This document shows positions 1-64,000 of a stretch of 64,000 nucleotides of DNA, piece after piece. The notes beneath the pieces were generated by a model. It worked only from the letters and a program-made list of their open reading frames with translations. It had not been told where the DNA came from and did not search any database. How positions within the stretch are numbered: the first letter of the stretch is position 1; the number at the start of each line of letters is the position of its first letter. This DNA comes from Oscillospiraceae bacterium (GTDB lineage: Bacteria > Bacillota > Clostridia > Oscillospirales > UBA929): assembly GCA_009782215.1 (NCBI GenBank), contig WRKO01000002.1:1-64000 (forward strand), given 5' to 3'. The position numbers and the translations under genes were made by a program.

Positions 1-1
1 T

Positions 2-283
2 GATAATACATTTCCTTATATGCTTTACGCATTAAAGAATCCGGACAGCAATACGGATGGTTTCAAAGTGGCGCAGATTCCAAAAGCTACATGGGCAATA
101 TTCAGAAGCGACAAAAACGATTGTATTGGGTTGGAAATTCCGACGCTTTTCAATCGTGCATACAGCGAATGGCTTCCTTCCTCCGGCTACGACAAAGCAA
201 TCGGGCCTGATATGGAGATTTATTATACCGCGCCTGACGGCAAACATTTTGAGGAAGTGTGGATTCCAGTACAGAAGAAATAA
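2..283 (+). CDS. GyrI-like effector-binding domain protein, C-terminal part (5' truncated by window edge)
   Basis: The frame is open from base 2, so the gene begins outside the window and only the last 93 residues are visible. They resemble the GyrI-like (AraC effector-binding) domain that closes many AraC-family regulators: an IPKATWAIF strand, then LFNRAYSEWLPSSGY, a GPDMEIYY strand and the terminal EEVWIPVQKK strand. In this family the domain binds small hydrophobic or cationic ligands and controls an N-terminal DNA-binding region. Whether this copy has a helix-turn-helix N-terminus cannot be seen; a stand-alone GyrI-like protein is the alternative. A stem-loop terminator follows at once. 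Confidence 0.7.
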   Translation, partial: DNTFPYMLYALKNPDSNTDGFKVAQIPKATWAIFRSDKNDCIGLEIPTLFNRAYSEWLPSSGYDKAIGPDMEIYYTAPDGKHFEEVWIPVQKK

Positions 284-301
284 CATTGGCTTAATGACTA
301 A

Positions 302-344
302 ACGCCTATCAGGGAAAAATCCCTTGGTGGGCGTAATTTTTTTA
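302..344 (+). terminator. Rho-independent terminator after the GyrI-like gene
   Basis: An interrupted stem (ACGCC with GGGCGT, and GGGA with TCCC around an AAAA loop) is followed by a run of seven T at 337-343. It sits 20 bases past the stop codon of the gene ending at 283. Confidence 0.6.
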
Positions 345-399
345 TGAATATTTGAAATGCCCTTGCCATTACAGTTCTAACTTTCTTTGTTTTTTACCG

Positions 400-495
400 A
401 TTTATACCTTAACACGGAGCGTCTTTCAAACGCTTTATGACATGAGCGAAAACGCTATTGCCGATTTCATCAAGGAGGGGGTGACGGCGGCATAA
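400..495 (+). pseudogene. Possible 3' remnant of a degraded gene
   Basis: The stretch 284-543 holds no complete gene. One frame ending in TAA at 493-495 encodes a protein-like tail (LYDMSENAIADFIKEG) of about 25 residues, with no start codon or ribosome-binding site and low-complexity sequence before it. I read it as the decayed end of a lost gene; chance is the alternative. Confidence 0.2.
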
Positions 496-543
496 TTTGT
501 GGTTGCCAAACAGGCGGATTGATGATAAAATGACATAGCATCA

Positions 544-619
544 GCTCTCGTAGCTCAGGGGATAGAGCATCCGCCTCCTAAGCGGAGGGTCGCACGTTCG
601 ATTCGTGCCGAGAGCGCCA
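544..619 (+). tRNA. tRNA-Arg (anticodon CCT)
   Basis: A full cloverleaf can be drawn. The acceptor stem is GCTCTCG (544-550) with CGAGAGC (609-615). The D stem is GCTC/GAGC. The anticodon stem is TCCGC/GCGGA around the loop CTCCTAA, with anticodon CCT at 577-579. The T stem is GCACG/CGTGC with loop TTCGATT. Discriminator G616 and an encoded CCA at 617-619 follow. It reads AGG codons. tRNA-Arg genes are frequent integration sites, but I saw no duplicated 3' end in the window. Confidence 0.95.
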
Positions 620-620
620 G

Positions 621-653
621 AAGCGCCGCGCCGTAAGGGCTTGGCGTTTTTTG
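621..653 (+). terminator. Probable terminator after tRNA-Arg
   Basis: An imperfect stem (AGCGCC with GGCGTT, one wobble, plus GCC/GGGC) precedes T6 just downstream of the tRNA. The T run ends where the recQ ribosome-binding site begins, so recQ may be read partly from the tRNA promoter. Confidence 0.4.
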
Positions 654-668
654 CCGCCGGAGGATTCT

Positions 669-2513
669 ATGGATAAGCATACCGCACTCCATACATGTTT
701 CGGTCTCTCCTCCTTCCGCAGCGGACAGGAGGCGTTGATTGACGCGGTTTTACAAGGGCGCGATGTGCTGGGGATTATGCCTACAGGCGGCGGGAAAAGC
801 CTTTGCTATCAAGTCCCGGCCGTCATGCTGGACGGGGTTGCGCTCATCATCTCACCGTTGATTTCTCTGATGAAAGACCAAGTGATGGCGCTGAAAAACA
901 TCGGCGTCAGCGCCGCGTTTATCAACAGCTCCCTTTCCCCGGAACAGCTTAGAATGGCCTATGGCCATATGCGGGCGGGGCAATATAAGATTGTGTACAT
1001 AGCTCCAGAGCGTCTGGCCGGGGACGGGTTTGTCTCTCTGGCGCAAAGCCTGAACATATCGCTGGTCGCCGTAGACGAGGCGCATTGCATCTCACAATGG
1101 GGGCAGGACTTCCGCCCAAGCTATCTGAAAATCGTGGATTTTCTTGAAAAACTGCCCCGTAGGCCGGCTTTGGCGGCGTTTACTGCCACCGCGACACAGC
1201 AGGTGCGCGACGATATAGCTCGGATATTAAAGCTGCGGGAGCCGCTGCGCCTGATTACCGGCTTTGACCGCCCCAACTTGAATTTTGAAGTACACAGACC
1301 CAAGCGAAAAATCAACGCGCTCCATGCTTTGACAGATCAACGGCGTGACAAAAGCGGCATTGTCTATTGCGCCACGCGCAAGCTGGTCGAAAGCGTATGC
1401 GACGAGCTATCCGCCGCCGGACTTTCCGCGACACGATACCACGCGGGATTGCCGGACGAGGAGCGCCGCCAAAATCAGGAGGATTTTCTGTATGACCGCC
1501 GCCCGGTGATGGTCGCCACCAACGCTTTCGGCATGGGCATTGACAAGTCTAATGTAAGCTATGTCATCCATTACAATATGCCCAAGAGCCTTGAGGCCTA
1601 CTATCAGGAAGCCGGACGCGCCGGGCGGGACGGCGAAAGGGCCGATTGTATTTTGCTGTATTCCTCCGGGGATATTGCCGCGGCAAAGTTTCTGATTCAA
1701 CATTCGAGTGATAATGATGAGTTGAGCGGCGAGGAGCGCCGGATTGTGACGGAACAGGATTATCTGCGTCTGGACAGTATGGTTGGGTATTGCAAGACCG
1801 CAAGCTGTCTGCGCGGCTATATTTTAGACTATTTCGGCCAAGCGCACGGGGAGCGCTGCGGAAATTGCAGTCATTGCTGCGGCGAGTATGCTGAGCGGGA
1901 CATCACAAGCGAGGCGCAGATGATTCTGTCCTGCGTAAAACGGGCAAAAGACCGGCTGGGCTACCCGGTCGGCGCAACGCTTATTGTCAGGGTTCTGTGC
2001 GGCGGCAAGGACAAGCGGGTGCTGGAGCTTGGCTTGGATCAGCTCACGACTTACGGTCTGATGAGTACCGTTCCCCGCCCGCAGATTCGGGATTATATCG
2101 AGCATTTGGAATCCGCCGGGTATCTGCGCACAGACCCGGTGCATGGCGGCGTTGAATTGACCCCCATGTCCGGGGAGGTGCTGTTCCGCGGCGGGCAGGT
2201 TCTGATGTCCGTGAAACAATCGCCCGTTGCGGAGAAAGCGCATACCGCAAAGACGGAGGCTCCGGTTGGGGATGGCGACCCCGGGTTGTTCACGGCGCTG
2301 AAAGCGCTGCGCTTTAAGCTGGCTCAAGAGGAAGGCGTGCCGGCGTACATTGTCTTTTCCAACGCCAACCTCGCGGATATGGCGCGGAAAGAGCCTAAAA
2401 CGATGGCGGAGTTTAAGACCGTTTCCGGGGTTGGGGAGATCAAAGCCGCGCGTTACGGGGAAGCGTTTCTTCAGGCAATCGCGGCGTTTGAGAGGGACGG
2501 AGCGCGGGGCTAA
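669..2513 (+). CDS. recQ: ATP-dependent DNA helicase RecQ
   Basis: RecQ unwinds DNA 3' to 5' in recombinational repair and fork restart. The 614-residue protein has the family layout: Walker A PTGGGKS near residue 40, DEAH box (VDEAHCISQWGQDFRPSY), helicase motifs through EAGRAGRDG, a zinc-binding cluster (CLRGYILDYFG, CGNCSHCC), a winged-helix RQC domain, and a C-terminal HRDC domain beginning near LFTALKALRFKLA. The ATG at 669 was chosen because GGAGG lies five bases upstream; a TTG at 651 has no such site. It follows the tRNA on the same strand and its stop overlaps the stop of the convergent WYL gene by four bases. Confidence 0.95.
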   Translation: MDKHTALHTCFGLSSFRSGQEALIDAVLQGRDVLGIMPTGGGKSLCYQVPAVMLDGVALIISPLISLMKDQVMALKNIGVSAAFINSSLSPEQLRMAYGHMRAGQYKIVYIAPERLAGDGFVSLAQSLNISLVAVDEAHCISQWGQDFRPSYLKIVDFLEKLPRRPALAAFTATATQQVRDDIARILKLREPLRLITGFDRPNLNFEVHRPKRKINALHALTDQRRDKSGIVYCATRKLVESVCDELSAAGLSATRYHAGLPDEERRQNQEDFLYDRRPVMVATNAFGMGIDKSNVSYVIHYNMPKSLEAYYQEAGRAGRDGERADCILLYSSGDIAAAKFLIQHSSDNDELSGEERRIVTEQDYLRLDSMVGYCKTASCLRGYILDYFGQAHGERCGNCSHCCGEYAERDITSEAQMILSCVKRAKDRLGYPVGATLIVRVLCGGKDKRVLELGLDQLTTYGLMSTVPRPQIRDYIEHLESAGYLRTDPVHGGVELTPMSGEVLFRGGQVLMSVKQSPVAEKAHTAKTEAPVGDGDPGLFTALKALRFKLAQEEGVPAYIVFSNANLADMARKEPKTMAEFKTVSGVGEIKAARYGEAFLQAIAAFERDGARG

Positions 2514-3340
2514 TTTTCGTAAATGGCGGCCATATCCTGTATTCTGCGCTTCATTTCTGCGCGGACATGCGGCGGCTCTAAGCACTCGCATTTATCCCCG
2601 AAGCTGAAAAGGATATGGTAGTAATATTCGTTCTCTATGAACGGAAAGCTAACCCTATAATGCTCGCCCCCGTCCGGCGAAAAGTGTTCATACGCGCAAT
2701 AATCAAGCACCCTGTCCATGACGGATTGATGAATACGGATTTTGATGGTTGTTTGCATGGCGGCCAACATATCCGTTGCATCTAACTGCGGTTTTTGATG
2801 CTCCCGCGGCGTAAAAGACTCCTTTTGCATTTGCAGGTTTGACGTGCGGGCTAGCTTGAATAAGCGAAAATCATTTCTGATGCGGCAATACCCTTGCCAA
2901 TACCAATGACTGCTTTTCAATACAAGCTGATACGGCTCGGCGGTTCGTGCGGTTTTGTTTCCATAGCGGTCTGCATAGTCAAACGAAAGCAGCTTGCTGT
3001 CCCGCAAAGCTGTTTTAATCATTCCCAGATATGGCTGTATATGCCTGTCGCCCGTCCACGGGCTTAAATCTACACAGATTTTACCGGAAAGCCCCATCAA
3101 GAGAGCGGAAAGGTCGGCGGCCGAAAAAGCCTTTTTATCAATCTTGTATTCCCGCATGATTTCAAAGCCGCCGCCCACGCCCGGCGCGGAGCGGACGGGA
3201 ATGCCCGCCATGCTGATGCTGTCTATGTCGCGGTAAATGGTGCGGGGCGAAACCTCAAGCATATCCGCCAACGCCTGCGCGCCTATCCGCTCTTTCTCTA
3301 GGAGCGTCATAATAATGCTGACAAGCCTGTCAATTTTCAT
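2510..3340 (-). CDS. WYL-domain transcriptional regulator (YafY type)
   Basis: The 276-residue protein has an N-terminal helix-turn-helix of the HTH_11 type (MKIDRLVSIIMTLLEK, then SPRTIYRDIDSISMAGIPV) and a WYL domain in the C-terminal half (LVLKSSHWYWQGYC, FRLFKLARTSNL). WYL domains bind nucleic acids or small ligands and often control transcription. The start at 3340 lies downstream of a strong promoter whose -10 covers the earlier in-frame ATG codons, which excludes those starts. It is divergent from the cysteine hydrolase gene, with an inverted repeat between them, so control of itself and that neighbour is the natural guess. Ligand unknown. Confidence 0.85.
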   Translation of the reverse strand: MKIDRLVSIIMTLLEKERIGAQALADMLEVSPRTIYRDIDSISMAGIPVRSAPGVGGGFEIMREYKIDKKAFSAADLSALLMGLSGKICVDLSPWTGDRHIQPYLGMIKTALRDSKLLSFDYADRYGNKTARTAEPYQLVLKSSHWYWQGYCRIRNDFRLFKLARTSNLQMQKESFTPREHQKPQLDATDMLAAMQTTIKIRIHQSVMDRVLDYCAYEHFSPDGGEHYRVSFPFIENEYYYHILFSFGDKCECLEPPHVRAEMKRRIQDMAAIYEN

Positions 3341-3371
3341 CTGACAGCCGCCTTTCAAAATTTCTTTTTTC

Positions 3372-3400
3372 ATTGTATATTGTTGCCACACAGTTGTCAA
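3372..3400 (-). promoter_or_regulatory. Sigma-A promoter of the WYL regulator
   Basis: On the minus strand TTGACA (3395-3400) and TACAAT (3372-3377) are separated by exactly 17 bases. It overlaps the promoter region of the divergent gene. Confidence 0.8.
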
Positions 3401-3403
3401 CAA
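3380..3403. promoter_or_regulatory. Inverted repeat, candidate operator between divergent genes
   Basis: TTGTTG at 3380-3385 is mirrored by CAACAA at 3398-3403, with further partial symmetry inside. It covers the -35 and spacer of the WYL-gene promoter and lies just upstream of the plus-strand -10. This is the position expected for autoregulation, but binding is inferred only. Confidence 0.4.
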
Positions 3404-3408
3404 TTAGA

Positions 3409-3417
3409 TGGTATACT
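3409..3417 (+). promoter_or_regulatory. Extended -10 promoter of the cysteine hydrolase gene
   Basis: TGGTATACT (TGn plus TATACT) lies about 40 bases upstream of the GTG start. No -35 hexamer is found at 17 bases, which fits an extended -10 promoter that may need an activator. Confidence 0.45.
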
Positions 3418-3459
3418 CAAAGAGCAGCCAAACAAATCTGCCTGCTGGGAGGAAACACC

Positions 3460-3969
3460 GTGCGGACAAAAGCCTTCGTCGTCATCGACATTCAAAATGA
3501 CATCACCAAGAATTACAAGGACATGATTGACAGCCTCAACCAAGCGATTGATTGGGCCGTCGAACATAACATTCATGTTGTTTATATACGGCATGAAAAT
3601 GTATCAGACGGCACGAGGACGTTCAAGCCCAACACCTATGGGTCTGAACTGGTTTCGGATTTGAAGAAAGTTTCAGCAAATGTTTTTACCAAACACAAAG
3701 CAAACGCCTTGAGCAGCGAGGCCTTTGCGGACTTCATCCGTAAAAACGGAATATGTGATTTCTACATAGCGGGGGCGGATGCCGCTGTTTGTGTTAAATC
3801 AACCTGTTACAACTTACGCAAGGCAAATTATAAGGTTACCGTCTTATCCGATTGCGTGACCAGTTGGGATAAAAAGAACCTTGAAGACATGCTGCGTTAT
3901 TACGAAAGTAAGGGCTGCGAAATCGTGAGCTTGGATGCCCTGTGTTTAGGCGAAAATACGGAGCGGTGA
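3460..3969 (+). CDS. Cysteine hydrolase, isochorismatase family
   Basis: The 169-residue protein has the isochorismatase-like fold and its Asp-Lys-Cys triad. The Asp is in AFVVIDIQNDI near residue 10, the Lys in FTKHKANALSS, and the Cys in AGADAAVCVKSTC. Members hydrolyse isochorismate, nicotinamide or other amides; the substrate cannot be told here. GTG 3460 is chosen as start because GGGAGG lies nine bases upstream and the family begins a few residues before the VIDIQND strand. It is divergent from a WYL regulator that probably controls it. Confidence 0.85.
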   Translation: MRTKAFVVIDIQNDITKNYKDMIDSLNQAIDWAVEHNIHVVYIRHENVSDGTRTFKPNTYGSELVSDLKKVSANVFTKHKANALSSEAFADFIRKNGICDFYIAGADAAVCVKSTCYNLRKANYKVTVLSDCVTSWDKKNLEDMLRYYESKGCEIVSLDALCLGENTER

Positions 3970-3981
3970 CGAATCGGAACA

Positions 3982-5067
3982 TCAAGATAAAGTGATTTTA
4001 GGTTTTATTCCGAAATCATTGAGGTCATCCAATGAGTACAATTCCTCTAAATAAAAAACTCCGGCAGGGTGATTCCCGGCAAAAAGTTTCGTTGCCGCAA
4101 AAGCCACGATTTGCCCGGTAATTAACGAATTATTAACCCCTGTTGTCCCTATATGAAATTGAATTTTTTGCCCATTTTTTATTCCCTCCGCGTCAACCTG
4201 TATGCCGTAAATATCAGCTCCGGTTTTCATTTTTCGTGTAACTGATAAAGTCGATATAAACAGCTTGAGAAAAAGATTGTAAAACGTTCTATGTTTCAAC
4301 AACCCGAATATACCTATACGCTTTAGCACACTGACAGAAGCGGTTGCAAATTTTGAGTCATAACAATAATAAGATGAAGCGTTATCAACAGATAAGGTTT
4401 GCGGGACAATAAACTGGTCGGCAAGATTAAAGCGATAAGCAGTTCTTTTCCCCAACGGTTCAGGAAAAACGGTTTTATGTTTTTGAATAAATGGTTTGAA
4501 TTTTTTGTCTGTTCCATCAACTTTCAAAATAAAATTGCGTTGGATATTATCCAGAAACCACTTAACTCCGTCTGCACCGTGTTTTTCGCCTAAGCCGAGA
4601 AGCAGAGAAATGTCTGCTTTTTTTATTTTGTCAGCATTTTGGCTCAACTTTTTTACAAGCAGATTTGACAGCCCCGGAGCCAGACCGACCCCTAAAATAC
4701 AAGTTGAATGATTGCTTTCTGCTTCTTGTTTATACTGATAAATATTCTTTGCAACATCGTTTGAAGGTGATACATCAATGTAGTGAATACCGTTTTTTAT
4801 GCAGTATTCCGCAAAATCAGTGTTCTTTGGCGATAAACACATTACAACAACACGGATATTCTTTAAGCCCGCATTTACGCTTTCTTTATCATATATGTCA
4901 AGTTTCATCGTTTCAAATACGTTGTTGTGTTCTGCGGCAAAAGCGTCAGCTTTTTCTAAATTTCTTCCCGCAACGATTACTTTTTTCGGGAAAGCATTTA
5001 TAAGCTCAAAGGTCGTATATCTGCCAACTTGACCGTAACCGCCGACAACTAAAATTTTATCACTCAC
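3982..5067 (-). CDS. Saccharopine dehydrogenase-like NADP-binding oxidoreductase
   Basis: The 361-residue protein starts with a Rossmann strand and dinucleotide loop (ILVVGGYGQVGRYTTFE), followed by VIVAGRNLEKADAF and CIKNGIHYIDVSPS, as in the saccharopine dehydrogenase NADP-binding family. The C-terminal half is less conserved and I cannot assign a substrate. GTG 5067 gives the usual short lead into the Rossmann strand and follows a GGGGGTGG stretch; ATG 5082 is an alternative. Base composition is clearly more AT-rich than the rest of the window, which suggests transfer. Confidence 0.75.
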   Translation of the reverse strand: MSDKILVVGGYGQVGRYTTFELINAFPKKVIVAGRNLEKADAFAAEHNNVFETMKLDIYDKESVNAGLKNIRVVVMCLSPKNTDFAEYCIKNGIHYIDVSPSNDVAKNIYQYKQEAESNHSTCILGVGLAPGLSNLLVKKLSQNADKIKKADISLLLGLGEKHGADGVKWFLDNIQRNFILKVDGTDKKFKPFIQKHKTVFPEPLGKRTAYRFNLADQFIVPQTLSVDNASSYYCYDSKFATASVSVLKRIGIFGLLKHRTFYNLFLKLFISTLSVTRKMKTGADIYGIQVDAEGIKNGQKIQFHIGTTGVNNSLITGQIVAFAATKLFAGNHPAGVFYLEELYSLDDLNDFGIKPKITLS

Positions 5068-5208
5068 AAAGGCCACCCCCATGTAACAAAATATAGATTT
5101 CCACACCTAAACCCAATATCACCGCCGAATGTAGAAAATGTTATTGCATCAGTGTATCACAGAAAAGCCGCTTTTTCAACATTTTTTCAAAACCGCCCGC
5201 ACATGGAG

Positions 5209-5234
5209 CCCCGCTCCCATGAGCGGGGTTTTTT
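5209..5234 (+). terminator. Intrinsic terminator or attenuator upstream of the ATP-grasp operon
   Basis: A perfect eight-base stem CCCCGCTC/GAGCGGGG with a CCAT loop is followed by T6. No plus-strand gene ends upstream, since 3982-5067 is on the other strand. The hairpin therefore either ends an unseen short RNA or attenuates the operon that starts 35 bases later. Confidence 0.7.
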
Positions 5235-5268
5235 CCCGCGCATAGAATAGAGCGGGAGGGCGGATGGT

Positions 5269-6249
5269 TTGCTGATAGGGTATATGCACTACAGAAAGCA
5301 GCCCTTTGAGTTGAACAGGGCGTACGCGTTTGCGGCGGTGGCCAAGGCCGAGGGTGCGGAGATGCTGTATTTCTCCCCCGGCGCCGTCCGCGCGGACGGG
5401 ATTGGGGGGTATGTCTATCACGGCGGCGAATGGGCGAGGGCGGACAGCCGTTACCCGGACGCGGTGTACAATGCCGCGGGGTTTTCCGAACGGCGGCGCG
5501 AAGGATTTGAGCGTCTGCGCGCGGCCGGCGTCCCGTTCACCAGCCACTCCGTCGGGGACAAAATGACCGTTTACAATAACCTCAAACGATACGGAAAGTT
5601 TGCCGGATACTTGATTCCGAGTGAGACGGTTCAATCCGGGCCGCACTTTCAAGCTCTTTTGGAACAGTATTCGGACATTGTCGTCAAGCCGTCGTGGGGA
5701 CGGCAGGGCGCGGACATCTACCGGGTGGCCAAAGGCTGCGCGGTGCCGGAGGCGGTTTGGCGGCTTTTGGCGGAAGAAGAGTGTTTTGTCCAGCCCTATG
5801 TCAACTGCCGCACCAAGGCCGGGGAGCCGTATGACTTCCGTCTCCACGCGCAAAAGGGGGGCGGCGGCGAATGGACGGTTCCCTGCGTCTATCCCAGAAT
5901 ATCCTCCGGCGGCGGCATCGTATGCAACATCAGCCGGGGCGGGTACACGCGCGATTTGACGGAGTTTCTCAAGGAACAGTTCGGCGGCGAGCATTACAGC
6001 GTAAGGAAGTACCTTGAGGTGTTCGCCCTCCAGCTTGCGCGGCATATGGACGAGATACAGCAAGACCTGTACGGCGAGGAGCTGGATGAGCTTGGCATAG
6101 ACGCCGGGCTGGAAAACGGGCGCCTGTATCTCTACGAGGTGAATTGGAGGCCGGGGTTTCCGCCGTATAACGGCGTCGATTTGACTGTCATCCGAAACAG
6201 CGTCCGGTTTGCGATGCGTCTGGCGGAAAGAAAAAAGAGCGCGATATGA
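5269..6249 (+). CDS. YheC/YheD-family ATP-grasp protein (spore-coat associated)
   Basis: The 326-residue protein resembles the YheC/YheD family of endospore-forming Bacillota, which have an ATP-grasp fold and are found with the spore coat. Visible marks are MLIGYMHYRKQPFELNRAYAF, the ATP-binding VKPSWGRQGADIYRV, YDFRLHAQK and the closing metal-binding LYEVNWRPGFPPYNG. TTG 5269 is chosen because GGGAGGG lies eight bases upstream and no ATG has a comparable site. Its stop overlaps the next ATP-grasp gene (ATGA), so the two are co-translated and may act in one pathway. Confidence 0.75.
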   Translation: MLIGYMHYRKQPFELNRAYAFAAVAKAEGAEMLYFSPGAVRADGIGGYVYHGGEWARADSRYPDAVYNAAGFSERRREGFERLRAAGVPFTSHSVGDKMTVYNNLKRYGKFAGYLIPSETVQSGPHFQALLEQYSDIVVKPSWGRQGADIYRVAKGCAVPEAVWRLLAEEECFVQPYVNCRTKAGEPYDFRLHAQKGGGGEWTVPCVYPRISSGGGIVCNISRGGYTRDLTEFLKEQFGGEHYSVRKYLEVFALQLARHMDEIQQDLYGEELDELGIDAGLENGRLYLYEVNWRPGFPPYNGVDLTVIRNSVRFAMRLAERKKSAI

Positions 6250-7448
6250 AAACGATTGTCTTTTTAGGCTCCCATAAATCCGGCTCCTCTTACGAGGCCA
6301 TCCGCGCCGCCGACGGGATGGGGTATTACACCGTCCTGCTGACCGACAGGCCTTCGTATATCGACAAAAGGCTTGAGTTTCCCCATGCCCATTCCGTGCG
6401 GCTGTGCCATCTGGACGACCGGGACGAAATCGGCGGCGCGATTGACCGGCTGGTGATGGAGCGCTTTGACATCTGCGCCATCGTGAGCTTTGTCGACCCG
6501 CATTGCCTCACCGCCTCACAAATGTCGGGGCGGTACGGGCTGAAGGGCTTCTCGGAAGCAGCCGTCGCCGCCATGCTGGATAAGGTGAAATCACGGGAAT
6601 TGCTGAAAAGGACGCCCTATTCACCCTTTTTCCATGTGTCGGACAATCCGGCGCTCCCCCTGAAAGCCGCGCGCGAATTGCCGCTGGTGCTGAAATCCCC
6701 CCTCTCGTCCGGCTCAAAGGACGTGTATCCGGCGCGGACGGCGGAGGAATACCGCAAGGTTTTCCTCCTGCTGAAAAAGCAGTATCCCAGCGTCCCCGTC
6801 CTCGCGGAGAAATACATAGACGGGCCGCAGGTGCTGATTGAAACACTGACGGCGGGCGGGAAGACCCATATCGCCGCGATGGTTGAGCAGGAGGTCACCT
6901 TCACAGGGAGGTTTATCATCACGGGGTATAGGATGCCCGCCGCGCCCGACGACATAAGCCCGCTGGGGAAAGCGGCGAAAGCCATTGTGCGTTTATTCGG
7001 CATGGAAGACGGCCCCTGCCATCTTGAGCTTAGGCAGGGGCGCGGCGGCTGGGTGCTGATTGAGGCAAACCCCAGAATCTCCGGCGGGGCGATGAATGTG
7101 CTGATTCAAACGGCTGCTGGCGTCGATTTGGCGGGCGAGACGCTGAAATGCGCGCTTGGGCTGCCGTTTTGCGTCGAACCCAAATGCCTGCGGGAAACCT
7201 ATCTGCAATATATCACCGCCGACGAGGGCGGCGTCTTGGAAAAGGTGACCGGGAAGACGGCGGCGCAAAACAGCCCGGGCGTCGAGCGGGTTTACGTCAA
7301 ACCCAAAAAAGGGACGGTCTTGTCCCCGCCCCTCTCAATGGGACACCGATACGCCTATGTCATCGCCACGGGCGCGTCCGGCGAAGAGGCCAAGGCAAAC
7401 GCGAAAACGGCGGCGGAAAAGATCAAGTTTCACCTTTCCCCCGTATAA
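6246..7448 (+). CDS. ATP-grasp domain protein, probable carboxylate-amine ligase
   Basis: The 400-residue protein opens with a pre-ATP-grasp fold (TIVFLGSHKSGSSYEAIRAA). It continues with the ATP-grasp core: LVLKSPLSSGSKDVYPA, then VLAEKYIDGPQVLIETLT, and the metal-binding strand WVLIEANPRISGGAMN. It resembles the ATP-grasp enzymes that join a carboxylate to an amine, such as peptide or D-Ala ligases. Substrate unknown. It overlaps the upstream YheC/D-like gene by four bases and its stop lies 10 bases from the end of the convergent exchanger gene. Confidence 0.75.
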   Translation: MKTIVFLGSHKSGSSYEAIRAADGMGYYTVLLTDRPSYIDKRLEFPHAHSVRLCHLDDRDEIGGAIDRLVMERFDICAIVSFVDPHCLTASQMSGRYGLKGFSEAAVAAMLDKVKSRELLKRTPYSPFFHVSDNPALPLKAARELPLVLKSPLSSGSKDVYPARTAEEYRKVFLLLKKQYPSVPVLAEKYIDGPQVLIETLTAGGKTHIAAMVEQEVTFTGRFIITGYRMPAAPDDISPLGKAAKAIVRLFGMEDGPCHLELRQGRGGWVLIEANPRISGGAMNVLIQTAAGVDLAGETLKCALGLPFCVEPKCLRETYLQYITADEGGVLEKVTGKTAAQNSPGVERVYVKPKKGTVLSPPLSMGHRYAYVIATGASGEEAKANAKTAAEKIKFHLSPV

Positions 7449-7458
7449 ACGGGGCCGC

Positions 7459-8409
7459 TCACCCCAAGACGATAAACCCCATATACGCCGCGTACATCGC
7501 CAGCATGGAGACCCCTTCCAGCCGCACAATCCGCCTGCCGGTATAGGCGAAGCATACGAATACCAGACTGCCCGCCGTCAGGATGGCCATGTCGAATATC
7601 AAAGCGGCGTCAACTGGCAGGGGCATAATCATCCCGGACAGCCCCAGCACAAATAAGATGTTGAAGATGTTGGAGCCGACAATATTTCCGACGGCGATGC
7701 CCTCCTCCCCTTTTCTGGTGGCGACCAGAGAGGTCACAAGCTCCGGGAGCGACGTGCCGATTGCCACGATGGTAAGCCCCACGACCCGCTCGGTAATGCC
7801 CAATTTCAGCGCGAGGCTTACGGCGCCGGAGACGGTCATCTGACCCCCGGCGATGATAAGGGCGGCCCCCAGCACCGCGAGGCCCGCGCTTTTGGCAAGC
7901 GGCGCGGGCGGGGCGCCGTCTTCTCTCTTGTTCTCCCCGGCGCCCTTGTTTTTCAGCGCTTTTCGGATTAACGAGACCATATAGCCGGTAAAGACGGCAA
8001 ACAGGAGCAAGCTGCCGTAACGCGGGATGGCGTCGGTGAAAATGACCATCATCAGAAGCAGAAGCACCGCCGCGCCGACGGAGACCCAATAATCCCGCAC
8101 AATATCCCTGAATCTGACGGCGACGGGCTTAATCAACGCGCAGAGGCCGACGACAAGCAGCAGATTGAAAATGTTCGACCCGGCAACATTCCCCACCGCC
8201 AGCGCGTTGGAGCCGCCCAGCGCCGCCGACACGCTGACGACCGCTTCAGGCAGGCTTGTCCCCATAGCCACCACCGTCAGCCCGATGACCACGGCCGGGA
8301 TTTTCAGCCGCTTGGCGATATGGACGCTTGCGTCAACAAAAACGTCCGCGCCCTTAATCAGCAAGACAAACCCCGAAAGCAGCAAAAAGATTTCCAGTAC
8401 AGTGCGCAT
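7459..8409 (-). CDS. Sodium/calcium exchanger family antiporter (CaxA/YrbG type)
   Basis: This is a 316-residue membrane protein with two inverted alpha-repeats typical of the Ca2+/cation antiporter superfamily: GTSLPEAVVSVSAALGG with GNVAGSNIFN near residue 50, and GTSLPELVTSLVATRKG with GNIVGSNIFN near residue 225. About ten membrane segments are expected, with a charged cytoplasmic loop in the middle (KNKGAGENKREDG). It exports divalent cations in exchange for Na+ or H+. A probable manganese riboswitch lies directly upstream, which points to Mn2+ (or Ca2+/Mn2+) as the ion that matters here. Confidence 0.9.
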   Translation of the reverse strand: MRTVLEIFLLLSGFVLLIKGADVFVDASVHIAKRLKIPAVVIGLTVVAMGTSLPEAVVSVSAALGGSNALAVGNVAGSNIFNLLLVVGLCALIKPVAVRFRDIVRDYWVSVGAAVLLLLMMVIFTDAIPRYGSLLLFAVFTGYMVSLIRKALKNKGAGENKREDGAPPAPLAKSAGLAVLGAALIIAGGQMTVSGAVSLALKLGITERVVGLTIVAIGTSLPELVTSLVATRKGEEGIAVGNIVGSNIFNILFVLGLSGMIMPLPVDAALIFDMAILTAGSLVFVCFAYTGRRIVRLEGVSMLAMYAAYMGFIVLG

Positions 8410-8423
8410 GGCGTATCCCCTTC

Positions 8424-8471
8424 CAAAACAAGAGACTCACGCATAACCCTTCCGGGCTATACTTGAGTCTC
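8424..8471 (-). terminator. Riboswitch expression platform: intrinsic terminator before the exchanger gene
   Basis: On the minus strand GAGACTCA (8464-8471) pairs perfectly with TGAGTCTC (8432-8439). An inner ATAGCCC/GGGTTAT stem carries a GGAA loop, and TTGTTTT follows. The first arm is also the 3' arm of the aptamer closing helix, so ligand binding and termination exclude each other. That arrangement gives an ON switch. Confidence 0.75.
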
Positions 8472-8572
8472 GTTATCACACCGGACGCGCGTCCGGCGCT
8501 AAGACAAACCGGGCCAAACGGCCGTGATGACGATTTGCCGCGCGGAACAGCCCGCGCAAACTACTCCCTCAT
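8464..8572 (-). promoter_or_regulatory. yybP-ykoY manganese riboswitch aptamer
   Basis: Read on the minus strand, the 5' box GAGGGAGTAG (8561-8570) matches the GGGGAGUAG core of yybP-ykoY aptamers. A GC-rich hairpin follows, then ATCGTCATCACG (8523-8534) in place of the conserved GUCGUCA-type box, then two further hairpins including the perfect palindrome at 8481-8496. The 3' box is AACGAGAC (8467-8474). TGAG/CUCA form the closing helix. These boxes and their order are those of the family, which senses Mn2+ and often precedes cation exporters. An alignment to the Rfam model was not possible here. Confidence 0.8.
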
Positions 8573-8627
8573 GGGCTATTCGGTTGTACGGTAGTATGAT
8601 GTGCGTTTGCGGCCAAAACGATTCAGG

Positions 8628-9614
8628 TTACTGCGGCCTGTTGTTTATCAGGCTGTTGTTGAACTGGGTGAGAGCCACAAGGCATACCACAATCCCGCCG
8701 CTTGTCATTAGGGTAAACAGCGCCGAGAGCGCGTTGTCGGTTAAAATGTCCTCAAAGATGTTGAAGAAGCCGGGCAACGCGCTAAACATATTGGATACAA
8801 AGCCAACCGCAGCCGCCGTTATAATCGCGCCCAGCACCGCGAAGCCGACGCCTATGTAGGTCAGTATCGTGAACGTCTTGATGCCCGGCAGGGGATGGAA
8901 CGCGTTGTAGGTAATGCCGTTCCGAATCCCTTGAACAATCCCCGAAGCTGCTTTGAAATAGATAACGCCGAACGTCACTACGCCGCCGGCAATCAGCAGA
9001 ACCAAGAATCCAAGGCCGTATACGAATCCGGCTCCGCCGGAAAAACTGCTCACCGTATCGCCCGCCGCGAAAAACACGATGGAGACAATCAGCAGCAGCA
9101 AGCCCGCCAAACACGCCACAACCAAATCAATGGTGACGGAAACCTTGAACAGCGTCAAGGCTGGCAAGGTCTTTTCCGGCAGCCGCGGCGCTTTCGCCGA
9201 TGCGAACATCAGCCAAAAGCCCGTAATCGGCAGAGCAAGCAGCATCAGCGAAAAGATGCTGGCAATACTGAACGACATAAACAGGGAAAACAGATTTCCC
9301 GCCGAGAAGAGGATGATGCCCACCAAGAACAGGATGCTCCCGGTCTGCGTATGCAATCTCTCCACGAAGCTTCCCGGCGCGTAATGCGGAACGACCGGCT
9401 TTACATACTGCGGGACGCCTCCGGCGGCGTATGGCGGCGGATAGGGCTGAGACGGCGGAGGCTGGTACGGGGGCGGCGGGGGAGGCTGGTACGGGGGAGG
9501 AGCCGGTTGAGGCGGAGGAGGAGGCGGCGCGGCGGCTGCGGCGCCGGCCGAAGCTCCGCACTTGCCGCAGAAGCTCGCGCCCGACACATCGTTGCCGCAG
9601 TTGGTACAGAACAT
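8628..9614 (-). CDS. Zinc-ribbon membrane protein with polyproline linker
   Basis: The 328-residue protein begins with a zinc ribbon (MFCTNCGNDVSGASFCGKCG). An Ala/Pro/Tyr-rich linker of about 60 residues follows (repeats of PPPYQPP), then five or six hydrophobic segments in the C-terminal 220 residues. This is a common layout of unassigned bacterial membrane proteins with a cytoplasmic N-terminal zinc ribbon. ATG 9614 is preceded by AAAGGGG at nine bases; earlier in-frame codons run through the promoter. Transcribed alone from its own promoter. Function unknown. Confidence 0.75.
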   Translation of the reverse strand: MFCTNCGNDVSGASFCGKCGASAGAAAAAPPPPPPQPAPPPYQPPPPPPYQPPPSQPYPPPYAAGGVPQYVKPVVPHYAPGSFVERLHTQTGSILFLVGIILFSAGNLFSLFMSFSIASIFSLMLLALPITGFWLMFASAKAPRLPEKTLPALTLFKVSVTIDLVVACLAGLLLLIVSIVFFAAGDTVSSFSGGAGFVYGLGFLVLLIAGGVVTFGVIYFKAASGIVQGIRNGITYNAFHPLPGIKTFTILTYIGVGFAVLGAIITAAAVGFVSNMFSALPGFFNIFEDILTDNALSALFTLMTSGGIVVCLVALTQFNNSLINNRPQ

Positions 9615-9654
9615 AGTAAATGCCCCTTTCAATAAAATTTGTGAGTTAATATGA

Positions 9655-9683
9655 AGAATACCACGTCTACCCAAATATGTCAA
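9655..9683 (-). promoter_or_regulatory. Sigma-A promoter of the zinc-ribbon gene
   Basis: Minus-strand TTGACA (9678-9683), 17-base spacer, TATTCT (9655-9660), about 40 bases before the start codon. Confidence 0.65.
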
Positions 9684-9724
9684 TGCTTTTTGAACAATTT
9701 GTGAACGCAGACACCTTCTGCGAT

Positions 9725-10729
9725 TCAAAACGAATACGGCGGACGGACGACCCCCCGTTCCGTCACGATGGCCGATACCAGCCCGCCCGGGGTCACATCG
9801 AAAGCGGGGTTGTATACCTTCACGCCCGGCGGGGCCATGCGCTCGGCGTACCACATGTCCGTGACCTCGCCGCCGTCCCGCTCCTCAATGGGGATATCCG
9901 CCCCGGACGCCGCTTTCGGGTCGATGGTGGACGACGGCGCGCAGACGTAAAACGGGACGCCGTAATGCTTCGCCAGCACCGCGAGGCCGGAGGTGCCGAT
10001 TTTGTTGCAAACGTCGCCGTTCGCCGCGATGCGGTCGCTGCCTACGATGACCGCCTGCACCCGGCCCCTCCGCATCACGTCCGCCGCCATGCTGTCGCAA
10101 ATCAGCGTGACGTCGGCGCCCGCCGCGCACAGCTCATACGCCGTCAGCCTTGCCCCCTGCAAGAGCGGGCGCGTCTCTCCGGCATAGACCTTAAACCTGC
10201 GCCCGCGTTCCAGCCCCGCGTAAACCGGCGCCAGCGCCGTGCCGTAACGCACCGCCGCCAAACGTCCGGCGTTGCAGTGGGTCAGGACGCCCTCCACCCC
10301 GTCCAGCAGGGTCAAGCCGTGTTCCCCGATGGCGCGGCAGGCGGCGATATCCTCGTCGCGGATGGCCAGCGCCTCCAAACGCAGCGCCTCAATGGGGCCG
10401 TCCGGGTTTTCCAGCGCGGCGCGTTCCATTCTGCCCAGCGCCCAAAAGAGGTTGACCGCCGTGGGGCGGGACGCGGCGAACGCCGCCTTGATGTCCGCAA
10501 ACTTGTCCATCCCCGCCGCCTTGACGGCTAAATACAGCCCTATCGCCGCCGCCGCGCCGATGGCGGGCGCGCCCCGCACCTTGAGGGCCTTGATGGCGTC
10601 AATCATTTCTTCCAAGGTCGTCAGCGAGAGCAGTTTAAGCTCGCCCGGCAGCGCCGTCTGGTCGATGATGACCAGCGCGCCGTTCGTCTCGTCCAGCGCC
10701 ACGGTATCAGGGATTCCGTTTCTCATCAT
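9725..10729 (-). CDS. mtnA: S-methyl-5-thioribose-1-phosphate isomerase
   Basis: MtnA converts methylthioribose-1-phosphate to methylthioribulose-1-phosphate in methionine salvage. The 334-residue protein has the eIF2B-like isomerase features: KVRGAPAIG near residue 45, the catalytic Cys in THCNAGRLA, and the catalytic Asp in IVGSDRIAANGDVCNKIGT. ATG 10729 (followed by a second ATG) has GGAG five bases upstream and gives the usual family length. It overlaps the upstream TtcA-like gene by 23 bases, so both share a transcript. No other methionine-salvage gene is visible nearby. Confidence 0.93.
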   Translation of the reverse strand: MMRNGIPDTVALDETNGALVIIDQTALPGELKLLSLTTLEEMIDAIKALKVRGAPAIGAAAAIGLYLAVKAAGMDKFADIKAAFAASRPTAVNLFWALGRMERAALENPDGPIEALRLEALAIRDEDIAACRAIGEHGLTLLDGVEGVLTHCNAGRLAAVRYGTALAPVYAGLERGRRFKVYAGETRPLLQGARLTAYELCAAGADVTLICDSMAADVMRRGRVQAVIVGSDRIAANGDVCNKIGTSGLAVLAKHYGVPFYVCAPSSTIDPKAASGADIPIEERDGGEVTDMWYAERMAPPGVKVYNPAFDVTPGGLVSAIVTERGVVRPPYSF

Positions 10730-11546
10730 ACCACTCCAAAAATGAATGTTCCACGCCGTTCTGCTTGTACCCGACGACGGTGTCCAAATTGACCCTATGC
10801 ACGCTCCTGAAAATCCGGTCGTCAACATCCCTGTCGTTTTGCCGGAGCCGGCGGAGCAACTCCTTGACCTCCCGCCGCTTGGAGCCGCCGCAGACGGACG
10901 CGCCCTCCGTAAGGGGACAGGCGCATTGGATAAACTCCAAGCCGTTGTACCGCGCCCACGCCGAAATATCCTCCTCGCGCACGCAATAGAGCGGGCGAAT
11001 CAGCTCCATGCCGGGAAAGTTTTTGCTCCGCACCTTGGGCATCATCGTCTGTATCTGCGCGCCGTAGAGCATCCCCATCAGCACTGTTTCCACCGCGTCG
11101 CTGAAATGGTGGCCCAGCGCGATTTTGTTGCAGCCCAGCTCCCGCGCAAAACTGTATAAGTACCCCCGCCGCATACGGGCGCACATATAGCAGGGGGCGC
11201 CGTCCATCTTTTGCACCGTCTCGAAGATATCCGACCGGAACACCCTAGCGGGAATCTCCAAAAGCGCCGCCGTCTGCGTCACCCTCTGCAAAACCTCCGG
11301 GCGGTAGCCGGGATCCATAATAAGAAAGCTCAGCTCAAACGGCACGTCGGTATGCCGGAGCAGCTCCTGCGTCAGCTTCGCCAGCAGCGCCGAATCCTTG
11401 CCGCCGGACATACAGACGGCAATCCTGTCGCCCTCCCGAATCAGCTCATACCGTTTAACGCCCGCGATAAACGGGTTCCATAGGGCCTTGCGGTATTTTT
11501 TATGGATACTGCGCTCAATGGCCTGACAGCGCGACAATTCCCTCAT
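10707..11546 (-). CDS. TtcA-family PP-loop ATPase, probable tRNA thiolation enzyme
   Basis: The 279-residue protein belongs to the N-type PP-loop ATPases. It has the pyrophosphate loop AVCMSGGKDSALLAK, a CYMCARMRRG motif that supplies cysteines as in TtcA/TtuA enzymes, and GHHFSDAVETVLM. These enzymes thiolate tRNA bases (for TtcA, cytidine 32) using an Fe-S cluster. Distinguishing TtcA from related TilS-like proteins is by the CxxC motif and length. It lies downstream of tsf behind a terminator and is followed by overlapping mtnA. Confidence 0.8.
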   Translation of the reverse strand: MRELSRCQAIERSIHKKYRKALWNPFIAGVKRYELIREGDRIAVCMSGGKDSALLAKLTQELLRHTDVPFELSFLIMDPGYRPEVLQRVTQTAALLEIPARVFRSDIFETVQKMDGAPCYMCARMRRGYLYSFARELGCNKIALGHHFSDAVETVLMGMLYGAQIQTMMPKVRSKNFPGMELIRPLYCVREEDISAWARYNGLEFIQCACPLTEGASVCGGSKRREVKELLRRLRQNDRDVDDRIFRSVHRVNLDTVVGYKQNGVEHSFLEWYDEKRNP

Positions 11547-11563
11547 AACCGCTCCTTACAAGC

Positions 11564-11590
11564 AACCCCCGCCGTCGGCGGGGGTTTTTG
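11564..11590 (-). terminator. Terminator after tsf
   Basis: A ten-base stem AACCCCCGCC/GGCGGGGGTT sits directly past the tsf stop. The clearer T run (TTTTT) is on the plus-strand side, so the minus-strand U tail is weak (TTGCTTGT). Some read-through into the TtcA-like gene is likely. Confidence 0.55.
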
Positions 11591-11592
11591 CG

Positions 11593-12519
11593 TTATTGTA
11601 CCATTTTCGCCACTTCGGCGGCCAAGTCGTCCACGCGTTTCTCAATGCCCTCGCCACGCTCAAAGCGGTCGAACTTGGTGATTTTAATCTCTCCGCCCAA
11701 GTCCTTGGCGACCTGCTCTACATGCCGGCCGACGGTGATTTTGTCGCCCTTGACATAAGCCTGCATCAACAGGCAGACCTCGCTCAGATACTTGCGGACG
11801 CGGCCCTCGACGATTTTTTCGAGTACATTTTCCGGTTTCTTGGCGTTCGCCTCATCCTGACGGAGCTGCGCCGTGATAATCTCGCGCTCCTTGGCTATGC
11901 CGGCGGCGTCGGCGGAGGCTTCGTCCAGCCACGTCGGGTTCATCGCGGCAATCTGCATGGCAACGTCGCGCCCCAGTTCGGTCACGGCGGGGCTGCCCTT
12001 GAGGTTGTCGCTAACGTCCATATGCACCAGCACGGCAATCTTGCCGCCCATGTGAACATAGGCCGCGTTGACCGGCTCGGCGTAGCGTACGAAACGGCGG
12101 ATTTGCATATTCTCGCCGATTTTCAAGACCAAGTCGGTCAAAGCCCCGCCAATGGTCTGTCCGCCGCCCGCATCGCAGTTTTTCAACGCGTCAAGGTCGG
12201 CGGGGTTGTCCTTGACGACGGCATTGGCGCAGGCCTGAACAAAGGCTTGGAACTGCTCGTTCTTCGCCACGAAATCCGTCTCGGAGTTGCACTCGACAAG
12301 CGCGCCCACGCCGCTCATATCACAAACGGCCGCGCCGCAAACGCCGTCGGCTGCGACACGCCCCGCTTTTTTGGCGGCGGCGGCCATTCCTTTTTCGCGC
12401 AGAATTTCAACGGCCTTGTCTATATTGCCGTCGGCCTCGGTCAGGGCCTTCTTGCAATCCATCATGCCCACGCCGGTCATTTCCCGCAGGGCCTGTACAT
12501 CTTTGGCTGTAAAATTCAT
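11593..12519 (-). CDS. tsf: Translation elongation factor Ts
   Basis: EF-Ts recycles EF-Tu by exchanging GDP for GTP. The 308-residue protein starts with the UBA-like domain ([24 protein letters not shown]), then the signature [14 protein letters not shown] and the core with its coiled region. It overlaps rpsB by four bases (ATGA), the universal rpsB-tsf pairing. Length fits the longer form with an intact C-terminal domain. Confidence 0.97.
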
Positions 12520-13280
12520 TCTTGGTTTTCTCCCTCTTCATCGTCTTTGTCAATCGGCACGCCGTTTTCATCCACATCCAGCGCGGCGGCGCCCTGCTGG
12601 CCCTGACGGCCTTCGAGAATCGCGTTGGCCATTGTCTGCGAAATGAGCTTGATGGCGCGGATGGCGTCGTCGTTGCCGGGGATGGGATAATCAATCTCGT
12701 CGGGGTCGCAGTTGGTGTCCACAATCGCCACAATCGGGACGCCCAGCTTGCGGGCCTCGGCAATGGCGTTGCGCTCCTTGCGCGGGTCTACGATAAACAG
12801 CGCTCCGGGCAGACGGTGCATTTCCTTCACGCCGCCGAGGTATTTCTCCAGCTTGTGAATCTCGCCGTTGAGCTTAATGACCTCTTTCTTCGGCAGCATG
12901 TCAAAGGTGCCGTCCTCCTCCATCTTGCGGAGCTGGTTGAGCCGGTCCACGCGACGGCGCATGGTCTTGAAGTTGGTCAGCATCCCGCCCAGCCAGCGGG
13001 CGTTGACGAAAAACATCCCGACGCGCTCGGCTTCCTCTTTGATGGCGTCCTGCGCCTGCTTTTTGGTGCCCACAAACAAAAGCGTCCCGCCCTCCGCCGC
13101 GACGTCGCGGACGAAGTTGTAGGCCTCTTCAAGCTTGCGGACGGTTTTCTGCAAGTCGATGATGTAGATGCCGTTGCGTTCGGTGAAGATAAACTGTGCC
13201 ATCTTGGGATTCCAGCGGCGTGTCTGATGGCCGAAATGCACGCCCGCCTCGAGTAATTGCTTCATGGATACGACTGCCAT
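12516..13280 (-). CDS. rpsB: 30S ribosomal protein S2
   Basis: The 254-residue protein is a typical S2: [21 protein letters not shown] at the N-terminus, [23 protein letters not shown], and [29 protein letters not shown]. It has an acidic C-terminal tail. AAGGAGGAG stands upstream of the ATG. It is first in the rpsB-tsf operon, with a strong promoter about 80 bases upstream and a short leader that can fold into a GC-rich hairpin. Confidence 0.98.
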
Positions 13281-13299
13281 AGGTTTTGCTCCTCCTTAT

Positions 13300-13340
13300 T
13301 ATCCTCCGCGCGCCTTTGGAGCCGCGCGCGTGTGTATTCC
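13300..13340 (-). promoter_or_regulatory. GC-rich hairpin in the rpsB leader
   Basis: Between promoter and start codon the minus strand carries CGCGCG repeats on both sides of GCTCCAAAGG, able to form a strong hairpin just before the ribosome-binding site. In many bacteria S2 represses its own operon through such a leader; that role here is inference. Confidence 0.35.
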
Positions 13341-13358
13341 GCGCCGAAGCGCTTGAGC

Positions 13359-13387
13359 ATTATACCACGGACAATTTCAGATTGCAA
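13359..13387 (-). promoter_or_regulatory. Sigma-A promoter of rpsB-tsf
   Basis: Minus-strand TTGCAA (13382-13387), 17-base spacer, consensus TATAAT (13359-13364). Confidence 0.85.
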
Positions 13388-13399
13388 GCATTATTTTAC

Positions 13400-13428
13400 A
13401 AAAAAAGCCCCCCGCCCGGGCGGGGGGT
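13400..13428 (-). terminator. Terminator after gpr
   Basis: A perfect GC stem (CCCCCCGCCC with GGGCGGGGGG) is followed on the minus strand by CTTTTTTT. It separates gpr from the rpsB promoter. Confidence 0.9.
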
Positions 13429-13475
13429 GTACTGTTTGGCGTTCAGGTAGACCCTCGCGCGATGCGCATTTTCCC

Positions 13476-14387
13476 TCAGCTTAAAAACGCCTGTATGTCG
13501 TCCACATCCATTTCCGGGTGCAGCGCGGCGCTCACGGCGTAGCCGATGACGCGGGCCAGCGTCTCCACCTGAGTGTCGATTTCTTTCGGCGTGACCATCA
13601 GCCCGCCGGAGAACTTGGCAATCTCCTCCCAGTCCGGCTCCGGCTGCCCGGCCTGTTCGGTCAAGTCCGCCATCAGCGTCACCGCGTCCACCACGGTCGG
13701 TACGCCGACTGAAATGACCGGCACGCCCAGCGTTTGCCGGTTGAGCGCGGCCCGCGCGTTGCCCACGCCCGAGCCGGGGACGATGCCCGAATCGGAGATT
13801 TGAATGGTGGAGCAGAGACGGGAAAGGCGGCGCGAGGTCAGCGCGTCTATGATGATGACCGCGCCGGGTCGTGTGTGCTGAATCGCGCCTTGGATGATTT
13901 CGGCGCTTTCCATGCCGGTCGTCCCCAGCACGCCGGGCGATATGGCGGCGACAGGACGCATATGCCCGAACTCCTCCGGCATTTTTTCCACCAAATGGCG
14001 CGTCACAAGGCTGTTCTGCATCGCCAGCGGCCCGACGGCGTCGGGGGTAATGTCGCGGTTGCCGAGACCCGCCAGCAGTACGCAATAAGTCTCCCCCGCC
14101 GGCAGAAGCGGGGTCAGCTCGTCGGCGACGGCCCGCACCGAACTCTTAAACGCGTCCTCCTCGTGGCGCATCAGCCCTCGCATCTCCACGGTGACGTAAT
14201 TCCCGGCGGGCTTTCCCATAGCGCGGACACCCTCGTCATTGGTAATCTCCACCCGCGTGACGGGACACCCGTTCCGGTCGTATTCCCTCGCGATTACGCC
14301 GTCAATCTCCGTCGCGGCGCCGGCGCTTTCCTGTACAAGCTCCCGCGATTCCACCGCAAGGTCGGTACGCTTTCCAGATATCATCAT
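13476..14387 (-). CDS. gpr: Germination protease GPR
   Basis: GPR starts degradation of small acid-soluble spore proteins during germination. The 303-residue protein matches the family: an N-terminal propeptide with the self-cleavage site RTDLAVES, then LAGLGNRDITPDAVGP, ISPGVLGTTGMES and IIIDALTSRRLSRL. ATG 14387 is chosen because GGGGGG lies four bases upstream; the five codons before it overlap that site. It indicates an endospore-former. No clear sigma-G promoter could be recognised upstream. Confidence 0.95.
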   Translation of the reverse strand: MMISGKRTDLAVESRELVQESAGAATEIDGVIAREYDRNGCPVTRVEITNDEGVRAMGKPAGNYVTVEMRGLMRHEEDAFKSSVRAVADELTPLLPAGETYCVLLAGLGNRDITPDAVGPLAMQNSLVTRHLVEKMPEEFGHMRPVAAISPGVLGTTGMESAEIIQGAIQHTRPGAVIIIDALTSRRLSRLCSTIQISDSGIVPGSGVGNARAALNRQTLGVPVISVGVPTVVDAVTLMADLTEQAGQPEPDWEEIAKFSGGLMVTPKEIDTQVETLARVIGYAVSAALHPEMDVDDIQAFLS

Positions 14388-14402
14388 AACGCCCCCCAGC
14401 AC

Positions 14403-14436
14403 AAAAAAATAGGACGCTATTAGTAGTGTCCTATTT
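14403..14436 (-). terminator. Terminator of the M23 peptidase gene
   Basis: AAATAGGAC (14428-14436, minus) pairs with GTCCTATTT (14407-14415) and is followed by a run of T on the minus strand. It lies between the peptidase stop and gpr. A second GC hairpin at 14451-14473 has no T tail. Confidence 0.75.
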
Positions 14437-14483
14437 AAGGATGGTATATACCCCCGCCGGGACGGCGGGGGCGGCCGGAGGAC

Positions 14484-16130
14484 TTAATTGTTTTGGTTGA
14501 GGTAGGTCATCGGGTTTCTCGCCACGCCGTTGACTTGTATCTCGAAGTGGAGATGGTTGCCGGTGGAGCGCCCGGTGGAGCCGATATTGGCGATGTGTTC
14601 GCCCTGACCCACCCTCTGCCCTACGCGGACGTGCAGCTTGGAGCTGTGGGCGTACACGGTTTTATACCCGTTCTCATGGTCGATAAAGACAACTAGGCCG
14701 TATCCGGTCATGGTTCCGGCGAACGTCACCACGCCGCCGTCGGCCGCGATGATAGGGTCGCCGCGCGGGCCCCGGAAATCGACGCCGTAATGCATCTCCC
14801 GCCGTCCGAACAGGGTTCGCATACCGTAATTTGAGGCGATTTGACCGTAATAGGGGCGGATGAACGTCCCGGTTGTTTCGCGGGTGCGCGTCCCCACGGC
14901 AATCGTTTCGGCGACCGGCTCGGTGACAACCAAGCGTCCGATTTCGTCCGTTTCAGGGCTGTAACCGTCAACCGAGGTATTTACTGCCCTGACCAGCGCC
15001 TCTCCGTCGGAGCCTTCGGTGACGATTTTTGTTTCCCCCGCCCAAAGCAGCGGGTCGTCTACATATACAACCTCATACGGAATCTCCTCAAGGAACGACA
15101 CATGCTCGCTGTACGTGACGGAGAGCAGCGGCTTTGCCCGTCTCAGCAGCAGCTCGCGCCCTCTTGCCAGCGGGTATGCCACCCCGGGATTGAGCGAGAG
15201 AATCTCATCCACCGGCAGCCTGTACGCGCGCGCGATGCTATCTAAGGTGTCGCCCTCGTTCACGGTGATTTTCAGTTCCCCGCTCACCGGGCTTTTCAGC
15301 TTCGCCCGCAAATCGTCCGGCGCGGTGAGAAGGGAGAGGGACGCCATCTGGCTTTGAATGGATACCTCTTGGGTAAACGTGGTTCTTCCTGAAGACGGAT
15401 ACTCCGCCAAAATCTCGTTCAGCACCGTTTGAATCTCGCCCGGCGTCCACGCGGCGGCAATCTGCTCGCCGTTCACAATCAGGACGCACAGCCTGTCGAT
15501 GTCGGGGATGTTGCTCAGCAGTCCAGCCTCAACGCCTTCGCTGTCAAACAGTTTGTTTTTGTTGACGATGGAGAAGCGGTAGGAGATGTCGGGCGTGATG
15601 GTGAAAGGCCGCCCCAATATTTCGCTTGCCCGCTCCGATACAACGGCGATAGAGTCTTCCACAATGCCTTGACGGCTCACATAGCCGATGCTCTCCCCGT
15701 CAAGAACGACCTCCAGACCCACCCTGTAGATGGAGGCGGCAAACAGCAGCACCCCAGCGGCCGCGAACGCCAGCGCCGTGTTGACGCGGAGATGGCCGGG
15801 CTTTTTCATTTCCGCCGTTTTCGGCGCCGTCAGCAAGGTAAACGTCTTGCCATTGCTGATATGGCGGAGACGGGCCGCGCATCCGGCGGACAGATAGACA
15901 AGCGCCGCCGCCGCCGTTCGGAAGGGCGACGCCGTGCGCGACAACACACTGGCGAGAACAAAAGCCCCGCGCGCGAGACGGGCGGAAACTGCCTCCCGCC
16001 AAGCGCGGCGGCAAGCGAGCTTATAGCTGCGCGCCGTCTGGCGCGACGCTTTTCTGCAAACACTGTTCACGGGCAATCCCATATAGGCGTAAGGCATTGA
16101 CGGCGCGCGCCCCAATACGGATTGAGCCAT
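14484..16130 (-). CDS. M23 metallopeptidase with LysM and G5 domains, membrane anchored
   Basis: The 548-residue protein has a basic N-terminal region, a membrane segment (NTALAFAAAGVLLFAASI) near residue 120, a region of about 150 residues of unknown type, a LysM domain (ITVNEGDTLDSIARAYRLPV), a G5-like domain (SVTYSEHVSFLEEIPYEVVY) and a C-terminal M23 endopeptidase domain. The M23 zinc ligands are in MHYGVDFRGP and GNHLHFEIQ. It is expected outside the membrane, cleaving peptidoglycan cross-bridges in growth, sporulation or germination. It has its own promoter and terminator. Location next to gpr hints at, but does not prove, a sporulation role. Confidence 0.85.
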   Translation of the reverse strand: MAQSVLGRAPSMPYAYMGLPVNSVCRKASRQTARSYKLACRRAWREAVSARLARGAFVLASVLSRTASPFRTAAAALVYLSAGCAARLRHISNGKTFTLLTAPKTAEMKKPGHLRVNTALAFAAAGVLLFAASIYRVGLEVVLDGESIGYVSRQGIVEDSIAVVSERASEILGRPFTITPDISYRFSIVNKNKLFDSEGVEAGLLSNIPDIDRLCVLIVNGEQIAAAWTPGEIQTVLNEILAEYPSSGRTTFTQEVSIQSQMASLSLLTAPDDLRAKLKSPVSGELKITVNEGDTLDSIARAYRLPVDEILSLNPGVAYPLARGRELLLRRAKPLLSVTYSEHVSFLEEIPYEVVYVDDPLLWAGETKIVTEGSDGEALVRAVNTSVDGYSPETDEIGRLVVTEPVAETIAVGTRTRETTGTFIRPYYGQIASNYGMRTLFGRREMHYGVDFRGPRGDPIIAADGGVVTFAGTMTGYGLVVFIDHENGYKTVYAHSSKLHVRVGQRVGQGEHIANIGSTGRSTGNHLHFEIQVNGVARNPMTYLNQNN

Positions 16131-16182
16131 TGATTCAGACGCCCCTTTAATAAATAATTACAAATCGGTAACAAGCTGTTAC

Positions 16183-16211
16183 ATTATACTACCATTCAAT
16201 CCATCCGTCAA
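16183..16211 (-). promoter_or_regulatory. Sigma-A promoter of the M23 peptidase gene
   Basis: Minus-strand TTGACG (16206-16211), 17-base spacer, TATAAT (16183-16188), about 50 bases before the start codon. Confidence 0.8.
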
Positions 16212-16374
16212 GGGCTTTTTCCTAAATTGCTTAAAACCTTTCAGATTTTCCAAAAAACGCGCAATTTGCACAAAAATAGGTTTACATAACTCAACATATT
16301 GACAACTCCACCATCGGCGCCGCAAGATATTGGCTTCCAGTTTATGCAAATCGCGCGCTCTTTTATGCCGCGCG

Positions 16375-16403
16375 TTGCAAAAAGCGCCGCCCTGTGCTAT
16401 ACT
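16375..16403 (+). promoter_or_regulatory. Sigma-A promoter of the NYN/LOTUS-metallophosphoesterase pair
   Basis: TTGCAA (16375-16380), 17-base spacer, TATACT (16398-16403), about 34 bases before the start codon. Confidence 0.75.
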
Positions 16404-16436
16404 GGCATCAACCCCAACAGAAGGAAGGGAGCGTTT

Positions 16437-17276
16437 ATGCAAAACCAAGACCTCCGGCTGGCGGTGCTGATTGACGCCGACAACGTGCCGAGGAAGTATA
16501 TCAAGCCAGTGATGGAGGAAATCGCCGTTTACGGCAACCCCACGCTCAAGCGCATCTATGGCGACTGGACCGCGCCAAGCCTCTCCAAATGGAAGGAAAG
16601 CCTGCTGGAAAACGCGCTGACGCCCATCCAGCAGTACGGCTACACCACCGGCAAAAATTCCACCGACTCCGCCATGATTATCGACGCGATGGACATCCTC
16701 TACTCCGGCAACGTAGACGGCTTCTGCCTCGTCTCCAGCGACAGCGATTTCACCCGCCTCGCCATCCGTCTGCGCGAAGCGGGCAAGAAGGTCATCGGCC
16801 TTGGGGAGCGCAAGACGCCCAACCCCTTCATCGTGGCGTGCGACCGCTTCATCTACATTGAGGTGCTGGCCAAGCAGGCTGCGCCGCAGGCTGCCGCGCC
16901 GCCGGTTGTGAAGCCGCAGCGGAAAAAAGCCCCGCAGGCCGCCGCGGCCATCCAAATTCAGCCGTCCGCCCCGCCGCCCGTGCCGCCGACCGACACTCCG
17001 TCCGACGCTCCGTCCGACACGAAGGCCAAGACGCCCGTGCCGCCGGAGATTATCGGCTATATCTCCCAAACCATCGAAGACGTCGGCGACGAAGACGGCT
17101 GGGCCTACCTCGGAGAGGTCGGCTCCCTGCTGCAAAAAAAGCGGCCCGACTTCGACTCGCGCAACTATGGGTACAAAAAACTCTCCAGTATGCTGGAGAG
17201 CTGCGGTCATTTTGAGGTAGATTTCCGGGGGAACGCCAGCAACGGCAAGCTGATTTACGTAAGGGTCAAACGCTGA
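16437..17276 (+). CDS. NYN-domain (LabA/DUF88) protein with C-terminal OST-HTH/LOTUS domain
   Basis: The 279-residue protein starts with an NYN domain, a PIN-like nuclease fold. Its acidic residues stand in AVLIDADNVP, STDSAMIIDAMDILYSG and LVSSDSDFTRLAIRLREAG. A Pro/Ala-rich linker of about 50 residues follows, then an OST-HTH/LOTUS domain (EIIGYISQTIEDVGDEDGWA to YKKLSSMLESCGHFEV). Known NYN proteins are RNA nucleases, and LOTUS domains bind RNA, so an RNA-processing role is likely. ATG 16437 has AAGGAAGGGAG upstream and lies 34 bases past the promoter. Its stop overlaps the start of the phosphoesterase. Confidence 0.85.
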   Translation: MQNQDLRLAVLIDADNVPRKYIKPVMEEIAVYGNPTLKRIYGDWTAPSLSKWKESLLENALTPIQQYGYTTGKNSTDSAMIIDAMDILYSGNVDGFCLVSSDSDFTRLAIRLREAGKKVIGLGERKTPNPFIVACDRFIYIEVLAKQAAPQAAAPPVVKPQRKKAPQAAAAIQIQPSAPPPVPPTDTPSDAPSDTKAKTPVPPEIIGYISQTIEDVGDEDGWAYLGEVGSLLQKKRPDFDSRNYGYKKLSSMLESCGHFEVDFRGNASNGKLIYVRVKR

Positions 17277-18172
17277 TGCCGGGCAAGCGGAAACAAGAGC
17301 CGAAACCCCGCAGGCGGGGCCGTATGCTTCTTCTTATGCTTGCGGCGGCGGGTTTGTTCTGGGTTCCGATTGAGCTGTACCTTTCCAACAACGCGCCGAG
17401 GACGGAACACGTCTCGGTGCGTTCGCCGCGTCTGCCCCAAGCCTTTGACGGCTTCCGCGTCCTGCACCTTTCCGATTTGCATGAGAAAACCTTCGGCAAA
17501 GACCATGAAACGCTTTTGCGTATGGCGCGCGGCGCCAACCCCGATATCATCGCCCTCACCGGCGACCTTATCGACTCGCCCGAGGGCCTGAGCTACGCCC
17601 AAATCCTTCTGCCTAAGCTGACCGCCATCGCGCCGGTGTATTACGTCACCGGCAACCACGAGTGGGCGGCGGACGGCAAAACCGCGCACGCCGGACGCAA
17701 CCGCCTGATTGCGCTGCTGCAAAACGCCGTGGAGGAAAGCGGCGCGGTGTGGCTGGATTCGGCGTTTCTCACCCTGCCGCCGCGGGACGGGGAAACCGTC
17801 CTCCTCGCGGGGCTGTGCGACCCCAACGGGCCGCGGACGGAGCTGTCCGCCGCCGAGCTGCAACAGGAAATCGCCGCCGAATACGGCGACGATTTGTTTT
17901 CCATATTGCTCTATCACCGAAATGTCATCCCCCACGCCGCCGCCGGATTTTTCGACGCCGCGCTGACCGGCCACGCCCACGGTGGCGTGGTGCGCCTCCC
18001 TTTCACCGACGGCCTGATTGACCCCTACCGGGAATGGTTCCCCCAAGGCACATCCGGCGTCCTCAACGCCGCCGGCACGCAGATTGTGGTCAGCCGCGGG
18101 CTGGGCGACACCTACTTCCCAAGATTCCTGAACCGCCCGCAGATTTTGGTGGTGACGTTTCATCGGGGCTAG
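17276..18172 (+). CDS. Metallophosphoesterase, YkuE-like, membrane anchored
   Basis: The 298-residue protein has a basic N-terminus, one membrane segment (MLLLMLAAAGLFWVPIEL), and a calcineurin-like phosphoesterase domain. Its five metal-binding motifs are visible: LHLSDLHEKTFG, LTGDLIDSP, VTGNHEW, LLYHRN and TGHAHGG. Relatives such as YkuE act on the outer face of the membrane, on lipids or envelope substrates. It overlaps the upstream NYN gene by one base (TGATG), so translation is coupled. It is convergent with the RodA-like gene. Confidence 0.85.
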   Translation: MPGKRKQEPKPRRRGRMLLLMLAAAGLFWVPIELYLSNNAPRTEHVSVRSPRLPQAFDGFRVLHLSDLHEKTFGKDHETLLRMARGANPDIIALTGDLIDSPEGLSYAQILLPKLTAIAPVYYVTGNHEWAADGKTAHAGRNRLIALLQNAVEESGAVWLDSAFLTLPPRDGETVLLAGLCDPNGPRTELSAAELQQEIAAEYGDDLFSILLYHRNVIPHAAAGFFDAALTGHAHGGVVRLPFTDGLIDPYREWFPQGTSGVLNAAGTQIVVSRGLGDTYFPRFLNRPQILVVTFHRG

Positions 18173-18187
18173 GCGGGCGTCCTCCGC

Positions 18188-19345
18188 TCACGGCAAAAAG
18201 CTGTCCGTTTTCACCCGGCGTTTGGTGTGCTTATACACCGACATGACCAGCCCAAGACCCAAGAAGTTTGCCAAAACGAACGACCCCCCGCTGGAGAGGA
18301 AGGGGAGGGAGTTGCCGATGACCGGCAGCAGAGACAGCACAATGCAGATGTTGAGAACCGACTGCCCGAAAATCATCGCGAACACCCCGGCGCAGATCAT
18401 CTGCCCCTGCTTATCGGCGGCCATGCCGCAGGTGAGCAGTATTTTTATGCCAATCAGCGTGATAACCAGAATGACGCCGATACAGCCCAGAAAGCCGAGC
18501 GCGTCCGCGATAAAGGCGAAGATGAAGTCGTTGTGCATTTCCGGCACATAGACGGGGGAGGGGTTGAAGATGCCGTTGCCCGTCAGCCCGCCGCTCGCGA
18601 CGGCCCTTGCCGCGTGAAACGCCTGAAAGCCCTCCCGCTCAATGTCCGCCGCCGTCTGCCCGAGAAACGCGAGGATGCGGTTTTTGTGCATAGGCCGCAG
18701 CACGAACATCCACACCACGGGAATAATGGCGGGGACAGCCACCAGCGCGGCGGTGATATAGTACCATTTGATGCCCGCGACAAACATCATCGAGAGGAAG
18801 ATGGCCAAAAACATCAGCGCCGTGCCGGTGTCTTTCTGGATTTGCACCAGCGCGACCGGAACGAGCGCGTGGAGGACGAGCAGCAGAATGTTATGCGGCC
18901 GGTTGAACCGCTCCTGTGTTTTATAGACGTGGAACGCAAACGAGAGGATGAAGGCGAGCTTGAGAAACTCGGAGGGCTGGACGCTCATGCCGATGCCGGG
19001 GATAATCAGCCAGCGTTTGATGTCGGGGCTGGCCGGCGGACCGACGCCCCAGACGAAGGTGGAAAGGAGGAACAGATACGCAAACGGCACATACAGCGCC
19101 CATTTGTCCACAATGGCGCGGTAGTTTACGTTGGCGAGAATGATCGCCGCGGCAATGCCCATCGCGAGGGCGAAGCCCTGATTGGTGATGTTGCTTGCGG
19201 TAAGCCGCAGAACCGGGATATGCCGCGAGCGGTATATCCCGGTGAGCAGGACAAGGCTCAGCACGGACAGGCTCACGGCCGGCAGCAGCAGCAGCCAGTC
19301 AATCCTGTCCCAAAACATCCGCCAAGCCCGTTTGAGTGTATTCAT
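18188..19345 (-). CDS. FtsW/RodA/SpoVE-family peptidoglycan polymerase
   Basis: The 385-residue polytopic protein has the SEDS-family signature VQPSEFLKLAF, QKDTGTALMF, and the closing GNSLPFLSSGGSFVLANFLGLGL. SEDS proteins polymerise glycan strands from lipid II together with a class B penicillin-binding protein. Which member (RodA, FtsW or SpoVE) cannot be decided from sequence alone, and no partner lies nearby. The start codon at 19345 overlaps the uxaC stop by one base, so it depends on the uxaC transcript, an unusual place for a SEDS gene. Confidence 0.85.
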   Translation of the reverse strand: MNTLKRAWRMFWDRIDWLLLLPAVSLSVLSLVLLTGIYRSRHIPVLRLTASNITNQGFALAMGIAAAIILANVNYRAIVDKWALYVPFAYLFLLSTFVWGVGPPASPDIKRWLIIPGIGMSVQPSEFLKLAFILSFAFHVYKTQERFNRPHNILLLVLHALVPVALVQIQKDTGTALMFLAIFLSMMFVAGIKWYYITAALVAVPAIIPVVWMFVLRPMHKNRILAFLGQTAADIEREGFQAFHAARAVASGGLTGNGIFNPSPVYVPEMHNDFIFAFIADALGFLGCIGVILVITLIGIKILLTCGMAADKQGQMICAGVFAMIFGQSVLNICIVLSLLPVIGNSLPFLSSGGSFVLANFLGLGLVMSVYKHTKRRVKTDSFLP

Positions 19346-20658
19346 CAGAACCCGAAATACCGCATGGCGTTGTTGTACGAGATATCCTCCACCAGACGCC
19401 CCAACGCCGCCTCGTCCGGCGGAACCGCTCCCTCCTCGGCCCACCGTCCCAGCAGCCCGCACAGAATCCGGCGGAAATATTCATGCCGTGTGTAGCTCAG
19501 AAAGCTGCGGGAATCGGTAAGCATCCCGATAAACGAGCCCAAGAGTGAATGGTTCGCAAGCCCGGTCAGATGCCGCTCAATGCCCGCCTTGCAGTCGTTA
19601 AACCACCATGCGGGGCCGTGCATCATCCCCGCGCCGCCGTCTTGGAAGCAGGCGAGGACGGTGTCAATCATCGCGCCGTCGTTCGGGTCGAGCGAAAAGA
19701 CCGCCGTCTTCGGCAAGCTGTCACGCGACGCCAACAAATCCAGAAAGCGCGCCAGCCCCGCGCCGCCGCCCGCCGGGCCGATACAGTCGTAGCCGGTGTT
19801 CGGGCCGAGGACGCCGTCCATCCGCGTGTTGACGCCGCGCGCCGCGCCGTAGTGAAGCTGCATCACCCAGCCCAGCCGCTTATAAACGCCGCCTAAAAAC
19901 AACAGCAGCGCCATCCGGTCGGAGCCTTCGGCGGGAATCGCCGCCAGCCCGTGGTCGGAAGCGCGGCAGCCCATCCGGTGGAAAAACTCCGCCCGCATCT
20001 CCAGCGCCGCGCACAGCGTATCAAACCCCGTAATCTCAATCCCCGCCGCGCGGCCCAGCCTTTCCAGATACCCGGCGTGCCCCGCCTGCTCCGGGGAGAG
20101 GGCGAGGTCTGGACGGAAGGTTGGTACGACCTTGGTTTCAAACGACGCGTCGGCGCGGATTGCCGCGTGATGCTCAAGGCTGTCCGCAGGGTCGTCGGTG
20201 GTGGCAATGAGCGTCACGCCGGAGCGGCGGATGATTTCCCGCGCCGTCAGGGAGGGCAGGCGTTCGTTCGCCGTATCCCAGATAGCGCGGGCGTTTTGCG
20301 CGTTTATCGCCAGCTCACAATCGAAGTAACGCCGCAGCTCTAGATGCGCCCACTGATGCACCGGGTTGCCCGCCGCCCGCGGCATGGTTTCGGCAAAGGC
20401 CGCAAATTTCTCATAATCCGGCGCGCCGCCGGTCACAAGCTCCTCCGGCGCCCCGTTGGCCCGCATCAGCCGCCACTTATAATGGTCGCCGCCCAGCCAA
20501 AGCTGCGCCAGATTGTCAAACCGGCGGTCTCCGGCAATCTCCGCCGGGTCGATATGGCAATGCACGTCCGCAATGGGCATCCGCGCCGCAACCCCGTGAT
20601 ACAGCGTCCGCGCCAGCTCGTTCGGCAGAAAAAAATCCTCATGCAAATACGGCTTCAT
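19345..20658 (-). CDS. uxaC: Glucuronate isomerase
   Basis: UxaC interconverts D-glucuronate and D-fructuronate (and galacturonate/tagaturonate) at the start of hexuronate breakdown. The 437-residue protein shows the amidohydrolase-like features of the family: PIADVHCHIDPAEIA near residue 28, WLGGDHYKWRLMRANG, LIATTDDPADSLEHH, QLHYGAARGVNTRM and FIGMLTDSRSFLSYTRHEYFRRILC. It is a little shorter than the roughly 465 residues of E. coli UxaC. No other hexuronate gene is adjacent; the co-transcribed neighbour is a cell-wall polymerase. Confidence 0.93.
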   Translation of the reverse strand: MKPYLHEDFFLPNELARTLYHGVAARMPIADVHCHIDPAEIAGDRRFDNLAQLWLGGDHYKWRLMRANGAPEELVTGGAPDYEKFAAFAETMPRAAGNPVHQWAHLELRRYFDCELAINAQNARAIWDTANERLPSLTAREIIRRSGVTLIATTDDPADSLEHHAAIRADASFETKVVPTFRPDLALSPEQAGHAGYLERLGRAAGIEITGFDTLCAALEMRAEFFHRMGCRASDHGLAAIPAEGSDRMALLLFLGGVYKRLGWVMQLHYGAARGVNTRMDGVLGPNTGYDCIGPAGGGAGLARFLDLLASRDSLPKTAVFSLDPNDGAMIDTVLACFQDGGAGMMHGPAWWFNDCKAGIERHLTGLANHSLLGSFIGMLTDSRSFLSYTRHEYFRRILCGLLGRWAEEGAVPPDEAALGRLVEDISYNNAMRYFGF

Positions 20659-20692
20659 CCGTCACCGCGCCCCCTCGTATATCGTTGTGGAC

Positions 20693-20721
20693 ATTATACC
20701 ACGCCAAATGCAAGGGCGCAA
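20693..20721 (-). promoter_or_regulatory. Sigma-A promoter of uxaC
   Basis: Minus-strand TTGCGC (20716-20721), 17-base spacer, TATAAT (20693-20698), about 35 bases before the start codon. Confidence 0.7.
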
Positions 20722-20743
20722 GCGGCGGACGGGGACGCTCGCA

Positions 20744-20771
20744 CAAAACGCCCCGGTTAGGGGGCGTTTTG
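20744..20771 (-). terminator. Terminator between the DUF4337-like operon and uxaC
   Basis: An 11-base perfect stem CAAAACGCCCC/GGGGCGTTTTG whose arms end in TTTT in either direction. It closes the minus-strand operon that ends near 20944. Confidence 0.75.
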
Positions 20772-20783
20772 CAAGCAATTTTA

Positions 20784-20900
20784 GAAGACATCATCCCATT
20801 TGGTTGAACACCGTAATGCTCTGCTCTCTTGTGAACGGGAGGAGGGGCCCGAACAGCCCGCCGCCAATGCCGGACATCGCGCCGTAAGTCCCCACATAGT
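20784..20900 (-). pseudogene. Possible degraded 3' end of a membrane-protein gene
   Basis: Downstream of the gene ending at 20944, one minus-strand frame reads INYVGTYGAMSGIGGGLFG and continues PLLPFTREQS before a stop. The sequence is protein-like, but stops and a frame change interrupt it about 40 codons upstream and no start codon fits. It may be the tail of a lost gene. Confidence 0.2.
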
Positions 20901-20943
20901 TAATCGCGTTCCGCGCCCAAAATGGCGAACACCTTGGTCAGCG

Positions 20944-21609
20944 TCACGGCAGGACAATCGGAATGGTGAACATGAAAATCGTCGCAACCACAAATCCCAC
21001 CCCGGAAACGGCAAGCAGTATGTATTTTTCCTTAACGCCTTTGAAAGACGCGGAAATACCGAGAAGGAACAGAACCACGGCATAGATGACCGAAACAAGC
21101 CCTTGATTATCGCTGTGCGTATTGTTTTGGTTGCCCGCTTCCATCATCGCTTCCGACTCTTCATACAACTCTGCATACGCCCCAAAATATGAAAGAACAA
21201 AGTCTTCATTATCAAACGGGGACATGTAATCCTCAAATCCTTCCGTCCACTCAATTGCCGCCGCGAATTCCTCGGATACGCTGTCTGACATAATTTGGGT
21301 GTATTTGTAGTCCAGCTTTTCTATCTCTTCTTCATCACCTCTTAGCTCGGCAAAGGCATAGTCGATGCCAAGACCCATAAGCTGATTCCAAAGCATCATG
21401 TCCTGCGTCATCTGTGAAACGCCGTGGTTGTACATGGTGTTAGCTTCGCCGCTTAAATTGTTGGCGAGGGTATACTTCTGATCCATCTGACTGCCGTGCA
21501 GCCCGCCCTGCCACGAAGACCAAGCTGTCGCGACCGCAGTGATGCCCAGCATGACGACAACGACAAACTCCAACACCTCTGAGAGTGCCTTTTTTGGCTT
21601 CTCCTGCAT
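20944..21609 (-). CDS. Hypothetical membrane protein, DUF4337-like
   Basis: The 221-residue protein has an N-terminal membrane segment (VLEFVVVVMLGITAVATAWS followed by SWQ), a soluble acidic middle of about 110 residues, and two closely spaced membrane segments at the C-terminus (VIYAVVLFLLGISASF and LLAVSGVGFVVATIFMF). The AVATAWSSWQ stretch recalls DUF4337-type proteins; the match is by pattern only. AAGGAGAAGGG precedes the ATG. It lies 30 bases after the gene at 21640 and shares its transcript. Function unknown. Confidence 0.6.
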   Translation of the reverse strand: MQEKPKKALSEVLEFVVVVMLGITAVATAWSSWQGGLHGSQMDQKYTLANNLSGEANTMYNHGVSQMTQDMMLWNQLMGLGIDYAFAELRGDEEEIEKLDYKYTQIMSDSVSEEFAAAIEWTEGFEDYMSPFDNEDFVLSYFGAYAELYEESEAMMEAGNQNNTHSDNQGLVSVIYAVVLFLLGISASFKGVKEKYILLAVSGVGFVVATIFMFTIPIVLP

Positions 21610-21639
21610 TTTACCCTTCTCCTTTTTGTATGTGCTTAA

Positions 21640-21999
21640 TTATAAGCCCTTTCTGTTGATGCCCTCCTTGAGCGTGTCATACACATCCTGAAGGGCTTTC
21701 TTGGTTGCGCCGCCGGTCAGCGTCAGTGTCTTGCCCAGCCCGGAGCCGGCGTCCGCAAGGAGTACCGTGGTCTTGCCGCCGTTTTCACGGTAGGACAGCG
21801 AGAATTTAACCGCCGCGTTGTTTTTTCCCGCAAAGGGACCCAGCATAAGGGACGCGGCTGCGCTGCCGCGATTTGCGATCGCCTCAAACGCGCTTTGATA
21901 GGACATGGAAAAGCCCATTTTGTCCATCAATTCGTCAACGACCTCCTTTGCTCCGTTCAAGTCTGCGTTCACTGCGAGTTCCATACCGTCTTTTGCCAT
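21640..21999 (-). CDS. Hypothetical protein, 119 residues
   Basis: A small soluble-looking protein with no membrane segment or Cys motif. Notable parts are a helical N-terminus (AKEVVDELMDKMGFSMSYQS), a Gly/Ala-rich centre (GSAAASLMLGPFAGKNNAAV) and an exposed-strand C-terminus ending TLKEGINRKGL. GGAGGT stands eight bases before the ATG, so it is surely translated. It is the second gene of the operon running from about 22190 to 20944. I do not recognise the family. Confidence 0.7.
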   Translation of the reverse strand: MAKDGMELAVNADLNGAKEVVDELMDKMGFSMSYQSAFEAIANRGSAAASLMLGPFAGKNNAAVKFSLSYRENGGKTTVLLADAGSGLGKTLTLTGGATKKALQDVYDTLKEGINRKGL

Positions 22000-22023
22000 T
22001 TGATTGTACCTCCAAATAATTTT

Positions 22024-22192
22024 TTAAGTATATTCTTCAACGACCCTGTCTCTGCGTATTGCTTTTTCCACACCTTTATTGTCGTCAGCCCGAATCCGCA
22101 GCTTATTATATGTCTGGACGCTTATCAACTCGGACGGCTATAAAGAAGACGCTGGCACAAAGCCCGATGATTTTTCCCGCCATATTGCCCAT
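22024..22192 (-). pseudogene. Frameshifted small membrane protein gene
   Basis: ATG at 22192 follows GAAAGGATG and opens MGNMAGKIIGLCASVFFIAV, a short membrane segment, but the frame stops after 28 codons at 22106. Another frame continues seamlessly with YNKLRIRADDNKGVEKAI and ends at 22024, just before the ribosome-binding site of the next gene. The two halves together make a plausible protein of about 57 residues, so one frameshift between about 22118 and 22140 is likely. It may be real decay or a sequencing error. Confidence 0.5.
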
Positions 22193-22383
22193 GTTGTTTT
22201 CATCCTTTCTGCAAAATTATTTTTCTACAGCCCAATAAGGCCGCCCCGGGGAGGACGGCCTGCGCGTTTTCACGCAAACAAAAACACACGCCGAAGGTGA
22301 ACGGCAAAGCCGTTGTGTACCTTACGACGTGCGCGAATAATCGCGGACATGACCGCTCCGGCGTGATTTGCAAAACTCACCGC

Positions 22384-22412
22384 TTGAAAAAAAGCAACGT
22401 AGAGGGTATAAT
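22384..22412 (+). promoter_or_regulatory. Promoter-like sequence facing right into the structured region
   Basis: TTGAAA (22384-22389), 17-base spacer, TATAAT (22407-22412). No plus-strand gene follows; a non-coding transcript would be the only product. Confidence 0.5.
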
Positions 22413-22553
22413 ATCAATGTTCTCGCGGCGCCGGTGAAACGGTTGCGTAAGGTGGTCTACGCACCTTCGCAGGGCTTCGGTGTTCCACCACCAAAGTCTG
22501 CCGCGGGGGCCTCGTTTTGCGTGTTTTGGCGCAAGCCAGCTCCCAACAAGGCG

Positions 22554-22583
22554 ATTATATACCATCTTTCCCGGCTGTGTCAA
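22554..22583 (-). promoter_or_regulatory. Sigma-A promoter facing left into the structured region
   Basis: Minus-strand TTGACA (22578-22583), 18-base spacer, TATAAT (22554-22559). It starts just past the stop of the DUF2500 gene and is the best candidate promoter for the small membrane-protein operon ending at 20944. Confidence 0.7.
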
Positions 22584-22601
22584 GCATAAATTTCACAAAA
22601 T

Positions 22602-22946
22602 TTACCCGTTCTCCCCCGCTTTGAACTCAAACCCAATAAAGCGCGGGCCTTGGTATGTCAGCGCGCCCCATTCGTTTTCGGGGATATTGCCGTAAACCTT
22701 CCGGCTGACGCTGAACGTGAGTTCGCCGCCCTCGTCGAGGGCAAAGACGAGGTTGCACACCTCGTCGGACGTCATCGCGCCGTCGGCGCCGACGCGGGTG
22801 CTGACATGGGACTCTTTGCGGAGCAGCTTCGCCTTGGCCGTCACGGCGAGACCGTTTTGGGACTGGGACTGAGTGTAAAACTCATACCCTCGGTAGAGAA
22901 TCAGAAAGACGGCGGCAATCGCGGCGAGGATTAAAAAGGGCATCAT
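22602..22946 (-). CDS. DUF2500 domain-containing membrane protein
   Basis: The 114-residue protein has one N-terminal membrane segment (FLILAAIAAVFLILYRGY) and a DUF2500 domain, recognised by AKLLRKESHVSTR, VCNLVFALDEGGELTFSV and WGALTYQGPRFIGFE. The family is widespread and of unknown function. GGAGGTG precedes the double ATG. It ends the minus-strand group that begins with the ECF S component. Confidence 0.8.
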   Translation of the reverse strand: MMPFLILAAIAAVFLILYRGYEFYTQSQSQNGLAVTAKAKLLRKESHVSTRVGADGAMTSDEVCNLVFALDEGGELTFSVSRKVYGNIPENEWGALTYQGPRFIGFEFKAGENG

Positions 22947-22963
22947 CGCTACACCTCCTAGCG

Positions 22964-23188
22964 TTAATAGTCTGCCGGAACCGGACCAAACAGAAGAGCC
23001 ATCACAAGGAAAAACAGCACCACAAGCGCCGTCAGCGCGAGCAGCGCGAACAGCGCCGCCCGCAGGCCCTTGGTCAGCTCGGAGCGCTTCCTGAAAAGAA
23101 CGGCGGCGGAAACGGACGCCAGCACGAGGCTGGTGGCGAATATCGGGTCAAACAGCAGCCCGAGCAAGGCCCGCAGCGTCTCAGACAT
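22964..23188 (-). CDS. Small two-segment membrane protein
   Basis: A 74-residue protein with two hydrophobic segments (LLFDPIFATSLVLASVSAAV and LFALLALTALVVLFFLVMAL) separated by a short charged loop (FRKRSELTKGLR). It overlaps the end of the ECF S-component gene by eight bases and lies 17 bases before the DUF2500 gene, so it belongs to the same transcript. Family not recognised. Confidence 0.65.
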   Translation of the reverse strand: MSETLRALLGLLFDPIFATSLVLASVSAAVLFRKRSELTKGLRAALFALLALTALVVLFFLVMALLFGPVPADY

Positions 23189-23813
23189 TGCCGCCCAAGA
23201 TTTTCTTCAGCGGAACGCAGACGCCCGCGCCCACAATCCCGGCCAGCGCGGCTTCGGTCAGGCCGTTGGTAAGAACCACCACGCCGAGGGCGCCCAGCAG
23301 GGCGCTGTGCGCGACGTCGTTCAAAACCGCGTATTCGCGCCCGAAGAACACATAAATCCCTCCGAGAACCAAAACCGTCGCCGTAAGGCCGCCCAAAACG
23401 CCGCTCAGGGCGCAGGAAACGGCGGGCTTGACATTTTTCTTGGAGAAAAGGGCGTACACGCCGCCGGCCGCAACGCCGACCAAGATGCGCGGGATAAAGC
23501 AAATAACCAAGCTCCAGACATTGCCCTCAAACTCCCCGACGGCGTAAAACGGGGTAAAGACAAACGCCATCGGAGGAAAGGGAGGCATGAACGTCCAGAC
23601 AAGAAAGCTGAACAGCCCGCTGAAAAACCCCATCAGCGCGCCGGCCTTCACGCCCAGCAAAATGGCCGTGACGACGACCGGGAGATACATCAGGGTGGCG
23701 ACGATTGGCCCGATAGGGATGGAGCCGAGCGGGGTGAAGCAGACAATGGCCTCAATGGCCAGCAGGATGGAAAACTGCGTCAGGACTCTGGTTTTGTCGC
23801 TTTGGGTTGTCAT
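23181..23813 (-). CDS. ECF transporter S component, probably for pantothenate
   Basis: S components are the substrate-binding membrane subunits of energy-coupling-factor importers and use a shared ATPase/T module. The 210-residue protein has about six membrane segments and family-like PLGSIPIGPIVATLMYLPVV, LGVKAGALMGFFSGLFSF and a C-terminal GVVVLTNGLTEAALAG. The adjacent upstream gene is coaX, pantothenate kinase, which makes pantothenate the likely substrate (PanT). That is inference from context; folate is the main alternative. GGAGGGCG precedes the ATG. Confidence 0.75.
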   Translation of the reverse strand: MTTQSDKTRVLTQFSILLAIEAIVCFTPLGSIPIGPIVATLMYLPVVVTAILLGVKAGALMGFFSGLFSFLVWTFMPPFPPMAFVFTPFYAVGEFEGNVWSLVICFIPRILVGVAAGGVYALFSKKNVKPAVSCALSGVLGGLTATVLVLGGIYVFFGREYAVLNDVAHSALLGALGVVVLTNGLTEAALAGIVGAGVCVPLKKILGGNV

Positions 23814-23882
23814 GGGTGCGCCCTCCTTGCTGCTGCTCTGAAACAGATGCAGCGCGTTATTGTATGTAAAGGACTCGCGCCC

Positions 23883-24656
23883 TCATACATCGGTGTTTTT
23901 TGCATAAATCAGCCGCAGGCCGTCCAAAAGCAGAAACGGCTCATGCCGCGCCGTCCGGCGCATATGCGGCACGATGCGCCCGCTCAGGCCGCCGGTGGCA
24001 AAGACGGTAAAAGCCCGTCCCTCTTCCTCCTCCACGCGTGTAATCATGCCGTCCAGCATCGAGGCCGTGCCGAAAATCGCGCCGGAGCGCATACTGTCAA
24101 GCGTGTTGCTCCCGACGACGCGGGCGGGGGTGACGTCAAGGCTGATTTTAGGCAGTTGGGACGTCTTGGCGCTGAGAGCCTCCAGCGAGGTGTCAAGCCC
24201 CGGCATGATGGACGCGCCGATAAACCGTCCTTTGCCGTCGAGGACGCTCATCGTCGTGGCGGTACCCATGTCGAAAATGATGATGTCGCCTTCAACGCGG
24301 GACAAAGCCGCGACGGCGTTGCAAACCATATCGCTGCCCAGTTGGGCGGGGTTGTCGATGACGATATCCAGCCCGGTCTTGACGCCCGGCCCGACGATTA
24401 TCGGTCTCGCGCCGAACATCAGCTCCATCCCGTCGCGCAGGGCGTCGGTGGCGGCCGTGGCGACCGAGCTGACGATGGCGCCGCTGATTTGATTGGGCGC
24501 GACGCCGTACAGGGACAATATTTCGCGCAGCAGCACCGCCCATTCGTCGGCGGCGCGCCAATGCGCGGTGTGCGCCCGGGCCGTGCAGACCGGCCGCTCC
24601 CCGTCGAATACGCCCATGAGGACGTTGGTATTGCCCATGTCAAGGGTCAACAGCAT
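23883..24656 (-). CDS. coaX: Type III pantothenate kinase
   Basis: CoaX phosphorylates pantothenate, the first step of CoA synthesis. The 257-residue protein of the ASKHA fold has the opening phosphate loop LLTLDMGNTNVLMG, ISGAIVSSVATAAT, the IIIDMGTATT-like IIFDMGTATTMSVLD, and FVATGGLSGRI-like FATGGLSGRIVPHM near the end. ATG 24656 gives the usual start right before the first strand; ATG 24662 and GTG 24665 are possible. Its own promoter is divergent from the flagellar promoter, and the next gene downstream is the ECF S component. Confidence 0.93.
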   Translation of the reverse strand: MLLTLDMGNTNVLMGVFDGERPVCTARAHTAHWRAADEWAVLLREILSLYGVAPNQISGAIVSSVATAATDALRDGMELMFGARPIIVGPGVKTGLDIVIDNPAQLGSDMVCNAVAALSRVEGDIIIFDMGTATTMSVLDGKGRFIGASIMPGLDTSLEALSAKTSQLPKISLDVTPARVVGSNTLDSMRSGAIFGTASMLDGMITRVEEEEGRAFTVFATGGLSGRIVPHMRRTARHEPFLLLDGLRLIYAKNTDV

Positions 24657-24673
24657 AACCATCACCGTTGCCC

Positions 24674-24702
24674 AGTATATGACAGAAAAAAAGGCTTGTC
24701 AA
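24674..24702 (-). promoter_or_regulatory. Sigma-A promoter of coaX and the ECF group
   Basis: Minus-strand TTGACA (24697-24702), 17-base spacer, TATACT (24674-24679). Confidence 0.75.
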
Positions 24703-24756
24703 GCCCGTCGTCATTTTTCCCGGAAAATTTGACGGTGGCGGGTTGACCATAACACC

Positions 24757-24785
24757 TTGACATCGGGTTGGTTTTGTCCGATAAT
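24757..24785 (+). promoter_or_regulatory. Promoter of the late flagellar operon
   Basis: TTGACA (24757-24762), 17-base spacer, GATAAT (24780-24785). The sequence TCCGATAA at 24777-24784 also resembles the -10 of sigma-D (FliA) promoters, but no TAAA box is found at the right distance, so sigma-A use is the safer reading. Confidence 0.6.
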
Positions 24786-24811
24786 ACTCTTACCTATTCT
24801 ATAAGGAGACG

Positions 24812-25240
24812 ATGATGATGGATGCTCGCCAATGCAGACGCTGCCGAAAACTGTTTCAATTTACCGGAAACCCGATATGCCCGAACTGTGTGCGGGAGAT
24901 GGATCAAAAATTCAGCGAGGTGCGCGATTACATTTACGCCAACCCGGCCGCGAGTATGGACGCGGTATGCGAGGCGACCGACGTCGAACCCGGCGACATC
25001 AAGCGCTGGCTCGCGGAGGGGCGTCTTTTGCTGAACAAGGGCGCCGCCATAGGGTTGTCCTGCGAGAAATGCGGCAAGACGATTCTTTCCGGTACGCAGT
25101 GCGAGGAATGTCTGGCCAAGCTCCGCAGCACGCTTCAGGGCGCCGCCAATACGCTCAAGCCGCCGGAGCCGCCGAAACCGAAGCCGCAGGCGGTCTCCAA
25201 GCCGAAAGAAAAGATGCATGTGACCGTGAGAAAAATTTAA
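24812..25240 (+). CDS. yvyF: Flagellar operon protein of the YvyF/TIGR03826 family
   Basis: The 142-residue protein has two zinc-ribbon-like Cys pairs, CRRCRKLF with CPNCVREMD at the N-terminus and CEKCGKTILSGTQCEEC near residue 90. Between them is a helix-turn-helix-like section (MDAVCEATDVEPGDIKRWLA). It matches YvyF, the first gene of the late flagellar operon in Bacillus, of uncertain function but linked to FlgM. AAGGAG lies before the triple ATG. Gene order downstream matches B. subtilis. Confidence 0.85.
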   Translation: MMMDARQCRRCRKLFQFTGNPICPNCVREMDQKFSEVRDYIYANPAASMDAVCEATDVEPGDIKRWLAEGRLLLNKGAAIGLSCEKCGKTILSGTQCEECLAKLRSTLQGAANTLKPPEPPKPKPQAVSKPKEKMHVTVRKI

Positions 25241-25299
25241 CTCAAGGGATGGCTTGCCTTATACGATATACGGTATAGAGAGCAAGGAGGGCGGAAACC

Positions 25300-25572
25300 A
25301 TGAAGATTGGATCCTTACCCGTAGTGGCGATGGAACAGTACCAAGCCAACAAAGTACGGGCGCGCAAAACCGAAACGGCGCCGATGGGCAAAGACAGCGT
25401 TGAGCTGTCGGGAGCCGCGCGCCTGTTTGAAAAAGCGCTTTCGGCGGCGAAGGACGCCCCCGAGGTGCGTATGGAAAGGGTCGCGGCGGTCAGCGCCCGC
25501 GTCGCGGCGGGAACGTATCAGGTTGACGCGTCCGCCATCGCAGCCAAGATGCTCGCCGGTATCGGCAAATAG
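25300..25572 (+). CDS. flgM: Anti-sigma-28 factor FlgM
   Basis: FlgM holds the flagellar sigma factor inactive until the hook-basal body is complete. The 90-residue protein has the loosely folded N-terminal part and the conserved helices of the sigma-binding half: DSVELSGAARLFEKALSAA, then RMERVAAVSARVAAGTYQVD and ASAIAAKMLAGI. GGAGGG precedes the ATG. The gene lies between yvyF and flgN as in B. subtilis. No sigma-28 gene is in the window. Confidence 0.9.
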   Translation: MKIGSLPVVAMEQYQANKVRARKTETAPMGKDSVELSGAARLFEKALSAAKDAPEVRMERVAAVSARVAAGTYQVDASAIAAKMLAGIGK

Positions 25573-25582
25573 GAGCGTATTA

Positions 25583-26071
25583 TTGGACTGGAAGCGTTTG
25601 ATTTCGGTTTTATCGGAGGAAAAGGCAATTTATGAGGAATTGCTGGCCTGCTCCGACGAAAAAAGAAACGCGGTTTACGAAGGGCAGCTTGAACGGCTGG
25701 ACGCCGTTGTCCGCAAGGAGCAAGCCGCCGCCGCGAGATTAGAGCATTGGGAAAAGCAACGCCTTGCGTGCATGGATGCGCCGGAGGGTTCGTCCGATTC
25801 GCCGACGTTGCTTTTTTTTGCAACCTTGGCTCCCGGCGGGGAGGGGGAAGCGCTCCGCGCGCTGCACGGGGAACTGAGCGAGCTCCTGCGTGACTTGCAG
25901 GCAAAAAACGCGGAAAACAAGGTTCTCCTCGAGTCCCGGCTGGACTACGCCAAATTTGCCATAGACGCGCTCCACACCGAGCAGTCCGGCGGGCTTTACG
26001 GGAGCAGATACGGCTCCGAGCCGCCCGGCAGCGGTTTAGAAGAAAGAAGACTGTTTGACAAAAAAGGGTAA
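25583..26071 (+). CDS. flgN: Flagellar chaperone FlgN
   Basis: FlgN is the secretion chaperone for the hook-filament junction proteins FlgK and FlgL. The 162-residue protein is mostly helical with heptad-like stretches (LISVLSEEKAIYEELLACSD, AVYEGQLERLDAVVRKEQAA), and ends in a less ordered tail. TTG 25583 is chosen as start because AGGAG lies seven bases upstream and the longer open frame runs back out of phase into flgM. Sequence identity in this family is low, so the call leans on position directly before flgK. Confidence 0.8.
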   Translation: MDWKRLISVLSEEKAIYEELLACSDEKRNAVYEGQLERLDAVVRKEQAAAARLEHWEKQRLACMDAPEGSSDSPTLLFFATLAPGGEGEALRALHGELSELLRDLQAKNAENKVLLESRLDYAKFAIDALHTEQSGGLYGSRYGSEPPGSGLEERRLFDKKG

Positions 26072-26085
26072 GGAGGGATTCAGAT

Positions 26086-27714
26086 ATGCGGTCTACCTTC
26101 GGCAGCATGAACATCGCCGTTACGGGCCTGAACATCGCGCAGCGCCAACTGGACGTGACGTCGCATAACATTTCCAACGCCAACGTGCAGGGGTATTCGC
26201 GCCAGCGCTACATCAACAGCGCCATGCCCGCCCAAGGCTACAGGGTGCAGTTCACGTCGCCCCTGCGCGGCAAAGAGGGCCTCGGCGTCGAATCCCTCAG
26301 CCTCGACCAAATCCGCGACGTTTTCCTCGACCGCCAGTTCCGCAACGAGCAGACCAAAGCTACATACTGGGAAACCCGCTCCGGCGCGATGTATTATGTC
26401 GAGGACGTCTTCAATTCCATCGACGCAAACTCCTTAGACGGCGTGATGGCCTCTTTCTTCAGCGCCCTTCAGGAGCTGAGCAAAAACGCCACCGACGAAG
26501 CCATCCGAACCAACGTCGTGGCGCAGGCCAAGCGCATGGTTGACGTCATCCAGACATACGACCGCCAGCTCACCGATTTGATGGAGCAGCAAAACTTCAT
26601 GCTGCTGGAGCAGGTGCGGCATACCAACCGCCTGCTGACCCAAATGGCGGCGCTGAACGAAAACATCTTCCGCTTTGAAATGGGCGGCTCGATTGCCAAC
26701 GACCTGCGCGACAAACGGGCGCTGATTCTCGACGAGCTTGCGAGCCTGATGGATATCTCCTATGAGTACGTACCCTTCGAGCCCGATCCGATATACAACA
26801 TCTACGGCATCGAGCTGACCCAGCTAAAGGTATACGCGGGCGGCTTCGTGGGCGAAAACTACGAAGACAATCTGCTGGTGCAGCATCTGGAGGCGTTCCA
26901 CCTCGAGGTGGAGGAAATGGCCGACGGCGACAACGAATACTACGACGCGATGAAAGACCGAGCCGGGGGTGACATCGACCCGCCCTTCTCCCACGTCTAT
27001 CTGGCCAGCGGCGTCCGCCTGACGGCGTATGACGAACGTATCGGCGACGGCGTCGCGGGTTACTACGGCGGACAGCTCCAAAGCTACATTGACATCCGCG
27101 ACGGCAGGGTTGACGAGGACGGAACGGAGAGAATCGGAATCCCCAGCTTCCTCAGAGAGCTTGACCGCATGGTAGAAAATTTTGTCAGGGAGTTCAACGA
27201 TATTCACAGTGAGGGCTATACCATGCCGTACGGCGGGAACACCACGGGCAATTCGGGCGGAGACTTCTTTGTCGGGGACACCGCCCGCAGCATGGGCTTG
27301 GCCGACGCGATTTTAGAATCCGCGTTCAATGTCGCCGCCTCCAGCGCGACGGTGACCCTTGACGCCTTGGGCCACGCGCAGACGGGCAACAACGAAATCG
27401 CGCTTGAGCTGATTCAGAGGATGAAAAACGGGGTCATTGACGGTCTGGACAACTCGATAGAGGGGTTTTACAAAAACTTCCTAGGCTTGGTCGCCAGCGA
27501 GGCCAACGCCTCCAACAGCATGAGAACCTCGCAGGAAATCCTCCTGCACGGCATCCACACGCAGCGCACCGCCGTCTCCAGCGTCAGCGAGGACGAGGAA
27601 ATGACCAATTTAATCCGCTTCCAGCACGCCTATAACGCCGCCTCCCGCGCCATCACCACCATCGACGAGATGCTGGACAAGCTAATCAACGGCACGGGCC
27701 GGGTCGGGCTATAA
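26086..27714 (+). CDS. flgK: Flagellar hook-associated protein 1, FlgK
   Basis: FlgK forms the first hook-filament junction layer. The 542-residue protein has the conserved N-terminal rod/hook motif (GLNIAQRQLDVTSHNISNAN), a long variable centre, and the conserved C-terminal helix (TNLIRFQHAYNAASRAITTI followed by DEMLDKLING). AGGAGGG lies before the ATG. It is followed after 21 bases by flgL. Confidence 0.95.
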   Translation: MRSTFGSMNIAVTGLNIAQRQLDVTSHNISNANVQGYSRQRYINSAMPAQGYRVQFTSPLRGKEGLGVESLSLDQIRDVFLDRQFRNEQTKATYWETRSGAMYYVEDVFNSIDANSLDGVMASFFSALQELSKNATDEAIRTNVVAQAKRMVDVIQTYDRQLTDLMEQQNFMLLEQVRHTNRLLTQMAALNENIFRFEMGGSIANDLRDKRALILDELASLMDISYEYVPFEPDPIYNIYGIELTQLKVYAGGFVGENYEDNLLVQHLEAFHLEVEEMADGDNEYYDAMKDRAGGDIDPPFSHVYLASGVRLTAYDERIGDGVAGYYGGQLQSYIDIRDGRVDEDGTERIGIPSFLRELDRMVENFVREFNDIHSEGYTMPYGGNTTGNSGGDFFVGDTARSMGLADAILESAFNVAASSATVTLDALGHAQTGNNEIALELIQRMKNGVIDGLDNSIEGFYKNFLGLVASEANASNSMRTSQEILLHGIHTQRTAVSSVSEDEEMTNLIRFQHAYNAASRAITTIDEMLDKLINGTGRVGL

Positions 27715-27735
27715 ACTGAACCGAGGTGAGAAGAC

Positions 27736-28821
27736 ATGTCATTCCGCATCACAAACAGCATGATGGTGTCCAGCTACAACCGCAACCAAAACGCGGCGCA
27801 GCTCCGTATGCACCAATTCCAAAACCAGCTTGCCACGCAGAAGAAGGTCGTACGTCTGTCGGACGACCCCGTCAACGTCGTCAAGTCGCTCAACGCGCGC
27901 TCGCGGCTGTATGACGTGGAGCAGTACCGGAAAAACATCGAGGACGCGAAGGCGTGGCTGACGCAGACCGAAAGCGCCCTGATGGAATTGAACGAGCTGG
28001 TCAAGCGGGGCTACGAGCTTGCCGTTCAGGCGGCCAATGACATCTATACCGACGACGACCGCAGCGCCATTTCGCATGAAATCAGGCAGCTCCGAGACCA
28101 AGTCGCGTCTCTGGCCAACTCGACGCTGGGGGATAAGTTTATCTTCGGCGGGTATAATGTCTCCAGCAGCCCGTTTACATTCAGCCCGGACGAGACCAGC
28201 TTCCTTTTCGGCGCCGACAACATCGTGGAGGTTGACAACGAGGGCGTTGTCATGTATAATTTTGAACCTGACTTCGAGTTTGACATGATTGAAAACGTCG
28301 TGCTGAACGACGCGCAGCAGTTTGTCCGCTATGAAATCAACGTGGGGCAGGAGTTTGACGTATCCATCTCCGGCATGGATTTTCTGGGCTTCGGCACATA
28401 TATCCTCCCGATTCACGTCAACGGTGAAGTGCGGGAAACGGAGGTCAGCGCAAACATCTACATTACGCTCAACGAGTTTTACAACGTCATAAACGCGATG
28501 AGCGAATTGAATCTGGACGAAGGCGACGGCGCGGAAATTTTCCACCATAACGTCAAGCCCTTCATCGACCGGCTGCAAAACTTTCAAAAGCACGCGCTGT
28601 CGCAGGTTGCCGAGGTGGGCGGCCGTATCGCCCGCATGGACCTGATGCTCGACCGCTACGCCAAGGACGAAATCAACTACACGCAGATGAAGAGCGACGT
28701 GGAAGACCTAGACTTGGCCGAAGCGCTCATGTGGTTCTCCATGACCGAAGCCGTTTACCGGGCCTCGCTGGGCGTCGGCGGCCGCATCCTGCCTCCTTCG
28801 TTCATCGACTTTATGAGGTGA
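27736..28821 (+). CDS. flgL: Flagellar hook-associated protein 3, FlgL
   Basis: FlgL forms the second junction layer, on which the filament cap and flagellin assemble. The 361-residue protein has the flagellin-like N-terminal helix (FRITNSMMVSSYNRNQNAAQ, then KKVVRLSDDPVNVVKSLNAR), FIFGGYNVSSSPFTF, and the C-terminal helix ending LDLAEALMWFSMTEAVYRAS. It follows flgK and precedes the yviE-like gene by four bases. Confidence 0.93.
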   Translation: MSFRITNSMMVSSYNRNQNAAQLRMHQFQNQLATQKKVVRLSDDPVNVVKSLNARSRLYDVEQYRKNIEDAKAWLTQTESALMELNELVKRGYELAVQAANDIYTDDDRSAISHEIRQLRDQVASLANSTLGDKFIFGGYNVSSSPFTFSPDETSFLFGADNIVEVDNEGVVMYNFEPDFEFDMIENVVLNDAQQFVRYEINVGQEFDVSISGMDFLGFGTYILPIHVNGEVRETEVSANIYITLNEFYNVINAMSELNLDEGDGAEIFHHNVKPFIDRLQNFQKHALSQVAEVGGRIARMDLMLDRYAKDEINYTQMKSDVEDLDLAEALMWFSMTEAVYRASLGVGGRILPPSFIDFMR

Positions 28822-28825
28822 TGGT

Positions 28826-29416
28826 ATGCGTCTTCCAAGGCTTGAGATACACACGCAGATGGGGACGCTCGACGTGCGGACGCGGCGCGCGCGCTTGGAG
28901 GGTACGCCGCCCTACCTGACGACGACCATCCGCGGAAACGCCGGAGCCAAGGTGGGCCTTGACATCACCCCCCCGCGCATCCTGATAGACAACACCCCCT
29001 CGCGGGAGAGCATGGGCATCTACAAGGTTTTACGGCATATGGACAGGTTCGCCGCCCAAGGCAGCCAGCGGGCGAATGAGCAAATCGGGCGGATTGCCAG
29101 AGAAGGTCTGGAGCTGATGAAAATTGAGCGGGGCGGGGGCGGAAAGGACGCCATCCAGCGGATTGCGCGGAACAAGGGGCGCAAGAACGTCCGTCTGACC
29201 ATCAAGCCCGTCACGCCGCCCAGCATCAGCGCGCAAATGGGCACGGTCGCGGTTCGGAACGAATCGGCAACGGTGCGGACGGCCGTACAGGAAGGGGCGG
29301 ACACCACCCGCTACACCCCCGCTTCGGTCGCCGTTACATGGAAGACAAGGCCGTCGATTGAGATTACGGTTATACCGGGCGGGCACACCGGCGTGAACGT
29401 GGATGAATTGGTTTAA
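28826..29416 (+). CDS. yviE: YviE-like flagellar operon protein (DUF6470)
   Basis: The 196-residue protein starts RLPRLEIHTQMGTLDVRT, rich in basic residues, and later has the related LTIKPVTPPSISAQMGTV. It matches the YviE family found between flgL and fliW in Bacillota. Its role is unknown; the strand-rich ends may bind another flagellar component. AUG follows flgL after four bases, so translation is coupled. Confidence 0.75.
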   Translation: MRLPRLEIHTQMGTLDVRTRRARLEGTPPYLTTTIRGNAGAKVGLDITPPRILIDNTPSRESMGIYKVLRHMDRFAAQGSQRANEQIGRIAREGLELMKIERGGGGKDAIQRIARNKGRKNVRLTIKPVTPPSISAQMGTVAVRNESATVRTAVQEGADTTRYTPASVAVTWKTRPSIEITVIPGGHTGVNVDELV

Positions 29417-29433
29417 GCAAGGGAGGGTATGAT

Positions 29434-29925
29434 GTGAACATCAACACAGTGAGATTCGGCGAAATTGAAATCGCGGAGGAAAAGATTCTCCACTTTGAAG
29501 GCGGGCTGCCGGGGTTTGACAACTGCTTTCGTTTCACCATCATCAGCTCGGAGGAAACGGAGCCGTTCCTGTGGCTGCAATCGTTGGAGGAGCCAGATGT
29601 GGCGCTGGCCGTCGTCAATCCGTTCCGGCTCTTTCCCGATTATGCCCCTGTGGTCAACGAGACGGATTTGGAGAAGCTCGGAAGCCCGGCGGACGAGGAT
29701 ATTTTAGCGCTGACGGTGGCGGTCATTCCCGTCAAGTACGAACACATGACCACCAACCTGATTTCACCCATCCTCATCAACCTGAAGAGCAATCAGGCGC
29801 GCCAGATTATCATGGAAAACAGCGATTATCAAGTCAAGCAGCCGATATTTGACGAGGTTCAAAGGCTTTTAATCGAGGCGGACGAAACGGAAGGGGGCGG
29901 CACGGATGCTGGTTCTGACACGTAA
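29434..29925 (+). CDS. fliW: Flagellar assembly factor FliW
   Basis: FliW binds flagellin and CsrA; when flagellin is exported, free FliW sequesters CsrA and relieves repression of flagellin translation. The 163-residue protein has the family marks VRFGEIEIAEEKILHFEGGL, PGF, and AVVNPFRLFPDYAP, and ILTLTV-like ILALTVAVIPV. GTG 29434 is the start, with GGGAGGG upstream. It overlaps csrA by 20 bases, so the two partners are made together. Confidence 0.93.
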   Translation: MNINTVRFGEIEIAEEKILHFEGGLPGFDNCFRFTIISSEETEPFLWLQSLEEPDVALAVVNPFRLFPDYAPVVNETDLEKLGSPADEDILALTVAVIPVKYEHMTTNLISPILINLKSNQARQIIMENSDYQVKQPIFDEVQRLLIEADETEGGGTDAGSDT

Positions 29926-30145
29926 AGCCAATCAATCCATTTCCTTGGGCGAGAATATCCGCGTAACCGTATTAGGCGTAGAAGGCGACCGCGTCAGCAT
30001 CGGAATCGACGCGCCTAAGGAAGTGCGGATTTTCCGCAGCGAGCTGTTGGACGACACCATGCGGCAAAACCGCGAGTCTTTGGCCTCGGCCAATTTCTCC
30101 GCGGGCTTTTTGAAGAAGAAAACGGAATCCGGCGAAACAGGATAA
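29906..30145 (+). CDS. csrA: Carbon storage regulator CsrA
   Basis: CsrA is an RNA-binding dimer that blocks translation at GGA-containing leaders, here most likely the flagellin mRNA. The 79-residue protein begins MLVLTRKANQSISLGENI and contains GDRVSIGIDAPKEVRIFRSE, the RNA-binding strand. It overlaps fliW. Its stop codon touches the first base of mature tmRNA. Confidence 0.95.
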   Translation: MLVLTRKANQSISLGENIRVTVLGVEGDRVSIGIDAPKEVRIFRSELLDDTMRQNRESLASANFSAGFLKKKTESGETG

Positions 30146-30495
30146 GGGGGCGTACCGGCTTCGACGGGGATGTTGAGGCGTAATAAGCGGGCCGTGGTGC
30201 CCACCACGTTAAAAGGGCGTCTTTATAAATTAAAGAACAACAACCAAACAGTTCTCGCAGCCGCTTAAACGCGGCAGCCGTCCTTGCCGGGGGGACCACG
30301 ACCCGGCGTAGGGCGTCATTGAGTGGTGAACGTGAGCCGGCTAAGCTTTGCCCCGGCCACGCACTGATGAAGCTACTAAACCCCGGAGCCTGACCGCCGG
30401 CGCCGGGGGGAGGGAATGTAAACGACGGTATGCGCCCGGAGAAATTTACGCGGAGACATTTTCGGACGCGGGTTCAATTCCCGCCGCCTCCACCA
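30146..30495 (+). ncRNA. ssrA: Transfer-messenger RNA (tmRNA)
   Basis: tmRNA rescues stalled ribosomes and tags the unfinished protein. The 5' end GGGGGCGTACCGGCTTCGAC and the 3' end with T-arm GGTTCAATTCCCG and an encoded CCA (30493-30495) are diagnostic. GGGGGCG (30146-30152) pairs with CGCCTCC (30485-30491, one wobble). The tag frame ends at TAA 30266-30268 and its last residues are NNNQTVLAAA; the resume codon is uncertain, near 30230-30233. The 5' end directly follows the csrA stop, so it is probably cut from the flagellar transcript unless a promoter lies inside csrA. Confidence 0.95.
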
Positions 30496-30504
30496 ATTTC
30501 CATA

Positions 30505-30540
30505 ATCTTACAGCCGTCACGGCTGTAAGATTTGCTTTGT
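30505..30540 (+). terminator. Terminator after tmRNA
   Basis: A 12-base perfect stem ATCTTACAGCCG/CGGCTGTAAGAT with a TCA loop, followed by TTGCTTTG. Confidence 0.85.
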
Positions 30541-30604
30541 AGCGTATATTTATTTGCGCCTTCAGCGCAATGTGGTTTCCGCAAGCCCCCCTCAACATTT
30601 CCCG

Positions 30605-30633
30605 TTGACAAACGCCGCCGTGTGTGGTATACT
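30605..30633 (+). promoter_or_regulatory. Sigma-A promoter of the argGH-fum-malic enzyme operon
   Basis: TTGACA (30605-30610), 17-base spacer, TATACT (30628-30633). A leader of about 115 bases follows. It contains hairpins GATAAA/TTTATC and CGGCAA/TTGCCG with a T6 run at 30701-30706, so attenuation is possible but not clear. Confidence 0.8.
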
Positions 30634-30756
30634 GATTCACGATAAACAAAGGCGTTTATCGGCAATCGGCTTTTTGTGGGTTGCCGGTGGGCGCTTTTTT
30701 GCGGGGCGTGCGCGCGTATGGGCGGGGGCGTCCGGCGGGAAGGGGAGGCATTTGGC

Positions 30757-31965
30757 ATGGAAAACATTGTGCTGGCGTATTCCGGCGGTCTGGACACGAC
30801 CGTCATCATCCCGTGGCTGAAGGAAAACCGCGCGGGGTGCAAGGTCACCGCCTGCTGCGTGGATGTGGGGCAATGCGGAGACTACGCGGCCATCCAGCAA
30901 AAGGCGGTGAAAACCGGCGCCGACGTGGCGTATGTCGTCAACGCGCGGGACGAGTTCGCGGCTGATTTTATCGTTCCGATGATCAAAGCAAACGCCGTGT
31001 ATGAGGGCAAATATCTGCTCGGCACCGCCTTGGCCAGACCGTTAATCGCGAAGAAGCTGATCGACGTCGCCCTCGCGGACGGCGCGTCGGCCATCTGCCA
31101 CGGCGCCACGGGCAAAGGCAACGACCAGCTCCGTTTTGAGCTGACCATCAAAGCGTTCGCCCCGTGGCTGAAAATCATCGCCCCGTGGCGGCTTTGGGAC
31201 ATCAAGTCCCGCGAGGACGCGATGGAATACCTGCAAAAGCGCGGGATGGAAGCGCCGGCGGCCAAAAATCAAAGCTACAGCCGCGACCAAAACCTATGGC
31301 ATTTGAGCCACGAAGGCTTAGAGCTTGAAGACCCCGCCGAGGAGCCGGATTACAGGCGCCTATTGCAAATATCCGTCCCCCCCGAGGACGCGCCCGATAC
31401 GCCGGAATACATAGAGCTGACCTTCGAGAAAGGCGTCCCGGTCAAGCTGGACGGAGAAAGCATGGCCCCCGCCGCGCTGATCGAAAGGCTCAATGAAATC
31501 GGGGGCAGAAACGGCGTCGGGATTGCCGACATGGTGGAAAACCGGGTGGTCGGGATGAAATCGCGCGGCGTATACGAAACCCCCGGCGGGTCGATTGTCT
31601 GCGCGGCGCACCGGGAGCTGGAGAGTCTGTGCCTTGACAGGCAGACGGCGGCGTTCAAGGCGTTCGCGGGGCAAAGGCTGGCGGAGCTGATTTACGCGGG
31701 CGAATGGTATACGCCCCTGCGGGAGGCGCTGTCGGTTTTTGTCGACGCGACGCAGGAGACGGTCACCGGGTCGTCGCGGCTCAAGCTGTATAAGGGAAAC
31801 ATCGTCCCGGCGGGCGCCGCGTCGCCCTATTCGCTGTACAATCAAGCCCTTTCCGGCTTCGCGACCGGCGATTTGTTCGACCACAAGGACGCGGAAGGGT
31901 TTATCAATCTGTCCGGGCTGCCGATGACCGTGAGGGCCTTGATGAAAAAGGAGCGGGGACTATGA
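30757..31965 (+). CDS. argG: Argininosuccinate synthase
   Basis: ArgG joins citrulline and aspartate using ATP, the penultimate step of arginine synthesis. The 402-residue protein has the PP-loop [29 protein letters not shown], and [21 protein letters not shown] 30757 is selected because AGGGGAGG lies upstream and the strand AYSGGLDT follows at once, as in the family. It overlaps argH by four bases. Confidence 0.97.
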
Positions 31966-33353
31966 AGCTGTGGGGCGGCCGTTTCGCGGGCCGGACGGAC
32001 GGCGCGGCGAATCAATTCCATTCCTCCATTGGGTTTGACCGGAGGCTATCCCTCCACGACATCGCCGGAAGCGTCGCCCACGCGGAAATGCTGGGCAGGC
32101 AGGGCGTCGTCCCTCTTTCCGACGCGGACGCGATGGTCAGGGCGCTGAAGGATATTTCAGCGGAGCTTGAAAGCGGCGCGCTGACCGTTGACCCCGCCGC
32201 CGAGGATATCCATTCCTTCGTCGAGGCCGAGCTGACGGCCCGTATCGGGGACGCGGGCAGGCGTCTCCACACCGGCCGGAGCCGGAACGACCAAGTGGCT
32301 CTGGATATGCGGATGTATGTCAAAGCCGAAATCGACGCGGTGAGCGCGCTGATTGCCGAGCTGGTCAAAACCCTTCTTAAAGCGGCGAAAAAGCACGCCG
32401 GGGCCATCATGCCCGGATACACCCATCTGCAAAAGGCCCAGCCCGTCACGCTGGGGCATCATCTGCTGGCGTATGTGCAAATGCTCCGGCGCGACCATGA
32501 GCGGCTTGCCGACTGCCGCAAACGAACCGACGTCATGCCGCTCGGCTCCGGCGCGCTCGCCTCCGTCCCCTATCCGCTCGACCGGGAATTTGTCCGGGAA
32601 AAGCTCGGCTTCGCGTCCGTCACCGAAAACAGCCTTGACGCCGTGTCGGACAGGGACTTCTGCGTGGAATATCTGTCCTGCTTATCCATCCTTATGATGC
32701 ACCTGAGCCGCTTCTGCGAGGAGCTGATTCTATGGTCCTCCGACGCGTTTGGCTTTGTTGAAATCTCCGACGCGTACGCCACAGGCTCGTCCATCATGCC
32801 GCAGAAGAAAAACCCCGACATGGCCGAACTGATTCGGGGCAAGACGGGGCGCGTCTACGGCGGCCTGACGGCGCTTTTGACCATGATGAAGGGCTTGCCG
32901 CTGACATACAACAAGGATATGCAGGAGGACAAGGAGGCGGTGTTTGACGCGTCCGATACGGTAACGTCATGCCTCGCCGTATTCACCGGGATGCTCGCAA
33001 GCCTTGCGTTTCACACGGAGACAATGGCCCAGAGCGCCCTCGGCGGCTACATGAATGCCACCGACGCGGCCGACTGGCTGGTAAAAAAAGGCGTTCCGTT
33101 TCGCGACGCGCATGAAATCATCGGCAAGCTGGTTCTATATGCCGCCGAAAAGCAAGTCCCGCTTGAAAAGCTGTCCCTTGCGGAGCTGAAAGCGGCGTCG
33201 GACGTCTTTGACGAAACGGTTTACCAAGCGATGGCCGTGGAAACCTGCGTCAGCGCGAGGGCGCTGCCCGGCGGCCCGGCTGAAAGCGCCGTTCTGCGGG
33301 CAATCGAAGCGGCGGAGCGGTGGCTGGAGGAAAATACGCCATGCCAAGGCTGA
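31962..33353 (+). CDS. argH: Argininosuccinate lyase
   Basis: ArgH splits argininosuccinate into arginine and fumarate. The 463-residue protein carries the aspartase/fumarase superfamily signature [12 protein letters not shown] near residue 280, [20 protein letters not shown] and [20 protein letters not shown]. It overlaps argG upstream and the fumarate hydratase alpha gene downstream by 13 bases, which places use of its fumarate product in the same transcript. Confidence 0.97.
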
Positions 33354-34183
33354 TTGACGCGGCGCTGATTACCGAGACGGTGGCGGAGCTGTGCGTGACG
33401 GCCAATCTTTGCGTCAGCCCGGATATCCGCGCCGCGCTGGACGGCGCCCGCTCCTGTGAATCCTCGCCGCTGGCCCGGACGGTCTTGGATATGCTCTTGG
33501 AAAACGCCGATATTGCGGAGCGCGAAAGGCTGCCCGTGTGTCAGGACACCGGCATGGCGGTGGTGTTCGTGTCCGTCGGCTCGGACGTTCATGTCGAGGG
33601 GGATATGACTCAAGCCATTAACGAGGGCGTCCGCCGGGGATACCGGGACGGATACTGCCGCGGCAGCGTGGTGGGCGACCCCATCCGCCGCGTCAACACG
33701 GGCGACAATACGCCCGCCGTCATCCATTACGATTTCGAGCCCGGCGGCCATCTGACCATCACCGTCGCGCCCAAGGGCTTTGGCAGTGAAAACATGAGCG
33801 CCGTGCGAATGCTGAATCCGTCGGACGGGTTAAGCGGCGCGGAGGATTTTGTGGTGGAAACCGTCCGGGCCGCCGGGGCCAATCCCTGCCCCCCCGTCAT
33901 CGTGGGCGTGGGCATCGGCGGGACGATGGATAAGGCCGCGCTGCTGGCAAAGCAGGCCCTGCTGCGCGAGACGGGCGGCGCTCACCCCGATTCGTTCTGG
34001 GCGGAGGCCGAGGCGCGGCTGCTTGCGCGTATCAACGCGCTGGGCATCGGCCCCGCCGGCTTCGGCGGGGAGACGACGGCGCTGGGCGTGCATATTTTAA
34101 CCTACCCCACCCACATCGCGGGACTGCCGGTCGCCGTCAATATAGGCTGTCACGCCACGCGGCGCCGGACGGCGGTTTTGTAG
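33341..34183 (+). CDS. Fumarate hydratase class I, alpha subunit
   Basis: This subunit of the two-part class I (4Fe-4S) fumarase carries the iron-sulphur cluster and hydrates fumarate to malate; a related enzyme acts on tartrate. The 280-residue protein has PVCQDTGMAVVFVSVG with the first cluster Cys, VNTGDNTPAVIHYDF, PKGFGSENMS, and a C-terminal Cys in VNIGCHATRR. GGAGG lies 10 bases before the ATG at 33341. Its overlap with argH suggests that its fumarate comes from ArgH. Confidence 0.9.
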   Translation: MPRLIDAALITETVAELCVTANLCVSPDIRAALDGARSCESSPLARTVLDMLLENADIAERERLPVCQDTGMAVVFVSVGSDVHVEGDMTQAINEGVRRGYRDGYCRGSVVGDPIRRVNTGDNTPAVIHYDFEPGGHLTITVAPKGFGSENMSAVRMLNPSDGLSGAEDFVVETVRAAGANPCPPVIVGVGIGGTMDKAALLAKQALLRETGGAHPDSFWAEAEARLLARINALGIGPAGFGGETTALGVHILTYPTHIAGLPVAVNIGCHATRRRTAVL

Positions 34184-34197
34184 GAAGGATGCGGGGG

Positions 34198-34740
34198 ATG
34201 CAAGCGGTTCATCTCACAACGCCGTTTTCGGACGCGGCGATTCAACGGTTGCGGGCGGGCGACTGGGTTTCGCTCTCCGGCGTGGTCTACACCGGCAGGG
34301 ACGCCGCCCACAAGCGCATGACCGAGCTGCTGGACGGCGGCAAGCCGCTGCCCTTTGACCCGCGTGGTCAGGCCATCTACTACACCGGGCCCTGCCCCGC
34401 GCCGCCCGGACGCGCCGTCGGCTCCGCCGGACCGACCACAAGCCTGCGGATGGACGCGTACGCGCCCCGTCTGATGCGGGAAGGCCTGCGCGTGATGATT
34501 GGAAAGGGTGAGCGGAGCGAAGCCGTCGTCCGCGCCATCCGGCAATACGCGGGGATATACCTCTCCGCCGTCGGCGGGACGGGCGCCCTGACGGCGCTGC
34601 GCGTTGAACAGGCCGAGGTCGTCGCGTTTGACGACTTGGGCCCGGAAGCGATATACCGACTGACCGTCCGCGAGCTGCCGCTGATGGTCGCCATTGACTG
34701 CAAGGGGGAAAGCATATGGACTACGCGGCGGAGTCGCTGA
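34198..34740 (+). CDS. Fumarate hydratase class I, beta subunit
   Basis: The 180-residue protein corresponds to the C-terminal beta domain of class I fumarases: GDWVSLSGVVYTGRDAAHKRM, YYTGPCPAPPG, PTTSLRMDAYAP and LMIGKG-like VMIGKGERS. ATG 34198 is preferred to 34189, which touches the GGAAGG site. It overlaps the malic enzyme gene by 25 bases. Together with the alpha subunit it forms the working enzyme. Confidence 0.9.
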   Translation: MQAVHLTTPFSDAAIQRLRAGDWVSLSGVVYTGRDAAHKRMTELLDGGKPLPFDPRGQAIYYTGPCPAPPGRAVGSAGPTTSLRMDAYAPRLMREGLRVMIGKGERSEAVVRAIRQYAGIYLSAVGGTGALTALRVEQAEVVAFDDLGPEAIYRLTVRELPLMVAIDCKGESIWTTRRSR

Positions 34741-35882
34741 GAAAGCATACCGAATGGCGGGGCAAAATCGAGATGGTCAGCCGGGTTCCCGTCAACACCC
34801 GCGACGACCTGTCGCTGGCGTATACGCCGGGCGTCGCCGAGCCGTGCCTCGCCATACAAAAGGACGCGCGGAAAAGCTGGGCGCTGACCCGCCGCGCCAA
34901 CCTCGTGGCGGTGGTGACCGACGGCACCGCCGTGCTGGGCTTAGGCGACATCGGGCCGGAGGCCGCCATGCCGGTGATGGAGGGCAAAGCGGTGCTTTTC
35001 AAGGAGCTGGGCGGCGTGGACGCCGTGCCGCTCTGCATACGCTCGCGGGACGCCGACGAAATCGTCGAAACCGTCCGCCTGCTGTCTGGCAGCTTCGGCG
35101 GCGTCAACCTTGAGGACATCTCCGCGCCCCGCTGCTTTGACATTGAGCGCCGCTTGAAGGAATGCTGCGATATCCCCGTTTTTCACGACGACCAGCACGG
35201 CACCGCCGTCGTCGTCCTCGCCGCCGTCCTCAACGCGCTTCGTCTCACCGGGAAGAAGCTGCGCGACGTGTCGGCCGTCGTCAACGGCGCGGGCGCGGCG
35301 GGCATTGCCACAGCCCGTCTTTTGAGCGATTCCGGCATGAAAAACCTCATCCTGTGCGACCGCCAAGGCGCGATTCATCCAAGCCGGGACGGCCTGAACG
35401 GGGAAAAACGGCAAATCGCCGCCGTCACCAACCCCGAACGCCGCAAGGGAACCCTCGCGGACGTGATGGCGGGGACGGATATCTTCATCGGCGTATCCGC
35501 GCCCGGCTGCGTCACGCGGGCGATGGTGGAAAGCATGAACAAAGACCCCATCGTCTTTCCCTTGGCCAACCCGGTGCCGGAAATACCGCCAGACTTGGCC
35601 AAGACGGGCGGCGCGGCGGTGGTCGGCACAGGGCGCAGCGATTTTCCCAATCAAATCAATAACGCTCTGGCGTTCCCCGGCATATTCAGGGGCGCGCTCG
35701 ACGCGCTCGCGTCCGATATCAACGAGGAGATGAAGCTGGCCGCCGCGAGAGCGATTGCCGGGCATGTCGGGGACGCCGAGCTGACCGCGGACTATATCGT
35801 CCCCAACCCGCTGGACAGAACCGTCGCGGCCGCCGTAGCCGCCGCGGTGGCGAAGGCCGCCCCGAAGAAGTCTTCGGAATAA
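34716..35882 (+). CDS. NAD(P)-dependent malic enzyme
   Basis: Malic enzyme oxidatively decarboxylates malate to pyruvate. The 388-residue protein is the short bacterial form: LAYTPGVAEPCLAI, VVTDGTAVLGLGDIGPEAAM, PVFHDDQHGTAVVVLA with the metal-binding Asp, the dinucleotide loop VVNGAGAAGIATARLL, and VFPLANPVPEI. It lacks the phosphotransacetylase-like tail of longer forms. As last gene of the operon it completes a route from ArgH fumarate through malate to pyruvate and a reduced cofactor. Cofactor preference cannot be read off safely. Confidence 0.93.
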   Translation: MDYAAESLRKHTEWRGKIEMVSRVPVNTRDDLSLAYTPGVAEPCLAIQKDARKSWALTRRANLVAVVTDGTAVLGLGDIGPEAAMPVMEGKAVLFKELGGVDAVPLCIRSRDADEIVETVRLLSGSFGGVNLEDISAPRCFDIERRLKECCDIPVFHDDQHGTAVVVLAAVLNALRLTGKKLRDVSAVVNGAGAAGIATARLLSDSGMKNLILCDRQGAIHPSRDGLNGEKRQIAAVTNPERRKGTLADVMAGTDIFIGVSAPGCVTRAMVESMNKDPIVFPLANPVPEIPPDLAKTGGAAVVGTGRSDFPNQINNALAFPGIFRGALDALASDINEEMKLAAARAIAGHVGDAELTADYIVPNPLDRTVAAAVAAAVAKAAPKKSSE

Positions 35883-35913
35883 AGCATTTTTTCAAAATAC
35901 TCGTGCATACTCC

Positions 35914-35942
35914 TTGAAAGGCACGAGATGCTGTGTTATAAT
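35914..35942 (+). promoter_or_regulatory. Sigma-A promoter of the antitoxin gene
   Basis: TTGAAA (35914-35919), 17-base spacer, consensus TATAAT (35937-35942), about 30 bases before the start codon. Confidence 0.8.
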
Positions 35943-35971
35943 GAATTTATCAATTCATGGAGGTGTTTGAA

Positions 35972-36250
35972 ATGGCTGAAACCATCAATGTGACCATCAG
36001 GCTCGATAGAGAGATTAAAGAGCAGGCAGAGAGTATGTTTAATGACTTTGGCATGAATCTGTCCACGGCGTTTAATATCTTTGCCCGTCAATCTCTGCGG
36101 CAGGGGCGAATACCGTTTGAAATCTACGACCCCTTTTACAGCGAGAAAAACCAAGCTGAATTAAGTCGTAGAATCAAGGAAGTCGAATCGGGCAGAGCTA
36201 ATTTTGTGATTAAAACAATGGAAGAGCTTGAGGCGATGGCTGATGAATAG
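35972..36250 (+). CDS. RelB/DinJ-family antitoxin
   Basis: The 92-residue protein has the ribbon-helix-helix start of the RelB/DinJ family (INVTIRLDREIKEQAES, FNDFGMNLSTAFNIFARQSL) and a charged C-terminal tail that would wrap the toxin. ATG 35972 lies nine bases after GGAGG; an ATG at 35957 overlaps that site. The toxin reading frame starts inside its last codons but is broken, so the antitoxin is an orphan. Sequence is more AT-rich than the flanking genes, as usual for such modules. Confidence 0.85.
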   Translation: MAETINVTIRLDREIKEQAESMFNDFGMNLSTAFNIFARQSLRQGRIPFEIYDPFYSEKNQAELSRRIKEVESGRANFVIKTMEELEAMADE

Positions 36251-36387
36251 ACGGCTGTCGTTTATGTCCGACGCATGGGACGAATACCTGCATTGGCAGA
36301 CGGATTGACGAAGCCAACCGCATCGTCTACAAAGTGGAGCATGAGCAAATCGTTATTACACAATGCGGCGGTCATTATTCAGAATAA
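36243..36387 (+). pseudogene. YoeB-family toxin gene with internal deletion
   Basis: YoeB toxins are ribosome-dependent mRNA nucleases of about 85 residues. From ATG 36243 the frame reads MNRRLSFMSDAWDEYLHWQT and stops at 36306. From 36301 another frame reads RIDEANRIVYKVEHEQIV and ends ITQCGGHYSE at 36387. These are the two ends of YoeB (compare the family ends AWEDYLYWQ and RRIDEEHRLVYKV). About 40 codons of the middle are gone and the frames no longer join, so the toxin is dead. The start overlaps the antitoxin stop. Confidence 0.8.
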
Positions 36388-36398
36388 TACCAAACCCA

Positions 36399-36423
36399 GC
36401 GCGGCGGGAAGTCCCCGCCGCGC
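36399..36423 (-). terminator. Bidirectional stem-loop between the toxin remnant and glnN
   Basis: A ten-base perfect stem GCGCGGCGGG/CCCGCCGCGC with a five-base loop. T-containing but imperfect tails on both sides (TTGTCTGTT right, TGGGTTTGG left). It probably ends glnN and the toxin-antitoxin transcript. Confidence 0.6.
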
Positions 36424-36444
36424 TTGTCTGTTACGCCTTCGTGA

Positions 36445-38535
36445 CTATATCACGCTGTAGAGCAGCTCGGCGTAGCGCGGGAGCGGCCAGTGCTTTCTTG
36501 CCACGAGGGTTTCCAGCTCGTCCACAATCAGGCGCAGCTCCGACATGGCCGAATAGATGCTGTCGCGGTAATACTGCGCCTGAGCGAGGATTTCCCGTTC
36601 CTCCTTCGTCTCCAAAAGCGTGTCTTCAAGGATATTCAGCTTTTTCAGCAGACAGGAGGACAGCTTGGATATCTGCCCCAGCAAATGCTCCTCAAGCGAG
36701 ACGCTGTATTCTCCGCAGGCGGTTTTCTTTTTCAAAAGCCCGGCCACCTCGCTCTGATAGCCGATACACGCCGGAATAATCTCGCCCCTGACCAAATCCA
36801 CCATCGTCAGGGCTTCGATATGGAGCGCCTTGCAATAGCCCTCAAAGAGAATCTCGTAACGCGAATGAATCTCGGCCTCGGAAAAGACGTTGTGCTTGGT
36901 AAAGAGGTCGATGCTCTTTTTCGAGATAAACTCCGGCAGCGCGTCCACGGTGGTTTTTAGGTTGGACAAGCCGCGCCGCCCGGCCTCCGCCACCCACTCA
37001 GCGGCGTAGTTGTTGCCGTTGAACACAATTCGCTTGTGCGCGCTGAAGGTTTGTCTCACAAGCCCCGCCAGAGCGGAGGTGAAGTCCTTCGCCCCCTCCA
37101 GCTCGTCGGCAAACCGGCGCAGCGACTCCGCAACCGCCGTGTTCAGCACGATATTCGGCCCCGCGATGGAAAACGCCGAGCCGAGCATCCGAAACTCAAA
37201 CTTATTGCCGGTAAACGCGAACGGCGAGGTGCGGTTGCGGTCGGTCGTGTCCTTGGGGAAATGCGGCAGAACGGTCACGCCGATTTCCATCTGGTTTTTT
37301 TCGTTGTTCTGATAATCCGTCCCGGCCTCAAGCGCCTCCAAAATCTCTGTCAACTCGTCCCCGAGGAACATCGACACGATGGCGGGCGGCGCTTCGTTGG
37401 CGCCCAGCCTGTGGTCGTTGCCCGCGCTGGCGGCGGAAACGCGCAGCAAGTCCTGATAGTCGTCCACCGCCTTGATGACGGCGACCAAGAAAAGCAGAAA
37501 CTGCGCGTTTTCAAACGGTGTCTCACCCGGCTCAAGCAGATTGCCGCCCTTGTCGGTGGACATCGACCAGTTGTTGTGCTTCCCGCTCCCGTTGACGCCG
37601 GCAAACGGTTTTTCATGCAGCAGGCAGGCCATTCCATGCCTGTTGGCGACGCTTTTCATCAGCTCCATCGTGAGCTGGTTGTGGTCGGTGGCAATGTTGG
37701 TGGTGGTAAAAATCGGCGCGAGCTCGTGCTGGGCCGGGGCCACCTCGTTGTGCTTTGTCTTGGCGTATACGCCCAGCCTCCAAAGCTCCTCCTCCAAGTC
37801 CTTCATAAAGGCGGACACCCTTGGCTTCAGGCTTCCGAAGTAGTGGTCGTCCAGCTCCTGACCCTTGGGCGGGCGCGCGCCGAACAGCGTCCTGCCGGTA
37901 TAGACCAAGTCGGGGCGTTTTAAGAACATATCCTTGTCAATCAGAAAGTATTCCTGCTCCGGCCCCACCGTCGCCGTCACGCGTGAAACGCGCTCGTTGC
38001 CGAACAGCCGGAGGATGCGCCGCGCCTGATTGTCCAGCGCTTCCATCGAGCGGAGCAGGGGCGTCTTTTTGTCCAGCGCCTCGCCGCTGTAGGAGCAGAA
38101 CGCGGTGGGGATGCACAGCGTCCCATCCTTGATGAAGGCGTACGACGTCGTATCCCAGACGGTGTAGCCCCGCGCCTCAAAGGTGGCGCGCAGCCCCCCG
38201 GACGGGAAGCTGGACGCGTCCGGCTCCCCCCGCACAAGCTCCTTGCCCGAAAACTCCATGATGACATGACCGTCCCCGGTCGGAGAGATGAAGCTGTCGT
38301 GCTTCTCGGCCGTGATGCCGGTCATGGGCTGGAACCAATGGGTAAAGTGCGTCGCGCCTTTTTCCACAGCCCACGCCTTCATAGCGTTGGCGACGACATT
38401 GGCGACGTCAAGCTCCAAATGCGTGCCTTGCGACATGGTCTTTTTCAAAGCCTTGTAGACGTCCTTGGGCAGCCGCTCCCGCATGAGCGCGTCGCTGAAC
38501 ACCATGTTCGCGAACAGTTCGGGGATGTTTTTCAT
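36445..38535 (-). CDS. glnN: Glutamine synthetase type III
   Basis: GSIII makes glutamine from glutamate, ammonia and ATP as large dodecamers unlike GSI. The 696-residue length and motifs are those of the type: [90 protein letters not shown] lies before the ATG. It is downstream of the Amt-PII fusion gene on the same strand, separated by 80 bases that hold a strong hairpin, and makes the glutamine that the large gene cluster further upstream on this strand consumes. Confidence 0.96.
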
Positions 38536-38574
38536 GTGTCACACCTCAATTTTTGATGATTATGGTTATGCCGT

Positions 38575-38605
38575 CCTCAGAGGCGCGCAAAGCGCGCCCC
38601 TGAGG
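38575..38605 (-). promoter_or_regulatory. Strong hairpin between amt-PII and glnN
   Basis: CCTCAG and GGCGCGC pair with CTGAGG and GCGCGCC around an AAA loop, 13 pairs with one mismatch. No T run follows on either strand, so it is not a standard terminator. It may reduce read-through or mark RNA processing between ammonium transporter and glutamine synthetase. Confidence 0.5.
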
Positions 38606-38614
38606 GAGCTTGGT

Positions 38615-40333
38615 CTATTCGTCTCCGGGCGCGGCGTCCTGCAAGGCGTCATAGCCCTCCTCGCCGGTACGCACCTTGACGACGTTCTCCACGTCATAAA
38701 CGAAGATTTTTCCGTCGCCGATATGGCCTGTATACAAAACGCCCTTGATGGCTTGAAGCAGTGTTTCCACAGGCACCTTGCTGATAACGACGTCGATTTG
38801 AATCTTCGGGAGCAGCGGGGCGGCCAGCGGCACGCCGCGGTATGTATGCGTATGCCCGCGCTGCACGCCGTAGCCCAGCACATTGGTCACGGTGATGCCG
38901 GTGATGCCGATTTGGTCGAAGGCGTTTTTCAGCGCGTCAAACATTCTCGGCTTGGTGATAACGGTCACCTTGGTCAGCTTTTTGCCGGTGGATACGTCGG
39001 TGACGGGAATGGCCCTCTCCGGCGGCGCCGGAACGGGCGGAGCGTCCGCGCCCGTATGGGTCAGCACATTCAAATCCGGGTTGTCAACCGGCAGGAAGTC
39101 GGCGTAGCTGCTGGCTTCCATGCCGTGTTCGGTCGCGTCAAGCCCGCGTATTTCATCCTCCGCCGACGCGCGCAGTCCAATCGTTTTCTTGATGCCCGCG
39201 AAGAGGAGCAGCGTCGTCACGGCAGTCCAGCAAAAAATCGCCAGCACGCCAAGCGCCTGAATGCCGAGCAGCTCCGCGCCGCCGCCGTAAAACAGGCCGG
39301 TCACATCTGAAATCACGTCGTCCCCCGCCGCAATCGGCCTCGCAAACAGCCCCACCGCCAGCGTGCCCCATATCCCGCAGACGCCGTGTACCGCCACCGC
39401 GCCCACCGGGTCGTCCACATGGAGCTTCAAATCAATAAACTCAACCGCCAAAACAATCAGCACCCCCGCAACCGCCCCAATGATCATCGCGCCCAGCGCG
39501 TCCACATTCGAGGTGCCGGCGGTGATCCCCACAAGCCCGCCCAGCGCGCCGTTGAGGGTCATGGATACGTCCGGCTTGCCGTTTTTCAGCCATGTAAGCG
39601 TCATGGTCGCCACGGCGGCCGCCGCCGGGGCAAGCGTCGTTGTCAGGAAAATCGAGCCTAGCTGGGGAAGATTTTCGGCCGCCGCGCCGTTGAACCCATA
39701 CCAGCCGAACCACAGGATGAAGCAGCCGAGCGCCCCCAAGGTCAGGGAATGGCCGGGAATCGCGCGGGAAACCTTTTTGCCGGTCTTTTGGTCGACCGTA
39801 TACTTGCCGATGCGCGGGCCGAGAACCGCCGCGCCAACGAACGCCGTCACGCCGCCCACCATGTGGATGGCCGAGGAGCCGGCGAAATCCACATAGCCCA
39901 TCTGCGCCAGCCAGCCCTCTCCGTTCCAAACCCACCCCGCCGAAATCGGATAGATGAGCGCGCTGATAAACACGCTGTAGAGGATGTAAGAGCTGAATTT
40001 TGTGCGCTCCGCCATAGCGCCGGACACAATCGTCGCGGCGGTCGCGCAGAACACGAGGTTGAACACGAAGTCCGAGAAGTCAAAGGCCGCGAAGGAGGTG
40101 AAAATATCGAAGCTGGGTACGCCTATCAGCCCTCCGATATAGTTGCCGGACGCGAGAAGCTGGTAGCCGAGCAAAACAAACACGATTGTTCCGCACGCAA
40201 AGTCCATCAGGTTCTTCATAATGATATTCGCGGCGTTCTTCGCGCGGGTAAACCCCGCCTCTACCATCGTGAAGCCGCTCTGCATAAAAAACACCAAGCC
40301 TGCCGCAAGCAAAAACCAAATGCCGAAATCCAT
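38615..40333 (-). CDS. Ammonium transporter fused to a PII signal protein
   Basis: Residues 1-425 or so form an Amt channel: WFLLAAGLVFFMQSGFTMVE, GGVTAFVGAAVLGPRIG, GWYGFNGAA and the conserved pore region. The C-terminal part from about residue 455 is a PII domain (KLTKVTVITKPRMFDALKNA), with T-loop sequence YGVQRGHTHTYRGVPLAAPL and the closing HIGDGKIFVYDVENVVKVRT. Normally a separate PII protein plugs the channel when glutamine is high; here it is tethered. The loop has no Tyr at the usual uridylylation site. ATG 40333 follows GGTGGG. Transcription starts at 40496-40524 and passes an attenuator. Confidence 0.93.
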   Translation of the reverse strand: MDFGIWFLLAAGLVFFMQSGFTMVEAGFTRAKNAANIIMKNLMDFACGTIVFVLLGYQLLASGNYIGGLIGVPSFDIFTSFAAFDFSDFVFNLVFCATAATIVSGAMAERTKFSSYILYSVFISALIYPISAGWVWNGEGWLAQMGYVDFAGSSAIHMVGGVTAFVGAAVLGPRIGKYTVDQKTGKKVSRAIPGHSLTLGALGCFILWFGWYGFNGAAAENLPQLGSIFLTTTLAPAAAAVATMTLTWLKNGKPDVSMTLNGALGGLVGITAGTSNVDALGAMIIGAVAGVLIVLAVEFIDLKLHVDDPVGAVAVHGVCGIWGTLAVGLFARPIAAGDDVISDVTGLFYGGGAELLGIQALGVLAIFCWTAVTTLLLFAGIKKTIGLRASAEDEIRGLDATEHGMEASSYADFLPVDNPDLNVLTHTGADAPPVPAPPERAIPVTDVSTGKKLTKVTVITKPRMFDALKNAFDQIGITGITVTNVLGYGVQRGHTHTYRGVPLAAPLLPKIQIDVVISKVPVETLLQAIKGVLYTGHIGDGKIFVYDVENVVKVRTGEEGYDALQDAAPGDE

Positions 40334-40444
40334 TTTTCCCACCCTTTCCAAAAAAGTAACGTGTGCTTCCCCGCCGTCGGCCGGCGGAAAGGCGCACGTC
40401 ATTGTACGCGCAGCGGCCTCGGCCCCCCGGAAGAGCCAAAACAC

Positions 40445-40485
40445 AAAAAGCGCCGCGGACATTCAGTCCGCAGCGCCCTTGCTGC
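40445..40485 (-). terminator. Attenuator in the amt-PII leader
   Basis: On the minus strand an 11-pair stem (40466-40476 with 40450-40460, one G-U) with loop TGAAT is followed by TTTTTGTGTTTT, a classical terminator, only about 20 bases after the predicted transcript start. An upstream hairpin GCAGC-AAGGGC-GCTGC (40470-40485) shares bases with the terminator stem and would prevent it. Its six-base loop has A at position 1 and G at position 4, as in hairpins bound by ANTAR antiterminators, but the usual second hairpin is not seen. Confidence 0.7.
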
Positions 40486-40495
40486 TTATGCACAT

Positions 40496-40524
40496 ATTAT
40501 AGCACGCGCCGAATTCCCTGTCAA
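40496..40524 (-). promoter_or_regulatory. Sigma-A promoter of amt-PII
   Basis: Consensus TTGACA (40519-40524), 17-base spacer, TATAAT (40496-40501) on the minus strand. Confidence 0.9.
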
Positions 40525-40581
40525 GCGCTTTTTCAAAATTTTTCTCCCCGGCCGCTCTGTTGCGTTAAGCCGTGGGGTTGC

Positions 40582-41268
40582 TTACGGTTTTGAGAAATAG
40601 AAATGTTCAGGGGCGGGGCCTTGCACCCAACTGTTTTCGCCCACGATGATGACGTAACTGCCATCAACACTGTTGCGTTCGGAAGTCCAGTCGGCACTTT
40701 CCTTGGTCGGCGGCAGGAAATTGGCCGATAGCCATCGTGGTATATCCATATTAAACCCAGCATACATCGCCATACTATCAAGAAAACCAACGTTGCCCAC
40801 GAAGTTGCCGCTTCCATGATTCACAATATTGGATCCCCATCCTTCTCCAGATGACTGCGGAATATCGGTGCCGGGCCAGACGGCTTTGGTGACCCATTGC
40901 ACGGGTTCGCCTGACGCGTCATAAGAAACCAAGTGATAAATTTTTTCACCGTCCGGCGAAAAAGCCTCCGGGTCATGTAGGATGAGATAATCGTCTGTTA
41001 TGGGATTGAAGTACTCGGCATCGCCGGGATTTTCCGGGAAGCCGTCCGGCATGGGGATGGTGCCGTAGATTGTGCCGGGGTCTGGGTCGCCTGTTCCGGG
41101 GTCATTGCCGCCGTTACCCTGCGCCCCGTTCGGTGACGGCGTGGACGGTTCGGGCGCGGACGGCGTTTCCGATGGCGGCGGGGAGTTGTTGCCGCTATCA
41201 GAGCAAGCGGCTAATGTGAATGCCATTATCAGCGCAATGGCGAGTGCGAAGATTTTTGTTGTTTTCAT
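40582..41268 (-). CDS. Lipoprotein with unassigned mature domain (family copy 1)
   Basis: The 228-residue protein has a lipoprotein signal (KIFALAIALIMAFTLAAC, lipobox LAAC) and a Pro/Ser/Gly-rich linker (SETPSAPEPSTPSPNGAQGN), then a mature part of about 160 residues with no motif I recognise. It is expected to sit on the outer face of the membrane. ATG 41268 is chosen because GGTAGGAG lies about 10 bases upstream; an ATG nine bases earlier touches that site. It is the last of four lipoprotein genes, and its signal and linker are nearly identical at DNA level to those of the next gene. Confidence 0.75.
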   Translation of the reverse strand: MKTTKIFALAIALIMAFTLAACSDSGNNSPPPSETPSAPEPSTPSPNGAQGNGGNDPGTGDPDPGTIYGTIPMPDGFPENPGDAEYFNPITDDYLILHDPEAFSPDGEKIYHLVSYDASGEPVQWVTKAVWPGTDIPQSSGEGWGSNIVNHGSGNFVGNVGFLDSMAMYAGFNMDIPRWLSANFLPPTKESADWTSERNSVDGSYVIIVGENSWVQGPAPEHFYFSKP

Positions 41269-41281
41269 GGTTGCCATTCTC
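41096..41281. repeat. Direct repeat copy A: signal peptide and linker of lipoprotein genes
   Basis: This stretch and 42136-42342 are almost identical, including the linker-coding part and the signal-peptide part. A small difference lies between them where the second copy has extra Asn/Gly/Ser/Thr codons. The similarity ends abruptly where the mature domains begin. Confidence 0.8.
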
Positions 41282-41321
41282 CTACCTTTTATGATTGCGC
41301 GGGTTCTTTCTTGTGCTGATA

Positions 41322-42329
41322 TTAGCTTACAAACTCATAACTCCCATACCATAGCGTATATGACGCCGTCCTCACCCCGTTGCGGGTTGTGCCTTCATAG
41401 CTGTCTTGACCGGGGAGGATGCGGATTGTCACCGTCCCCGCTTCCCCGTCTTTCAGCACCCCGGCGTGTACCGCCGCCATAGCGATGTTGGAATCATCGG
41501 TATATATGTCACTGCCCCAAACTTGACCGGAGGTCGTGCCGACGACATAAAACTCATGGGTCGTGTCATTTTTGCCGCGCAAATGCTCGGCGGTGCCCGT
41601 ATAGGCAGTTGGATCCGTGGCACCTGCGCTATTGCCGCCCGGAGCGGGCGCGGCATTGCCGCTCGGCTCGGGGAGAAAATAAAGCATCCCCTCCGTGTCC
41701 TTTGCCCGGCTGATTATATCCGCTTTCCTTTCCATGGGGGGAGGCTCCGGCCAAGCGAAGGGCATACCATAAACGACGTTATCCACGACCGTAAACCCGC
41801 TGACATTATTCTCGGCATAGGCGTCGACAGCCTCGTTAGCCGCCTCATTGCTGGGGAATACTGTTTTATACATACGACGCCCAGCAACATCCGCCCCCTC
41901 GATATAACGGAAGGTGACGAGGCTGTAAATTGTCACATCACTGTTCGTGACATAATCGGTACGTTCCTCCATAATAACGACATAGTTTTCGCCCACCTCA
42001 GGTAATAACATATCGTCCCATTCCGCCGTGAAAAAATACTGCGGGTCGCCCCGGTGGCTTTCCATCGGCCACACCACATATGGCGCCGGGCCAAGGTCTT
42101 GAACGTCGCTGCCGTCATTAAATATGCCGCCCGCGCCGGGGTCATTGCCGCCGTTACCCTGCGCCCCGTTCGGTGCCGGCGCGGACGGTTCGGGCGCGGA
42201 CGGCGTTTCCGATGGCGGCGGTGTGTTGGTACTGCCGCCCGAATTGTTGTTGTTGCTATCCGAGCAAGCGGCTAACGCGAAACCCATAATCAGCGCAATG
42301 GCGAGCGCGAGGATTTTTGTTGTTTTCAT
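41322..42329 (-). CDS. Lipoprotein with C-terminal LCCL domain (family copy 2)
   Basis: The 335-residue protein has a lipoprotein signal (KILALAIALIMGFALAAC), an Asn/Gly/Pro-rich linker, a middle domain of about 130 residues of unknown type, and a C-terminal LCCL-like domain. The LCCL part is recognised by VWGSDIYTDDSNIAMAAVHA, LKDGEAGTVTIRILPGQDSY and NGVRTASYTLWYGSYEF. LCCL domains are known from secreted eukaryotic and some bacterial proteins and are thought to bind ligands or lipids. Third gene of the lipoprotein operon. Confidence 0.8.
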   Translation of the reverse strand: MKTTKILALAIALIMGFALAACSDSNNNNSGGSTNTPPPSETPSAPEPSAPAPNGAQGNGGNDPGAGGIFNDGSDVQDLGPAPYVVWPMESHRGDPQYFFTAEWDDMLLPEVGENYVVIMEERTDYVTNSDVTIYSLVTFRYIEGADVAGRRMYKTVFPSNEAANEAVDAYAENNVSGFTVVDNVVYGMPFAWPEPPPMERKADIISRAKDTEGMLYFLPEPSGNAAPAPGGNSAGATDPTAYTGTAEHLRGKNDTTHEFYVVGTTSGQVWGSDIYTDDSNIAMAAVHAGVLKDGEAGTVTIRILPGQDSYEGTTRNGVRTASYTLWYGSYEFVS

Positions 42330-42342
42330 GGTTGCCATTCTC
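42136..42342. repeat. Direct repeat copy B: signal peptide and linker of lipoprotein genes
   Basis: Partner of 41096-41281. The two copies lie about 1 kb apart in the same orientation, so recombination between them would remove one mature domain or join a leader to another domain. Confidence 0.8.
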
Positions 42343-42356
42343 CCTATTTAATTATT

Positions 42357-44045
42357 TTAATTCCATTCGTAAACGGGAATCACGCCTCCGCTGCCGTCGG
42401 CGCGTATGCGGTAGATATTGTTGTTAAAATAATTGAACACCCAGTCCCCCGCCACGTTTAGGGTATCTGGATTCATCATGTCGCCCACGCGCATAAGACC
42501 TGTGCCGTCGGTTTTTATGCGATGCAGCGTCCGCTGCCAGTCGTCTGGGTCAAGCCGAAGACCAAAATACAAGTAATCACCGTCAACTATATAGGCCTCT
42601 CCGCCACGGGTATCGTCCATAACTACTGATGTTTCTTTGGTGTTTACGTTGACTCTGCAGATACCCATAATGTTCGGTTCAAAATAATAAACCCAATCGC
42701 CGGACTGTAGGAGATTGTAGATATACATGTTATCTTCGAGTTCTAAAATCACCTCAGTGGCTGCTCCATCGTTGCGTGTACGGATAATTTCGTGTTTGGA
42801 AGTGAGCAGATGGTCGGAGCCGGGGACGGGCACCCATTCCGTTTGTATATGATAGTTCCAGTCGCTGTCGATGTTCAGCCGATAGCTGTCTATGTCGGTT
42901 ACTTGCATATCACCTGTGCCATCGGCGGCGCGGACGCGGTTCAAGTTTGTTATACTTCTGCCGCCGAAGTCTCCGCCGTCATCATAATACGCTGTTGTGA
43001 TATAGTAAAGCCACTCGCCGACAATCAAAAAGCTGCCTATGCTGCCTCCCTCTCCATAGTCTAGGGGCCGCTCAAACAATATAGTGAGCTCGGATTCGTC
43101 GCTTTTTAGTCGGTAAATGCGATCAACTTCCATATAGCCTTCATCCGTGCTGAGATTGTGCCGAGAGTGGATGTATATATAATCGCCGACGACATTAATC
43201 GCGGTAGCGGGAAAGTCGAGGATGATTTTTTCCACATCCGTGCCGTCTAAGCGCATTTTGTACAGTTCGTACCGCGCAACATAGTAAATCCAGTCGCCGC
43301 CTAACGCGACATAACGGTTGCCGTTGATGTTGCCGCGCTCATGCTCGGCGATGGTGACAGGGGTGAGAGGTAAGATTTGCCGCTTGGGTACTAAATGAAC
43401 AGGCGCGGGGAAAGACGGCATATCATCCTTAAACTCAAAGTTTACACCCTCGCCCCAGTAGAAGGTATTACTGCGGATAGGCACGCCGTTTACCGTCATC
43501 TCGAAATAATACTCGGCAAGCGGCTGATCGAAAAGCTCACCCGATGCGGAGCTGACAGAGTAATAATATACAGTCACCATGCCTTCGTCGCCGGGGACAT
43601 TGTCGAGATGGAAGCTTACTTTCCGTGATAGGTCGTGTTCCACGATCGAGCCATGGTCAAAGCTCATATATTCGTTCAGTTCCTGACGTACGCCATTGAT
43701 GTAAAAGGCAAAGTCGCTGATTTCAGGACGGCGGAAGTCCTCTTTAGTTTCACCGTCAAAAATTAAACTTACGCCGCCTACACTGTGGATTTCACTGACT
43801 TCAACACTGAATCCGTCGCTAGAACTGCTAAATGCGACATTGACTTGGGCATATATCAGCTCGCCGCCGGGAGGCGGCCAAGTGTCGCCGCCGCTTATGC
43901 TTGCATCGCCGGAACTGCCGTTGCCGTCCCGACCTGAGCCGCTCCCCGAATTGCCGCCCGAATTGTTGTTGCTATCGGAGCAAGCCGCTAATGTGAAAAC
44001 CATGAGCAGCGCAAGGGCAAGCGCGAAGATTTTTGTTGTTTTCAT
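42357..44045 (-). CDS. Lipoprotein with DUF5050-type beta-propeller (family copy 3)
   Basis: The 562-residue protein has a lipoprotein signal (KIFALALALLMVFTLAAC), a Ser/Gly/Asn linker, a strand-rich domain of about 170 residues, and a C-terminal region of repeats such as VALGGDWIYYVARYELYKMR, NVVGDYIYIHSRHN, LIVGEWLYYITTAYYD and LLQSGDWVYYFEPN. These repeats, with G-D/E-W-I/L/V-Y-Y cores, are typical of DUF5050 propellers found in surface proteins of Clostridia. ATG 44045 is preferred because AGGAGGG abuts the ATG at 44054. Second gene of the lipoprotein operon. Confidence 0.78.
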   Translation of the reverse strand: MKTTKIFALALALLMVFTLAACSDSNNNSGGNSGSGSGRDGNGSSGDASISGGDTWPPPGGELIYAQVNVAFSSSSDGFSVEVSEIHSVGGVSLIFDGETKEDFRRPEISDFAFYINGVRQELNEYMSFDHGSIVEHDLSRKVSFHLDNVPGDEGMVTVYYYSVSSASGELFDQPLAEYYFEMTVNGVPIRSNTFYWGEGVNFEFKDDMPSFPAPVHLVPKRQILPLTPVTIAEHERGNINGNRYVALGGDWIYYVARYELYKMRLDGTDVEKIILDFPATAINVVGDYIYIHSRHNLSTDEGYMEVDRIYRLKSDESELTILFERPLDYGEGGSIGSFLIVGEWLYYITTAYYDDGGDFGGRSITNLNRVRAADGTGDMQVTDIDSYRLNIDSDWNYHIQTEWVPVPGSDHLLTSKHEIIRTRNDGAATEVILELEDNMYIYNLLQSGDWVYYFEPNIMGICRVNVNTKETSVVMDDTRGGEAYIVDGDYLYFGLRLDPDDWQRTLHRIKTDGTGLMRVGDMMNPDTLNVAGDWVFNYFNNNIYRIRADGSGGVIPVYEWN

Positions 44046-44067
44046 GTTTATCATCCCTCCTATTACC

Positions 44068-44829
44068 TCATCGGTGCGGTGAAAGAATCCTAACTGAATC
44101 TAAAAGCTCCTCATCGCTGCCATAGAACGAGGAGAACCAGAACTGAACGCGAGTTCCATCCGATTCTGTATGTTGCAAGGCTTTCTTCTGTCCATCTCCG
44201 CCGGACAGCTCGAAGTGACTATAGGCAGCCATCGCATCTTCCAAAGCAGACTGACCAATCACGAGCCGTTCCCCGACAACAGCCCCGGCAGCGTACATAG
44301 AGATTGCCCAATATTCGCAGACAACCATCTTATCCTCGCTCGCGTCAAGCGGTCTGGGCCAAGCTCCGGGCGCGTGGACATCCTCCAGAAAAACATCAAT
44401 TTTAATAAATTCCTCTTCTGTCTCTAAAAACATTTCACCGCCCGGTCCATAATCGGTCAATATATCGTAGTCGGGAGACCGATTGATATCATTAAACACA
44501 AATCCAAAATCGTATAAATCCTGCAATGTGGTGACGCCCAACTCTATACGGATGCCATCGCCGAAGTCAAGGGTATAGTCTTTCGCGTATGGTCTATTAT
44601 TTTGCACAACTACATCGCCGCCGCCGTTTCCGGGGTCATCGCCGCCGTTGCCCGGGTCGGGGTCTTGAGGCGGCGCGGACGGTTCAGGTGCGGGGTCTTG
44701 CGACGGTGACGGATTGCTTGAGCTGCCGCCCGAATTGTTGCCGCCGCTATCAGAGCAAGCGGCTAATGCGAAACCCATGATCAGCGCGAAAGCGAGTACG
44801 AGTGCGAGTTGTTTTGTCAGATTTTTCAT
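44068..44829 (-). CDS. Lipoprotein with unassigned mature domain (family copy 4)
   Basis: The 253-residue protein has a lipoprotein signal (LALVLAFALIMGFALAAC), an Asn/Gly/Ser/Pro linker, then a mature domain of about 170 residues starting near RPYAKDYTLDFGDGIRIELG that I cannot place. GGAGGG precedes the ATG. It is the first gene after the promoter at 44860-44889 and heads the operon of four. The signal is related to, but more diverged than, the other three. Confidence 0.75.
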   Translation of the reverse strand: MKNLTKQLALVLAFALIMGFALAACSDSGGNNSGGSSSNPSPSQDPAPEPSAPPQDPDPGNGGDDPGNGGGDVVVQNNRPYAKDYTLDFGDGIRIELGVTTLQDLYDFGFVFNDINRSPDYDILTDYGPGGEMFLETEEEFIKIDVFLEDVHAPGAWPRPLDASEDKMVVCEYWAISMYAAGAVVGERLVIGQSALEDAMAAYSHFELSGGDGQKKALQHTESDGTRVQFWFSSFYGSDEELLDSVRILSPHR

Positions 44830-44859
44830 TTTGTCTGCCCTCCGTCTGCTTTTTTACCG

Positions 44860-44889
44860 AGAATATCACCGATTGGGCGTATTTGTCAA
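44860..44889 (-). promoter_or_regulatory. Promoter of the lipoprotein operon
   Basis: Minus-strand TTGACA (44884-44889), 18-base spacer, TATTCT (44860-44865). The -35 lies inside the last codons of gatB. No terminator separates gatB from it, so read-through from the amidotransferase cluster is possible. Confidence 0.6.
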
Positions 44890-46299
44890 GCATTTTCTCA
44901 GGTGTTCCCTCACCATGTCCGGGCTTCCGTTTCCGCCCAGTTTTTTCATGGCTTGACCCACCAAAAAGCCGAACGCCTTATCCTTTCCCGCGAGATAATC
45001 CCTCGCCGCGTCCGGGTTGTCTTCCACGGCGGCTTTGACCGCCTCGGCGACGGCGCCGCCGTCGGTCAGCATCAGCAAGCCTTTCTCGGCGATATACGTC
45101 TCCGGGTCAACGCCGCGCAGGAACACGGCTTCCGCCGTTTCCTTATACGCGCCCCTGTTTATCTTGCCGCTTGAAACAAAAGCGACCAGCGCCGACAGCT
45201 TGCCCGCGTCCACGGACAGGTTTTCCGGCTGCGTGTCCGTCAGGTTCATCAGCCGCATGATTTCGCCCGTAATCAGCCGCGCGGCCTCCGCCGGCTCCCC
45301 GCTGAGCCGGGCGACCGATTCAAACAAATCAGAAATGCGTTTGTGGCCCGTCAGAACCGCCGCCTCCGCTTCGGAGAGGGCGTAATCCCGCCTGTAGCGC
45401 GCCCGTTTTTGATGCGCCAGCTCCGGGAGGCTTTGCCGTATCCCGGCAAGCCGCGCCTCGTCAAGCTCCACCGGCAGCAAATCGGGTTCGGGGAAGTAGC
45501 GGTAGTCCTGCGCGTTTTCCTTCGAGCGCATCCCGAAGGACTCGCCCGCGTCGTCGTCCCAGCGGCGCGTCTCCTGAACAACCGCGCCGCCGCTTTCCAA
45601 AAGCTCTATCTGACGCCGCCGCTCATATTCCACGGCGCGCCCGGCGGCCTTGAAGGAATTGAGGTTTTTCATCTCGGTGCGGACGCCCAACCCTTCGCCC
45701 GGCCGGCAGACCGAAAGGTTTACGTCAACCCGCAGGGAGCCTTCCTGCATCTTGCAGTCGCACACGCCGAGATAAAGCAGTATCTCGCGCAGCCTTTCAA
45801 GGAAAGCCATCACTTCCCCGCCGCTCCGAAAGTCCGGCAAGGTGACGATTTCGATGAGCGGCACGCCGCAGCGGTTGAAATCCATAAACGTCCCGTCCGC
45901 GTCGTGGACGAGCTTGCCCGCGTCCTCCTCCATGTGTATCTCCCGGATGCCGATGCTCTTTTTTTGCCCGTCCGCCTCAATCTCCAGCCGCCCGCCTTGG
46001 CAGATGGGGAGGTATAGCTGCGACACCTGATAGGCCTTGGGCAGGTCTGGATAAAAATAATTCTTGCGGTCAAATTTGCAGCGCGGCGCGACCGTGCAGC
46101 CAAGGGCAAGCCCCACCCGCGCGGCGTATTCGACGACGGCGCGGTTCAGCTTAGGCAGCGCGCCCGGAAACCCCGCGCAGACGGGACAGACGCGGCTGTT
46201 CGGCTCGCCGCCGAACTCACCGGAGCAGCCGCAAAAGATTTTTGATTTGGTCGAAAGCTCCGCGTGAACCTCCAGCCCAATCACCGTTTCCCATGTCAT
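44866..46299 (-). CDS. gatB: Asp/Glu-tRNA amidotransferase subunit B
   Basis: GatB is the tRNA-binding kinase-transamidase subunit of GatCAB, which turns Glu-tRNA(Gln) and Asp-tRNA(Asn) into the amide forms using glutamine. The 477-residue protein has the signature ETVIGLEVHAELSTKSKIFC, zinc Cys residues in CGCSGEF and CPVCAGFPGALP, KFDRKNYFYPDLPKAYQVSQ, MEEDAGKLVHD and the C-terminal YqeY-like tail. It overlaps gatA by four bases and is the last gene of the long cluster. Confidence 0.96.
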   Translation of the reverse strand: MTWETVIGLEVHAELSTKSKIFCGCSGEFGGEPNSRVCPVCAGFPGALPKLNRAVVEYAARVGLALGCTVAPRCKFDRKNYFYPDLPKAYQVSQLYLPICQGGRLEIEADGQKKSIGIREIHMEEDAGKLVHDADGTFMDFNRCGVPLIEIVTLPDFRSGGEVMAFLERLREILLYLGVCDCKMQEGSLRVDVNLSVCRPGEGLGVRTEMKNLNSFKAAGRAVEYERRRQIELLESGGAVVQETRRWDDDAGESFGMRSKENAQDYRYFPEPDLLPVELDEARLAGIRQSLPELAHQKRARYRRDYALSEAEAAVLTGHKRISDLFESVARLSGEPAEAARLITGEIMRLMNLTDTQPENLSVDAGKLSALVAFVSSGKINRGAYKETAEAVFLRGVDPETYIAEKGLLMLTDGGAVAEAVKAAVEDNPDAARDYLAGKDKAFGFLVGQAMKKLGGNGSPDMVREHLRKCLTNTPNR

Positions 46300-47777
46300 A
46301 CCGTCTTCCCCCCTGTCGGCGGGCTGCCCGCCGGTTTGCGGGTATGCCAGTCCGTCCGGCGCTGATAGACCCGCGCGGCGCCGGCCAGCTTTTCCTCCGA
46401 AAACGCCTGTCCGATTAGCTGAAGCCCAACCGGCAGACCGCGCCCGTCAAACCCGCAGGGCAGCGCGGCGGCGGGCAGCCCCGCCAGATTGACCGACACG
46501 GTATAGATATCCCCCATATACATCTTCACCGGGTCGTCGATGTTCTCCCCGATGGTATACGCCGAGGTGGGCGCGACGGGCGCCAGAAGTATGTCAAAGC
46601 GCTTGAACAGGCCGTCATAGGCGGCTTTCATCAAAGCGCGGGTTTTCAGCGCTTTCTTGTAATACGCGTCGTAATACCCCGACGAAAGCACAAACGAGCC
46701 GAGCATAATCCGCCGCTTGACCTCCAGCCCGAAGCCCTCGCTGCGGGAGAGGCGGTAGACGTCATTGAGCGTTTTCGCGTCCGCGCTCCTGTAGCCGTAT
46801 TTCAGCCCGTCATACCGCGAGAGGTTGCTCGACGCTTCGGCGCAGGCGATGATATAATACGCGGGAACCACATACTCCGTCAGCGGCATCTCAAATTCCT
46901 CCACCGCCGCGCCCGCCGCCGCCAGCTCCTCCGCCGCCGCCAGAACGGCGCGCTTGACGTCCCGGTCAATCCCGCCGTCAAAATAGTTGCGGGGCAGGCC
47001 GACGTTCACGCCGTCCAGCCGCTCCGAAACAGGCCGGTCGAAGCCAAACGGGTTTTCGATCACGCAGGTGCTGTCTTTGTCGTCCGGGCCGGAAATCACC
47101 GACAGCAGGGCGGCGCAGTCGTCCATATCCCGCCCGATAGGGCCGATTTGGTCAAGCGACGAGGCGTAGGCAATCAGCCCGTACCGCGACACCGCGCCGT
47201 AGGTGGGCTTGATGCCGGTGACGCCGCAGAAGGAGCAGGGCTGGCGGATGCTCCCGCCGGTGTCCGAGCCGAGCGCAAGCGGAATTTCACCCGCGGCGAC
47301 TGCCGCCGCGCTGCCCCCGGAGGAGCCTCCCGCCACGCGGGAAACATCCCAAGGGTTGCGCGCCGGGCCGAATACCCCCGTCTCGCTCGACCCGCCCATA
47401 GCAAATTCGTCCATGTTGAGCTTGCCCACGATAACCATACCCGCCGCTTCCAGCCTTTCAACCGCCGTTGCGCTGTACACGGGCTTGTAGCCCCGGAGCA
47501 TTTCAGACGCGCAGGTCGTCTCCATATCACATACGGAGATGTTGTCCTTCAAGGCAATCGGCACGCCGGCGAGGGGCGAAAGGGCTTCGCCGCCGTCTAT
47601 CCGCGCCTGCACCTCCCCGGCGCGCGCAAGGGCCTTGTCCTTTGCGACGGCCAAAAAGGCGTTGTGCCGGTTGCCGGTTTTTTCAATCGCGTCTATATAC
47701 GCGCCCGCCGCTTCGGCCGCGCTCAGTTTTCCGGCTTTGATCGCCGCCGACAGCTCCAGTGCGCTCATATCAAGCAT
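46296..47777 (-). CDS. gatA: Asp/Glu-tRNA amidotransferase subunit A
   Basis: GatA is the glutaminase of GatCAB. The 493-residue amidase-signature protein has the Ser-cisSer-Lys triad: Lys in PIALKDNISV, the serines in AGGSSGGSAAAVAAG and LGSDTGGSIRQPCSFCG. The C-terminal part contains GLPVGLQLIGQAFSEE. A GGGGACGGG stretch precedes the ATG. It starts 12 bases after purL and is separated from gatC by it. Confidence 0.96.
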   Translation of the reverse strand: MLDMSALELSAAIKAGKLSAAEAAGAYIDAIEKTGNRHNAFLAVAKDKALARAGEVQARIDGGEALSPLAGVPIALKDNISVCDMETTCASEMLRGYKPVYSATAVERLEAAGMVIVGKLNMDEFAMGGSSETGVFGPARNPWDVSRVAGGSSGGSAAAVAAGEIPLALGSDTGGSIRQPCSFCGVTGIKPTYGAVSRYGLIAYASSLDQIGPIGRDMDDCAALLSVISGPDDKDSTCVIENPFGFDRPVSERLDGVNVGLPRNYFDGGIDRDVKRAVLAAAEELAAAGAAVEEFEMPLTEYVVPAYYIIACAEASSNLSRYDGLKYGYRSADAKTLNDVYRLSRSEGFGLEVKRRIMLGSFVLSSGYYDAYYKKALKTRALMKAAYDGLFKRFDILLAPVAPTSAYTIGENIDDPVKMYMGDIYTVSVNLAGLPAAALPCGFDGRGLPVGLQLIGQAFSEEKLAGAARVYQRRTDWHTRKPAGSPPTGGKTV

Positions 47778-47789
47778 GTTCCCGTCCCC

Positions 47790-50700
47790 CTACCGAAAAT
47801 AACGTATCCCGCCCTCAAAAAGAGGGAGATGCTTTTCACCCGGTATATTCCTCGCCGTAAGCGGCCCGTGCCGCTCCGCGTGCGCCATCTTGCCCAGCAC
47901 CCGCCCGTCCGGGCTGCACAGCCCCTCGACGGCCCAAACCGAGCCGTTCGGGTTGTACGCGATATTCATGGACGGGACGCCGCTGCCGTCCGCGTACTGG
48001 AAGGCAATCTGCCCGTTTACCCTCCACCGCTCCAAATCGCCCGCGGAAGCCGTCAGCCGCCCCTCGCCGTGGGATACGGGCTGGACGTAAACCTCCCCCG
48101 GGGCGCACAGAGCCAGCCACGGGGATAAAACGGAGGAGACGCGGGCGGCGATGTGCCGCGCCTGATGCCGCCCGATTCGGTTGAAGGTCAGCGTGGGGCA
48201 GTCGGCGGTCATCGAGGTTATCCGCCCATACGGGAGCAGCCCCAGCTTTATCAGCGCCTGAAAGCCGTTGCATATCCCCAAAACCAGCCCGTCCCTCGTC
48301 TCAAGCAGTTGATGGACGGCGTCGGCAAGGCGCGGATTGCGGAAAAGCGAGACGATGAACTTCCCCGAGCCGTCCGGCTCGTCGCCGCCGGAAAACCCGC
48401 CGGGGAACACCAGCATCTGCGCCGACGCGACGGCTTTTTCCAGCTCGGCCGCGGACGCCCGCAGCATCTCCGGCGTCAGGTTGCGTATCAGAACAATCTC
48501 CGCCCTGCCGCCCGCGCGCTCAATGGCGGCCGCGGTGTCGTATTCGCAGTTTGTGCCGGGAAAGACGGGGATGACGGCCTTGGGCCGCGCGAAGGACGGG
48601 CCGCCGTAAGGCGCGGGCCGCCGTTCGTCCTTGATCAGCGGCGCGGCGCCGGACTGCTCCGTCTTTGCGGGGAACACGTCTTCCAGCGGGGCTTCCCACG
48701 CGGCGCGCAGCTCCGCCAGCGGCACAGACTCGTCCCCTATCGCCAAAACCGGCTCGGCCTGCGTATATCCCAACAGCCGATACCCCTCCAGCACTTCACC
48801 CGCCTCAAATACAACCGAACCGCACGGAGCGGCGGACAAGCCCACGTCCGCCCCGCCGGAAAACCCAATCATGTTGCCCAGCGCCATCTTCAGGACGCCG
48901 CCGATGACCCCGCCCGTCTCGCAAGCCCATGCCGACAGCGCCTTCCCGGAGCGGCACAGCGCCGTAAACCCCTCCCAAGCGGCGCGAAGCGCCGCGCAGT
49001 CGGGCAGGCCGTCCGCGTCCGCCGGAGCCTCCAGCAGATAGACCGGATGCCCCGCGCCCTTAAACTCCGGGCTTATCAGGCAGGACGCTTCGGCGACGCC
49101 CACGGCGAAGGATATCAGCGTGGGCGGCACATCCAGCTCCCCGAAGCTGCCGCTCATCGAGTCTTTGCCGCCTATGGCCGCGATTTGCAGACCCATCTGC
49201 GCCGAAAACGCGCCCAGCATCGCCGCGAACGGCGTCCCCCACCGCGCCGGGCTGCCGTCTACGCGGGGAAAATATTCTTGCAGCGAGAGATGGACGGTAT
49301 CAAGCGGCGCCCCCGACGCAACCAGCTTGGCGACGGAGGAGACCACCGCGCAGACCGAGCCGCCGAACGGGTCGGCTTCGGTGAGATACGGGTCGTACCC
49401 ATACGCCATGACCGAAGCGGTGCGCGCGCCCGCCCCCGGTAGCAGCGCCGCCATCACCTGCGTCTCCGTCAGGCCGTGCCGCCCGCCGTAAGGCGCAAAC
49501 ACGCTGGCCGCGCCGATGGAGCTGTCAAAGTGTTCCACCAAGCCTTTCCGCGAGCAGAAATTCAAATCCGCGCAAAGGCTTAGCAGCCTGTCCCGCAGGG
49601 ACAGGCCTTGACCGCCCGCCGTTTCCCCCGGTACGGACGGCTCGGGGACAAAAACGTCCGCAAACCGCTCCGCGCCGTTTGTATCCAAAAAAGCCCTGCC
49701 GATATCCACAATCGTCCGTCCGCGCCATTTCATCACAAGCCGCTTCTCCCCGGTGATTACGGCGGCGGCCGTCGCCTCAAGGTTTTCCTCCCCGGCATAC
49801 CGAATCAGCGTCTCCGCGTCCCGCGCCGATACCACCGCCGCCATCCGTTCCTGCGACTCCGATATGGCAAGCTCCGTCCCGTTCAGTCCCTCATATTTCA
49901 CCGGCAGGGCGTCAAGCGTAAGCTCCACGCCGTCCGCCAGCTCCCCGACGGCCACGGCCGCCCCGCCCGCGCCGAAATCGTTGCACCGCTTGATGAGCTT
50001 GGTCACTTCCGGGTTGCGAAACAGGCGCTGGAGCTTGCGCTCCTCCGGCGCGTTGCCCTTCTGCACCTCCGACGCGCACTCGGACACGGTGTCCGCCTCA
50101 TGCGCCTTGGACGACCCCGTGGCCCCGCCGATTCCGTCCCGCCCAGTGCGCCCGCCCAGCACCACAACAACATCGCCCGGAGCCGGGCGTTCCCGCCGTA
50201 CCGACGACAGCGGCGCCGCGCCCGCCACCGCGCCCGCTTCCAGCCGCTTGGCGACATATCCCTCGTGATATAATTCCCGCACATAGCCGGTCGCCAGCCC
50301 GATTTGGTTCCCGTACGCGCTGAACCCCTCGGCGGCGGCGACGGCGAGCCTGCGCTGGGGGAGCTTGCCCGGCAGGGTATCCTCAATGGGCGTCCTCGGG
50401 TCGTCCGCGCCGGTAATCCGCATGGATTGATACACATACGCCCGCCCGGAGAGCGGGTCGCGAATCGCCCCGCCGATACAGGTGGACGCCCCGCCGTACG
50501 GCTCTATCTCCGTGGGGTGGTTATGCGTTTCGTTTTTGAAAAAAAGCAGCCAGTCCTCCCGCCCCCGGTCAAACTCCGCGTCCACCCTCACCGTGCAGGC
50601 GTTGATTTCATCAGACAGGTCAAGCATGGGCAGCCTGCCCTCCCCGCGCAGATGACGCATGGCGGCGGTGGCAATGTTCATCAGCGTCGCCGGCTTGTCC

Positions 50701-51467
50701 CCGTTGACCGACAAAAACCGGCCGTAGGCTTTGTCCGCGCGCCGGTCGCGGATATCCGCCGACCGTATCACGGTGTTGAAGGTCGTGTGCCTGCAATGGT
50801 CCGACCAATAGGTGTCCAAAACGCGAAGCTCGGTCAGCGTCGGGTCGCGGCGCTCACCGCTGAAATGGTCCCGAATCAGCAGCAGGTCGGGCAGGGACAT
50901 GGCAAGGCCGAGCTCAAGCCGCAGCGCGTCCAGCCCCTCGCCGCCCAGCGCGGCAAACCCGTCTATGACGGGGATATCGGCGGGCGCCGCGCCGCCCGGC
51001 CTTCGCAATACGCTTGGTTTGTCCCGCGCCGCTTCGCGGCGCTCCGCCGGATTGATGAGGTAGGCCTTTATCTTCTCAAAATCCGCGTCGCCGACGCCCT
51101 CGACGGCATATACCGCCGCCGTCCGCACAAGCGGCCGCTCACCGCCCAGCAGCATTTGAACGCATTGCTCACACGATTCAGCCCTAAGCTCAAACTGTCC
51201 CGGCTGGGCTTCGGCAAACAGCAGCCGCGTACCGTCCGGCAGGGGCGGCAGCTCGTCCTCATAGCAGTCGTCGCACATCGGCTCGCCGCAAACGGTGTTC
51301 ATCACCGCGCGCCAGCCGTCCTCCGGCAGATTCTGCATATCATAGCGGTTGAACATCCGCACGGAAAGGGCCGGCAGCCTGAACGCCGCCGCCAGCTCGG
51401 CTTGGAGCCGCCGCGCCGCCGTATCAAACCCCGGGCGCTTTTCCGTATAACAGCGATACACCCTCAC
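47790..51467 (-). CDS. purL: Phosphoribosylformylglycinamidine synthase, single-chain
   Basis: This enzyme of purine synthesis amidates FGAR with glutamine and ATP. The 1225-residue protein combines, in order, a PurS-like N-terminus, the two ATP-binding AIRS modules (FKNETHNHPTEIEPYGGAST in the first, GGKDSMSGSFGELDVPP in the second) and a C-terminal class I glutaminase. The glutaminase has its Cys in VLGICNGFQALIKLG and its His-Glu pair in VSHGEGRLTA. GTG 51467 follows a GGGG site 14 bases past the gatC stop. Its position splits gatC from gatAB. Confidence 0.95.
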   Translation of the reverse strand: MRVYRCYTEKRPGFDTAARRLQAELAAAFRLPALSVRMFNRYDMQNLPEDGWRAVMNTVCGEPMCDDCYEDELPPLPDGTRLLFAEAQPGQFELRAESCEQCVQMLLGGERPLVRTAAVYAVEGVGDADFEKIKAYLINPAERREAARDKPSVLRRPGGAAPADIPVIDGFAALGGEGLDALRLELGLAMSLPDLLLIRDHFSGERRDPTLTELRVLDTYWSDHCRHTTFNTVIRSADIRDRRADKAYGRFLSVNGDKPATLMNIATAAMRHLRGEGRLPMLDLSDEINACTVRVDAEFDRGREDWLLFFKNETHNHPTEIEPYGGASTCIGGAIRDPLSGRAYVYQSMRITGADDPRTPIEDTLPGKLPQRRLAVAAAEGFSAYGNQIGLATGYVRELYHEGYVAKRLEAGAVAGAAPLSSVRRERPAPGDVVVVLGGRTGRDGIGGATGSSKAHEADTVSECASEVQKGNAPEERKLQRLFRNPEVTKLIKRCNDFGAGGAAVAVGELADGVELTLDALPVKYEGLNGTELAISESQERMAAVVSARDAETLIRYAGEENLEATAAAVITGEKRLVMKWRGRTIVDIGRAFLDTNGAERFADVFVPEPSVPGETAGGQGLSLRDRLLSLCADLNFCSRKGLVEHFDSSIGAASVFAPYGGRHGLTETQVMAALLPGAGARTASVMAYGYDPYLTEADPFGGSVCAVVSSVAKLVASGAPLDTVHLSLQEYFPRVDGSPARWGTPFAAMLGAFSAQMGLQIAAIGGKDSMSGSFGELDVPPTLISFAVGVAEASCLISPEFKGAGHPVYLLEAPADADGLPDCAALRAAWEGFTALCRSGKALSAWACETGGVIGGVLKMALGNMIGFSGGADVGLSAAPCGSVVFEAGEVLEGYRLLGYTQAEPVLAIGDESVPLAELRAAWEAPLEDVFPAKTEQSGAAPLIKDERRPAPYGGPSFARPKAVIPVFPGTNCEYDTAAAIERAGGRAEIVLIRNLTPEMLRASAAELEKAVASAQMLVFPGGFSGGDEPDGSGKFIVSLFRNPRLADAVHQLLETRDGLVLGICNGFQALIKLGLLPYGRITSMTADCPTLTFNRIGRHQARHIAARVSSVLSPWLALCAPGEVYVQPVSHGEGRLTASAGDLERWRVNGQIAFQYADGSGVPSMNIAYNPNGSVWAVEGLCSPDGRVLGKMAHAERHGPLTARNIPGEKHLPLFEGGIRYFR

Positions 51468-51480
51468 ACAATCCCCGCCT

Positions 51481-51768
51481 TTACTGCACCGTCTTGGGCG
51501 CGGCAAACATCTCGCCGCCGCTCCCCGGCGCGTTTTTCAAAATCAGCGCCCGGTCGAGGGACGGCCGGACTTCATCCTCCCGAAACGCGTTCACATGGTC
51601 AAACGGGTGGCTGCGCTCGGGAATGTTTTCGGTATCCAAGCCGTCCAGCCGCGCCATATTGCCGAGGATTTTTTCCAAATCCCCCGTCAGGCGGGTTTTC
51701 TCCTCCTCCGAAAGCGTCAGGCAGGACAAATCCTCCAAATACGCTATCAGCGCCCCGTCAATCCGCAT
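51481..51768 (-). CDS. gatC: Asp/Glu-tRNA amidotransferase subunit C
   Basis: GatC is the small stabilising subunit of GatCAB. The 95-residue protein has the family course: [40 protein letters not shown] and the closing [29 protein letters not shown] stands before ATG 51768. The start overlaps the end of dapL by 11 bases. Confidence 0.93.
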
Positions 51769-52963
51769 GGTAGTCCCCTCCTTCTCCAAGCGCCGCTTTG
51801 ATTCTGCCCATCGCCGCCGCGACGTTATCCCTCTCCCCAAACGCGCTCAGCCGGAAGAAGCCTTCGCCTCCCGCGCCGAACCCCGCGCCGGGGGTGCCGA
51901 CCACGCCCGCCTTTGTTAGCAGAAAATCGAAAAAGCCCCAAGAAGACAGGCCTGTCGGGCATTTCAGCCAGATATACGGCGCGTTCCTCCCGCCCGTAAA
52001 CCAGATTCCCAGCCCGTCAAGCGTATCGGCCATCATTCTGGCGTTTTCAAGGTAATAGGCAATATCGCGCTTGGTCTGGGCCAGCCCCTCGGCGGTGAAA
52101 ACCGCCTCCGCGCCGCGCTGCACGATATACGGCACGCCGTTGAATTTTGTCGTCTGCCGCCGCAGCCACAGCCCGTTCAGCGAGACGCCGCCCCGGACAA
52201 GCGTATGCGGGACGACGGTGTACCCGCACCGCGTGCCGGTAAACCCCGCCGTTTTGGAAAAGGAGCAGAACTCAATGGCGCATTCCGCCGCGCCCTCAAT
52301 TTGATAAATGCTTGCCGGAAGGGCCCCGTCTTGGATAAAGCCCTCGTACGCGCTGTCAAAGAGAATCACCGCGTCATTGTCCAAGGCGTACGCAACCCAC
52401 GCCCCAAGCTGCTCCCGGCTGTAAACCGCCCCCGTGGGGTTGTTGGGCGAACACAGATAGATGATATCCGCCCGAACGTTTTTCTCCGGGAGGGGCAGAA
52501 AGCCGTTTTCGGCCGTCCCGTTCATATAAAGGATTTCCCGCCCCGCCATGATGTTTGTATCCGCATAGACGGGGTAGACCGGGTTGGGAATCAGCACGGC
52601 GTTGTCTTGGGAGAAGATATCAAGGATATTGCCGAGGTCGCTCTTCGCGCCGTCGCTGATAAACACCTCGTCCTCGCGCAGCGCCACGCCCTTTTGCCGG
52701 TAATACCCGCAAACCGCCTGCCGCAGGAAGGGATACCCCTCGTAATCGCCGTAGCCCCGGAAGGTCTCGGCCCGCCCCATCTCCAAAACGGCCTTCCGCA
52801 TGGCCTCAACGACGGCGGGGGCAAGGGGCCGCGTAACATCGCCCACGCCGAGGCGGAGGATTTCAACGCCCGGGTTTGCCTCCGCGTACGCCCGCACCTT
52901 TTGGGATATGGTGAAAAACAGATAGCTGTCCTCCAGCTTCAGAAAATGCTCATTGATGTGCAT
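51758..52963 (-). CDS. dapL: LL-diaminopimelate aminotransferase
   Basis: DapL makes LL-diaminopimelate from tetrahydrodipicolinate in one step, for lysine and peptidoglycan. The 401-residue protein is a fold-type I PLP enzyme with [61 protein letters not shown], and the PLP Lys in [20 protein letters not shown]. The amino donor in this family is glutamate. It overlaps hisF upstream and gatC downstream. Its product is the substrate of the DapF domain encoded by the fused gene in the same cluster. Confidence 0.95.
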
Positions 52964-53762
52964 CCCATGCCCCTCCTTCCTCTCGCGGCGGCCGCGCCGC
53001 GATCCCGTTTCGCAGCAGATATGCCTTCAGCTCCCGGACGGTATAGTTCCGCTCCGGTCTTGGGGAATACAGCATACTGCTGATGATGGCCGCCTGCGCC
53101 TCCGTGACGGTGAACAGCTCGCTCAAATGCTCCGGCGCGCCCGCGCCGCCCGAGGCAATCAGGGGAACGGTCACGGTCTCCTGCGCCAGCTTCATCAGCG
53201 CGATGTCATAGCCGGTCAGCGTCCCGTCGTTGTCGATGCTGTTGAGGCATATCTCGCCCGCGCCCAGCGCCTGCCCGCGCTTTATCCATTCCATCGCGTC
53301 CATGCCGGTCGCCGTCCTCGCCCCGTCGATATACACCTCATACTCGCTCGGCATCCCCTCCGTCCGTTTGACTTGGGTGGACAGCACGACGCATTGCGAG
53401 CCGAAGGCCTTCGCGCCCTGATAGATGATTTCGGGATTTCGCACCGCCATTGAGTCAACGCTGATTTTCTCCGCCCCGGCTTTCAAGGCTTCATACATAT
53501 CGTCAAGGGTCTTAATGCCGCCGCCGACGGTAAACGGGATAAACACGCGGCGGGCCACCTTCTTGACCGTTTCAATGTCAATCCGCCGTTTCTCCGCGCT
53601 CGCCGTGATGTCATAGAAAATCAGCTCGTCGATTTGAGCGTCATACAGCCTCCCGGCCATTTCCTCCGCGGGGGCGACGGTTATGTTGTCTTGAAACCGC
53701 ACGGCCTTCGTCACCATACCGTCCACAATATCAAAGCAGGCAATCAGCCTCTTGGTCAGCAT
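52950..53762 (-). CDS. hisF: Imidazole glycerol phosphate synthase cyclase subunit (divergent HisF)
   Basis: HisF takes ammonia from HisH and closes the imidazole ring, releasing AICAR. The 270-residue (beta-alpha)8 barrel has the first catalytic Asp in [38 protein letters not shown] and IASGGAG. Where HisF normally has AIDAKR with the second catalytic Asp (Asp130 in T. maritima), this protein reads STQVKR, so the Asp is Gln. It also has a C-terminal extension. Neighbouring hisH supports a synthase role, but a HisF-like enzyme with another substrate is possible. No other his genes are present. Confidence 0.8.
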
Positions 53763-54370
53763 GGCTCAAACCCCCTTCCCTGCCGGAGAAAGCCGTTCAG
53801 CAGCGCCAGCCCGGCCTCTCCGCTTTTTTCGGCGTGAAACTGCGCGGCGAAGATATTCTCCCTGCGTACCGCCGCGGCAAACCGGCCGTTGTACTCCGCC
53901 GTGCCCCATACGTCGGACGGGTTTTCCGGCAGCACGTAATAGGAATTGACAAAGTAGAAGTAATCCTCCAGCGCGGGATTGGCCGGGCTTTGAGACAGCG
54001 TCACCTTATTCCAGCCCATCTGCGGAACCCTGACCGCCCCGCCGTCAAACCTGACCACCCGCCCTTTCAGCCATCCAAGACCGTCCGCGCCGTCTTCCTC
54101 GCTGTGGTCAAACAAAATCTGCATCCCGACGCAAATGCCGAAAAACAGCGTCTTTTTCCGTAAAACAGCGTCCTCCAGCGCCGCGAGCATAGACATCTCG
54201 CGCAGCGAATCCATCGTGGCCTTCGCGCTGCCCACGCCGGGGAGAAGGATATGGGACGCGCCGTCCAGCGCCCCCGCCTCACGGGCAAACGCGGCGTGAA
54301 AGCCGAGACGGCTGACCGCGCGCAGCACGCTCGGAGCATTCCCCGCTTTGTAGTCGATGATTCGAATCAT
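53756..54370 (-). CDS. hisH: Imidazole glycerol phosphate synthase glutaminase subunit
   Basis: HisH releases ammonia from glutamine for HisF. The 204-residue class I glutaminase has IIDYKAGNAPSVLRAV, HILLPGVGSAKATM, the catalytic Cys in FFGICVGMQILF, QMGWNKV, and the His-Glu pair in QFHAEKSG. ATG 54370 overlaps the pyrG stop by one base (TGATG). The pair hisHF stands without the rest of the histidine operon. Confidence 0.92.
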   Translation of the reverse strand: MIRIIDYKAGNAPSVLRAVSRLGFHAAFAREAGALDGASHILLPGVGSAKATMDSLREMSMLAALEDAVLRKKTLFFGICVGMQILFDHSEEDGADGLGWLKGRVVRFDGGAVRVPQMGWNKVTLSQSPANPALEDYFYFVNSYYVLPENPSDVWGTAEYNGRFAAAVRRENIFAAQFHAEKSGEAGLALLNGFLRQGRGFEPC

Positions 54371-55974
54371 CACAAATCCCCCCTGCCGAGCGCCGCCTTC
54401 ACAAGCCCCAAAAACAGCGGATGCGGCCTGTTTGGGCGGCTTTTGAACTCGGGATGAAACTGCACCCCGATGAAAAAGCGGCTGCCCGTCCGCTCGACCG
54501 CCTCGGCAAGCAGCCCGTCCGGGGACGCGCCGCTGACCGCAAGCCCCCCGCGCGCGAGAGCTTCGCGGTAGCCGTTGTTCAGCTCAAACCGATGACGGTG
54601 ACGCTCGCTGATTTCCTCCTCGCCGTATACGCTGAAAAGCCTTGATTCCCGCACGATTTTACACGGATACGCGCCCAGCCGCATCGTCCCCCCGCTGCCC
54701 ACCATCCCCGTCTGCGCCGGCATGATGTCAATCACGCGGTGGGGCGAGGCCTCGTCAAACTCGCCAGAGTTCGCGCCCGCCAAGCCGCATACGTTTCTGG
54801 CGTACTCTATGACGGCGATTTGCATCCCAAGGCAGATACCCAGATAGGGAATATCGTTTTCCCTCGCCCAGCGGCAGGCGGCAATCATCCCCTCGATGCC
54901 CCTGTCCCCGAAGCCGCCGGGGATAATCATGCCGTCTATGCCGCCCAGCAGCGCTGCCGCGCTCCCGTCCGTCACATCCCCGCTGTCAATCCAGCGGACG
55001 CTGATTTTCGCGCCGGCTTCAAACCCCGCGTGATTCAAGCTCTCTATGACGGACAGATAGGTGTCGTGCAGGCGGGTATATTTCCCGACGACGGCGACAG
55101 TGACCTCCCGCGCGCTTTCGCCGATTTTTTCAATCATTTTCCGCCACTCGCCCAAGTCCGCCTCCGGGACGGTCAGCCCCAGCTCGCGGCAGACCACCGC
55201 GTCCAGCCCGTTTTGATGCAGCATCAGCGGCGCCTCATACAGGGAGGGGACGGTGATATTCTCGATGACGCAGTCGGGCTTTACGTTGCAGAAAAGGGAA
55301 ATTTTCTCTTTAATGCCGTGGCCCAGCGGCTCGTCGGCCCGCGCGATGATGACGTTTGGGGTAATGCCCATCGCCTGAAGCTCCTTGACGGAGTGCTGGG
55401 TGGGTTTTGATTTGTGTTCGCCCGACGCTTTCAGGTAGGGGATGAGCGTCACATGGATAAACAGGCAGTTTTCGCGCCCCTTTTCAAGGGAGATTTGCCG
55501 TATGGCTTCCAAGAACGGCTGGCTTTCTATGTCGCCCGTCGTGCCGCCGATTTCGGTAATCAGCACGTCGGCCCGGCTGTTGCCGGCGCCCGCGTAGATG
55601 AAGCTTTTGATTTCCCCGGTAATGTGAGGGATGACCTGCACGGTGCCGCCGAGATACCCGCCCGCCCGCTCGCGCTCCAGCACGCTCCAATACGCCTTGC
55701 CGGAGGTCAGGTTGCTGAGCTTGGTCAGGTTTTCGTCAATGAAGCGTTCATAATGCCCCAAGTCAAGGTCTGTTTCCGCGCCGTCGTCGGTGACAAACAC
55801 CTCGCCGTGCTGAAACGGGCTCATCGTCCCGGGATCCACGTTCATATACGGGTCCAGCTTCTGCGCCGCCACCTTCAGCCCCCGCTGCTTGAGCAGCCGC
55901 CCCAGCGACGCCGCCGTAATCCCCTTGCCAAGCCCCGAAACAACGCCCCCCGTAACAAAAACATACTTCGTCAT
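54370..55974 (-). CDS. pyrG: CTP synthase
   Basis: PyrG aminates UTP to CTP with glutamine and ATP. The 534-residue protein has the N-terminal amidoligase domain ([52 protein letters not shown]) and the C-terminal glutaminase ([40 protein letters not shown]). It starts 48 bases after guaA, the widest gap in the cluster; that gap is pyrimidine-rich and shows no promoter or terminator. Confidence 0.97.
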
Positions 55975-56021
55975 ACCCCACCCTCTCTTCTCTCTTTCAT
56001 CTTTTATCTTCTATCTGTTTC

Positions 56022-57524
56022 TCATTCCCACTCAATCGTCCCCGGCGGTTTTGACGTAACGTCATAGACGACGCGGCTGATTGAGGGTATCTCGCTTGTC
56101 ATCCGCGACGATACGCGGCGCAAAACCGTATGCGGCAGCGGAGCGTACCCGCAGGTCATAAAGTCGTCCGTCGTCACGGCGCGGACGGCCGCGACATAAT
56201 CATACGTCCTGCCGTCCCCCTTGACGCCCACCGAGCGTGTGTCGGTCAGCACGGCAAAATACTGAGCCGGCCTGCGCCGCGCCCCGTCCAGCTCCTCCCT
56301 CACAATGGCGTCGGCGGCGCGCAGCGCTTCCAGCTTCTCCTCCGTCACCTCGCCCATGACGCGGATGGCAAGCCCCGGCCCCGGGAAGGGCTGGCGCTTG
56401 ACCAAAGCCTCCGGCAGCCCCAGCTTTTTTCCGAGGACGCGCACCTCGTCCTTAAACAGGCCGGCCAGCGGCTCTATCACCCCGGTAAAGGCAAGAGTTT
56501 CGGGCAGCCCGCCCACGTTGTGATGGCTCTTGATGGTCGCGCCGTATTCCCCTCCCGATTCGACAATGTCCGGGTAGATGGTTCCCTGCGCCAAAAACGG
56601 GATGTCGCCGAGCTTGGCGGCCTCCTTCTCAAATACGCGGATAAATTCTTCCCCGATGAGCTTGCGCTTGCGCTCAGGGTCGGCCGCGCCCCGCAATCTG
56701 GCCAGAAAGCGCTCCTGCGCGTTCACGCGGATGAAGCGGAGGTCAAGGCTTGAAAACACACGCTCAATCTCGTCGCCCTCGCCAAGGCGCATCAACCCGT
56801 GGTCTACAAAGATACAGGTCAGCCGCCCCGGCACAGCCTTGGACAGCAGCGCCGCGCAGACCGACGAATCCACCCCGCCCGACAGGGCCAGCAAAACCCT
56901 TTGCTCCCCGACGGTATACCGAATGTTCTCAATGAGGGCGGCGGCGGTTTTCTCCGGCCTGTAGCCGCCCGACGCGCCGCAAAGCTCATACAGGAAGCGG
57001 CGAAGGATTTCCCGCCCGCCCTCAGTGTGCTTCGTCTCCGGGTGAAACTGCACGCCGCAAAGCCTCCGTCCCGCGTCCTCGCAGGCGGCGATGCAGGAGG
57101 CAGTGCGCGCCGTCGCCTTAAACCCTTCCGGCAGACGCGTCACGGCGTCCGAATGGCTCATCAGGGCCAGAAACGGCTTTTGAGCCGAATCGGCGGGCGT
57201 AACCGTCACGCGCCCGTATTCGCCCGCGCCGCCGGACGAAACCTCCCCGCCCAGCATATGGCACATGAGCTGCATCCCGTAGCAGATACCGAGGACGGGG
57301 ATGCCCAGCGCAAACAGCCCGGGGTCGCATTTCGGCGAATCCGGCAGGGTCACGCTGTCCGGCCCGCCGGTCAGGATGACGCCGATGGGGTTCAGCCGTT
57401 TGACGTCGTCCGCCGCCATGCTCCCCGCCCGTATCTCCGAATACACCGACAACCCTCTGACAGCCCCCGCAATCAGCTCTTTATACTGTCCCCCGAAGTC
57501 CAGCACCAGCACCAGCTCGCTCAT
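56022..57524 (-). CDS. guaA: GMP synthase (glutamine-hydrolysing)
   Basis: GuaA converts XMP to GMP. The 500-residue protein has an N-terminal class I glutaminase (LVLDFGGQYKELIAGAVR, LGICYGMQLMCHMLGG, VQFHPETKHTEGG), an ATP-pyrophosphatase domain (LLALSGGVDSSVCAALL) and the C-terminal dimerisation part (KRQPFPGPGLAIRVMGEV, SRVVYDVTSKPPGTIEWE). Its start overlaps the stop of the carB-dapF gene by four bases (ATGA). Confidence 0.97.
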   Translation of the reverse strand: MSELVLVLDFGGQYKELIAGAVRGLSVYSEIRAGSMAADDVKRLNPIGVILTGGPDSVTLPDSPKCDPGLFALGIPVLGICYGMQLMCHMLGGEVSSGGAGEYGRVTVTPADSAQKPFLALMSHSDAVTRLPEGFKATARTASCIAACEDAGRRLCGVQFHPETKHTEGGREILRRFLYELCGASGGYRPEKTAAALIENIRYTVGEQRVLLALSGGVDSSVCAALLSKAVPGRLTCIFVDHGLMRLGEGDEIERVFSSLDLRFIRVNAQERFLARLRGAADPERKRKLIGEEFIRVFEKEAAKLGDIPFLAQGTIYPDIVESGGEYGATIKSHHNVGGLPETLAFTGVIEPLAGLFKDEVRVLGKKLGLPEALVKRQPFPGPGLAIRVMGEVTEEKLEALRAADAIVREELDGARRRPAQYFAVLTDTRSVGVKGDGRTYDYVAAVRAVTTDDFMTCGYAPLPHTVLRRVSSRMTSEIPSISRVVYDVTSKPPGTIEWE

Positions 57525-60500
57525 ATGTCCACAACCCCTTCAAACACCTTGACGCAATCCCCCGTCATGGTCACGGTCTCGTCGGTATAGCAAACCGTCA
57601 GCTCCCCGCCCGGAAGCCTTACCTTGATGTCCGCGCCCTTGTCGCAATGCCCGTTTAGGACGGCGGCCACCGCCGCGGCGCAGGCCCCGGTGCCGCAAGC
57701 CCGCGTTTCGCCGCTGCCCCGCTCCCATACGCGCAGCTTCAGGCAGTTTCTGTCCACCACCTCGGCAAACCCGGCGTTCACCCTGTCGGGAAAGAGCGCG
57801 TCGTTTTCAAACAGCGGCCCGACTGCGCGCACGTCAAAGCTGTCCGCGTCGCCGACAAAGACCACCGAATGGGGATTGCCCATCGAGACGCAGGTCACGG
57901 CGTATTCCGTCCCGCCGATGACCGCCGGCCTCGCGACGGCGTCCTCCCCCGCCAGCCTCACGGGGATTTTCTCCGGCCGCAGCTCGGCCTTCCCCATATC
58001 CGCCTTCACCGACGATACCTTGCCGTTGCGGGTAGACAGGCGCAAATCCTTAACGCCGCTCAGGGTTTCAATCCGCAAGTGCCGCTTGGGCGCGACGCCG
58101 TTGTCATACAGGTATTTCGCCACGCAGCGGATGGCGTTGCCGCACATAAGCCCCTCGCTGCCGTCAAGGTTAAACATCCGCATCTTCGCGTCGGCCATAT
58201 CGGAGGGCAGAATCAGCACCACGCCGTCTCCGCCCACGCCGGTATGCCGGTCGGAGAGGAAGACCGAGAGCGATTCGGGCGAGTTGACGGTAAAGCCGTC
58301 GCAATGGATGTAGATATAGTCGTTGCCACAGGCGTGCATTTTGGTAAACGGCAGCTTCACCCTCTCGCTTCTCAGCCGGTTGATGTCCACCAGCTCGGTG
58401 TTGATTTCGCTGTAGCCTGAGAGCAGGCTGTCGGCCAGCGCGTTGGCGGTGTCCACCGACGTCAGGCAGGGGATGCCGAGGGAGCAGGCTTTCCTGCGGA
58501 GCTTCACATCGTCCAGCGCGGGATCCCTGCCCCTTTCGGAGGTGGATATCACATAGCTCACGGCGCCGCTTGCCAGCAGGCTTTCCGTATTGTTCACCGG
58601 GCACTCGAAGATTTTTTCCACCGTTTGCACCGTCAGGCCTTTTCGCGCAAGGAACCGCGCCGTGCCCCGCGTCGCGTGGAGGACAAACCCGCAGGCGCTG
58701 AGCTTTGCCGCCACGGCGGCGATTTCCGCCTTGTCGCCGTCCCTCACGGTAATCAAAACGCCGCCGCTCTTCTGCATTTGATATCCGGCGGCGGTCAGCC
58801 CTTTGTAAAGCGCCTCCTCGAGGTTTTTCCCAAGCCCCAGCACCTCGCCGGTGGATTTCATCTCCGGCCCCAGATGCGTGTCCAGCCCCGCCAGCTTTTC
58901 AAAGGAAAACACCGGAACCTTGACCGCCGTATACGGCGGTATCTTGGCGACGCCCGACGTATAGCCCAGCGAGGCCAGCGTTTCCCCGGCGCTCACCCGC
59001 GTCGCCAGACTGCACATCGGAACGCCGGTGACCTTGCTGATATAGGGAACGGTGCGCGACGCGCGCGGGTTGACCTCGATGACATAGACGTCATTTTCAT
59101 ACAAAACATACTGGATGTTGACAAGCCCCCTGACGTTCAACGCCATGCAAAGGGTCTTGGTGATGTCAAAAATCCGCTCCGTCAGGTCGTCGTCGGCGTG
59201 CAGGGGCGGATAGACGGCGATGCTGTCGCCCGAATGGACGCCGGTGCGCTCAATATGCTCCATGATGCCCGGAATCAGCACGTCCGTCCCGTCGCAGATG
59301 GCGTCCGCCTCGATTTCCGGCCCCTCCAGATATTTGTCAATCAGCACCGGGCTTTCCTGCTTGGAGCGGAGGATGATTTCCATATACTCTCGGATATCCT
59401 CCGCCGAAAACGCGAGTATCATATTCTGCCCGCCCAGCACATACGACGGGCGCATCAGCACCGGATACCCCAGCTTGTCCGCCGCGGACAGGGCCTCCTC
59501 CTCCGTCAAAACGCCCACGCCCTTGGGGCGCTTGATATTCAGCCGTTCCAAGAGGGCGTCGAAGCGCTCCCTGTCCTCGCAGACGTCAATGCTGTCCGCC
59601 GACGTGCCGATGATGTTCACGCCGCGCTCATGCAGCTTTTTGGCCAGCTTGACGGCGGTGCCTCCGCCAAACGCCGCGATGACGCCGACGGGCTTTTCAA
59701 GGTCAATGACGCTCATCACGTCGTCAATGCACAGCGGCTCGAAATACAGCCTGTCGGCGGTATCGAAGTCGGTCGACACCGTTTCGGGGTTGTTGTTGAT
59801 GACGATAACCTCATACCCCATGCTTTTCAGCGTCCACACGCAATGCACGCAGGCGTAGTCAAACTCAATGCCCTGCCCGATGCGTATCGGCCCGCTGCCC
59901 AGCACGACGATTCTCGGCTTTGTGCTTTTTTGAATAAACGGCAGCGCCTCATTTTCCGTCCCGTTCCGTATGGAGTAGAAATAGGGCGTCTGCGCCTCAA
60001 ACTCCGCGGCGCAGGTGTCCACCATCTTGTAAACCAATTGACAATTGACAATTGACGATTGACAATTGTTGGCTATGTTTTTTAGTCCGTGGAGGAACCA
60101 GCGGTCTACTTTGGTCGTCAGGTGCAGCTCGTCCACGCTCACGCCGCGTTTGAGGGCCTCGTACAGGACGAAGAGGCGCTCGTCGGTCACCGTGTCCAGC
60201 AGTTCGTCAATCTCCCCGTCGGATTTGGCGGCCAAGCGGGGGAGGTCGAGGCTGTCCAGACCCAGCTCGGCGCCGCGCACGGCTTTCAGCAGCGCGTCTT
60301 CAAAGGTATCGGCCATCGCCATGACCTCGCCGGTCGCTTTCATTTGCGTCCCCAGATTTTTGTGCGCGTACACAAACTTGTCAAACGGCCATTTGGGGAG
60401 CTTGACCGCCACATAGTCCAGCGCCGGCTCAAACGCCGCGAAGGTCGTGCCGGTCACGGCGTTCTGAATCTCGTCAAGGGTGTAGCCTATGGCGATTTTG

Positions 60501-61468
60501 GCCGCCACCTTGGCAATGGGATATCCTGTCGCCTTGCTGGCCAGCGCCGAGGAGCGCGACACGCGCGGGTTGACCTCGATGACGGCGTATTCAAAGCTGT
60601 GGGGATGCAGGGCGAGCTGGCAGTTGCAGCCGCCCTCCACGCCGAGGGCGCGGATGATGTCCAGCGAGGCCGTCCGCAGCATTTGGTATTCCCTGTCCGC
60701 CAGCGTGACGGTGGGGGCGACGACGATGCTGTCGCCGGTATGCACGCCCACCGGGTCAAAGTTTTCCATCGAGCAGACGACAACCGCGTTGTCGGCCTTA
60801 TCGCGCATGACCTCAAACTCGATTTCCTTCCATCCGGCGATGGACTTCTCCACCAATATCTGTGTAATCGGCGAGAGGGCCAGCCCGTTGGCGGCAATCT
60901 CCCGCAGCTTGGCTTCATCCTCCGCCATACCGCCGCCGCTGCCGCCCAGCGTAAAGGCGGGACGCACGATGACCGGATAGCCAGTCTCCTCCGCGAACGC
61001 CGCCGCCGTTTCCACGTCGTTGGCGACGACCGACGGGACGACCGGCTGGCCGATTGCCTGCATGGTTTGCTTAAAGAGCTGCCTGTCCTCGGCCTTGTCG
61101 ATGGTTTCGGGCGAGGAGCCGAGCAGGCGGGCGTTCATCCGCTCCAAAAAGCCGCTCTTGGCAAGCTGCATACTCAGCGTCAGCCCCGTCTGCCCGCCCA
61201 AGCCCGAGAGGATGCTGTCGGGCCGCTCTTTTTCAACAATGCGCCTGACGGTCGCCAGCGTAAGCGGCTCAATGTAGATTTTATCTGCGATGTTTTTGTC
61301 GGTCATAATGGTGGCGGGGTTGGAATTGACAAGAACAATCTCAATCCCGTCCTCGCGGAGGACGCGGCAGGCCTGCGTCCCGGCGTAGTCAAACTCCGCC
61401 GCCTGCCCGATGACAATCGGGCCGGAGCCGATGACCATGACTTTTTTGATGCTTCTATCGAGCGGCAT
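57521..61468 (-). CDS. Carbamoyl phosphate synthase large subunit fused to diaminopimelate epimerase
   Basis: One uninterrupted frame of 1315 residues. Residues 1 to about 1036 are CarB, which uses ammonia from CarA to make carbamoyl phosphate: first ATP-grasp half ([20 protein letters not shown]), second half ([20 protein letters not shown]) and a C-terminal MGS-type regulatory domain. From about 1037 ([14 protein letters not shown]) the frame is DapF, which racemises LL- to meso-diaminopimelate, with both catalytic Cys in [12 protein letters not shown] and [11 protein letters not shown]. No stop separates them; an internal GTG at 58360 has no spaced ribosome-binding site. The CarB linker near residue 470 is about 42 residues shorter than in E. 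coli. ATG 61468 overlaps carA. Confidence 0.9.
   Translation of the reverse strand: [1315 protein letters not shown]
60034..60068. repeat. Heptamer tandem repeat inside carB
   Basis: Five units of ACAATTG (first CCAATTG, fourth ACGATTG) run without interruption for 35 bases. Read in the gene they encode [12 protein letters not shown], between [10 protein letters not shown] and [12 protein letters not shown]. In other CarB proteins this place holds about 60 residues of the helical oligomerisation domain. Confidence 0.9.
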
Positions 61469-62506
61469 ACGCGTCCATCCTTTCCATAAAGCGGTCGAAG
61501 AGAAACGCCGTGTCCGGCGGGCCGCCGCGCGCCTCGGGGTGAAACTGCACGGAAAACGAGACGCCGTAGTCCAGCCCTTCGCAAGTGCCGTCGCTGACGT
61601 TGACAAACGAGCCGTCGTCCCCCGCCGCCACCGCGTAGCCATGATTCTGGCTGGTGATGTAGACCCGCCCGGTGGCCGTCTCCTTGACCGGCTGGTTGGC
61701 GCCGCGATGCCCGAACCTGAGCTTTTCTGTCCGGTACCCGTTGGCCAGCGCCAGAAGCTGATGCCCCAGACAAATGCCGAAAATGGGGACGCCGCTCCGC
61801 TGCAAGACGCGGATGGTTTCCACAATGCCGGCGTTGGCGGGGTCGGCCGGGTCGCCCGGGCCGTTGCTGAGCATGACGCCGCGCGGGCTTGACCGCAAAA
61901 TCTCGTTCGCCCCGGCGTCGCAGGGAAAGGCCCACACCTCGCAGTCCCGCGCCTCAAGCGCCCCCGCAATGCCGCGCTTCGCCCCGCAGTCCAAGAGCGC
62001 CACCCGCCGATGCCCTCCGCCGGTTTTGGTCACAACGCGCGGCGAGACGGCGGCGACGGCGTTGGAGACGGCATAGGCCCTCGCTTCCTCGCGGTCGGCG
62101 GCGGTCGGCGGGCCGGCGGTGATTTTCCCGTTCATCACGCCGTTTTCCCGGATGATTCTGGTCAGCGCCCGCGTGTCGATGCCGCTCAGCCCCACAATGC
62201 CGCGCTCCTTCAGCAGCGCGCCAAGGCTCTGCTCGCTTCGGAAATTGGAGGGCGTTTGACACGGATGCTTGACGATATAAGCCCTCGCCCCGATGGCCGC
62301 GCTTTCAAAATCCGGCGGGATGACGCCGGCATTGCCAATCAGCGGGAAGGTCTGCAACACAATCTGCCCGTAATAGCTGGGGTCGGTCAGCGTTTCCAGA
62401 TAGCCGGTCATGCCGGTGGCAAAGACGACCTCCCCGGTCGCCTCTCCCGGCGCGCCGAAGGCTTCCCCTTCAAAGATTGTGCCGTTTTCCAAAATCAAGG
62501 CTGCCG

Positions 62507-62510
<4 letters not shown>
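61455..62510 (-). CDS. carA: Carbamoyl phosphate synthase small subunit
   Basis: CarA hydrolyses glutamine and passes ammonia to CarB. The 351-residue protein has the N-terminal CPSase domain (ALILENGTIFEGEAFGA, EVVFATGMTGYLETLTDPSY) and a class I glutaminase (LSNGPGDPADP, PIFGICLGHQLLALANG, VQFHPEARGGPPDT). ATG 62510 overlaps the purF stop (ATGA); its own stop overlaps carB by 14 bases. Confidence 0.97.
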
Positions 62511-63920
<1,410 letters not shown>

Positions 63921-63931
<11 letters not shown>

Positions 63932-64000
63932 AGGTTTTCAGTATTCCTTCCGCAATCACCCGTTTTGTGGCGCGCATATCCATCGCCTGTTTTTCGATGT
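63921..64000 (-). CDS. 3' end of an upstream cluster gene (partial, unidentified)
   Basis: The minus strand is open from the window edge to TGA at 63921 and encodes a C-terminal tail ending MDMRATKRVIAEGILKTYES. It overlaps purF by 11 bases and must be in the same operon. The 26 visible residues are too few to name the protein. Confidence 0.6.

Follow-up and report, generated by a model that had tools for sequence, protein, structure and literature searches.

Very probably, the leader of the amt-PII gene holds two transcription attenuators in tandem, under the control of the ANTAR protein of its own genome, a NitR-like regulator whose gene adjoins glnA. Sequence evidence firmly establishes the attenuator as a conserved element, and its control by the ANTAR protein is very likely. 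The features of the system in the window, i.e., the whole stretch of 64,000 nucleotides that was analysed, are the following, with the loop of each hairpin in brackets:

40496-40524, minus strand: sigma-70 promoter, TTGACA-17-TATAAT with TG ahead of the -10 box, matching the consensus at 12/12 positions.
40470-40485, minus strand: putative antiterminator hairpin 1, GCAGC[AAGGGC]GCTGC, an A1/G4 hexaloop on a C-G closing pair (sequence, fold, relatives).
40445-40480, minus strand: terminator 1, 15 bp with a T-rich tail (scan, fold, family covariation).
40392-40409, minus strand: putative antiterminator hairpin 2, GCGTAC[AATGAC]GTGCGC, also an A1/G4 hexaloop (sequence, fold, counterpart in locus L024).
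40350-40401, minus strand: terminator 2, then TTTTTT (40355-40350), adjoining a Shine-Dalgarno-like stretch (sequence, fold).
38615-40333, minus strand: amt-PII fusion gene, an ammonium transporter with a P-II domain (Pfam PF00909, PF00543).
36445-38535, minus strand: glnN, type III glutamine synthetase, the next gene 3' of amt-PII (Pfam GSIII_N).
30605-30702, plus strand: second copy of the unit, TTGACA-17-TATACT, CGATAAAC[AAAGGC]GTTTATCG and a terminator with a T-tract (model R2, E 6.6e-8 over the whole genome).
30757-31965, plus strand: argG, the first gene past the second copy, with its start codon chosen by hand (Pfam PF00764/PF20979).
63921-64000, minus strand: 3' end of the ANTAR gene, which adjoins glnA type I and runs to contig position 64490 (profile search, Pfam).

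The promoter and the intrinsic terminator of the initial annotation are both borne out in the amt-PII leader, where TTGACA begins at 40524 and TATAAT finishes at 40496 of the minus strand in the promoter scan, and a 15-bp stem with a T-tract follows. The spacing of the promoter places the probable +1 near 40489, from which the terminator stem opens about 10 nt downstream, rather than the roughly 20 bases first proposed, with its T-tract at about +41 to +48. The competing hairpin with a six-base loop carrying A1 and G4 was also found as described: it starts some 5 nt into the predicted transcript, its 5-bp stem recurs in relatives, and its loop and 3' arm double as the 5' arm of terminator 1, the two folds being mutually exclusive. 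The view that only one such hairpin fits did not hold, as hairpin 2 overlaps the 5' arm of terminator 2 in the same mutually exclusive manner, which makes the leader, as far as can be read from its letters, two attenuators in series.

In folding, the predicted RNA from +1 to +48 reaches -28.2 kcal/mol and terminator 2 reaches -28.8 kcal/mol, each with 0/200 shuffles equally good, while hairpin 1 alone reaches -7.3 kcal/mol (7/200 shuffles equally good) and hairpin 2 reaches -7.9 kcal/mol (10/200). Hairpin 1 is unremarkable by itself and owes its significance to its conservation. Similarly, the number of terminator-like sites between 38000 and 41500 is not above chance (three, the longest of which is terminator 1, against a shuffle mean of 4.1), and two promoters occur there against 1.4 in the shuffles; since terminator-like sites are no more frequent than expected in the simple scan, it is the parts in combination that carry the case. 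The Rfam search of the window returned above the gathering score only a tmRNA and one tRNA, with the attenuator unmatched. Beside amt, four adjacent ORFs (40582-44829, minus strand) have similar lipoprotein-like beginnings that close with LAACSDS and lead into Pro/Gly-rich stretches; they seem to form a family of predicted lipoproteins arranged in tandem.

In the mechanism proposed, transcription would begin about 5 nt before hairpin 1 and, as long as the ANTAR protein is inactive or absent, the emerging transcript would fold into terminator 1 and stop near +48, while the polymerases that escape it would reach terminator 2 near +140. When nitrogen is limiting, a condition taken from NitR, a NitR-like ANTAR dimer would capture the 5' hairpin as the RNA emerges from the polymerase, presumably by binding its A1/G4 hexaloop, and the stabilised hairpin would then block the 5' arm of the terminator and allow read-through. 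The outcome would be the production of amt-PII and probably of glnN, if the two form an operon as their arrangement suggests. The same switch may operate before argG and, in a weaker form, before the cluster of GOGAT-like, glnA and ANTAR genes.

The comparison of amt leaders among relatives, which the initial annotation had proposed, found the design of hairpin and terminator to be conserved. It was present in 38/98 amt and glnN leaders from the genome itself and its relatives, against 31/980 dinucleotide-shuffled leaders; one of the 38 (L209) looks spurious, and the 60 leaders without the element include second-in-operon genes and second gene copies. Two distinct elements were found in eight of the 38 and a single one in the other 30.

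For the first covariance model, R1, 18 elements were picked by hand and the terminator was the sole structure given; L044 and L042 had been dropped from the first seed alignment for terminators out of register. R1 matched 51/57 relatives because plain terminators fit it as well, and a second model with the promoter included, R2, took its place. R2 comprises 42 (alignment A3) of 53 promoter-linked units and holds only the pairs of the terminator, with zero hairpin pairs; the 11 units left out were near-duplicates, had very long loops or odd loop or -35 letters, or came from genomes without ANTAR. The seeds were chosen for a hairpin stem of at least 3 pairs, so that the seed hairpin counts partly reflect selection, including the 94.3% of cells in which the hairpin 5' arm pairs with columns 57-61 (26-50% for the slid controls). 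Stems of the terminator 1 type show family covariation, while for the seed hairpin three of five covariation measures exceed all 500 shuffles and the other two are not above them, being reached by 324 and 470 of 500.

The held-out set consisted of 68 R2 matches in 55 loci, with no seed genomes and some of the same genera as the seeds; L274, from a genome without ANTAR (G095), was kept out of it and examined separately. A1 and G4 are present in 68/68 of these matches, the closing C-G pair in 66/68, and a stem of at least 4 pairs in 67/67 complete rows, the 68th being cut by the end of its locus, while only 32% remained paired when the 3' arms were swapped among rows. At least 4 pairs were found in 28/30 matches of the phylum sample (24 loci), and at least 3 in 30/30. 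Near 80 amt genes of named records there were 55 R2 matches (E<=0.01) in 42 loci, with at least 4 pairs in 45, at least 3 in 54, A1 in 51 and G4 in 54. Among the matched loci, L347 and L360 come from Butyrivibrio isolates, and L315 and L328 from bins that carry the label Treponema or Spirochaetaceae. Genes for amt-PII of similar type lie on contigs of bins with these latter labels (L298, L300, L315, L328).

It might be argued that the hairpin is a by-product of plain promoter-proximal terminators, which combine an A-rich base with a GC stem. The loop letters AAAGGC do also pair with the terminator 3' arm, which means that part of their conservation is that of the terminator, and the two covariation measures that do not rise above the shuffles would fit such an origin. 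The 5' arm of the hairpin, however, lies outside the terminator and yet pairs in the seeds far beyond the slid controls, and the matches that were not selected for a hairpin form its stem in every complete row, against about a third with exchanged arms, which leaves this explanation scarcely credible.

The genome search for an ANTAR-domain regulator, also proposed at the outset, found one protein of 189 aa, with an ANTAR domain above the Pfam cut-off (E 3.1e-14) and a receiver-like part that scores below it. Its gene comes after glnA, a glmS-like gene and a GXGXG (GOGAT-like) gene, and before carA and a glutamine amidotransferase gene that we take to be purF. The ANTAR gene adjoins glnA in 15/20 loci of relatives, besides its own genome. 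The NitR gene is linked to glnA, and the likeness to NitR is drawn here from the description of that protein and this linkage.

In the alignment, Asn replaces the phospho-accepting Asp of the receiver, and among 19 readable rows including its own the site is Asn in 14, Cys in one and Asp in four, with L009 and L022 left out of the tally as their translations begin too far in. Given that this residue is Asn here and in most rows, phosphorylation is an unlikely signal, and the degenerate receiver suggests control by a partner protein or a ligand; glutamine synthetase would be a candidate partner, a guess made from gene adjacency only. Regarding RNA recognition, 11 residues of EutV are listed as RNA contacts in the structural report (PMC8934654). 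With numbering assigned from the alignment, four are identical in the protein studied here (Lys149, Glu160, Met172, Arg175) and three are similar (Lys143, Lys147 and Asn173 become Arg, Arg and Asp), while Arg142, Tyr164, Arg168 and Arg177 become Ile, His, Glu and Thr, the His being as in AmiR.

The suggestion of an ANTAR target gained support from the co-occurrence of element and protein. In a sample of 197 genomes of the order, R2 matched at E<=1e-6 in 84/113 genomes with ANTAR and in 3/84 without (Fisher 2.6e-26, a value that, like the others given below, treats genomes as independent although they are related), with 29/113 ANTAR-bearing genomes lacking a strong element at that threshold. 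The association holds within one family and one genus; within the genome's own family, a match at E<=1e-3 was found in 7/7 genomes with ANTAR and in 0/7 without. In the phylum sample, 31/33 genomes with a match at E<=1e-5 have ANTAR, against a background of 202/398 (Fisher 4.8e-8). As 171/202 of the ANTAR-bearing genomes in that sample have no match at E<=1e-5, many ANTAR proteins presumably do other things.

At least 32/113 genomes also have the element no more than 13 kb upstream of the ANTAR gene, in the same orientation, where about 0.5 would be expected by chance, the copy in the genome studied here being counted in from a separate whole-genome search. In L393 the element adjoins the ANTAR gene, with a stem of just 3 bp.

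A part of this co-occurrence reflects shared gene content, given that amt was found only in relatives with ANTAR (27/36 against 0/21). For glnN, which both groups keep, the element is present in 22/55 leaders of genomes with ANTAR and 0/13 of genomes without (Fisher 0.006), the latter count leaving out L183 and L186, from two genomes without ANTAR (G033, G054), in which the closing pair differs. These two loci (L183:253-353 and L186:285-385, minus strand) carry a perfect promoter, GTGCA[AATGAC or AGTGAC]TGCAC and a long terminator, a look-alike divergent from glnN.

Matches in genomes without ANTAR number three at E<=1e-6 (G027, G032, G095) and seven at E<=1e-5, and of four that were examined the hairpin is retained in G032, G095 and G020, and not in G027. 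The element of G095 is intact and that of G032 has a weak T-tract; the genome of G020 is 55% complete. In the glnN leader of G027, an 85% complete genome in which no ANTAR was found (L217, G027:C16:43395-43474, minus strand), promoter and terminator are intact and the closing pair of the hairpin is lost.

The retention of the hairpin in three genomes without ANTAR, and the restriction of amt to relatives that have it, are what would be expected if another RNA-binding protein or a small molecule stabilised the 5' hairpin and the link to ANTAR reflected shared ancestry or gene content. This is nevertheless quite unlikely, as what is conserved at the core matches the ANTAR hexaloop precisely, in its loop letters and its closing pair, the co-occurrence persists within one family, within one genus and for glnN, and the alignments of the element present no further conserved stretch of aptamer size beyond the hairpin and the terminator. 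A direct-sensing riboswitch was rejected for this last reason, and direct sensing or another RNA-binding protein, initially considered equally open, can no longer be placed on a par with control by the ANTAR protein.

If the ANTAR protein does act on this element, its targets are mostly genes of nitrogen assimilation and of glutamine-amide metabolism. In the genome itself, R2 gave four matches at E<1e-3, namely amt-PII, argG, the leader of the GOGAT/glnA/ANTAR cluster and an Lrp/AsnC gene. The argG copy is followed by argG and argH (Pfam PF00206/PF14698). Directly upstream of it lies a tmRNA gene (Rfam RF00023, 30146-30495 of the window, plus strand).

The copy of the ANTAR cluster lies 11,974 nt upstream of the ANTAR gene and has the hairpin TGAAC[AAAGAC]GTTCA and a weak T-tract; since the gene order points to one transcript for this cluster, the regulator probably activates its own operon. 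The Lrp/AsnC copy is weaker, with one mismatch within the hairpin. A second glnN (75% identical; G000:C7:29816-31888, minus strand) lies downstream of the Lrp/AsnC gene and an aminotransferase-like ORF, the degenerate element being in the leader of these two. An exact-pattern search of the genome (AANGRCG and a terminator core) returned seven places against two for the reversed control, none of them one of the four named elements, which were missed because G-U pairs and bulges were disallowed.

Among relatives, the first downstream gene resembles glnN, GOGAT, amt, asnA or glnA in 57/68 held-out and 24/30 phylum matches, as judged by BLAST against the genome's own or earlier proteins, and 11 of the unrecognised proteins were put to Pfam. 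The latter search identified glutamate dehydrogenase, a purF-like amidotransferase, adenylosuccinate synthetase, CTP synthase, an asparagine synthase, an ANTAR protein, a transporter subunit, an ATP-grasp protein, an M20 peptidase and a GNAT protein. Seed elements also precede genes for an M14 carboxypeptidase, diaminopimelate epimerase, a C26 peptidase and a PPDK-like protein. In four loci of genus g2, of the genome's own family (L080, L088, L096, L098), the element precedes similar predicted secreted proteins, that of L096 being a zinc carboxypeptidase (M14); such targets are unexpected in a nitrogen regulon and perhaps serve the use of peptide nitrogen.

The geometry of the element sets it apart from ANTAR targets described so far. 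Between the -10 box and the loop there are 15 nt in the amt-PII leader and 11-19 nt in 68/68 held-out matches (14-16 nt in 56). About 7 nt separate a -10 box from +1, and with such distances there is no transcribed room for an upstream P1 hairpin. No P1-like A1/G4 hairpin was found within 20 nt upstream of hairpin 2 either, and the same is true of 10 of the 12 tandem or between-gene copies. The remaining two (L038, L134) have a 3-bp A-T hairpin with A1 and G4, 4 nt upstream. A thirteenth row, for L110, fell on the promoter-linked copy and is not counted. Lone hexaloops are the rule in this group.

In EutV, by comparison, antitermination requires both P1 and P2 hexaloop hairpins with a short linker (PMC3369931, PMC8934654), which measures 5-12 nt in eut; activity dropped drastically with a 14-nt linker in vivo (PMC3369931), and the effect was abolished by adding 20 nt in vitro (PMC8934654). 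Hairpins 1 and 2 of the amt-PII leader might be regarded as just such a P1 and P2 acting across terminator 1, as there are two A1/G4 hexaloops here and in seven other leaders, and the A-T hairpins of L038 and L134 would just reach the three pairs published as the minimum for a hexaloop stem (PMC3369931). This is very unlikely, given that some 60 nt separate the two hairpins, where EutV tolerates only short linkers, that each overlaps its own terminator, and that most of the leaders with the element, as well as most of the tandem or between-gene copies, have nothing to serve as a partner.

Returning to the single hexaloop captured by the ANTAR protein, a broader reading is slightly favoured, namely that ANTAR attenuators without P1 control the nitrogen regulon of many Clostridia. 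Each would have a 5'-terminal hexaloop and a terminator at about +48, with capture within some 10-15 nt of transcription and without a recruitment hairpin, by an ANTAR protein that is encoded next to glnA and whose receiver is dead. Glutamine synthetase may hold this protein while glutamine is abundant, and the protein would also control its own GOGAT-glnA operon. The lone hairpin, which the initial annotation had seen as weakening the case for ANTAR, turns out to be the interesting feature. A set of single-hexaloop attenuators makes directly testable the question raised by the EutV work, in which both hexaloops are needed, against the structure, in which the binding unit is one; many uncultured Clostridia, several recorded as coming from gut or rumen, also gain a concrete nitrogen regulon.

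Antitermination through a hexaloop recognised by ANTAR proteins is already known, and the new part would be the single-hexaloop, 5'-terminal mechanism. In EutV/eut, NasR/nasF and AmiR/amiE, as here, the A1/G4 hexaloop overlaps the 5' arm of the terminator, and nitrogen genes are among the predicted targets, those for ammonium transporters and P-II being examples (Ramesh et al. 2012, PMC3369931). Those systems, however, have two hexaloops, both of which are needed (PMC3369931), whereas here there is one per terminator, about 5 nt from the predicted start. Known ANTAR biochemistry would therefore predict failure here, because EutV needs the dual hexaloop and a P1 cannot fit.

NitR of Clostridium saccharobutylicum is described in a review as an ANTAR antiterminator that induces GS/GOGAT genes (PMC6316151), and here too an ANTAR protein would be tied to nitrogen assimilation via antitermination. 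Beyond the GS/GOGAT genes of NitR, the candidate targets here extend to amt-PII, argG, asnA, CTP synthase, purF-like, purA and glutamate dehydrogenase genes. While a regulator of the EutV type is activated by phosphorylation of the receiver Asp, the protein studied here has Asn in that position.

A further link is to the structural work on EutV and its RNA (Walshe et al. 2022, PMC8934654), the only paper on point in a literature survey on single-hexaloop ANTAR targets, which is a weak negative, as most subscription papers fell outside its scope. In that work, the ANTAR dimer is unable to hold both hexaloops simultaneously, P1 is proposed to be a recruitment hairpin, and the role of single hexaloops is said to need study, with bioinformatic work being called for. 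One hexaloop is there the minimal ANTAR motif, and the same binding unit is proposed here. Lone sites were expected by those authors where the transcribing polymerase sets no time limit (PMC8934654), whereas the lone hexaloops described here lie on the terminators of nascent transcripts, where capture would have to keep pace with the polymerase.
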